Shown here in pieces: positions 1-34,327 of a stretch of DNA of 34,327 nt (within the stretch, counting starts at the first letter, position 1; every line of letters starts with the position of its first letter). The translations under genes and the position numbers were made by a program. Source of the stretch: a virus; the IMG/VR virus record IMGVR_UViG_3300047157_000155, positions 1-34,327 of that record, one strand, 5' to 3'. The notes under the pieces were generated by a model, which did no database searches, was not told where the DNA came from, and saw only the letters and a list, made by a program, of their open reading frames with translations.

Positions 1-599
1 GTGAGAGTGCGTTCGGCACGACCTGAAGACACGCCCATGTCAGCAGCGATAGCGTCAAGATCCACTTTACCCATTCGTTCGGCAAACTCATCAGTAGCAC
101 CAGTGAGAGTTTTAACGTCAGTAATAGCGTTAGCCTGTTGTACCAGCGGAGAGTTGGCGGCTTCAATTGCTTTTTCTCGTAGTCTTTTACTTGCGACTCG
201 TGGTGCGTCATCGAGTAGTCCTAGTGCTCGTGCGGCCTTTCCGCTTTTTGTTAAGGCCGATCCCCCCATCGTTGCCCACGTTAGCGGGTCAGTGGCGATG
301 TCGCCTACCAACCCCAGTGCAGTCCTGCCTATTCCCTCTTCCATCCCTGCGGTCTCAAGCAGGTCTTCCGTTCCGATGCGGTTGGGACCAAAGGGGTTAT
401 TGAATTCGTCAGGATCGAAACCCTCCATTGCAGAATCAAGAACACTACCGATAACGGCACGAGGGGTATCCAGAAGCCAAAGAGCATCAGTGAGGAGTTT
501 GCCTGTACCGTTATACAGACCTGAGAGCAGACTGCTCTCTTCCTCTGGATCCAGAGTGTATGCTGGGCGACCCTGATTGGATGGAGATGAAATAAACAT
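1..599 (-). CDS. Large virion protein, N-terminal part (runs off the window edge)
   Basis: This frame stays open from an ATG at 599 to the left edge, giving about 199 residues with no stop, so the gene is cut by the window. The ATG overlaps the stop of the upstream gene in a TAATG junction. Early residues include LLDTPRAVIGS, then NPFGPNRIGTEDLLE and later GDIATDPLTWATMGGSALT followed by a basic alanine-rich stretch. From memory, this order (LDTP motif, NRxxGxDLL, DPLT plus a Gly/Ala-rich patch) recurs near the N-terminus of very long virion or internal proteins of uncultured phages, often followed by lytic or ejection domains. Its place at the end of a series of disordered virion proteins suits an internal, ejected protein. 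That role is inferred, as no catalytic domain lies in the visible part. Confidence 0.75.
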   Translation of the reverse strand, partial: MFISSPSNQGRPAYTLDPEEESSLLSGLYNGTGKLLTDALWLLDTPRAVIGSVLDSAMEGFDPDEFNNPFGPNRIGTEDLLETAGMEEGIGRTALGLVGDIATDPLTWATMGGSALTKSGKAARALGLLDDAPRVASKRLREKAIEAANSPLVQQANAITDVKTLTGATDEFAERMGKVDLDAIAADMGVSSGRAERTL

Positions 600-2398
600 T
601 AGGCGATAAGAACATCTTGTTGTCCGAGATCGTTAGCACCAAACCAACCGCCAGAAGACTCGGCTCCAAGCTGCTTTTTCTGGAGGGCGTCAAAGTTTAT
701 TTTGAGTTGCTTTCGGACCTCCTCGTCTGCTGTCACGTACTGCCCTGCAAACTCTTCAAACTGCTCCCATGTCAAGGGTTTGCCGGCTTCGACTCCAGGT
801 ACTCCTAATGCAATCATTGCGGACTTTAGCCTGTCATAACTATCCTTTGGTAGGTTCATCCAATTCTTTTGGATGCCCGTCACAATGGCACGGGCAATTT
901 GTTTTTCAACAATTTGCCGCCTTGCTTCTTCGTTGTTTGCTCCTGGAGTCGTTGGATCCTCTTGAATCTGTTGGTCAATCTCCGCCCATGTGCCCTGTGG
1001 ATTTGTATTCCAGTATTCGTCGATTTTCTTTTGTATGTACTTGCTGTTCGGCACAGCACTGCCGTCCGCATGTGCAGTTGCGTCTGACTTGTCGAGGGCG
1101 TTCTCCCTGTTTATTTCTCTATCTGCAGCCCTCTTTTCGTTCGCCGTTGTCTTGGATCCCTGTCCGCCTTGCCAGCCCATACCTGGCATCGTCATTGGTG
1201 CTTCTGCAACAGGTGAACCAGAAGCAAGAACACCCATAGCTAACAGACGACGGTTTGCAGCATCTCTTGCTTCAAGAGGTGCGTTTGGATCGGCAACAGT
1301 TGAGATGTGACGACCAATGGCAACACGCTGGGCGTAAGGAAGATGACCAAAAGCAGAACCTTCCATCATCCAGTTACGGTACGCATGGAGACGGTCAGCT
1401 TCTCGTTCCTTGTTTGCTTCAACACGTTCTAGGTTGTTTGCAAACTTCTCTTCGCGTTCTTGTTCCTGTGCAATGTTGTCTTGGCGAATCATTTCCGCAA
1501 CAGCATCAGGTGGCATTTCATTCTTTTTAAATTTTGGATTTCCGTTTTCGTCAAAGTTCTCATTCACACCAGCGTTTGCTGATAGGTTACTGTCCGTGTC
1601 TCCAGGATTAAGTCCTCGTGCTCGTTGCTTCTTGTACCAGATAGCATAAAACTGACGTTGTTCTTCAGGCGTCTTTGACTCGTAGTCAGCCAGCACCTCT
1701 GGTGGCATGGTTGACTTCATGCCCCACTCTTTATCGTCTGCTCGAACCTGTTGCCTGTCTTGAGCCCAGTCAGTGCGAGCCTGCCTTTCTGCAGTTTCGT
1801 CTGCCCCTCGTTGCTCTCTGTTTTTCTGAGCCGTAAATGCCTCAAAGGAGTAACCCTGCCGCAGAGTAGGATCTAGTTTTTTGAGGTGTTCTTCGTATTG
1901 TGCTCGAGCATCTGCTTCATCAGTCGCCCAACCGACTGGCTCTTCCATACGATCACCCTTTACGTCATCCCATTCTTCCTCCAGGATGGATCTGTCTGGT
2001 CGTTCGAGCATTGCAGGTGGAACTTCCGCTAGGCCAACATCTTGCTCTGGGGCTACAGGAAGTGCAGCAGGCTCTTCATCACCAGTCATCAATTCGGTGA
2101 CGGCCATCGTCCCTAAAGCCGTACCGGCTATGATGTCTCCCAAGCCACTCATGCTCTTTCCAGTTTTACCTGGAATGTTCGGCACGACCTGAGTCTTGAC
2201 GGAAGGAGGAGCAACTTTGGCAGGAGGATTCTTAGGAGGCACAATAATCTCTTGCGGCACTTTGTCCGTGACGATTACTTCCTCGCTTGGAGGAGCCTTC
2301 ACGCCACTCGGGGCCGGTAAGCCTCCACCATTATCAGCAGGGAGCAACGCCTTGAGTTCAAGGATTCGCTTTGTCATTGCTTCTTCTTCGGGTGTCAT
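599..2398 (-). CDS. Disordered charged virion-associated protein (599 aa), possible internal virion protein
   Basis: The 599-residue protein starts at an ATG with a strong AAGGAG seven bases upstream, and the start overlaps the stop of the preceding gene (ATGA). Residues 20-75 are Pro- and Val-rich and look unstructured. Residues about 85-104 form one mildly hydrophobic Gly/Ala segment (GLGDIIAGTALGTMAVTELM). The remainder is Glu/Arg/Gln-rich and probably helical, with long charged stretches and no Cys. I recognise no enzyme motif. Several consecutive genes here have the same make-up, and it lies directly before the long partial gene at the left edge. An internal or ejected virion protein is the best guess, from context only. 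Confidence 0.75.
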   Translation of the reverse strand: MTPEEEAMTKRILELKALLPADNGGGLPAPSGVKAPPSEEVIVTDKVPQEIIVPPKNPPAKVAPPSVKTQVVPNIPGKTGKSMSGLGDIIAGTALGTMAVTELMTGDEEPAALPVAPEQDVGLAEVPPAMLERPDRSILEEEWDDVKGDRMEEPVGWATDEADARAQYEEHLKKLDPTLRQGYSFEAFTAQKNREQRGADETAERQARTDWAQDRQQVRADDKEWGMKSTMPPEVLADYESKTPEEQRQFYAIWYKKQRARGLNPGDTDSNLSANAGVNENFDENGNPKFKKNEMPPDAVAEMIRQDNIAQEQEREEKFANNLERVEANKEREADRLHAYRNWMMEGSAFGHLPYAQRVAIGRHISTVADPNAPLEARDAANRRLLAMGVLASGSPVAEAPMTMPGMGWQGGQGSKTTANEKRAADREINRENALDKSDATAHADGSAVPNSKYIQKKIDEYWNTNPQGTWAEIDQQIQEDPTTPGANNEEARRQIVEKQIARAIVTGIQKNWMNLPKDSYDRLKSAMIALGVPGVEAGKPLTWEQFEEFAGQYVTADEEVRKQLKINFDALQKKQLGAESSGGWFGANDLGQQDVLIA

Positions 2399-4524
2399 CG
2401 ATAAACTCCTTGTGCTCCACTTCCAGTTCCAATGAACCTTCGTTTTTGTTCGTCTCGTATCTGCTGTAGTTTCATCATGTTTTCCATCTGCTCCTGGCTC
2501 ATGCCACCAGCAGAACCACCGGAGCCATCAGCAACACTACCGGAGGCAGAACCAGTGGAGGTGGAAGGATCACCCGTAATTGAGGCGACCGGCGTAGAAA
2601 CTTGACCTTCTGGTTCATCGTCACCACTATTAAGCCAAGCCCAAGCAAGAGAACCAGCGACACCGGCAGCGGCTGCATACTTATAGGGTTTCCTTGCATC
2701 GGCCTTTGCCATCTTTGCGTTGATAGCTGCCTCTTCTTTTGCAAGACGCAGTTCTTCGGCTCGCATGGGATCATTGTCAAACTTCTTGGCTTCTGCGACA
2801 GGATCCCATCCCTTTGTACTGCCACCCTTTCCTGTTCCTGGTGGTACAGTCTGAGGCTTGCCGCTTGGAGCCATTCCCTTTGGTGCTCCTGATGGCTGAA
2901 ACTGGCTACCCTTGCCACTCCCGCCAGATGTTGGTGTTGTTCCGGGTTGTACTGGCTGTGTGGTGTTACGTGTTTGGTTGCCAGAAGACGCCGCTTGATT
3001 TGGCGTTTGCCTGTTTGGCTGTGGTTGAGGAGCCTCAGTTGAAGCAGGTTGGCTTCCCTCTTTTAGTTTCTGTAACTTCGCCACCGCATCGGGATCACCC
3101 TCAATTCCTTTGAGGAATTCATTTACTAAGTCATCATACTTCTTTTGAATAGCAGGATTGGAGTCAACGCTTCCACCCATCCTTAATTCAACTTCTTGAC
3201 GAATTGAATTAATTGCCCAGTTCTTTAATCCTTGAAGTTCAGAATCACCGACATCTCCAGCAGGTGGAACGGTTTGTGCCTCAAATGGCTCTTTTGCTTC
3301 CGGTGGTACGTTCTCTGTGCCTGTTGCGTTTGCAGCACGATTGGTCTGCGTTCCCGTTAGCCTTTTGTATTCTTGCAACTCCCAACCAACCAGATTTCCG
3401 TCTTCAGGCTTATACCCATTGACACCATCATCACCTCGCTTGGTTTTCAGATAAGCAAGTTTTTCGGCATCTGTTTCCAGTGCATCATAAGTTGGTTTCG
3501 CATTCGGATTGATTTTCCTAAGACGTTCATCCTTTATCTTTGGATCTGTATTTAGGACGGTCTCTGGACCTGCCTTTGCCGTGTCTCCACCGCCATCAAA
3601 ATCAAGTGACCGCTGTTTTTCTCCAGGCAGCGGACCATCACCAATCTTTACACCACCACCAGATGTTTTAGGCTTGTCAATTTTGACAAGATGTTGTTCG
3701 AGCCATTGCTCAAACTTTCCGGTTGTTGAAAGATCATTGCTTCTTCCCATCGCCTTCGTCGCATTCACCGCTAACGCACTGATTGCCTCAGCACGTTCTA
3801 CAGGGTCTGTCATGGACTGGATGCGAGCCAGTTCTCCATCGAACTTGTTTGGCCCATACCCTTGCTCTAATGCGTAAATGTAATCATCGTCAGCAGCAGC
3901 ATCTCCATCCATCCGCTGACCAATCTTCTGCAGGTTTTCGTAAGCCGGCAGGTTGGGATCCATATTGCCAGTTGTTTCTTCATATTTCCTGTTTGGACGT
4001 TTCTCTGGTCGATGATTGACCGTCTCGTTATTTACCTTTGGACGAGATTCGTTTGGCTGCTTGCCTTGATTGCCTCGAATAAGAGTGTCGTATTCCTTTT
4101 GCAGGGCTGTAGTCGGCAGTTTCCCCTGACTGGGATCATGCTTTGCTAAAGCACTCACATACATTTCTTGATTGCCACTGTTCTTTAGGTATTTAAGGAT
4201 ACGCTTTTGGGTCTCCTTGCCGCCTAGATCAGACAATCGAGTAGTTTCATTAACCTCCCACCGACCAATAATCTGCGTGAGTTTTTGCACGGCTTCCGGA
4301 CTCTTGTCTATCAAGACGCCGTTCTTGGTTAGCAACGCATCGATTTGCTTGTTCAAAGGAACTGCTTGAGAACCAACACCTGGACCCTTACCACCAGCCG
4401 GAGTGGACTTGGGGTTCAACTCAATGTCCTGTGCTTGAGCCTTGCCTGTAGGATTCTTGCCAGTCGGAGTTGTACTGCCAAGCACACCGCCAGCAGCTCT
4501 CGCACCTTTTGTTGATTTAGACAT
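2395..4524 (-). CDS. Low-complexity protein with one C-terminal membrane segment (709 aa)
   Basis: I place the start at the ATG at 4524 (MSKSTKGARAAGG), just after the upstream stop (TAG C ATG). An in-frame start at 4569 would lie inside the upstream gene and adds only Lys/Arg/Thr residues. The protein is 709 residues, rich in Gly, Pro, Gln, Lys and Asn, and largely disordered. Residues around 450-600 are a Gln/Pro/Gly/Thr-rich linker. One hydrophobic stretch near residues 612-627 (AAAAGVAGSLAWAW) could cross a membrane. A Ser/Gly spacer and a short Met/Gln-rich helix follow at the C-terminus. No known domain is visible. Genes like this near the end of podovirus late regions often encode internal virion proteins ejected with the DNA, so that role is possible but unproven. 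Confidence 0.75.
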   Translation of the reverse strand: MSKSTKGARAAGGVLGSTTPTGKNPTGKAQAQDIELNPKSTPAGGKGPGVGSQAVPLNKQIDALLTKNGVLIDKSPEAVQKLTQIIGRWEVNETTRLSDLGGKETQKRILKYLKNSGNQEMYVSALAKHDPSQGKLPTTALQKEYDTLIRGNQGKQPNESRPKVNNETVNHRPEKRPNRKYEETTGNMDPNLPAYENLQKIGQRMDGDAAADDDYIYALEQGYGPNKFDGELARIQSMTDPVERAEAISALAVNATKAMGRSNDLSTTGKFEQWLEQHLVKIDKPKTSGGGVKIGDGPLPGEKQRSLDFDGGGDTAKAGPETVLNTDPKIKDERLRKINPNAKPTYDALETDAEKLAYLKTKRGDDGVNGYKPEDGNLVGWELQEYKRLTGTQTNRAANATGTENVPPEAKEPFEAQTVPPAGDVGDSELQGLKNWAINSIRQEVELRMGGSVDSNPAIQKKYDDLVNEFLKGIEGDPDAVAKLQKLKEGSQPASTEAPQPQPNRQTPNQAASSGNQTRNTTQPVQPGTTPTSGGSGKGSQFQPSGAPKGMAPSGKPQTVPPGTGKGGSTKGWDPVAEAKKFDNDPMRAEELRLAKEEAAINAKMAKADARKPYKYAAAAGVAGSLAWAWLNSGDDEPEGQVSTPVASITGDPSTSTGSASGSVADGSGGSAGGMSQEQMENMMKLQQIRDEQKRRFIGTGSGAQGVYR

Positions 4525-4525
4525 G

Positions 4526-4801
4526 CTACTTATCTTTCTTTTCGTCTTCGTCTTCGTCGTCCTCTTCAACCTTATCCCTTATGTCTTTTGGGATATCCTC
4601 AGAGGTGACTGCCGGTGCGTTATGCTTCCCGTTCTTTTCTTCTTTGAGATTGGCACGATCTTCTGATTCTTTTTCCTCATCGTCCTTTGCTTTATCTAAT
4701 GCCTTATCACGATCCTCTTTTGAGAGCATGGTCTTCACCATCTTCTTAAGAGCACTCTTTGTAAGATCATCAATGTCAAGTTCAACTCTTCCGTGTTCCA
4801 T
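4526..4801 (-). CDS. Small highly charged protein (91 aa)
   Basis: The accepted start is the ATG at 4801 (MEHGRVELDIDD), preceded by GGGAG five bases upstream and lying just after the stop of the previous gene. A longer reading from 4972 would run through the neighbour's coding sequence out of frame and is rejected. The 91-residue product has a short N-terminal helix-prone part (LTKSALKKMVKTMLSK) and then a Lys/Glu/Asp-rich tail ending in an almost pure Asp/Glu/Lys stretch. It contains no Cys and no motif I recognise. The acidic tail could suit a chaperone-like or DNA-mimic role, but nothing in the sequence decides this. Confidence 0.7.
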   Translation of the reverse strand: MEHGRVELDIDDLTKSALKKMVKTMLSKEDRDKALDKAKDDEEKESEDRANLKEEKNGKHNAPAVTSEDIPKDIRDKVEEDDEDEDEKKDK

Positions 4802-4811
4802 TTCATCTCCC

Positions 4812-5321
4812 TTAAACGTAAGCAGCAGACACTCGCTGCTGACCCTGTAGTTGTGTCTGATACATCTTCGCCAACGCTTCTTGTTGAGCCATTTGCATGC
4901 TGAATGCTGGGTTTTCCATCTCAGCTTGTATTCTTGCCAGCTTCTGTGCCTCTTGTTCTTGACCGAACTCAAAGTCGGTTCTCATCTGTGCGTTTGCTTT
5001 ATCTGCCTCGAGTTGTGTACTCGCAGCATTCATGCGGGAGTCACCTAGCGTCTGAGCAGATGCCATTGCTGACCTGTACTCCTGGCCCTTACCCCTGCTG
5101 AATCCGGCTTTATCCAATTGCTTCATGCTGCTGCGGGGGTCAGCTGCTTGGTAGCCAGATGCAAGAGTGTTCGATATGCTCTGAGATGGATCGATGTACG
5201 TTGGCTGCTGCCACGTGGACTGGCCCGTATAGCTACGTGGCTGGTTTGTAGCCGGTGCAGCTGGTGTTGCTGGCGGACTGGTTCGAGTCAGGTTGCTCGG
5301 TTGTGATGCGTTAAGAGCCAT
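4812..5321 (-). CDS. Gln/Ala-rich helical virion-type protein (169 aa)
   Basis: Translation most likely begins at the ATG at 5321, which forms a TGATG junction with the upstream stop and has AGGAGG nine bases before it. The in-frame extension to 5369 lies inside the upstream gene. The first ~60 residues are Ser/Thr/Pro/Ala-rich and disordered. Residues about 70-165 are rich in Ala, Gln, Met and Glu and look like long amphipathic helices, with heptad-like spacing around TQLEADKANAQMRTDFEFGQ. No family is recognised. Its neighbours upstream and downstream have similar composition, and the group reads as one block of structural or internal proteins. Confidence 0.72.
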   Translation of the reverse strand: MALNASQPSNLTRTSPPATPAAPATNQPRSYTGQSTWQQPTYIDPSQSISNTLASGYQAADPRSSMKQLDKAGFSRGKGQEYRSAMASAQTLGDSRMNAASTQLEADKANAQMRTDFEFGQEQEAQKLARIQAEMENPAFSMQMAQQEALAKMYQTQLQGQQRVSAAYV

Positions 5322-5896
5322 CAGGCCAACCCTCCTAGTGAAATAAGCGTGAGGATGAATCCAATCCAAGCAGGGTTGTTACGCCAGACGTTCTGTAGTC
5401 TGCGTATGTTGTTGGCTTGCTGTCCGTAGCTGTATGACATCTGTGCAGCCGCAACGCTTGTGTTCAAGCCAAGTGCTTGACGAAAACGATCTGCCGCATC
5501 GTTGTAGATAGCAGCCTGATCGTTCAGGCCAGAGATGGAACTCTCACTTCTCTTCTGCTGCGAGTTCATTAACTGCTGTGAGTTAGCCCCTTGAACAGCC
5601 ATGTCCATTTGGGCTTGGTTGTTCATGTTCATGGAACGTGTGTAGTCGTCCACTGCCCGGTCACCAGTTGCACTGCCGGCGTTTATCGGTTGATCGGTGT
5701 TTACCAGTTGCCGAATGCGATTTGGGTCAACGGCGTTTTCAACACCAATGTTTGTTTGGTAATTTACGGATGCACTGGGTGGCTGTGCACCTAGCGTCGG
5801 CATCGTCGGCATCGGCTGATTGCCTAAATTTGCCGGTGTTCTCTGTGTTTGTGGGGCTGACTTCTTTGGTGTAGTCGGCTTTGCAATGCTTGTCAT
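5321..5896 (-). CDS. Helical protein with C-terminal membrane anchor (191 aa)
   Basis: The 191-residue protein starts at an ATG at 5896. The N-terminal ~45 residues are Pro/Thr/Gln-rich. The middle (about 80-165) is Asn/Gln/Ala/Met-rich and predicted helical. The last ~18 residues (NPAWIGFILTLISLGGLA) form a single hydrophobic helix ending at the stop, as in a tail-anchored protein. The stop overlaps the next start (TGATG). I recognise no family. A helical body plus terminal membrane segment is compatible with a protein that inserts into the host membrane during DNA ejection, or with a lysis-related membrane protein. Neither can be shown here. Confidence 0.72.
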   Translation of the reverse strand: MTSIAKPTTPKKSAPQTQRTPANLGNQPMPTMPTLGAQPPSASVNYQTNIGVENAVDPNRIRQLVNTDQPINAGSATGDRAVDDYTRSMNMNNQAQMDMAVQGANSQQLMNSQQKRSESSISGLNDQAAIYNDAADRFRQALGLNTSVAAAQMSYSYGQQANNIRRLQNVWRNNPAWIGFILTLISLGGLA

Positions 5897-5951
5897 AGAC
5901 CTGTTGCTCCTCTGCGACCTTTATGGTCAGCGGGTGGGCAAACACTGCGTT

Positions 5952-6518
5952 TTATGGGTTGCCTGTGCGTGGGGCAGTCCAGATGGCGAGATTGACCAGC
6001 GTATTGGCCGCAGTCGGACTAAATGGCAAATGCCTCTTGTCAGCTTCTTCTTTCAGCATTCCCACTATTTTTTGTTTATTGTTGGTGGCCCATTTCTTTC
6101 CCATCCGATCAATGTCCCTTGCCTTTTGATTACACCCACAACTTTTAGTAGCCTTAACGCCCACTCGACTCAGGATCTTTTTTATTTGACTGCCCACCCC
6201 AGCAGGAGGCTCAGGTTGAGGTGTAACAGGCATTTTGCATTGACCCTCTGGAGGGCTTGGGTTGTCGTTCACAATGGCCCTGCCGCAGTTACTGCACTTA
6301 TGGATGTATTGACCCATCATTGGCTGTGTAACCCACACATGGTTCGGGGCAAGTCGATATTTAGCAGCAAGGTTTTTGTAAACTTCGTCGTCGATTCGCA
6401 ACGATATGACCTGATCTCCCCTGAGTACAGGAGTACCCGAAGCCAGTAGTTCATCGAGGTAGCCAGGTGTTCGGTAAGGGGCAGCTGCAACGGCAGCATC
6501 ATACGAAATCACTTTCAT
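5952..6518 (-). CDS. Conserved phage protein with CxxC and CGC cysteine motifs (188 aa)
   Basis: The ATG at 6518 has AAAGG six bases upstream. Residues 30-75 look folded. Cysteines then sit at 75 and 78 (KCSNCGR), 94, and 127 and 129 (SCGC), so metal binding is possible. After a Pro-rich linker, the C-terminal half (about residues 107-165: IKKILSRVGV, SCGCNQKARDIDRMG, KIVGMLKEEADKRHLPF) matches my memory of a small module in many environmental phage and planctomycete-linked proteins, with a Cys-Gly-Cys, a following MDxWG-like stretch and a WLxEEAxxRGLPF-like helix. Here the usual Trp-Gly is replaced by RMG. Function is unknown. It sits between the Cys-rich protein and the disordered series. 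Confidence 0.75.
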   Translation of the reverse strand: MKVISYDAAVAAAPYRTPGYLDELLASGTPVLRGDQVISLRIDDEVYKNLAAKYRLAPNHVWVTQPMMGQYIHKCSNCGRAIVNDNPSPPEGQCKMPVTPQPEPPAGVGSQIKKILSRVGVKATKSCGCNQKARDIDRMGKKWATNNKQKIVGMLKEEADKRHLPFSPTAANTLVNLAIWTAPRTGNP

Positions 6519-6530
6519 TGGAAACCTTTC

Positions 6531-8345
6531 TCACGGAGGGGGAGCAAAAGAAATTGAACGGTTAGGATCTGGGCAGCCCGCAGTTAGGTCGTCCGGGCAC
6601 TCAGTTACGTTGGGGCAGAAAACCCCTGTGCTTTCTGTGCATTCGTCCTCACTATTCACAGTTTTGCATTTGTCAGCAGGCTTGTCGTTTACCCACGTAG
6701 AACCAACCAATTCATCGTATGCAGACTGAACTTCTTCTTGCGTTAATGGCTGCCCGCCTTTTTCTGCACCCGGATAAATCGGACTTAATGTACTTGCCTT
6801 ACAGTTTTCTTCGGTCGATGTTCCTGCTGGCTGTGGTTCTCCCCATCCCGGCTCGCGATAAAACAATTCGTAACACCATCCTTCAGATATATCATCGGGA
6901 TTGTTTGGATACACATACCACCAAGCCCCATCCGTGTAAGGGGCAGCATCATTCGCTGCCCCTTCTTCAGCGGCTTCTGCACTTTCGTAATCACAATTCC
7001 CCGTTAGACCGTCATACCACCTGTAGCAACTTCCCAACCCATCGGCTCTGTACAGGCAAACGCCTGGAGGTGTGGATGGACAAGCGGACAAGCAAGTCTC
7101 GTTAGCATAAAAAGTTCCGCCAGCCTCAACGCACGGACCCTCTTGGTTAAGCGGTGCGTCTTCATGACAGTGAGCAGGGATATCACCATCAGGAAAACAA
7201 CAAGCACCCGTAGCAGCACAATCAACAGGAGCATTATCAACGCACTCAGTCTCAGTGGCATACGTGCCGTCAGGTTTTTGGACACACTCGTCTGTCGCAA
7301 TACATCCCCATTTTTCAGGGCACTTATCTATACAGTCTTGTAATGTCTTATGGGGTCCAGCAGGGTCTAGTTCGCAGTCGTACGCACCGTCAGTCTCGAC
7401 ACAGTTGTAATCGCAGTCCTCGCAGTCTGGGTAGTCAGACGGGTCAAAGCCTAAGACCCTGTCACACTCAACTTCATACAACTGGCCTTCAACCGGATCT
7501 TCGGGAAAGTCGAGTGACTCAGGATACACTTCGCACGCTGGTGTGCCGGCAGTTCGTTCACCCTCTGGGTGGCACGGAAGGATTAACTCCCATTCGCCCT
7601 GACAATACCTCCAAGTTTCAATCAGCCCTGCACAACATGTACCCCACTGTCCGCCATCAAGACCGCCCTCGCCAGCCATGTAAACACATGCATCATCGAC
7701 GCAATCAGGACATGGTTTCTGATCTGGCAGGATAATCTCTTCACAGATCTTGCAAGCGTCCTTGCATGTCGTGTCGTACTGGTACGGTCCACTAATCGCA
7801 TTGTCTGGTGCCCCCGTATTGTCCATGACGCATTCGTATTCATAGTCATCGGTGTTATTGTATTTAACAACACACCACCACTGATCACCACACCTGGCAT
7901 AGCAAGCGTCTTGTGATCCGTATGGACCTGAAAGATACGACTCACTGGGGTCTTGTAATTCACATTCTGGCTGACTACCAGATTGCGGTGTTCCTTTATC
8001 AACACAGAACCACATCTGCTTGCAGGCTTCATTGCAAGTGATAGTGTCCGGGTAAGGTCCAGACAAGTAACCTTCGTCAAAATAGTCTGTACAGTAGTAT
8101 CCAATTGCTTTGTCGTAGTAACAGTAAACACTTCCGATGCCGCACTGCTGCTCGCACTCAGACTGTGACCCATGCTCACTGAGCATCTGATCAACTTCAA
8201 AGTCGTACTCTTGTGCACACCGATAGCTACCGTCACTGCTAAGAAGACAGTACCATTTCTTGGGATCAAATCCACAACAGCAGGCAATGTTGGTGGCGAA
8301 CTGGCCGGCAACTTTTAAAAATTTCCCGCCAAGTTGTATGAACAC
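6531..8345 (-). CDS. Cysteine-rich repeat protein with GACC-type module (604 aa)
   Basis: I choose the GTG at 8345 because GGAGG stands seven bases before it. The longer reading from a TTG at 8429 overlaps the upstream gene and lacks a site. By my count the 604 residues hold about 55 Cys. At least four modules of roughly 35-45 residues follow the pattern [WV]xC, 9-13 residues, C, then usually SGPY, then CxxxC (about residues 31-68, 74-108, 112-152, 157-198). A diverged copy lies near 314-342. Near residues 378-422 there is a TGACCFPDG...EAGGTFY...C...C segment like the GACC repeats of planctomycete secreted proteins. The N-terminus has a CCC cluster and no clear signal peptide. It is probably a disulfide-rich virion or tail surface protein. 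The function is unknown. Confidence 0.85.
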   Translation of the reverse strand: MFIQLGGKFLKVAGQFATNIACCCGFDPKKWYCLLSSDGSYRCAQEYDFEVDQMLSEHGSQSECEQQCGIGSVYCYYDKAIGYYCTDYFDEGYLSGPYPDTITCNEACKQMWFCVDKGTPQSGSQPECELQDPSESYLSGPYGSQDACYARCGDQWWCVVKYNNTDDYEYECVMDNTGAPDNAISGPYQYDTTCKDACKICEEIILPDQKPCPDCVDDACVYMAGEGGLDGGQWGTCCAGLIETWRYCQGEWELILPCHPEGERTAGTPACEVYPESLDFPEDPVEGQLYEVECDRVLGFDPSDYPDCEDCDYNCVETDGAYDCELDPAGPHKTLQDCIDKCPEKWGCIATDECVQKPDGTYATETECVDNAPVDCAATGACCFPDGDIPAHCHEDAPLNQEGPCVEAGGTFYANETCLSACPSTPPGVCLYRADGLGSCYRWYDGLTGNCDYESAEAAEEGAANDAAPYTDGAWWYVYPNNPDDISEGWCYELFYREPGWGEPQPAGTSTEENCKASTLSPIYPGAEKGGQPLTQEEVQSAYDELVGSTWVNDKPADKCKTVNSEDECTESTGVFCPNVTECPDDLTAGCPDPNRSISFAPPP

Positions 8346-8400
8346 AGGTATTCCTCCTACATGCCATTTTAAAATGGACAGGCAGCACTGCCAACTTAAA

Positions 8401-8946
8401 CTATCCCAATCCACCAATGCCTGGTCCAAGTGTCCCTTCTGGTATTAATTCAGAACTACTCTCTTCGTCCGTAGGGCACTCTGTCGTGTTCTGCAGGAGA
8501 CGCAGGATGTACTCAATGGCATTTTTATTGGTATTAATCTGTGAACGATTAGCACGCACAGCGGCCTCGAGATTCGACATGCGGGCTTGAAGTGTTTGGA
8601 TCGCTGCCCAAAGAGCAGACGGGTCAAACGGCTCGGGGGGGCTGTTCGGGGGAGGGCCATCAAGTGGAGGATCTACACGGTCTGGGTCGTCAATGGTATT
8701 GGGACGAAACGGACGACGCTCACCATCTGAGATCTCGAAGTTTCCCAAACTCTGGGTTGTTGACTTCATGTCTTCCGGTGTAACCAGTCGAGATGTTTGC
8801 GGAACGTATTCAAACGAAACAGGCCCACGATGCTGGAGAGTAGCAGCACAATTAGCAATACTCTGCACAATCGCATCTGCCGCATTAGGTGGGATCCCAC
8901 TCTGCTGCAGTGCAGTGTTAAGCTGATTCGATTGAGAAGTAAACAT
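8401..8946 (-). CDS. Tail-module protein with C-terminal coiled coil (181 aa)
   Basis: The ATG at 8946 overlaps the stop of the nozzle-like gene (TAATG), which suggests translational coupling. The N-terminal ~65 residues look helical and compact. A Pro/Asp-rich linker follows at about 85-108. Residues about 110-155 (from ALWAAIQTLQARMSNLEAAV on) show clear heptads of Leu, Met and Ile and should form a coiled coil, probably a trimer. The last residues are Gly-rich. Small coiled-coil proteins in this position often attach or cap tail parts, but I recognise no specific family. It is followed by a 55-base gap and then the Cys-rich gene. Confidence 0.75.
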   Translation of the reverse strand: MFTSQSNQLNTALQQSGIPPNAADAIVQSIANCAATLQHRGPVSFEYVPQTSRLVTPEDMKSTTQSLGNFEISDGERRPFRPNTIDDPDRVDPPLDGPPPNSPPEPFDPSALWAAIQTLQARMSNLEAAVRANRSQINTNKNAIEYILRLLQNTTECPTDEESSSELIPEGTLGPGIGGLG

Positions 8947-11900
8947 TACTCAACGACCCCCATAACATCGATGTTATGAATAATGGGCTTTGCGTCTTCC
9001 TTGCGTTCAGTCCTCAGTTCAACCGCTACATGTCGATCATTGCCCTTGATTGCAGGGTCAGTAACACCTTGCATGCGAGCAGTTGCTACCCCATTCTGAA
9101 GTTGTGGTGGCAGATTCTTTTCGTATGTATTAACGACTGCCAACGGTGTGCTTTCCGTATAAACAACACCATCGCCTCTTTCTCTCTCTATTACATTGTT
9201 TCGTGCTGTTGGATTGTTGTTGTAGTAGCACGCAAGGGCTATATCTGTCGGCTCCTTTGTTGGCGAATACAAGAAGTTTACGTCTCTTGTTGGCTCTTCG
9301 TTTAGCTTGTACTCCATGTTTCCAGTCTTGGCGGAACATGGTATTGGGATCCTCCCGACATCCACATTGCATTTAAGAATCGCTGTTTTCTCTGGCCCCA
9401 GAGGTGATTCTTCCACTTCAGCGTAGGCGTCTGGATCGTAGTGATATCCCGTACTGCGAATGAAGACTTTGTGCACCCGACCACGCAAGTCCAACGATGC
9501 CTCAAGGACGGCTCCATCACCACCAGGAACGGTAATCGTTGGTGGATAGATGTAGCCCTCACCCGGATCTTCAATAGTCACCGATGTGATGCCGTAGTAA
9601 CAGAGGTCTGTGTCGCTACCGTCTGTACGGAATAGGGATGTTGCATTACTTCCGTATACCGTAATCATCTCTCCAGTCACATCACGTATGGCAGCTGCCC
9701 CTACTAGAGGCAGTGGGTGACGGAACTCTTGCCAACTCTTGGATAGCGTTGAGTACACAAGCTGACGTGTGGGCCAATGTCCTTCACCATCACCCTTGTA
9801 ACGAACACTTACTTTAATTGTGTCATTCGAGTGGTCGCTTTGCACCGAGAACCATGTGCTCTTAGCCCAGTCAATCTTCTTGGTGAATAGGCTGGCTATA
9901 GCTGTGGATATTGGATCAACCGTGCCTCCAGAATCTGCCATCCAGACGCCTTCTGTATCAAGTGCATATAGGTTGCCGTTCATCTGGTCCCAACATCTTT
10001 GGTTGATACAACCTCGATACGCTGCCACTTGGATGTTTGCATCGATGATTGGCTGGCTAACGTAACTCAGCCTGTGGTATTCGTGAGACATTAAGACCGC
10101 AAGATGAGAACCAAAGGGAGCAAGTGCAGTGATGTGGTCTTGGCTCTTGTCATTGTTTTGAAGAACAAGCTGGTTAATTTCAGGCATGCTCTCCGGCTCA
10201 TCGACCTCTGAATAGTAGAGAGTGGATGGCTCTTTCAGGCTTGTGTCCGCTCCCACCCACACGCGATCCTGAAACATGCATGCTACTGCTTTATCTTTCA
10301 TCGGCACTTCAAAACGATTTGCATTCAGTTCTCCGTTGCTGAGAAGGATCGGCATTGCCAGCATCTCGGCTCTGTCAGGAGAAGCCAGTTCTTCGTCCGT
10401 GAGGTCATCCTCTTTGATTGCACCGCATGCTACGGTTGCAACACGATATAGCGTTGTTGCTTGATTGGCGGATGACCTCCATAACTCAACCTTTAATGGT
10501 CTGCCGTCTTCCCGCTGCGGATCCACTGGTGCCGTCCACGCGATAGATCCACAGCCAATCTGACCATCAGACGTTTGAAATGCATTGGCGTTAAACTCAA
10601 CGACGGGGCTAAGGTTAGAAGGTATTGGCCCTCCCCTGTCTTCTGGTGTGTCGTCTACAAAACGTGTGTAACACTGGTATATACCACGCAGGTGAGGACG
10701 ACTAATGACATTGACTTCTGCTCCACCGGAAATAATTGTGGCATCTGGTGGGCTTGTGTATAGACCTCCATTGATAACTCTTGTGTCCGTTACCTTTCCT
10801 TGCCCTACCGTTTCATTCCCTGCACTTCTGACTGTTTGATCTGTTGCAATGTTTGCCTGAACCACACCCCCTACGCCACTGTCTGTGGATAACTCAATCA
10901 GTGGTTGCCCTACATAACCAATACCAGGAGTTACTACGTTTATACTTTTGATTGGGTACTGACTAGACCCTTGATAGTTATTAGCAGGGCTGTTTGGATT
11001 GGAGCCTGTGTAAAGTTCGACAACCATTGCCTTTGTGCCCGATGCATTCGGCTGGCTGGAATCAGGGATTGAGTATGCACCTAATGGATATGATCCAAGA
11101 ACTACAACGACTGGTTTATTGTTGTCTGTCTTCCAGCCTGCCCCTTTGTTGGTCACTGCTACGGATTGCAGGTTGAGTGGATAGTGTCTGGAGTATTGCC
11201 CAGCCGATTCGGTGACAGATGTAAAGGTGAACTGAACTTTAATGGGCGTGTATAAGATGGGCTGCCAGCCGTCTGCTCCTTCACCAGCTAATCCCGCCTT
11301 GTCCCAACTCTTGATGAGGTTGTACTCGTAAGTAAGAAGTTCGCCGGCCTTTCTTACAAACGTCCACGTATTCCCCATTTTATCTACACTCGACCATGTA
11401 GAAGGATCGACATACGCACTACCGGAAGATTGCACAAGACCATCCGAACGTATGCACGGTAATGCTGGTGCTGATACATTCTGCTGCTGCACAGAGTATG
11501 TTTCTACACGCCCGTCGTCATCAGCTGGATCCACCGCCCCATTGCCCAGTACAACCTCAAGTTGTGCACCCTGACCGTAACTGTCCTGCACTTCTGCAGT
11601 GGGTGGGACTGTATATCCACGACCACCATTCAGTATCTTCACGCCACCCAAAGCCGATCCAAACAAGTACGTGTTATATTCAAACTCTTTCTGGGTATCG
11701 CCAGTGATAACTAATTGCGGTGGAAACGAGTATTGAGTTCCTCCCTCAACTACATCCACTCGTGTTACATAGAACTTGGCTTCGGCTTTACGAGTGACAG
11801 AAAATGGAAGACTGCGACCGCTGCTAGATGTAGGAGGCTCAATGCCGGCATCGTATACTTCTTCGCCGGTTGTCAAATCGATGCGTATTGGTTTGACATC

Positions 11901-11987
11901 GTTGCCCTGCCACCCATAAGCATATCGGTGTGGGCCAAGAGCCACAGTAATCGGGTGCTCTGTACTGTACTGGTATTGATTCGACAC
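8946..11987 (-). CDS. Tail nozzle-like (tail tubular protein B-like) protein with GxGYxxPP repeats (1013 aa)
   Basis: The 1013-residue protein starts at a GTG overlapping the upstream TAG (TAGTG). The central part (about residues 440-790) has features I associate with podovirus nozzle or T7 gp12-like beta-propeller proteins: a CMFQDRVWVGA strand, then STLYYSEVDEPESMPEIN, DHITALAPFGSHLAVLMSHEYHRLSY, and GNLYALDTEGVWMAD. Around this core are at least five short repeats of the type GxGY(xx)PP followed by a beta strand, in the N-terminal third and again after the core. The product is probably a tail-tip or nozzle component in the virion. It lies directly after the adaptor-like gene and a short cistron resembling the missing nozzle N-terminus. 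The family assignment is by pattern only. Confidence 0.7.
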   Translation of the reverse strand: MSNQYQYSTEHPITVALGPHRYAYGWQGNDVKPIRIDLTTGEEVYDAGIEPPTSSSGRSLPFSVTRKAEAKFYVTRVDVVEGGTQYSFPPQLVITGDTQKEFEYNTYLFGSALGGVKILNGGRGYTVPPTAEVQDSYGQGAQLEVVLGNGAVDPADDDGRVETYSVQQQNVSAPALPCIRSDGLVQSSGSAYVDPSTWSSVDKMGNTWTFVRKAGELLTYEYNLIKSWDKAGLAGEGADGWQPILYTPIKVQFTFTSVTESAGQYSRHYPLNLQSVAVTNKGAGWKTDNNKPVVVVLGSYPLGAYSIPDSSQPNASGTKAMVVELYTGSNPNSPANNYQGSSQYPIKSINVVTPGIGYVGQPLIELSTDSGVGGVVQANIATDQTVRSAGNETVGQGKVTDTRVINGGLYTSPPDATIISGGAEVNVISRPHLRGIYQCYTRFVDDTPEDRGGPIPSNLSPVVEFNANAFQTSDGQIGCGSIAWTAPVDPQREDGRPLKVELWRSSANQATTLYRVATVACGAIKEDDLTDEELASPDRAEMLAMPILLSNGELNANRFEVPMKDKAVACMFQDRVWVGADTSLKEPSTLYYSEVDEPESMPEINQLVLQNNDKSQDHITALAPFGSHLAVLMSHEYHRLSYVSQPIIDANIQVAAYRGCINQRCWDQMNGNLYALDTEGVWMADSGGTVDPISTAIASLFTKKIDWAKSTWFSVQSDHSNDTIKVSVRYKGDGEGHWPTRQLVYSTLSKSWQEFRHPLPLVGAAAIRDVTGEMITVYGSNATSLFRTDGSDTDLCYYGITSVTIEDPGEGYIYPPTITVPGGDGAVLEASLDLRGRVHKVFIRSTGYHYDPDAYAEVEESPLGPEKTAILKCNVDVGRIPIPCSAKTGNMEYKLNEEPTRDVNFLYSPTKEPTDIALACYYNNNPTARNNVIERERGDGVVYTESTPLAVVNTYEKNLPPQLQNGVATARMQGVTDPAIKGNDRHVAVELRTERKEDAKPIIHNIDVMGVVE

Positions 11988-12334
11988 TACTCTACCTCCA
12001 ATGGCAAGTCGTTCTCTGTGGTTAAATCAACAGAGTCTTCGCACAGAATGTTTGCTGAAACCTTTTCAGGATCTATAGGCCATATGTAGATGTTGCCACA
12101 ACTATCAAAGAGAAGTGCACCGTCTCCATTATTGATATCACCAGGCAACGGAACAATATGCACAATGATGCAATCCGCTGGTCCACTGGGTGCCGTCAGT
12201 GTTTGAACGCCATCACGAGGCGTGAGTTGTCCCGGATAGGTTGTTTCAAAATTAACAAGATCTTGAAATGCTCCGGGTGGCAATGCATACGATGACGCTT
12301 GGGTGATAATCCCTTGAAACTGATTGATCCTCAC
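11987..12334 (-). CDS. Short protein resembling the N-terminus of tail nozzle proteins (115 aa)
   Basis: The ATG at 12334 opens a 115-residue protein beginning MRINQFQGIITQ. It then has YALPPGAFQDLVNFE and GQLTPRDGVQTL. A 'glyly in this fold, alanine-leucine-proline-proline-glycine, then asn, then gly plus arg-x-gly' order is what I expect at the N-terminus of podovirus nozzle (tail tubular B) proteins. In those, this piece is fused to a beta-propeller. Here it ends in TAG overlapping the GTG of the 1013-residue gene, so the two products are probably made together and may assemble as one unit. I see no strong reason to invoke a frameshift, because both junction codons are normal for this genome. 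The call is moderate. Confidence 0.6.
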   Translation of the reverse strand: MRINQFQGIITQASSYALPPGAFQDLVNFETTYPGQLTPRDGVQTLTAPSGPADCIIVHIVPLPGDINNGDGALLFDSCGNIYIWPIDPEKVSANILCEDSVDLTTENDLPLEVE

Positions 12335-12343
12335 AATACCCTC

Positions 12344-13330
12344 CTAGATCCTTGTGGGGAAAGCCAATGCGTTTGCCCATGATGGGAGAGCATGTGGACG
12401 ACGACGGCCTGATATCGGAACAACTTGATCTGTTTCAAACGCTGCTCGAATATCTCGAGAAGCAACTGCAGCCGCAGTGTCGATAGGCTTGCCAGAAAGA
12501 CGTGCGTACCATAACTCTGAGTAACTCAGCACAGCCGTAAACATTCCGGGACTGACATCAAGATAGTCAGATATGCAGTAACGCACTTCGTCATATGATG
12601 TGTCTGGGGTTTCGGTTAGCATCAGTCGTGTTTCGGAATCCACACTATCGATTAACACTTGCCACACATACGGGTTTAAACCGTCTGTTGGCTCCGGTAC
12701 ATTGGTAGCGTTATCAGATATTCTCAACACACTGCCTGTCGCCCGTACAGGAAATTCTGTGTTTGTTCCCGCGACTGCATAGTTTGCCGCTTCGAGTTTT
12801 ACAGTGCCTGTCCGGGAGGAAGGCTCAGAACCAAAAAGCACAAGATCAGCCGGCTGTCGCCGATAGGTGAATTGCATGGTAGTGCCAACCGAAAGGTGGT
12901 TGGATATACACAACTTCCATCGGTTTCTGTGCTGACCACCGGCTGGCATCACCGTGAAATATGAATCAGGATAGTCAATAAAACCCTGAGACATGAAACG
13001 ATTAAAGTCAGTCGGAGACAGGTACTGCCAAAAGAAAAGACCATTTGGTGTTCCGTCCGGCTGCGGAGTAAACAGTGAATCAATGTTTTTACAACCATGA
13101 GGCAATAGGTACTCCGTCGCTACTCGACTTTGCTGCCCTTCGATTAAAGAAGTTGCGGCATAATCTGTAACAATTTCTTCAGACGCTGTGTGCCAGAGCC
13201 AGTCTCGAGCAAATGTGACATCACGATAAGCATGCGAAATTGCTGATCGTAATATTCGTTGTTCGAGATCCTGGCTTCCGCCACCAACAGTCATGAGCAA
13301 GTACGACATGACATCTTGGGCTGTATACAT
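12344..13330 (-). CDS. Head-tail adaptor-like (tail tubular protein A-like) protein (328 aa)
   Basis: The 328-residue protein begins MYTAQDVMSYLL, then has GGGSQDLEQRILRSAISHAYRDV and RDWLWHTASEE. This opening (helix, Gly-rich turn, a helix with an Ala-Tyr-Arg-Asp core, then a Trp-containing strand) matches my memory of podovirus adaptor proteins of the T7 gp11 type, which sit on the portal and receive the nozzle. The rest is beta-rich, with a C-terminal helix region (FTAVLSYSELWYARLSG) also typical of the group. The position directly before the nozzle-like cistrons agrees. Length is larger than T7 gp11 (about 200 residues), which suggests an inserted beta domain in the middle. Confidence 0.6.
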   Translation of the reverse strand: MYTAQDVMSYLLMTVGGGSQDLEQRILRSAISHAYRDVTFARDWLWHTASEEIVTDYAATSLIEGQQSRVATEYLLPHGCKNIDSLFTPQPDGTPNGLFFWQYLSPTDFNRFMSQGFIDYPDSYFTVMPAGGQHRNRWKLCISNHLSVGTTMQFTYRRQPADLVLFGSEPSSRTGTVKLEAANYAVAGTNTEFPVRATGSVLRISDNATNVPEPTDGLNPYVWQVLIDSVDSETRLMLTETPDTSYDEVRYCISDYLDVSPGMFTAVLSYSELWYARLSGKPIDTAAAVASRDIRAAFETDQVVPISGRRRPHALPSWANALAFPTRI

Positions 13331-13333
13331 GAT

Positions 13334-13585
13334 TTACTCTGCGGGTTCTGGTTCCGGTGCGTTCTCTTGAGACCTTGCTACTGCTTCGTTGATCGCTTTG
13401 GCTACATCCCCAGTGGGAGAAGTCTCACGAATCTTCTGAACACAGATAACTTCTTTACTGTCTGCATCTGTCAGGGTTCGTTGAATGATGAAGTCGGTCA
13501 TGCCGCTTTCAACATCAACAGTTGCTGATAATGTCTCTCTGTGTTCCTGAACAGAGATCGGGGTTCCTATTACTCGTTTAGCCAT
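13334..13585 (-). CDS. Small unassigned protein between fibre and tail genes (83 aa)
   Basis: The ATG at 13585 starts an 83-residue protein with a moderately good upstream purine stretch. Residues about 15-65 look like a small alpha/beta fold with a strand containing TDFIIQRTL. The C-terminus is an acidic Pro/Glu-rich tail (ENAPEPEPAE). I recognise no family. It is separated by a few bases from the adaptor-like gene downstream and by 28 bases from the large fibre gene upstream. It is a candidate small tail or chaperone-like factor by position only. Confidence 0.65.
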   Translation of the reverse strand: MAKRVIGTPISVQEHRETLSATVDVESGMTDFIIQRTLTDADSKEVICVQKIRETSPTGDVAKAINEAVARSQENAPEPEPAE

Positions 13586-13613
13586 CTTCTAACTCGCTTT
13601 CTTTCAAAAAAAG

Positions 13614-15402
13614 TTAATACCCAGACGGGTTAAATCTTCCATCATCATATTCCCAAGCACCTACACCGGCAGCAGTTTCATACGCCAAACGAACTTCGTA
13701 TGACTTACCATTGGTGGGGCCAAAGTTAAGCAGGACTTTTACTCTCGCATTAGAGGCAAACTCTGCCGTCATTGCCTGTGCTTCTGTTACTGCTGCTTGC
13801 AGGTCTCCCATGTCTTTTTCAGTTCCTCCAATAGTTGAGCCGGGATATGCTATGTAAGACGCTGTTCCAAGAAACCAGTCCGATGTACCGTCTTCTCTAA
13901 ACTGCCAAACAGCACCAGTTGCTCTGGTTGGAACCTGATCGGGGTCTAGATACCCAGCGATTTTTCCTGCTCCGATATAGGCAGCTTGGTTGCTGACTAG
14001 AGTTATGATTGCCAAAGGCTCTGCGGTAGCAGGATCAGTGTTTGGAGGTAGTGTGATTTGAGTAGCACCGTTCTCCAACTTGTCATCTACATACTTACGT
14101 GTGACTAAGGAGTTGTCATCAGTTGGAACGTATTCATCCTGACCAAGTTTTGCCACCAGCTTTGCTTGTGTACTAACAAAGTGAATACAGGCAGAGTCGT
14201 CTGCGTTGGATGCAACTTTTGGCGTTTCGATTCGTGTTAAGAACTCAGTTACACCATTTCGTCCAAACTTGACAGTCGAACGAGGTAGCCCATTTCCGTT
14301 TGGAGGATTTTGTGTTAGTGCTATTCCAGAATTGTTGTCAGCGTATGCGTCTGGCCCAGTCCCGTTTTCGTCTGGATACAAGAAGAAACCAGTAGTTGTG
14401 TACACGAAAGAAAGGGCGGGCTGTGCCTCCGTTCCAATAGACCTAATTCTCGCTTGCCGTCTATCACCCATTATGTCCATAACGGGTGTGTCATCGCCTG
14501 CCTTGAAGACAATGCGATCTTTTCCTGTGCCGTCACCAAAGACTATCTTTGCATCACCAGTGCTACCGGGAACATAATTTTCGTCGCCGGGATTTCCTTG
14601 TGCTGGAACGTAAGAAGCAGCATCCTTTGAGGTGATCTCGTTGGTCTGGATTTGACCGTTGTTAATTACAACATTACCGTCATACGTTATTTCTAAGTCT
14701 GCACTTGTTCTGTTGTATGGTGACGAGCCAAGCTGAGTCCAGATGCCGATGTTGGACTGGAACTGGCCTTTGCTGACTGCTTCTGGTGCAAGATACCCTT
14801 GCATATAACCATGACGAACGGTCGTTGGTTTGTCGGAGTCATTCACACCGTCCTTAACATAGCCTTTGAACCATACCTTCGGGCTTGCTTCTTGCGTTGG
14901 GTCTGAACAACCAAACTCGATGTTATCATCAACATTGGTACTTACAGAGTCGGCATTAACCGTTACGCGAGTTGTGGATTCGGTGTCGCCACTAGCAAAC
15001 GTGCTTATTACTGTTTTGTCATAACGGTTGTATAGCGTTTCTAGTTCTACGCCCCATGCGGCAGAAATAAAAGTAAAGCCGCCGGTTGCACCACCTAGTT
15101 GTATTTTTCTAAATTCAAGATTTGTGTTTGAAGTTTGTTGACGAATGACAGACCGTTCAACACCACCTGTACAAAACGCAATCTTTGTTTCAAAAGTATT
15201 GCTATTCGTATCAATGTCCAGACCGGCTATTGGTGGGTCTTCGCCTTCTGGCACATGGGCTTGACTCGTTTCATTCCTAAGACGCATTCTTCCAGTTGGA
15301 TGCCTTACGTCGATTGCATAATTAGCGGCTGCCCAATTAGGATTGATATCGTTTGTAGTTACTTGGAGAGTCTGTCCCCCTGTGCCAAGTCCGAATATCA
15401 TT
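13614..15402 (-). CDS. Large tail fibre, 3' part, probably frameshifted from the upstream frame
   Basis: This open frame covers the C-terminal ~595 residues of what looks like one long fibre. From about 15402 the sequence is coherent (FGLGTGGQTLQV, NWAAANYAIDVRHPTG) and ends YDDGRFNPSGY. It shares the phrase GQIQTNxITxKD with the upstream 730-residue piece. It also carries a TRKYVDDKL element typical of fibre shafts. The frame is open up to 15542, but the extra N-terminal residues are out-of-frame translation of the neighbouring gene and read like a false signal peptide. There is no Shine-Dalgarno before the ATG at 15402. I infer a +1 (or -2) frame change near 15400 rather than a separate gene. 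The product would be a virion surface or receptor-binding protein. Confidence 0.7.
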
Positions 15403-17529
15403 TTCTGCTGCTCTTGCAGTCGTTTGCTGGTCTGCAAGAATGCGACCACCAAAGTAATTGTCAGCATTGCCACCTGAATAAATCCCGTAGTTTTCATAAG
15501 CGTATGAAGGGATGTAAACAGGATTCCATGTGCCAGAACCATCTACGTCTTTGTCATAGTCACTCAGGTAGTACAAGTGTCCGTCAGTCTTGTACCAAGC
15601 ATTGTAGTTCTTTATTGTTTTAGGCTGACCATCAGCCGCTTCTCCATACAGCAACTCTGGCAAGTCTTCCTGTGGAGTCGTTGTGATGACGGCAATTTCA
15701 ATGTCTACTGGTGGAGCAGGGTCATCCGGGTTTCCAACAGCCGGGACGGTCATATTGCTAACATCGACCCGAACTCCATAATTTGTCTTTGCTCGTGACC
15801 AAGATACGCTATCAAGGTAGTAGGCTGCATACTTGTTAGTCGTAACCTGCGTAGAATTAGTTGGTCGGTAATTGTCTTCATCGTAGTACGGTCGGCGTGC
15901 TGTGTAAGCAATCACCCAATCCATCGGTATGCCCCTGCGGACGTACCACATGCCGGACATGATCCCGTAATGAGTGTTATCGAAATCACAGCTTATTGGT
16001 GGTGTGCCTTTGTAATAAAGACCAGTGTAGCTGCCAGTAGCCGTCGGTTGGTCAGCACTTGTACCCACCTGCAACTGTACAGCCGTACTGCCTGCGTTGT
16101 CACCCATAGCAAAGGTGCCACCAGCCGCAAGTTGCTTGAATGTTTGCTTTCCATTGTTGTTCCAAACACAACCGGCTGTGGTTTCAATCTCAAGAGTGCC
16201 ACCGTTCGTTCCATCAATGACAACATTACCGTTCGCGGTCTGAACTGGCAGAGTGCCACCACCGCCAGCGTTAGACGTTACCCAGCCCTTAGTGACTAGA
16301 TGTTCGTCTTTTGTAATCAGATCAGTGGATGAATACTCGATTGGCCCCCAAAATTTGCTGGGGGCTGTACCGTCAGCAAGTATGTTGTAGTCACCATCAC
16401 CCGAGTTGTTGTTAGTCAAACGAAGTCCCGCAGCAATCGGATTGTCTCCTGTCAACGTTGCTGCTGCTGGCATTTCGTAAACGTAATACCCAAACACTTG
16501 ATTGACTTCTGCACCTGCTCCGGTGTTTCTCATTGAAGTACGAGAACCGGACATTGTTGCGATCTTGCTGTCTGCCAATGTGTTGGCAATAGTTGCAAAC
16601 CCATCAAAGTTAGTGACAGTCGATCCGGCACTCTTTTGATTCACTTCAAATCGGATTCCAGAACCCGTGAAGCCACTTGTGGAATCAATAAAAACTGAAT
16701 TGACTGAAGAACCCAGACCAATAGAAGCACCAACACCGTCTTTGTCTGTGATCGTGTTGGTCTGGATTTGACCGTCAACAATGATTGCGTCTTTGTTTAT
16801 TTTGAGTGGAGTTGCAACTTGTGCAGAGTTGTCACCACGAATCACAAATTGCATCTCGCCCTTGTTTGGCACACCGTCTGCCGATTCATCTTGTAGACCA
16901 ATGCAAGCTGAAGCACCCTTGCTGCCTGACAGCACATGCTGAAACGATAAACCGATAAACTTTGCACCTGCTTCGTCCGTACTCTTTAACGTCACCATCT
17001 GTTTGTTGTTGACGTTGTTTGCACTGCTTGGTGCAGACGTTTCTTGATTGTTTACCTGAATCACTTGATTCACATAAGCTGTGACGGCTTCTTCGCTTAC
17101 ACGCAGAGACTCGTCATTGTTAGCAAACATCTGAATAGAGCCGTCAGAACGATTGTTAATCTTGACGTTCTTATCAGAACCCATCTGAATGTTTAGTCCG
17201 TCCCCTGCCGATGACCCCGTGTTGACAGTGGTCATGTGAAGTTCAGAGTGTACACCAGCAACGTCCGAATGAATATGGATTCCCTCACCGCCCCCTGCAA
17301 GGTTTGGGTCGTCTATGTTCACACCGACCACACCATCATCTGCAACTACTAGCTGATTTGTTTGGCCGCCAGCAGTATCTCCCGTCTTAACAATAAACGT
17401 ACCGTCATCATCTGATAACGTAACCTTGTTATCAGTGCTGGATATAGGCAGATTGGCCTTAGACAAGTCCCCTATGGACACCCAGCCTTCTGCTGCACCT
17501 GTATAAATCTTTACATCTTTAACTGGCAT
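15337..17529 (-). CDS. Large tail fibre, 5' part (730 aa)
   Basis: The ATG at 17529 follows AAAGGG and opens MPVKDVKIYTG, closely like the start MPTNDIRIWDG of the preceding fibre gene. A shared N-terminal virion-attachment peptide is likely. The body is Gly/Asn/Thr/Asp-rich with many short beta strands, includes GQIQTNTITDKDG, and has an aromatic C-terminal part (about 545-690) that looks like a globular tip or intramolecular domain. Coding character ends near residue 708 (ARAAEN). After that the frame gives an arginine- and tyrosine-rich tail to the TAA at 15337, while good sequence resumes in the next frame. I read the two pieces as one fibre of roughly 1300 residues. Confidence 0.75.
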   Translation of the reverse strand: MPVKDVKIYTGAAEGWVSIGDLSKANLPISSTDNKVTLSDDDGTFIVKTGDTAGGQTNQLVVADDGVVGVNIDDPNLAGGGEGIHIHSDVAGVHSELHMTTVNTGSSAGDGLNIQMGSDKNVKINNRSDGSIQMFANNDESLRVSEEAVTAYVNQVIQVNNQETSAPSSANNVNNKQMVTLKSTDEAGAKFIGLSFQHVLSGSKGASACIGLQDESADGVPNKGEMQFVIRGDNSAQVATPLKINKDAIIVDGQIQTNTITDKDGVGASIGLGSSVNSVFIDSTSGFTGSGIRFEVNQKSAGSTVTNFDGFATIANTLADSKIATMSGSRTSMRNTGAGAEVNQVFGYYVYEMPAAATLTGDNPIAAGLRLTNNNSGDGDYNILADGTAPSKFWGPIEYSSTDLITKDEHLVTKGWVTSNAGGGGTLPVQTANGNVVIDGTNGGTLEIETTAGCVWNNNGKQTFKQLAAGGTFAMGDNAGSTAVQLQVGTSADQPTATGSYTGLYYKGTPPISCDFDNTHYGIMSGMWYVRRGIPMDWVIAYTARRPYYDEDNYRPTNSTQVTTNKYAAYYLDSVSWSRAKTNYGVRVDVSNMTVPAVGNPDDPAPPVDIEIAVITTTPQEDLPELLYGEAADGQPKTIKNYNAWYKTDGHLYYLSDYDKDVDGSGTWNPVYIPSYAYENYGIYSGGNADNYFGGRILADQQTTARAAENDIRTWHRGTDSPSNYKRYQS

Positions 17530-17553
17530 TGAATAACCCTTTGTAATGCTTCC

Positions 17554-18501
17554 CTATGGGCCGGTGACAATCCACATGTGACCGGGACATGGGGTTGCTG
17601 GTGCAGAGCCTTCAGGCGAAGACGTTGCCTTAAAAGTTGGAATGTTCAATTCCAAATCCATCACCGCACAAGTATCAGTGCCTGAGTTTGTTAATGTTCC
17701 TGTAAGGCCATCATCCGTGCAGGCTTCAGCAAGCGTGAGAGTGCCAGTATCGATACTGGAAGTCGGAATAGAAAAATCAAAGTCCAGCGTGAGGTCAGAT
17801 GGCGTTGACCCTGTTGCTGCATTTACTTCTACGACGGCATCATTACCGCACGCCAAAGTGCTGGTAGTTACATTCCCAACAGCAACTTCAGAACTATCAC
17901 CTGCTGGCCCCTGTATGCTTCCCACATTGTTATACGTTGGTGGAGTGCCTCCTGCACAGTCTCCGGTCTGCTCAACCCACACCCACAGATCACCGTCTTT
18001 ATCTAGCCAAGCAGAACCCGGCCCATCTGTGCAGATATCATGGTTCTGTGTGTTGTCTTGAGTAGGCGGGCCTAAGACAGGAGTTCCGGCAGGTTCCTGC
18101 AACTGACCAAGTATATTAACACCTGTGCCATCCTCGCCCTTCGGAATGTTGAAGGTAAAGTCGAGTGTGGCGTTAGGGCCAGCATCACTGTCATTGATAG
18201 ATACAGAAGCGTCTTGGTCTGACGCTATCGTGTTCGTTGCCACAGTGCCAACATTAGTTTCAGCAGAGGCACCGGGAAGACCAACGGGGATTCCAAAATC
18301 AAATGCCAGTGTTAAGTCACCGTTTGCATCGGGGATTTCTGTGACATCAGCCGTTGCGTCACCAAGCGAACCGTCTGGTTTGTTTGGAACGTTGGACTCG
18401 TCAGCGGTAGCGTCTTTAACACTTACACCCGGATCACCATCAGCACCAGCGATGGAGCACCACGACGACCCGTCCCATATGCGAATATCGTTAGTAGGCA
18501 T
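17554..18501 (-). CDS. Tail fibre with collagen-like turns and FxIPxG repeats (315 aa)
   Basis: The start is an ATG at 18501 with GGAG upstream, and the first bases overlap the previous stop by 11. The protein opens MPTNDIRIWDG, then GADGDPG. Four repeats are visible in which a variable beta stretch ends in LxLxFxxxIP or similar: LAFDFGIPVGLPG, LDFTFNIPKGEDG, LDFDFSIPTSS and MDLELNIPTFK. Short Gly-X-Y runs (GLPGAS, GEDGTG, GPAGDS) follow several of them. This is a well-known phage-fibre architecture. A Trp-rich insert (SAWLDKDGDLWVWVEQ) sits in the middle. The product should be a virion surface fibre or an adaptor for the larger fibre that follows and shares its N-terminus. Confidence 0.78.
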   Translation of the reverse strand: MPTNDIRIWDGSSWCSIAGADGDPGVSVKDATADESNVPNKPDGSLGDATADVTEIPDANGDLTLAFDFGIPVGLPGASAETNVGTVATNTIASDQDASVSINDSDAGPNATLDFTFNIPKGEDGTGVNILGQLQEPAGTPVLGPPTQDNTQNHDICTDGPGSAWLDKDGDLWVWVEQTGDCAGGTPPTYNNVGSIQGPAGDSSEVAVGNVTTSTLACGNDAVVEVNAATGSTPSDLTLDFDFSIPTSSIDTGTLTLAEACTDDGLTGTLTNSGTDTCAVMDLELNIPTFKATSSPEGSAPATPCPGHMWIVTGP

Positions 18502-18730
18502 TTTTCTTACTCCTTAGTTGTTTAACTTTTGGTCGAAGGTCTGTAATTCTTTTTAGAGGTTTACGTTGAGGTTTTTGTTCTTCCTGTTTAGCTTTGACGG
18601 TTCGTGTTGTAGTGGTAAACCACAAGTCTCCCCGTATAGGGCGAGCAGGCTGTTCGGATACCGTGCTGTCGTCATAAGACAGAGGTATTGTGTTTACTAA
18701 ATTGGATGTCTTGCGTGTATTGTCAGCCAT
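18491..18730 (-). CDS. Small basic protein in the fibre cluster (79 aa)
   Basis: The ATG at 18730 is preceded by GAGGAG at six bases, a strong site. The 79 residues divide into a mixed N-terminal half, with a GDLWFTTTTRTV strand, and a very basic C-terminal half rich in Lys, Arg, Gln and Pro. No family is recognised. Because it sits between two fibre genes and overlaps the next one by 11 bases, it may be a fibre-associated connector or assembly factor. This is inferred from position only. Confidence 0.65.
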   Translation of the reverse strand: MADNTRKTSNLVNTIPLSYDDSTVSEQPARPIRGDLWFTTTTRTVKAKQEEQKPQRKPLKRITDLRPKVKQLRSKKNAY

Positions 18731-18733
18731 ACC

Positions 18734-19336
18734 TTACTCCTCTTCTGGCACTACTGGTTCTGTGATAGCACTCTCGTCAACTGCATCAAAGGAAACTCCG
18801 CCACCTTCTGGGTCGTGCCGGTCTCCGATTCGATAAACGTCCAACAGCATGATGACCTTCTTTCCGTCGAGGTCGCCTGAAACATCGCCTCGTGCAAAGA
18901 TCGGTGTATGTCGTTCGTAGCCGTCTTTTTCTGTGCCGAACGTGATGTACACGCAGTTGTTGCCAGATGACCTTCTGATGTTGTGGACGCTGTTCTTGAA
19001 GATCAAACTAAGTTTTGTATGTTCTTCGATCACGCTAGGATTGAATTCATAGATCGAAACTGTTCCTGTCCAATTTTCGTCGTAGCCGAGAGGGATGTCT
19101 ACCTTCGATCCGTTTCGATCTATCGCCACAACCCCATTACCAACTCGTAGATGGGAGTTCCAGTTTGCCGGGAACCTGTTCGTGGTCATCGAATTGCCAT
19201 CGTAATGAAGGCCGAACAGACGTTCGTTTGGTGGCAACGCTCCAGAGTTAGAGGAGTAATATAACTCCGTATTGTTTGTCTTGCTAACGAATGGAGCATC
19301 GTGAAGAATATGTTGTTGAACCGCTGCTGTTCGATT
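18734..19336 (-). CDS. Tail fibre, C-terminal domain in a shifted frame
   Basis: This frame is open from just after a TGA at 19339-19337 to the stop at 18734. Reading upstream of the only candidate start (a TTG at 19237) gives convincing fibre sequence: HDAPFVSKTNN, ELYYSSNSGALPPNERLFGL. It lacks a proper ribosome site. The part around FPANWNSHLRV and GTVSIYEFNPS aligns by eye with FGNWNAGIRV and GTVSIFGKDTG of the 547-residue fibre upstream. It is therefore a paralogous C-terminal fibre domain that should be joined to the 219-residue piece by a -1 shift near 19320-19337. The tail (about 40 residues) is acidic, ending VVPEEE. Confidence 0.7.
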   Translation of the reverse strand, partial: NRTAAVQQHILHDAPFVSKTNNTELYYSSNSGALPPNERLFGLHYDGNSMTTNRFPANWNSHLRVGNGVVAIDRNGSKVDIPLGYDENWTGTVSIYEFNPSVIEEHTKLSLIFKNSVHNIRRSSGNNCVYITFGTEKDGYERHTPIFARGDVSGDLDGKKVIMLLDVYRIGDRHDPEGGGVSFDAVDESAITEPVVPEEE

Positions 19337-19845
19337 TCATCTCGGAGGTCATTGATCGCTTGCTGCAACTCTGCCTTAGTCGCATAACCATTCATCAGTG
19401 ACACTACTGATTCACGGGTTTGAATGTTGGTGTCGTTGGTCGTTGCTCCGTTGTATTGCACATTGTCAGAAAATGTAGTTCCTGCGTCTTTGTTCTTTTC
19501 CTGAATCTCGTCAACTTTAAGCGGGCCATTTATGGAAGTATCGTTGTTCCCGATGTACACACGATCTCGCGTAGTGCCCAGACGTAACGCACTTCCCTCA
19601 CTGTTAGAGAATACCCCTAGAGTTGTGACGCGATTTGTCGCCCTAGCATCCGACCCCTGATTCTTCACGTGCAGCGGCCCCTGCATATCATCGCCACCTG
19701 TTTTCTTGACGTAGTTAGACAGGTCTAGGTCTAACTCTTCACCACCAGAAGCCATCCACTTCACACCATCGTAGGTGTAAGTGATGTTCGTTTCTGGATT
19801 CGTGAATTCTTGGCCTTCAACGTGTGGCTTTGCTGGAATGCTCAT
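19186..19845 (-). CDS. Tail fibre, N-terminal part before an apparent frameshift
   Basis: The ATG at 19845 overlaps the stop of the preceding fibre gene (ATGA). Residues 1-~175 are typical fibre sequence: TYTYDGVKWMASGG, then LSNYVKKTGGDDMQGPLHV, SALRLGTTRDRVYIG and a C-terminal coil (AELQQAINDLRDEIEQQ). After about residue 175 the reading becomes unlike its neighbours (Cys, His, Arg, Phe-rich) until the stop at 19186, whereas the -1 frame becomes coherent. I take the last ~45 residues as spurious and the gene as broken or shifted. The intact product would be near 370 residues and paralogous, at the C-terminus, to the 547-residue fibre. Confidence 0.7.
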   Translation of the reverse strand: MSIPAKPHVEGQEFTNPETNITYTYDGVKWMASGGEELDLDLSNYVKKTGGDDMQGPLHVKNQGSDARATNRVTTLGVFSNSEGSALRLGTTRDRVYIGNNDTSINGPLKVDEIQEKNKDAGTTFSDNVQYNGATTNDTNIQTRESVVSLMNGYATKAELQQAINDLRDEIEQQRFNNIFFTMLHSLARQTIRSYITPLTLERCHQTNVCSAFITMAIR

Positions 19846-21485
19846 TCTTCTCCGGCCCCTTCCGGTACGAGTGTTGTATTTGTTGCAGTCGATGTAAGGC
19901 CGTCAACAATGACAACGTATTTCGATTCGTCGTTTATTGAACCCGTCCCGAAAGTCGGAACACGAGTTGCAAATATCAATTCGACGTAAGGGTGCGAACT
20001 GTCACGGACAACGGCGGTGATCCCATGCTTGAAAAACAGCTTGCCTGTATCCTTGCCGAAAATGCTGACAGTGCCAGCGATACTGTATCTCTCCGTAACC
20101 TCAAACTGGCTCCCCTGCGGGTTCAACAACTTATCTATGTGAACTCTGATGCCAGCATTCCAGTTTCCAAAATAATTGTTTGCCGCAGTCGATGATCCCG
20201 GAGAAGAGTTGTTAAGGCCGCAGAACTCGCCGCTGCTTGGGATTGTGTTCAGTGTGCAAACCCCAGCCTGATCAACCTTGAAACCGATTGGTTTTTGAAT
20301 GAATTGATATCGACCGTCTGCATAACCTCGACTCATTCCATGAGCATCCGCAGTTGGATCGGCAACGTGATACAACTTTAGAGAATCGTCCTGTATGGCG
20401 AGATAGGAGTAGTTCCCTGAGTCGTCAACCTTCTTCGCTCGTAGCTTCCACGTTGCAGTAGGAAGAATCTGCTCTCCTGTGTTTCCGATCTTTGTTGCGT
20501 CCTGTGCATCCACGTACTCTTTGTCTACATCGCTTGAAGGTTGCGATTGAATTTCTTCTATTGTTGTGACGCGATCAACAAGTTCAGATTGCAATAACTC
20601 CCCCTGAGTCACCCGTGCTCCGAGAGGCGAGGACGGAACCCAAGTTTGAGATGCACGAACAAACAATTCGAGCCTTACTGTATCGAACCAGTTCGTTCCG
20701 TTGGGTGCATTAGGCGGCTCTGTGTCCCGAACGATAGTACCGGGAGGAAAGACGATTGCATCAATCTTGTCGTCTGTGTACTTCTTTGAATCGGTGAGAG
20801 CCTTCGCATCGCCATCAGTCACTTCTTTTTTCGTGGCGTGTGCCGACAAGTCAGTCGGCGGTATCGCGGCAATCTCGCTGTCGGTGTACTTTTTCGCATC
20901 ATCCAGAGTGGCTTCGTCACCAGCTTCTATGGCAACTTGAATCCATGCGTCGTTGTATCCTCCACTCGCAGACAGTGCGTCTATCTGATCTTGAAGAGCA
21001 GAATCACCTGCCTCGCTGTTGACTATTGTCTCATACTTTGACAGGTCTTGATCTTCTGGAATTTCTATGTTTTCTATCTCTCTTAGGAGAAACCAGTTGA
21101 CATCCTGTTGATTCTGTAGGTTGTTCTCTGATACGGCAATCGGAGTCGTTTCGGGATTTGGGTCTTCCCCAACAATCGATATATCCTTAGTTTGCAACCC
21201 ATAGGTAGGGTTATTGAACAAAGAATTTGGCGTTTCAGCCACAAAACTAATCACGCCAATCACATCACCTAATTGCAACGGGACGGTGTCCGTATTAAGA
21301 ATTGTGACCTCGCCGGTTGCAAGATCGTATTGATCGCCATCAAGAACAACACCATTAATGGAAACAACAGAGTTGTCTTTGGTTATCGAGTCGTCTTGGA
21401 AATCAAAGATGCTGCTCGTGACATTTGAACCAGTTACTTCTATCCATGCACGATAGAGTGATGATGTCGTTGTGTTTAACGACAA
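19842..21485 (-). CDS. Tail fibre or receptor-binding structural protein (547 aa)
   Basis: The ATG at 21485 overlaps the upstream small gene by 10 bases. An N-terminal beta domain of about 110 residues (YRAWIEVTG, SIFDFQDDSI, VSINGVVLDGDQYDL) is followed by a helical or coiled middle with two KKYTD(S/D)(E/K)I elements. A short FPPGTIVRDTEPPNAPNGTN segment, a shaft region with EYVDAQDATK and YADGRYQFIQ, and a C-terminal globular beta domain follow. That last domain (around GNWNAGIRV and GTVSIFGKDTGKLFF) recurs in the next gene. These elements are standard for phage fibres, so a virion surface location is likely. No depolymerase motif is visible. Confidence 0.75.
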   Translation of the reverse strand: MSLNTTTSSLYRAWIEVTGSNVTSSIFDFQDDSITKDNSVVSINGVVLDGDQYDLATGEVTILNTDTVPLQLGDVIGVISFVAETPNSLFNNPTYGLQTKDISIVGEDPNPETTPIAVSENNLQNQQDVNWFLLREIENIEIPEDQDLSKYETIVNSEAGDSALQDQIDALSASGGYNDAWIQVAIEAGDEATLDDAKKYTDSEIAAIPPTDLSAHATKKEVTDGDAKALTDSKKYTDDKIDAIVFPPGTIVRDTEPPNAPNGTNWFDTVRLELFVRASQTWVPSSPLGARVTQGELLQSELVDRVTTIEEIQSQPSSDVDKEYVDAQDATKIGNTGEQILPTATWKLRAKKVDDSGNYSYLAIQDDSLKLYHVADPTADAHGMSRGYADGRYQFIQKPIGFKVDQAGVCTLNTIPSSGEFCGLNNSSPGSSTAANNYFGNWNAGIRVHIDKLLNPQGSQFEVTERYSIAGTVSIFGKDTGKLFFKHGITAVVRDSSHPYVELIFATRVPTFGTGSINDESKYVVIVDGLTSTATNTTLVPEGAGEE

Positions 21486-21703
21486 ATCAATGTTTCCTGT
21501 AGGTGTCCACCGCCATTGGCATCCGGCACAGACGCAGCAATTGCCATCTCCCCATCTTCAATTTCAGGGGTCGCCATGCCGTCTGCTTCTTTTGGTGCAG
21601 GTGGCAACTCGGAGATCTTGCGACCTTCCTCAATGACTGGATCCTCTACTGGATCCTCACCGGGATCTGTACCGTCATTAAATATTGTGCGTTTTCCTGC
21701 CAT
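21476..21703 (-). CDS. Small protein preceding the fibre genes (75 aa)
   Basis: I prefer the ATG at 21703 (MAGKRTIFNDG), because AGGAG sits at good spacing. An ATG six bases earlier is too close to it. The 75-residue product is acidic, with two short EDPV repeats and the phrase KISELPPAP. From memory, an ISxLPxA segment with a following Asp/Glu 'GEM' stretch is common at the start of phage tail and fibre proteins, so this may be a detached adaptor-like segment. No fold can be named. Confidence 0.62.
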   Translation of the reverse strand: MAGKRTIFNDGTDPGEDPVEDPVIEEGRKISELPPAPKEADGMATPEIEDGEMAIAASVPDANGGGHLQETLICR

Positions 21704-21741
21704 GTGCATGCTCCTGTATGGGATTTATGGTCCAAGAAGGA

Positions 21742-22278
21742 TCATTTACGCCGTCTTTTCCATTTAGGTATGTATTTGTCTTTTACCTGCTCTTCTGCAG
21801 CCCTTTGAGTGAGGCCAGGATGTTCGGCTCTTTCCTGTTTTGTCAGTTCCCGTAATGCTCGGGCACTGATTTCTTTGCGTTTTTGCTTTGCCTTTATAGG
21901 GGGTGTGTAATTAATCTGACCTTCCAGCTGCAACTTTCGGCGTTTTGCAGTGGTTATCACCTCATCCCGACTCCCAACCCATGCTCCAGGATCCCTATAT
22001 TGGCGTTTATCAGCCAAACCACCCATATAAAAACGCCCCGATGTGGCAATGCCTGCTGCTTTAGCTTCGCGTTCTGCGACTGCCCGTTGATCGGGAAGCA
22101 TTGTGTCACCCCCCTCCGTCATGCGACCTTCCATAAAAGCACGGTCTGAACCCTTGTAAACAGGAGCCTGACCAAGCGTCACCATCTCGGCAAACTTGTC
22201 AGTACAGCCATTCAAGAGGCATTCCTTGTAATGCTTAATAGCTTGATTCCCTAAATCAGTTACGCTTTGCGGTATCAT
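21742..22278 (-). CDS. Conserved phage protein of unknown function (178 aa)
   Basis: The 178-residue protein starts at an ATG at 22278 that overlaps the end of the endonuclease gene. Its middle (AGIATSGRFYMGGLADKRQY, DPGAWVGSRDEV, KRRKLQLEG) is one I have seen in uncultured phages as a conserved segment of unknown role. The C-terminal 60 residues are Lys/Arg-rich with helical character and could bind nucleic acid or the capsid interior. It follows the portal and endonuclease, so a virion or packaging role is possible but not shown. Confidence 0.7.
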   Translation of the reverse strand: MIPQSVTDLGNQAIKHYKECLLNGCTDKFAEMVTLGQAPVYKGSDRAFMEGRMTEGGDTMLPDQRAVAEREAKAAGIATSGRFYMGGLADKRQYRDPGAWVGSRDEVITTAKRRKLQLEGQINYTPPIKAKQKRKEISARALRELTKQERAEHPGLTQRAAEEQVKDKYIPKWKRRRK

Positions 22279-22765
22279 CTAAATCTTCCCTCCGTAAAAG
22301 TTCTGCAACGTGGCTTTTGTTCCAGTTGCGTATGTACTCCAATGCGTTCTCCAACTTGAATTCACTGTTCTGAAACATACCGATGGCTGTATTGCAGTTC
22401 TGGCAAAGCAATCCTCTGTTCTCTCCAGTCTCATGACAGTGATCGACAGATAGTCTCTTACGGCAGCATTCACCACAGATTTGACACGTATAGTTACACG
22501 CTTCCAGTGCTGCGTCATATTGTTCAGGTGATATGCCATAACGACTTCGGATCTTGTAGGCTCGGTTGTAAACCTTGATCTTTTCCTTTTCCCTTTTCCT
22601 GCGTAACACCAAGTACTCGAGGTGAGCAGCCCAGCGTTCCGGCGTGCAATCTCTTTTGCAACGTGCAGTCCCACATGGCTTAATGCCATGCTTACGCAAC
22701 TCCGCAACAGCAGTGTCAAATTTGCTACGCATGTATTGTGTTGTGGATCCCGCAGCGGGCCTCAC
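22256..22765 (-). CDS. Endonuclease VII-like HNH nuclease (169 aa)
   Basis: The protein has the compact recombination endonuclease VII (T4 gp49 family, HNH class) core. It shows YGISPEQYDAAL, then a zinc pair C94xxC97, a catalytic-type LSVDHCH (D108, H109, H111), RGLLCQNC with C121 and C124, and the closing helix of about residues 126-145 (IGMFQNSEF, LENALEYI). Phage members cleave branched DNA or act as homing-type nucleases. The GTG at 22765 overlaps the portal stop (GTGA). An ATG at 22732 is an alternative. Residues 1-60 are a basic helical region with extra Cys (31, 36, 40). Lying between portal and structural genes, it could resolve DNA branches for packaging or be a mobile nuclease. The family call is confident. 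The role is not. Confidence 0.9.
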   Translation of the reverse strand: MRPAAGSTTQYMRSKFDTAVAELRKHGIKPCGTARCKRDCTPERWAAHLEYLVLRRKREKEKIKVYNRAYKIRSRYGISPEQYDAALEACNYTCQICGECCRKRLSVDHCHETGENRGLLCQNCNTAIGMFQNSEFKLENALEYIRNWNKSHVAELLRREDLDDTAKRN

Positions 22766-24855
22766 GCTTGTTCAGGGGCTGGAGGAGTCCCCTGTTGTTC
22801 GGGCGGAGCCGCTGCTGCGGGATCCATAGGAGGCATCGGTGGCGGGGGCAATGGCTGGAGCATCATCCCTTTCGGATCAAGTTCCAGCGTTTCTGCAAAC
22901 GCCTTGATTAGCCCGTTGACTTGATCGTAGTTGTTGGTGGCCTGTGCTTGACCCATCAACATCGGCATTAAAGTCTGCATGGCAGTGTTAATGCTTTGTG
23001 CACGATTAGTCTTATTGAGTTTGCGACCAGCATCCGTCTCAATTGTGTACTCGAACTCTCGAGCAATCACAGCCGGATCCTCACCTGGTTTCAAACTTAA
23101 ATGCTGCTGCCATGCCATCGAGCCAAGCGGACCCATGATCGGCATAACGTCGTTAGGTCGTAGCAACCAACGAGCAGCAAGAGCCTCCTTACGGGATAAA
23201 CGTGTACCCCAATGTGTAACCTGATCTAACATGTCGGCAGGTCGTGCCTGCATTGCATCACCCTTCACAGAAGCCTCCGTCGCACTTCTCATCTGTGAAG
23301 TCGTTTGACCATACATCAATTCAGTCAAACCCGTTCGCTTATCAAACAACTGCATGACGCGATCAAGAATCTGCCATACATCAGCATTTACATTAGGTGT
23401 CTGAAATACAGACATCAGTTCATTAATGTTCTGCCCCAAAGCCTGAGAGATCTCAACAATCTTAAACCCAAACTTACTATCCGCTAGAATCTGCTGCTTA
23501 ATATCTTCATCCGCTGCTTTGCTCACACCAATCATTGTCTGGCAACTAGCCGTAATACGGGTAGCAAGCCAACTGATTATGTAATTAATAAAACGTAATT
23601 CCCCTATTCCTGGACGAATTAGGCTCATCGGCCAGACAGAGTTAGGGATAGGATTAAACCCAAGCATCTCAAAAGGCCAACCATTATTGTCAGCCCAGAA
23701 CGGGATCGGCCATGCAAGACGCTGGCGAAGGCTTTGAGGAAAACCTGTTTCGTCAGGCTGCTCGTCCAGAACGGCAGGAGGAATGTTTAAGGGATAAGGA
23801 CAAGCATCGGAAACACAAAGATAAGCGTAGTCGCCTACCGCATCAAACATCGCTCCACCGTCTGTCTTTTTCCTTGCCCCCTTTAGTTGCTCAAGAACCC
23901 CTATCTTCGAATAAACCTGGTAGTACGTTACTAGGTCTGTTGTCTTCCCCCCCTGTCTTCGGGCTTGGCTTTCGTAGGGGTACTGGGCTACCGTTCTGCT
24001 GTTTTGATTGTCCGAGTCGGATGTCTTCGTGTTTGGTGTCAAGTCTTTCTTGGGTATCCCAAACTGACGGGCTACCTGATCGCGAGGCAGAGTGACACGA
24101 CGAGCACAAAAATGAATCTCACCAATGTCTGTTGCGTCTGCATCGAGCAGTAGGTTCGCGACGGTATCGTAGAAAGAACCTACCATTAAGAATGGTTCAT
24201 TCGGTGGATCAGCCGGCATGGTTACTGCCTCTGTCCACATAACACCAGCACCAGTAATCAGTGCCTCGTCTACTGCTTTCCTAGCCTGCGTCCGTAGATC
24301 TAATTCACCTGGCGTGTAGTTAAGATATCTCTCGACCAAGTCTGCCTGTGTTTGTTTTGTTTCTCTGTCTACTTCCATCCCCTGCATGGTTTGCATGTAA
24401 GCCATTGCACCTTCGTCAGGTGGCTCGGCCATGCCAGTATTAGGATCAACTTGAGGAAGCTGAATACCTAAAACCTCTGGGCTAACCATTGGCAACTGAC
24501 GAGGTGTCACATTACGCTTAGGATTGTGGTTGTACAGAACAGACCCAAAGATTTTACAAGCCTCGAAAGCCTTATTGATATTAATCAAAAAGGAGGGAGT
24601 AGGGGCAGGAGAACCGGAAATGTTTCCATCACGGAACATCGTTTTCCACAGCTGACGGGTATCCCCTGTATAAAATGACATACCTTCTGCTGCATCACGA
24701 TCAAAGTCTGTCTTTGCCCTTTTGGCTGAACGGATTTTACCCATCCACGCATTGACGATGCGGCCCAATACCGGAGGAGTAGTCGTCTTAGAAGTCGTAC
24801 TCACACCGGCATCGGCTGCACCAATCCCTGAAGGCCCACTGGCTTGAGATTCCAT
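22762..24855 (-). CDS. Portal protein (697 aa)
   Basis: The 697-residue product follows large terminase and a small gene, and starts at an ATG overlapping the upstream TAA (TAATG). The N-terminus opens with a Ser/Thr/Gly-rich leader, then a helical region (DFDRDAAEGMSFYTGD) and LININKAFEACKIFGSVLYNHNP, an asymmetric pattern I recognise from podovirus portal (head-tail connector) proteins. The middle has GAGVMWTEAV, NLLLDADATDIGEIHFCARR and the characteristic WPFEMLGFNP. The C-terminal half has the long helix stretch MFQ-like turn (KRTGLTELMYGQ) and ends in a Pro/Met/Ala-rich tail. It would form the dodecameric DNA channel at one capsid vertex and dock the terminase and the adaptor. Confidence 0.9.
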   Translation of the reverse strand: MESQASGPSGIGAADAGVSTTSKTTTPPVLGRIVNAWMGKIRSAKRAKTDFDRDAAEGMSFYTGDTRQLWKTMFRDGNISGSPAPTPSFLININKAFEACKIFGSVLYNHNPKRNVTPRQLPMVSPEVLGIQLPQVDPNTGMAEPPDEGAMAYMQTMQGMEVDRETKQTQADLVERYLNYTPGELDLRTQARKAVDEALITGAGVMWTEAVTMPADPPNEPFLMVGSFYDTVANLLLDADATDIGEIHFCARRVTLPRDQVARQFGIPKKDLTPNTKTSDSDNQNSRTVAQYPYESQARRQGGKTTDLVTYYQVYSKIGVLEQLKGARKKTDGGAMFDAVGDYAYLCVSDACPYPLNIPPAVLDEQPDETGFPQSLRQRLAWPIPFWADNNGWPFEMLGFNPIPNSVWPMSLIRPGIGELRFINYIISWLATRITASCQTMIGVSKAADEDIKQQILADSKFGFKIVEISQALGQNINELMSVFQTPNVNADVWQILDRVMQLFDKRTGLTELMYGQTTSQMRSATEASVKGDAMQARPADMLDQVTHWGTRLSRKEALAARWLLRPNDVMPIMGPLGSMAWQQHLSLKPGEDPAVIAREFEYTIETDAGRKLNKTNRAQSINTAMQTLMPMLMGQAQATNNYDQVNGLIKAFAETLELDPKGMMLQPLPPPPMPPMDPAAAAPPEQQGTPPAPEQA

Positions 24856-25202
24856 TAGCTAGCTTTCTTCTGTCTCGTAGGTTCTGGTTTTGCCAGCAAT
24901 GCCTTTAGCTGTGGCAACAGGCTTTTAAGTTCCCTCACTACCTTTGTGGTCTCACTCTCGACCCATGCTCCATGTTTCGCCCATTCAGACCTCTCTTTTA
25001 GGCCAGGATCGTCAATGTGCCGGACGCTAGGGCGTTCAGTCCAGCCGAAAGACTCGCTAAATATCATTAAATACACAGTGTTCTTGCCGGGACGACGGGC
25101 AAGCCAAGCATTCACAGGGTCTTTGGTTTTGCTGTAATGCTCATAAAAAATCACTTGATCACCAAGCTGAACTTCTGGCATCTCAAAATCAGTAACTGAC
25201 AT
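24855..25202 (-). CDS. Small protein between terminase and portal (115 aa)
   Basis: The 115-residue protein starts at an ATG at 25202 inside the end of the terminase gene (14-base overlap), and its stop overlaps the portal start. The N-terminal ~70 residues look like a small beta barrel (VQLGDQVIFYEHYS, NAWLARRPGKNTVYLMIFS). A basic helical tail then has leucines at regular spacing (ELKSLLPQLKALLAK). I recognise no named family. The tight coupling on both sides suggests production together with the packaging motor and portal. Confidence 0.7.
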   Translation of the reverse strand: MSVTDFEMPEVQLGDQVIFYEHYSKTKDPVNAWLARRPGKNTVYLMIFSESFGWTERPSVRHIDDPGLKERSEWAKHGAWVESETTKVVRELKSLLPQLKALLAKPEPTRQKKAS

Positions 25203-26841
25203 CTATAGATCCTCCAAGACTTACACCGGCAGGTTCAAAAACGCATTGGCTGCCGGTGCGAGCCTTCTGCTTTTTCTCGTAGGCGGCTACGAGTGGATGT
25301 ACGGGTTTTTCAATCACGACTTCTTTAGGTCTGTGATATCTAGGTTCTGAGGCCACAAGATATTCAACACATTGCACAGCATGACACTCACCCTTTGTGT
25401 TGGGCTGGTCAGTAATGATCCTTGTCCCATTAACCATGTTTGTTTTCTTGCGGTACTTCTTGAGTTCCCGTTCGAGGTTGGGACATGCGTTTCTGAGAAA
25501 CCGCAGCTTTGGTGTGCCCTCTGGGCGAATCGTAAGTGCAGCCATAACCTGACCAACGCGAGCCGCGACGTTGTCATAACCCAATTGGAAAGACCAGCCA
25601 GTCTGAGCACTGCGTATGTCATGTTCTCGAAATGCATCCGTGTATTGAGTACCGACTTGCTTTCCACTACCCATCTCATGAATAGCGGATCCATGCTTAT
25701 CTATTATCATCCCCTGTAATTGCTGTACTCCCAACTTGATCTTCACTTTTTCTGCAAAACTCCTTGCCGTTGCCTGTCTCACGTAGACTTCGTCGTATAC
25801 CAAGAGCATTGATTCATCAGGTGGAACTGCCATAAAGACGCCCGCAGCAACCTGATAGCCAGGATCGACAGCAAGATAGCGAGTCCAATCCATAGGAACC
25901 TGCAAATGAGGCAGATCTTCACGGCTAAAACCGTGAGAATACATGTTGAAACTAGGGTACACAGACAACGAATCGAAGGTGAATTCACCCTCTGCACGCT
26001 GACGAACAACATCAGCACCCTGAGCAGACCACCTCTCGATCATCTTGGTCTTTTCTTTTGGATCGATGTGGACGTTGTCCAGGAATCTAAACCTGAACTG
26101 CTCTATGTTCTTTTCGCCTTCTTTCTTTTCTTCTGCCTCTGCTCGTTCGCTTAGGTTGAGTAGCCATTCCGCATTCGAGTGCGGCATAGCGGCAACCCAT
26201 AGCCGGCCCTTCCTGTCTGCCAATCTGGCTTGCAGTTCACCGATCCAAATGTCGCTTTGTATTTCTTCATCGATTAAGCATGCATCTAAGGAGAATCCTT
26301 GTGGCACTACCCCGTCCGAACTGAACGCCATAATCTTGTAGCCATTCACTAACTCGCAATATGAAAAGTAATTAGCACTTTTCATCTGCCAACTCATCTT
26401 CTTGATGAATCTCTTTGGTATCAGTGCGGGTGCCGGCTTCTTTTCTTTTTCCCTGTGTCCGTCGTTTTCTGGATCGTATGCCCTCCACTGCCCTGTGGTG
26501 TCATCTTTAATGATGTCGAATGCACCAGGCTTAAAAAGATACGGATAGACAACCTGCCCCACATGTGCCCAATTTCTGCCAACCACCGCTGCAACGCCGT
26601 CTTTTTTGGGGAACTTGTTGTAAGGATCTTGTCCTGTCACAGCACGAGCAAACTCAACAAAAGCAGCACAAGATTTACCAGAACGGTTACCACCAAGAAT
26701 GAGACGTTCAGAAGCCATGCTCGCATGAAACGGCTCCTGATACGGAGCAGCCTTATACAGCCTGAGTCCTTCCGTTTTACGAGAAGCTAACTCAGTTGTT
26801 AGATCCATCAACTCATTACGTTTATGCTGCGATATCCCCAT
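25189..26841 (-). CDS. terL: Terminase large subunit (550 aa)
   Basis: This is the packaging motor ATPase and nuclease. A Walker A motif GGNRSGKS lies at residues 50-57, and Walker B ACLIDEE at about 187-193. A coupling-type segment AAMPHSNAEWL follows near 217-227. The C-terminal RNase H-like nuclease begins near 320, with LAVDPG (Asp 326) and GMIIDKHG (Asp 381) as two of the metal-binding acidic residues. The 550-residue length is normal. The ATG at 26841 lies 20 bases inside the end of the HNH gene and has only a weak AGGTG site, so expression may depend on coupling. It would cut concatemers and pump DNA through the portal encoded just downstream. Confidence 0.96.
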   Translation of the reverse strand: MGISQHKRNELMDLTTELASRKTEGLRLYKAAPYQEPFHASMASERLILGGNRSGKSCAAFVEFARAVTGQDPYNKFPKKDGVAAVVGRNWAHVGQVVYPYLFKPGAFDIIKDDTTGQWRAYDPENDGHREKEKKPAPALIPKRFIKKMSWQMKSANYFSYCELVNGYKIMAFSSDGVVPQGFSLDACLIDEEIQSDIWIGELQARLADRKGRLWVAAMPHSNAEWLLNLSERAEAEEKKEGEKNIEQFRFRFLDNVHIDPKEKTKMIERWSAQGADVVRQRAEGEFTFDSLSVYPSFNMYSHGFSREDLPHLQVPMDWTRYLAVDPGYQVAAGVFMAVPPDESMLLVYDEVYVRQATARSFAEKVKIKLGVQQLQGMIIDKHGSAIHEMGSGKQVGTQYTDAFREHDIRSAQTGWSFQLGYDNVAARVGQVMAALTIRPEGTPKLRFLRNACPNLERELKKYRKKTNMVNGTRIITDQPNTKGECHAVQCVEYLVASEPRYHRPKEVVIEKPVHPLVAAYEKKQKARTGSQCVFEPAGVSLGGSIDVSY

Positions 26842-27541
26842 CTACTCGTGCACCTTTTGAAAGGTTTTCTTTTGCCCACAGCGGTTGATAATTTGTGTAA
26901 TGGGCAGCCTGAAGGTACTGCTCTCTCACGGTCAGATCAAATGACGCAAGTGGTTGAATGTGGTCTAAGTGCCATCCTTTATGCGACCAATTGGCCCATG
27001 TCATTCCTGGTGAGAACTTTCCCTCGATGTACACACGAAATTCTTCAAGAGTGCAACCAAGATCACGCACGCCCGATCCAGTCTTGGCACCATTTCTTAA
27101 TGCCTTGAGTAAACGGTTCCGAAGGCGATGGGATAGCTTGACTTGCAGTACATCCTTTGTGCGATTGAAATAATCTCGCTTTTGAGCACGAACTCGTTCG
27201 GGATTGTTTTTTCTCCACCGATTGCTTGCGTTTTGACACTGCTTCGTGTTGGATTGATAGTGCTCTTTTCGATAATTCTTTTTATATTCTGCGTTAGCCC
27301 GATACCACTTTGCGTCTTTTTCTTTTAATTTGTCAGCGTTTTCGGCGTGATATTTTGCATTGTATTTTTCAGTCGTTGCACGATACCTCTTACGTTGCAA
27401 TTTCCTGCACTCACGGCATCGAACGCAAAGGTCATCTGGTTTTGATTTGTCTTTATTAAAGCTGCCAACAAGTAAAACCTGTTTGCAATCAAAACATTCC
27501 TTGCTTTTTCCAGATCCAGCGTTAGCATTGCTTTTAGCCAT
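26822..27541 (-). CDS. HNH endonuclease with N-terminal zinc ribbon (239 aa)
   Basis: From the ATG at 27541 (AAGGAG six bases upstream) the 239-residue protein has a zinc ribbon C16xxC19, C39, C42xxC45, a long Lys/Arg/Tyr-rich helical linker, and an HNH core with HLDHIQPLASFDL (D183, H184) followed by HYTNYQPLWAKENLSKGAR (H204, N207, N216). This matches the free-standing HNH nucleases common in cyanophage-like genomes. The same frame is open further up to an ATG at 27640 that also has GGAGG at six bases, which would give 272 residues, so the start is uncertain. It lies between the putative small terminase and the large terminase, a common place for homing endonucleases. Its last bases overlap the terminase start. 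Confidence 0.88.
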   Translation of the reverse strand: MAKSNANAGSGKSKECFDCKQVLLVGSFNKDKSKPDDLCVRCRECRKLQRKRYRATTEKYNAKYHAENADKLKEKDAKWYRANAEYKKNYRKEHYQSNTKQCQNASNRWRKNNPERVRAQKRDYFNRTKDVLQVKLSHRLRNRLLKALRNGAKTGSGVRDLGCTLEEFRVYIEGKFSPGMTWANWSHKGWHLDHIQPLASFDLTVREQYLQAAHYTNYQPLWAKENLSKGARVDGDIAA

Positions 27542-27662
27542 GACGACTCCTTCATAGTCAGATTGGTTAGAGATGCCGTCTGGAGTACCATTCCAGTCGG
27601 CTTCTCGCATTTTACGGCAATCTAACTGTCCGTCAAACATCCGGTTCCTCCAAACCTGGCTG

Positions 27663-28226
27663 TTACTCGTCGTCCTCGAAGGTTTCCTCAAAGGCTTCCG
27701 ACAAGCGATTAGATATGGCTTTCTCAGATAGCTGAAAGTCTTGTGCGGCTTCTCTCAGCTTTTCATCGAGGGCTTCTTCTAACTCATCCTCGTTCCACAA
27801 CTCGAGTGCCTTCCGGTCGCCGCCCACTTCCGTATTGCTTTGCACAAGTCGAGTGAGCATTTCCAGTGCCTTTGAACGCATTGCACCACCAGGTTTACTC
27901 TCAAACAGTTGCTTCATAAGTAAAGCTGATAATCCGTTCACGCCCCCAACCAGATCCATGCAACTCTCGAGCAACTCGGCACTGTGCGGTATTTTGCTTC
28001 CGCCCTTCCTGGCCTCCTTGCAGTACACATCCAAGATCTGCTCTTCCGTCTTTTGCATGACGGCCTGCCTGCGTTCGTTCTCCTCCGCCTTCTTTCGGCT
28101 ACGACGTTTAGCGACACAATGAACGCAGACATGACGTGCCTTCTTGAAAACCGGAAAATTGACTTCTGTGAACTCAAACTCCTGAGCACAATCCCGGCAC
28201 ATGCGTTTTTCTTTTTCGTCACTCAT
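27663..28226 (-). CDS. Zinc-finger protein in small-terminase position (187 aa)
   Basis: I choose the ATG at 28226 (MSDEKEKRM). A GTG at 28253 would lie inside the preceding gene. Near residues 9-40 are CRDC and CVHC pairs about 22 residues apart, a zinc ribbon, followed by a Lys/Arg helix. The C-terminal ~130 residues are all helical and acidic (LLESCMDLVGGVNGLSALLM, then an Asp/Glu-rich end EETFEDDE). Small terminases are often helical DNA-binding oligomers just upstream of terL, so position and a possible N-terminal DNA-binding element fit. No helix-turn-helix is obvious. The finger resembles the one on the adjacent HNH protein. The call is provisional. Confidence 0.55.
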   Translation of the reverse strand: MSDEKEKRMCRDCAQEFEFTEVNFPVFKKARHVCVHCVAKRRSRKKAEENERRQAVMQKTEEQILDVYCKEARKGGSKIPHSAELLESCMDLVGGVNGLSALLMKQLFESKPGGAMRSKALEMLTRLVQSNTEVGGDRKALELWNEDELEEALDEKLREAAQDFQLSEKAISNRLSEAFEETFEDDE

Positions 28227-28230
28227 GGCA

Positions 28231-28737
28231 TTACCTGTTACCGTTGGATCCACCTATGCGTTGGCCGTTACGATCAAATAGATTTATGCTAGGTGCGTTG
28301 GCATAAAGCCCTTGAAGAGGATTATCTGTGTTCCCCATACCGTTGAAGTTCGGTATTCTGCTAGCATCTGCCGTGTACTTTGTTGCATCGTTCTGTAACT
28401 CTGCGGCGTAGCGACGATCTGCGGAATCCATCATCATCTTATTCTCGGGAAGGTCCATCTGACGATCTTCTCTCATCAGATTCTCTTGACGGTTCGCAGT
28501 CTCTGACAGTCGCAACGCCTGTTGCATGGTGTTGCCGGCTTCTTGGGATGCCATGCGACCACGATCATGACCCACGCCCATTCCGACGTTCTGGCCGGGT
28601 TGCACCGAATGCCCTGCCTGACCATCTACTCGTGCGTTGTTGGCTGCGTCTTGGTAATGGTCTGCTCGTGCGGCTTCGTTGTATGCGAGTTGTCGCAAAG
28701 GGCTTTCGCTGTAGTCTCTGTAATTTCCATATCCCAT
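28231..28737 (-). CDS. Unassigned Asn/Gln/Met-rich protein (168 aa)
   Basis: The ATG at 28737 follows a GGAG site. The 168 residues are hydrophilic, rich in Asn, Gln, Arg, Ala and Met, without Cys. They look like helical stretches (about 45-110) ending in a flexible tail (NLFDRNGQRIGG). I recognise no family. Being just before the packaging genes, it may be a small virion or packaging accessory protein. Confidence 0.68.
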   Translation of the reverse strand: MGYGNYRDYSESPLRQLAYNEAARADHYQDAANNARVDGQAGHSVQPGQNVGMGVGHDRGRMASQEAGNTMQQALRLSETANRQENLMREDRQMDLPENKMMMDSADRRYAAELQNDATKYTADASRIPNFNGMGNTDNPLQGLYANAPSINLFDRNGQRIGGSNGNR

Positions 28738-28747
28738 GATTTTTCTC

Positions 28748-28927
28748 CTAAACGTAATATTCTAAGTCCCAAATGCTGGTGTAGTCATCCTTTCCAAACA
28801 CTTTATTTTCGTTAGTTGATTTCATTATGCCGGTACGCGGTGCTGCTTGCTCTAGGTTCGGGAATGAGTGCGGAGGCATCGATGGTCCTTGTTTCGGGCC
28901 ATCACCCCTCTCTGTTATTCTTGGCAT
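28748..28927 (-). CDS. Small unassigned protein (59 aa)
   Basis: I take the ATG at 28927, which follows the upstream stop by one base (TGA G ATG) and has AGGTGG close by. The GTG at 28948 would extend into the previous gene. The 59 residues are Pro/Gly-rich at the start and end with an aromatic acidic strand (TSIWDLEYYV). No family is recognised. It is tightly coupled to its neighbours, which supports it as real. Confidence 0.6.
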   Translation of the reverse strand: MPRITERGDGPKQGPSMPPHSFPNLEQAAPRTGIMKSTNENKVFGKDDYTSIWDLEYYV

Positions 28928-28928
28928 C

Positions 28929-29597
28929 TCACCACCTAGCGGATGCACGCCTCGTCATTGGATCGTGATTCCGATCAGCATTAGGAGGAATGTTAAATAC
29001 GGCATCATTGACTGCCTGCTGATTGTCATGACCACGCACATCAACAAGAGGCTCTTGTGCTGGCGGGGCTGGCTGTTGCGGACCTCCCTGTTCATCAGCA
29101 TCTTTTTTGAGCAGTACATGCGATGCCAGCTTCTTGCGGCCAAATGATTTCGATGTCGAACCAGGCGACGAAGACGACGAAATGGATTCGCTGGAAACGC
29201 GAACAGGAGGTAAACCGTTCCCGCTGTTGTAGGCGTCAAGATATTGCTGCATTGACCTGATGCTGTTTTGCAACGCCGGAATCTTCATCGGATCGCTTAA
29301 TGCAACATCGACAAAGCTGCCCTTTGCGGCTTGCACTGCTTGGGCAACCTTCGCCGCTTCGTCCATTCCAGTGTAATCGAACGAACGACTGACAGATCCA
29401 CTGCTAGAGCCTCGATTTGTAGAACTGCCTGTCACTTCAGGATTACCAAACACATCATAACCAGACGTGTCGTGCTTGCCCGTTGGACGCATTGCATCTA
29501 TTCGTGCTGTCGTCTTGCGTGCCTCTTCTTCAAGCGTGGCGTTTTCCAGCACTTGTGCTGGACTTAACCCTTTCGGATGACTCCATCCTGTAGTCAT
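28929..29597 (-). CDS. Ser-rich unassigned protein (222 aa)
   Basis: The ATG at 29597 overlaps the upstream stop in a TAATG junction with a GGGGATG stretch just before it. The 222-residue protein has an N-terminal helix (LENATLEEEARKTTARIDAM), a Gly/Ser/Thr-rich linker, a central helical region (about 75-120, ending MQQYLDAYNSGNG), a second run of serines and a basic motif (SKSFGRKKLASHVLL), then a Pro/Gln tail. I recognise no family. It is probably a minor structural or assembly protein by position. Confidence 0.68.
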   Translation of the reverse strand: MTTGWSHPKGLSPAQVLENATLEEEARKTTARIDAMRPTGKHDTSGYDVFGNPEVTGSSTNRGSSSGSVSRSFDYTGMDEAAKVAQAVQAAKGSFVDVALSDPMKIPALQNSIRSMQQYLDAYNSGNGLPPVRVSSESISSSSSPGSTSKSFGRKKLASHVLLKKDADEQGGPQQPAPPAQEPLVDVRGHDNQQAVNDAVFNIPPNADRNHDPMTRRASARW

Positions 29598-29824
29598 TAT
29601 TTCATCCCCTTCATAGCCTTAGTCAGGCGTTGGTCCCAATTGATTTTTGCTTGGGCAGTGCCGGAAACAGGGAGACGCTTAGGGCTAGAAAGATTGGCAA
29701 CAGGCGACCTAACCTTACGACCCTTACTGGATCGAAGGCGGCCACTATTACCCAACGCCTTCTTGAACGCAGGACCGTCACTGGCCTTACTAGGAAGATC
29801 GACAATTGGATCAGTTAATGACAT
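29597..29824 (-). CDS. Small basic protein directly after the terminator (75 aa)
   Basis: The ATG at 29824 has GAGG six bases upstream. A TTG two codons earlier is less likely. The 75 residues are Lys/Arg/Ser-rich with little hydrophobic core, apart from a C-terminal stretch WDQRLTKAMKGMK. No family is recognised. Its ribosome-binding site begins almost at the end of the intrinsic terminator at 29838-29869, so its transcripts must come from read-through or from a promoter within an upstream gene. Confidence 0.62.
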   Translation of the reverse strand: MSLTDPIVDLPSKASDGPAFKKALGNSGRLRSSKGRKVRSPVANLSSPKRLPVSGTAQAKINWDQRLTKAMKGMK

Positions 29825-29837
29825 ATTCAACCTCTAC

Positions 29838-29869
29838 AAAAAACGGCAGGAGACCTAAGCCACCTGCCG
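29838..29869 (-). terminator. Rho-independent terminator
   Basis: Read on the minus strand, a perfect 7-base stem CGGCAGG / CCTGCCG with a 12-base loop is followed at once by TTTTTT (positions 29843-29838). The stem is at 29869-29863 and 29850-29844. It lies after the exported-protein gene and stands alone in the window. It should end or attenuate transcription of the scaffold-capsid block before the packaging genes. Confidence 0.85.
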
Positions 29870-29897
29870 CTTCTGTCCCCTTCCCCAAAGAGATGTA

Positions 29898-30308
29898 TTA
29901 ATCGTTTGCAACCTTTTCGAGCACACTCTCAAGTTTGCAGTTTGCTTCTTCTCGAAGTTCGTCTGCTCTGTCGTGACCGCGATCACAACGTCGTTCAACC
30001 CTTCGATCAATGCGATTAGCCTTACCCTTTAACATGACAACCTGTGCAGCTTCAAAAGCAAGACGTGCTCGCTCTATCTTCTGACGAACAGTAGGTTCCG
30101 AGTCAGGATAAAACCGACCACCCGGTGCATACTTCCGATGCGTCTCTTCTTCCTCACAAGGATCTTCCTTCTGACGAATAGGACCACGCTTCACTGGGGC
30201 TTTTTCTGCAGCTGTTACTGAACGACCGGCCTTGCTGTTATGGCAGTCAGAAGCCCCCATAGTGCAAGGAACAATCAAGCAAGCAACAACTAAAAGAAAA
30301 CGATACAT
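29898..30308 (-). CDS. Exported Cys-containing charged protein (136 aa)
   Basis: I take the ATG at 30308 (MYRFLLVVACLIVPCTMGAS), the second of two close ATGs, since GGAG is then at workable spacing. The first 20 residues are a signal peptide, with likely cleavage after a Gly-Ala-Ser. A Cys three residues into the mature part (SDC) and one at VPC could suggest lipidation, but no canonical lipobox is visible. The mature part is very charged and helical (VRQKIERARLAFEAAQ) with further Cys near residues 51, 109 and 126. It could be a periplasmic or spanin-like lysis protein, or a virion-associated exported protein. This is not established. The intrinsic terminator follows. Confidence 0.7.
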   Translation of the reverse strand: MYRFLLVVACLIVPCTMGASDCHNSKAGRSVTAAEKAPVKRGPIRQKEDPCEEEETHRKYAPGGRFYPDSEPTVRQKIERARLAFEAAQVVMLKGKANRIDRRVERRCDRGHDRADELREEANCKLESVLEKVAND

Positions 30309-30326
30309 TGTCATACTCCGTAAAAG

Positions 30327-30734
30327 TTAAGCAGGTCCACCGTCTGAGTAGTACACGCGAGTGCCTGCATCAAAATCAGTGGTGATTGGTCCATCAATCA
30401 CTGCCCAGAAAAGTTCATTGACTGGTACGTCTCTTTCGAGGTACTCATCAACCTTTCCTGTGTATCCGTCAGCAGTGACATCAGCACCTGCAACAAGTGC
30501 AGAACCAGTGTCATTCTTCAGGCAAACACAAGTTACGACTTGATTACTCAGAACTGCCCCTGTGTTTGGATTCACATCAGGGAAACCCTTTTGTCGTTGT
30601 CGTTGGTTGTCGCCGGTCGTTGGACCAGCTTGATCTCGATATTCCCAAGCCTGCTCTGGGGTGGTGCCCCAAGATCGGCCATACACCCATCCACGATTAA
30701 ATGGTGGATCAAGATGATATGCATTATCTGGCAT
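30327..30734 (-). CDS. Head-associated protein paralogous to the preceding gene (135 aa)
   Basis: The ATG at 30734 has AAGGA six to seven bases upstream. The 135 residues include GFPDVNPNTG, VVTCVCLKN, DGYTGKVDEYLE and ELFWAVIDGP. The preceding gene has VFPDVDPSIT, MVTCVAVRN, DGYTGIVDEYLS and EIFWLVIKGL in the same order, so the two are clear paralogues by eye. This copy is the short form without the Ig-like extension. Sitting immediately after the major capsid gene, they are most simply head decoration or cement proteins, but this is inference. Confidence 0.75.
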   Translation of the reverse strand: MPDNAYHLDPPFNRGWVYGRSWGTTPEQAWEYRDQAGPTTGDNQRQRQKGFPDVNPNTGAVLSNQVVTCVCLKNDTGSALVAGADVTADGYTGKVDEYLERDVPVNELFWAVIDGPITTDFDAGTRVYYSDGGPA

Positions 30735-30746
30735 TGTTTAGTTCCT

Positions 30747-31442
30747 TTACGATACTGTGACTGAGAGTTCTGCTTGTTGCGATGGTCCGTCTGTCACACC
30801 TGGATCGGTCGAACCGACAACACAGGTGACGCTTGCTGGACCCGTACCACCAAAAGTGACCTGACAAGTGTCAGAAGTTCCAGCTTCAATACTGGCAGCA
30901 ACACCATCCACTGACCATTGGTAGGTCATGCCGGCGGCATCGCCATCAGTTGTGGCTGCATACTCTTTTGTGTCCCCGTTGTTAGCAACTGAATCACCAG
31001 AAACGGTGACGTTGCCAATCGTTACTTCCGGTGGTGCTGGAACAAGAGTTCCATCAGGACCACCGGCTGCACGATCACGAGCAACTGGATCGGCACTGAG
31101 GTCTGTGCTATACAAACCTTTAATGACCAACCAAAAGATCTCCGTTGGTTTCACAGGCTTGCTGAGATATTCATCAACAATGCCGGTGTAACCATCGAGA
31201 GACTGCTCGCTGCCAACAGCTAATTCACTGTCAGTAGTGTTACGAACAGCCACACAAGTGACCATTTCGTTTGAATACTGCTTGTTTCCTCTCGTGATGC
31301 TTGGGTCCACGTCCGGGAATACCTTCACGGACTGACGAACTCGTTCACCAGCGAGATACGAAGGAGATCTTCTCTCCCAGTGGTTCCACTGCGTTACAAG
31401 CAGTTCCCCACGACCGAATCCTGGATCTATGAGTAGTCCCAT
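30747..31442 (-). CDS. Head-associated protein with C-terminal Ig-like domain (231 aa)
   Basis: The ATG at 31442 lies two bases after the capsid stop with an AGGTG site. Residues about 40-125 form the domain shared with the next gene (see its entry). From about residue 135 on, the sequence (PEVTIGNVTVSGDSV, then GDTKEYAATTDGD, TYQWSVDGVAA, ASVTCVVGSTD, AELSVTVS) has the strand pattern of a PKD/BIG-type Ig-like domain, common on exposed phage capsid and tail proteins. The Ig-like part likely projects from the capsid surface, perhaps binding host or particle surfaces. Confidence 0.75.
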   Translation of the reverse strand: MGLLIDPGFGRGELLVTQWNHWERRSPSYLAGERVRQSVKVFPDVDPSITRGNKQYSNEMVTCVAVRNTTDSELAVGSEQSLDGYTGIVDEYLSKPVKPTEIFWLVIKGLYSTDLSADPVARDRAAGGPDGTLVPAPPEVTIGNVTVSGDSVANNGDTKEYAATTDGDAAGMTYQWSVDGVAASIEAGTSDTCQVTFGGTGPASVTCVVGSTDPGVTDGPSQQAELSVTVS

Positions 31443-31444
31443 GC

Positions 31445-32568
31445 TTATACACCTACTTCTTGAACAATCTTGAAGAACGAACGAGGAGAAACGAATTTCA
31501 GGTTAGCGAGTACGCTAGCAACGTAACGATATGCCTGATTAGTTTCTGAAAAATATGGTCCATCAGACTGAATGATCTGAGGCTGCATCGAGTGCAACGC
31601 GATGTTGTCAGTGCTAAGACCATAACCGCAACCGACAGGAACATTATATTCCGTCGATACTTCGCAACCATCGATCTCGTATACATCGGAAAATCCAAAA
31701 GATTTCAGACCGTTTGTCTTAGAAACAATAGTTCGTTCTTTAGCATCAAGGTTGTTGAGGCTATCGATGAACATACGACGATCAAGCATGACAAGATTAA
31801 TGCCAGCTTCTTTAGTGTCGTTTCGTCGTGCTTGATGAATGCCTTCTCGCATTGCTTCAACACAATTCTCAGCCCAAGTGGTTCCACTAAAAGAAGAACT
31901 CAAGGCGTTGACAATAATGGGCGAGTAGTAATCGTACTCTGGGTCGCATTGTGCGTCAGGCCATGCACCATCAGATGTCTGTGAACCAGCGATAGCACCA
32001 AGTTCAGTGCTAAGACCAGCGTAAACATCTTTAGGAGCAAGGAAACGATCCGCTGCTTGAATTGCGGCGTTTGTGCTACCATCAGCAATGTCAATTGAAC
32101 CGTCGTAACCAAACATCGAATCAAGACCTTGAAAGCGAAGTTCGTTACCAGGAGCATCACCATCGGTGTAAACTTCTGCAGCAAGTTTTTGCTCAATGGA
32201 AGTTTGAAGACGTGTTGACATTTTTCCAGCAACATCGATCAACGCCTGCTGACCTCTGTTGGAAAGCATCTCTCGAACGTACAGCATATCAGTACTTTGA
32301 TACCCTCGATAGTCGAGAGCAGCAGTCTGCCAGAGATTGTGTCGTGCGAAGTTACGAGGAGTCTCTCCATCGTTTCCGGAAACTGGCTGCTGACGGAATT
32401 GGATTTCCCATGAGAACCCACGTCCACTCTGGTTAGTTAAAACATTACCGCCCGACTCGATCATTGAGTAGATTCGGTATCGGCGTAGGGTGGCCTGCTC
32501 TTCTCCTCACGGAGGTAGTTTGTAATCGTAGTGGCTACAGCCCTAGCCCAATCAGTTGTTGAGGCCAT
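31445..32568 (-). CDS. Major capsid protein, with an apparent frameshift near its N-terminus
   Basis: A strong AAGGAG six bases before the ATG at 32568 starts MASTTDWARAVATTITNYLREE, the expected N-terminus of this capsid type. That frame stops at 32461. The next frame, open from 32506, reads GEEQATLRRYRIYS and continues into MIESGGN, GRGFSWEIQFRQQ, DYRGYQSTDML, REMLSNRGQQALIDVAGKMS and LAAEVYTDGDAPGN, then to the stop at 31445. The whole matches my memory of HK97-fold capsids in uncultured phages, at about 374 residues joined. A start at 32464 would lack a ribosome site and lose the N-terminal arm. I infer a single-base loss or a -1 shift between 32461 and 32506. Position after the scaffold supports the call. 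Confidence 0.85.
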
Positions 32569-32604
32569 TCTCTTAACTCCTTAGTTAAATTAAAATACGT
32601 TTCG

Positions 32605-33693
32605 TTAAAACAAGCCCATTTCTTCGGCTTGCATCTTTAGTCTCTCCTGGAACGAAAGCCCTTGCCTTTGTTCTGACGGAGAGTTGGTTTGTTGTCCTGT
32701 TCGGCTTGGAGTCCTGCTAGCTGCTCTACGCAAGTAGTCAAGTGCAGCTTCGCCCTGTCCTGTTTCCAACTGCGGTTCTGGCTGTTGGAACTGTGGAGCA
32801 TTTTCAGGAAGGGCTTGCGTAAACGCTTGCTGTTCCGTCTGACTCCTTTGAGCACCCATCGTTCTCCGCATTAAATCTGCTTCCACAGCTTGTAATGCAA
32901 ATTGCCAACGAGCCTCCGGGTTGGAGATGCCCATTGCAGACGCCTGCTCTATTGCGTTTCTGGTCACTTCCCCCTCGCGAGAGACATTCCCGTTTTCGTC
33001 ATACAACCAGTCTCTATTCGCCTGCTCAATATTTTGGACGTACTGTTGCTGTGCGGCCTGCTGCATTTGCTCGCCCACAATAGATTGAGCCTGTTGTTGA
33101 GCCATCTCAGTTACCATTGGGCCGAGTGCAGCTTGCGGGTCAGAAAGGAACTTTTCCGCGAAGCTAGCCCTATAATCAAAGTGATCTTGTAGTGCAGCTT
33201 TTGCGTCTAAAGGTGCATCTGGTGATATCACATCCCGGCCATTCTCGTCCTTGACCAAATAACGACGGTGAGAGTCTTTTATTTGTGGCGGATTCCACCA
33301 CGATTCTTTCTTTGGCTCTGGAGTTGCCACAGGCTGTTGTTGCTGTGGAACTTGTTGCGGCTGTTGCTGCCCTGCACGCCACTGCTCAAACTGCGTTCTG
33401 TTTTGCAGGTATTCCTGAGCAATTGGCATGACTTGCTTATACTGCTGCAGTGCGTGGCTTGCTTGCTGCTCTTGCTGGTACGAACGATACAGCCTCTCGG
33501 CTAGCGTCCTTTCGTCCATATCTTTGAATTCTTCGATTTGTCGGAAGGCAGTAAGAAACTGGTCTTGTTGAGGAGAAGCTGGTTCTGCAACCACTTCTTC
33601 TACAGCTTCTTCCACAACGGATTCAACTGGTGCGGTTTCTTCGACAAGTTCTGCCTGTGTGTCTTCCATTGGTGCTTCGTCTATATCAGCCAT
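32605..33693 (-). CDS. Capsid scaffolding protein (362 aa)
   Basis: The ATG at 33693 is preceded by AGGAGG and overlaps the upstream stop by eight bases. The first ~40 residues are very acidic with Glu/Val/Pro repeats. Then come long helical Gln-rich stretches (about 42-105 and 180-260), a Pro/Gln spacer near 110-125, and a short basic-hydrophobic C-terminus (SFQERLKMQAEEMGLF). This make-up, the length and the location directly before the major capsid gene are those of podovirus scaffolding proteins, which guide procapsid assembly and leave before or during packaging. There is no direct motif, so the assignment rests on composition and context. Confidence 0.72.
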   Translation of the reverse strand: MADIDEAPMEDTQAELVEETAPVESVVEEAVEEVVAEPASPQQDQFLTAFRQIEEFKDMDERTLAERLYRSYQQEQQASHALQQYKQVMPIAQEYLQNRTQFEQWRAGQQQPQQVPQQQQPVATPEPKKESWWNPPQIKDSHRRYLVKDENGRDVISPDAPLDAKAALQDHFDYRASFAEKFLSDPQAALGPMVTEMAQQQAQSIVGEQMQQAAQQQYVQNIEQANRDWLYDENGNVSREGEVTRNAIEQASAMGISNPEARWQFALQAVEADLMRRTMGAQRSQTEQQAFTQALPENAPQFQQPEPQLETGQGEAALDYLRRAASRTPSRTGQQTNSPSEQRQGLSFQERLKMQAEEMGLF

Positions 33694-34018
33694 TATTCAC
33701 CTCCTGGTCATTGGGGATACACTTCTGGTTCGTCAATCCTTCTCGGATAAGTATGACTGCCATTTCTTCTGCGAATTCTGTAACAGACGTTTCTGATAGC
33801 TGCCAGCAAAACGCATGCAGCGACTCGTGTAGCGTGATTTCCAATCGACGTTTTTCACTGACTTTTTGCTGAAGACGAATAACTCTTTCTTCATTGTCAG
33901 TGTCGCCATCATGTGTGGGTATTAACGTGTTGTAGAACTTCCACGTTTTGCCGCCAATCTCGTACTCACGTCCCTGCTCTAATTGTTTCACAGGTTTCTT
34001 TTTGAGCCAACTAAGCAT
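33686..34018 (-). CDS. Minimal HExxH metallopeptidase-like protein (110 aa)
   Basis: The ATG at 34018 overlaps the upstream stop (TGATG). A GTG directly before it is possible but less likely. Residues 64-68 are HESLH, a HExxH zinc-binding motif inside a helix (ITLHESLHAFCWQL). Glu residues at 81, 84 and 85 in the next helix could give the third ligand. The N-terminal 45 residues are a small beta-containing part (YEIGGKTWKFY). From memory, phages encode short HEALHA-type proteins of this size, related to ImmA/IrrE or SprT-like peptidases, with unknown targets. Position just before the scaffold suggests a late or morphogenesis function, for example proteolysis during head maturation, but this is inference. 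Confidence 0.75.
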   Translation of the reverse strand: MLSWLKKKPVKQLEQGREYEIGGKTWKFYNTLIPTHDGDTDNEERVIRLQQKVSEKRRLEITLHESLHAFCWQLSETSVTEFAEEMAVILIREGLTNQKCIPNDQEVNNG

Positions 34019-34327
34019 CACCGGGAAAATACCTCTGTGGCGTATTCGTGACCATTGGCTGCACGAACGATTCCTACACCGACTTTTCTCCAGCTACTGC
34101 CCATTCGGTTACGTCGATGCCCACTGGAATTATGCCACATTCGGTCAAGAGTTTTGGCAGTGCCGCTACTGTGATAGGCCACATTCTCGGCATACGGACC
34201 TCCGCTATGGTACATCCGTCGAACCTTTGCCTGATGCAAACTCCACTTTCGAGCAAATGCCATTAGCTTTTGATCCACAATCAATGGACGCAAACCAGAA
34301 GACCGGCGACGGGCGTTCAACAAATCG
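34018..34327 (-). CDS. CAP (SCP/PR1-like) domain protein, 5' end outside the window
   Basis: The frame stays open to the right edge and the first codons read DLLNARRRSSGL, so the real start lies outside. The fragment (about 103 residues) is a CAP domain: LNxxRRxxGLxPL, MYHSGGPYAENVAY with His 39 and Glu 46, a Trp and SSGHRRN with His 69, then KVGVGIV and GHEYATEVFS with Glu 97 (numbers from the second Leu-encoding TTG codon). These are the His/Glu residues that form the CAP cavity. Bacterial and phage CAP proteins are usually secreted or surface-associated. Whether a signal peptide is present cannot be seen. It ends in a TGATG overlap with the next gene. Confidence 0.82.
   Translation of the reverse strand, partial: DLLNARRRSSGLRPLIVDQKLMAFARKWSLHQAKVRRMYHSGGPYAENVAYHSSGTAKTLDRMWHNSSGHRRNRMGSSWRKVGVGIVRAANGHEYATEVFSR

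Follow-up and report, generated by a model that had tools for sequence, protein, structure and literature searches.

Phage-encoded glycosylation of virion proteins (capsid, tail tube) has been reported in mycobacteriophages (PMC12619734), and the Planctomycetota, mostly the Phycisphaerae, have GACC repeat proteins built on a GACC-x-PDG...C...GG-T-[FY]...C module. We describe here an uncultivated phage locus that encodes a Cys-rich modular protein, the candidate, in which the cysteine order of the GACC module recurs. Searches of the open-access literature found nothing on Cys-rich phage tail proteins or on planctomycete GACC repeats, and no isolated phages of Planctomycetota came up in the papers searched there. 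With about even confidence, we read the candidate as a virion-associated protein that serves display or adsorption at the distal tail of a short-tailed phage from an uncultivated lineage, and the gene that follows it as a dedicated helper.

The window, that is, the whole stretch of DNA analysed, is one entire IMG/VR virus record of 34,327 bp, and its capsid, terminase, portal, adaptor-like and nozzle/head-closure-like genes suggest, judging from gene content, that the source phage is short-tailed. The candidate gene (6531..8345, minus strand) starts with a GTG at 8345, has an AGGAGG 7 nt upstream, and encodes 604 aa of which exactly 55 are cysteine on recount, in agreement with the figure of about 55 first given. 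Cysteine makes up 9.1% of this protein and 0.96% of the other window proteins counted; at the rate of the rest of the proteome, such a number would be expected by chance with a probability of ~10^-34. The gene has a tail-nozzle-like gene on one side and, on the other, genes positioned like those for internal virion proteins. Its upstream neighbour (8401..8946, minus strand) keeps the same position in two related contigs, G015 and G412, and the tail-nozzle/head-closure-like virion gene beyond (8946..11987, minus strand; PHROG 460, E 4.7e-13) has homologues that keep this order in G015, G412 and G415. No match to the candidate was found in Pfam, PHROGs, NCBIfam or PDB. Searches of phage records by tblastn with the whole candidate, and of IMG/VR with its peptide patterns, returned nothing, as did like searches with the neighbour gene at 8946-11987; homologous loci were reached instead by way of degenerate DNA patterns for the motifs.

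Elsewhere in the window, and also on the minus strand, are a 138-aa ORF (29898-30314), possibly a lipoprotein or spanin, that has no Pfam match and begins like a signal peptide with Cys residues after it; a CAP/SCP-domain gene (34018-34326; PF00188, E 3e-9) that is open at the contig edge and adjoins virion genes; and three genes with endonuclease VII-type PHROG matches (22256-22765, 26822-27691 and 27663-28253), the third of them weak.

The candidate has three recognisable parts: an N-terminal motif, about six copies of a module that we call SGPY, and one GACC module. For each, the test profile left the candidate out, and 1000 shuffles in which every Cys position was held fixed served as decoys. 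A profile of mostly planctomycete repeats, built from the loci of a genome scan, matches the GACC module (residues 380-422; 7080..7208, minus strand) at E 8.9e-5; the candidate is the sole significant ORF in the window, and 0 of the 1000 Cys-fixed shuffles scored as well. Among the matches listed for the strict GACC pattern in the genome scan, 67 of 80 were planctomycete-named, mostly Phycisphaerae, so that the planctomycete-type label first attached to this segment stands and the segment is indeed similar to the planctomycete repeats, short and diverged though the sole copy is. Close to the C-terminus, 6573..6668 (minus strand) may be a second, degenerate GACC-like segment, its profile match being weak (5.5 bits) and not significant.

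Of the 78 stretches that the GACC pattern marked in viral contigs, many are real Cys-rich ORFs, and GACC modules are present in 63 ORFs of the fetched viral and prophage loci, duplicates included. Many viral GACC ORFs sit in tail or T4-like baseplate blocks; because the module is common there, the original prediction was wrong to call such a gene unusual in a tail block. Very large GACC-type Cys-rich ORFs, of up to 3,078 aa and 11.7% Cys, were seen in G003, G004, G006, G009, G011 and G012, in apparent T4-like baseplate blocks (identities judged by eye), and some such ORFs have collagen-like GPTGPTG stretches.

The SGPY module follows the pattern W/Y-x-C...C...GP[YH]-x5-C-x3-C. Scanning viral contigs with it gave arrays in G013 and G014, and G005, already found by the GACC scan, carries both SGPY and GACC modules. 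A profile made from these three contigs only matches the candidate at several places (best E 1.9e-4, 0 of 1000 decoys as good), covering a first block of four modules (residues 31-198; 7752..8255, minus strand), of which the first lacks GPY, and a fifth and sixth SGPY-type module (residues 313-342 and 346-376; 7218..7409, minus strand). The recurring [WV]xC...C...SGPY...CxxxC modules that had been noticed by eye are in this way recovered with other viral contigs alone. Single modules of the candidate score unequally, and four Cys are invariant across 16 SGPY modules; the five repeats of the candidate alone gave a profile too weak to use. Between the cysteines, aromatic and GP[YH] residues are conserved, which suggests that the modules fold and are not metallothionein-like sequence, and a predicted structure of three SGPY modules shows a hairpin plus helix at moderate confidence (pLDDT 75).

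Homology to Kunitz domains was considered because the [FY]-x5-C-x3-C spacing is identical. In bikunin (PDB 1bik) this stretch lies on a helix after a beta hairpin, as in the SGPY model, and 1bik was the sole chain listed in a second structural search with that model (Z 2.2, rmsd 8.9, 72 aligned). Homology was not accepted, there being no Pfam hit up to E 10 and an hhalign probability of 1.8%. SGPY is without the inhibitory loop of Kunitz domains, and we take its likeness to their C-terminal half as an analogy only.

The N-terminal segment (residues 1-24, VFIQLGGKFLKVAGQFATNIACCC; 8274..8345, minus strand) has the form GK[LIV]L-xxx-GK[LIV]A-xxxx-CCC, or more widely G[KQ]hh-xxx-G[KQ]hA-xxxx-CCC, which we call the GKL-CCC tag. 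When a profile of 22 distinct other viral N-termini was run against the six-frame window, the segment was found at E 3.9e-6, with 0 of 1000 decoys as good. The scan pattern, whose design took account of the candidate and G005, marked 30 viral stretches, all in frame in an ORF and nearly all near its first possible start. The median Cys content of the complete ORFs is 7.3%, and the bodies behind this shared N-terminus are widely different. A short query with the motif returned nothing from phage records, for which low-complexity masking is a possible cause. In several large-phage loci (L224, L225, L227, L228, L230, L233, L249 and L250) the GKL-CCC gene follows MMARPKK.../MKVKYKVGDKLEFELEG... 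genes, which are not obviously tail genes.

Gene order in relatives bears out the placement of the candidate in a tail/virion block. The 60-kb contig G015 runs from the nozzle gene through an 8401-like gene and a Cys-rich gene to a gene with CxCN (the domain of the candidate's downstream partner, described below), one unmatched gene, and then 5321-like and 4812-like genes; G412 has the nozzle gene, followed by an 8401-like gene, and ends with a GKL-CCC gene. The Cys-rich protein of G015 (L271), which has the same neighbours on both sides as the candidate with CxCN next, is a 466-aa ORF with one SGPY module detected, a GACC-like segment and a diverged N-terminus. The SGPY-array proteins of G005, G013 and G014 show the same four-Cys module arrays as the candidate and are encoded after tail genes, although these contigs are long-tailed by gene content, unlike the candidate's phage. 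In each of the six long-tailed contigs measured, the distance from the tape-measure gene, PHROG-supported in all six, to the Cys-rich gene beyond it is 1.2-2.0 kb; three further candidate tape measures had no PHROG support. The three kinds of element (SGPY array, GACC module, N-terminal motif) turn up again across dozens of contigs of uncultivated phages. Searched at whole-protein level, the GACC/SGPY contigs yielded no match to the candidate, so its relatedness to them is modular.

Most homologues lie in virion or tail contexts, in line with the original prediction, but not all of them do: in large-phage loci, some GKL-CCC genes have no recognisable tail gene next to them, which speaks against a tail role for all. 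Small modules rich in Cys are able to bind metals, and with those GKL-CCC genes in mind the candidate might be a non-virion protein, either released at lysis or intracellular, serving as a metal binder, a secreted effector or a late-operon accessory. We find this improbable, given that unrelated phages repeatedly have the gene behind a nozzle or tape-measure gene and that the aromatic and GP[YH] conservation suggests folding. From its gene position, the candidate may instead be part of the particle, as the display or adsorption reading would have it.

The partner gene directly downstream (5952..6518, minus strand; 188 aa) comprises an adaptor-like N-terminal part, an HKCSNCGRAIV knuckle and a C-terminal CxCN helical domain; neither this conserved gene nor the GKL-CCC motif had figured in the original prediction. 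The C-terminal domain is 45% identical over 88 aa (E 3e-24) to the gene after the GKL-CCC gene in L230, and the genes in that place in L224, L232 and L235 are likewise similar to the partner. The domain has the pattern G-x-G-T-x-[LI]-K-K...C-x-C-N...G-x-x-WC...helical C-terminus; in the alignment CxC is invariant and WC nearly so, the latter being changed to WA in the window copy. AF2 predicts a compact all-helical bundle (pLDDT ~95). Compared with the PDB, the partner model had no clear match to a solved structure, and in BFVD a single protein reached E<=0.001, an uncharacterised one from an uncultured Caudovirales phage, with no function attached.

A scan with the CxCN domain gave 39 viral loci. 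Where an upstream gene was present, it was of >=4% Cys in 15 of 25 cases, as against 16% of background ORFs (p ~1e-7), a contrast that is approximate in that the background includes spurious ORFs and conservative in that it includes the Cys-rich genes themselves; after near-duplicates were merged by eye the pairing stood at ~13 of 22. Two further loci with CxCN after a Cys-rich gene (L271 and L279) were missed by the simple ORF caller, and in L270 one ORF joins GACC modules and the CxCN domain. The remaining 10 of the 25 follow a gene that is not Cys-rich, and some GKL-CCC genes are without CxCN.

Two observations concern the partners more broadly. A DUF6171-like zinc-ribbon protein takes the place of CxCN after the GKL-CCC gene in L246 and L236, and an N-terminal part of the form R-C-x-x-RGYT-LDEV...DGD...HPAYP is common to partners with different C-terminal domains (L224, L230, L234, L246, L254 and L268).

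The modules occur in many combinations and partners vary, as with the zinc ribbon of L246, which would fit a history in which GACC, SGPY and GKL-CCC were spread by recombination among phage surface proteins as mobile domains with incidental neighbours. We hold such shuffling to be quite improbable as the explanation, for the order and orientation of the pair recur across phage sizes and tail types, well above background.

Neither the CxCN domain nor the other cassette proteins that were searched had a counterpart in 50,697 phage records, and searches for the major capsid protein, for the partner domain and for the Cys-rich protein of G014 turned up no isolated phage. Among Planctomycetota sampled evenly, CxCN was present in 1 of 392 genomes (E<=1e-5), and in the planctomycete class of that hit in 12 of 297 (E<=1e-3; 11 of the 12 below 1e-5), with 0 of 296 in Bacteroidota and 0 of 299 in Pseudomonadota (E<=1e-5). 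The planctomycete CxCN loci resemble prophage tail modules, one tape measure among them having a Pfam match (PF10145, E 6.8e-48), and the gene upstream of CxCN is Cys-rich in 4 of 9 (L306, L324, L326 and L327) and not in the other 5. Its occurrence in one planctomycete class at prophage-like tail modules makes CxCN a handle on phages of Planctomycetota. No glycosyltransferase was found by Pfam beside the candidate-partner pair (window genes scanned, near neighbours included), and the exact GKL-CCC DNA pattern had 0 occurrences among 297 planctomycete genomes; for these reasons a planctomycete host for the source phage is something that we only infer.

In L283 and L327 CxCN is fused to a family-2 glycosyltransferase (GT2); elsewhere, in viral contigs or planctomycete loci, it is followed by family-25 glycosyltransferases (GT25) or an HtrL_YibB protein, and in two planctomycete prophage-like loci (L320 and L321) GT25-sulfotransferase fusion genes come directly after it. 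These neighbours, together with the invariant CxC and the recurrence of one N-terminal motif before otherwise unrelated Cys-rich bodies that CxCN genes follow, raise the possibility that CxCN reads the GKL-CCC tag as a leader and brings glycosyl- or sulfotransferases, or a CxC redox activity, to Cys-rich clients. We regard this as unlikely yet a serious contender: CxCN is also found away from Cys-rich neighbours and GKL-CCC genes away from CxCN, and the window pair has no enzyme found beside it. Its phage-specific form, in which CxCN as adaptor would recruit those transferases or drive the disulfide folding and virion loading of tagged display proteins, we entertain just as tentatively; if true, it would be a new kind of post-translational virion-decoration pathway.

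Under our preferred reading, a display or adsorption protein at the distal tail, the SGPY and GACC modules would probably be disulfide-bonded once outside the reducing cytoplasm and would act in contact with the host surface. The GKL-CCC segment may dock the candidate to the tail or to its helper, and the CxCN helical domain may assist folding, virion loading or modification of the Cys-rich protein. Since CxCN is fused to or followed by glycosyltransferases in several relatives, sugar attachment would be the most likely modification there. Counting against this reading are the 10 of 25 viral and 5 of 9 planctomycete CxCN genes with no Cys-rich gene upstream, the loss of WC in the window CxCN, and the lack of any enzyme gene found beside the pair. 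Of the roles first proposed, adhesin or virion surface spacer is a plausible candidate, whereas immune-evasion factor or host mimic has no direct support.

The gene had also been singled out as undescribed, and the libraries and open-access papers searched contain no description of it. What appears to be new is a recurring cassette made up of the tag, a Cys-rich modular body and the partner domain, and tag and partner appear undescribed. The cassette links three previously unnamed elements, the SGPY module, the GKL-CCC tag and the CxCN domain, in short-tailed, long-tailed and large phages, and suggests that some part of the virus particle is built or decorated by a system not yet described. 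Should that part be the end of the particle that touches the host, the cassette would open host recognition in these phages to direct tests.

The reported virion glycosylation of mycobacteriophages makes the enzyme neighbours of CxCN meaningful. That system too uses phage glycosyltransferases, such as lie near virion genes in the candidate's relatives, but the text consulted on it (PMC12619734) includes no CxCN-like adaptor or Cys-rich client, and the candidate-partner pair differs from it in having no glycosylation enzyme found alongside. Compared with the GACC proteins of Planctomycetota, the candidate shows no signal peptide on inspection and carries the module as a single copy, joined to SGPY modules and a phage-type N-terminus and set within a virion block.
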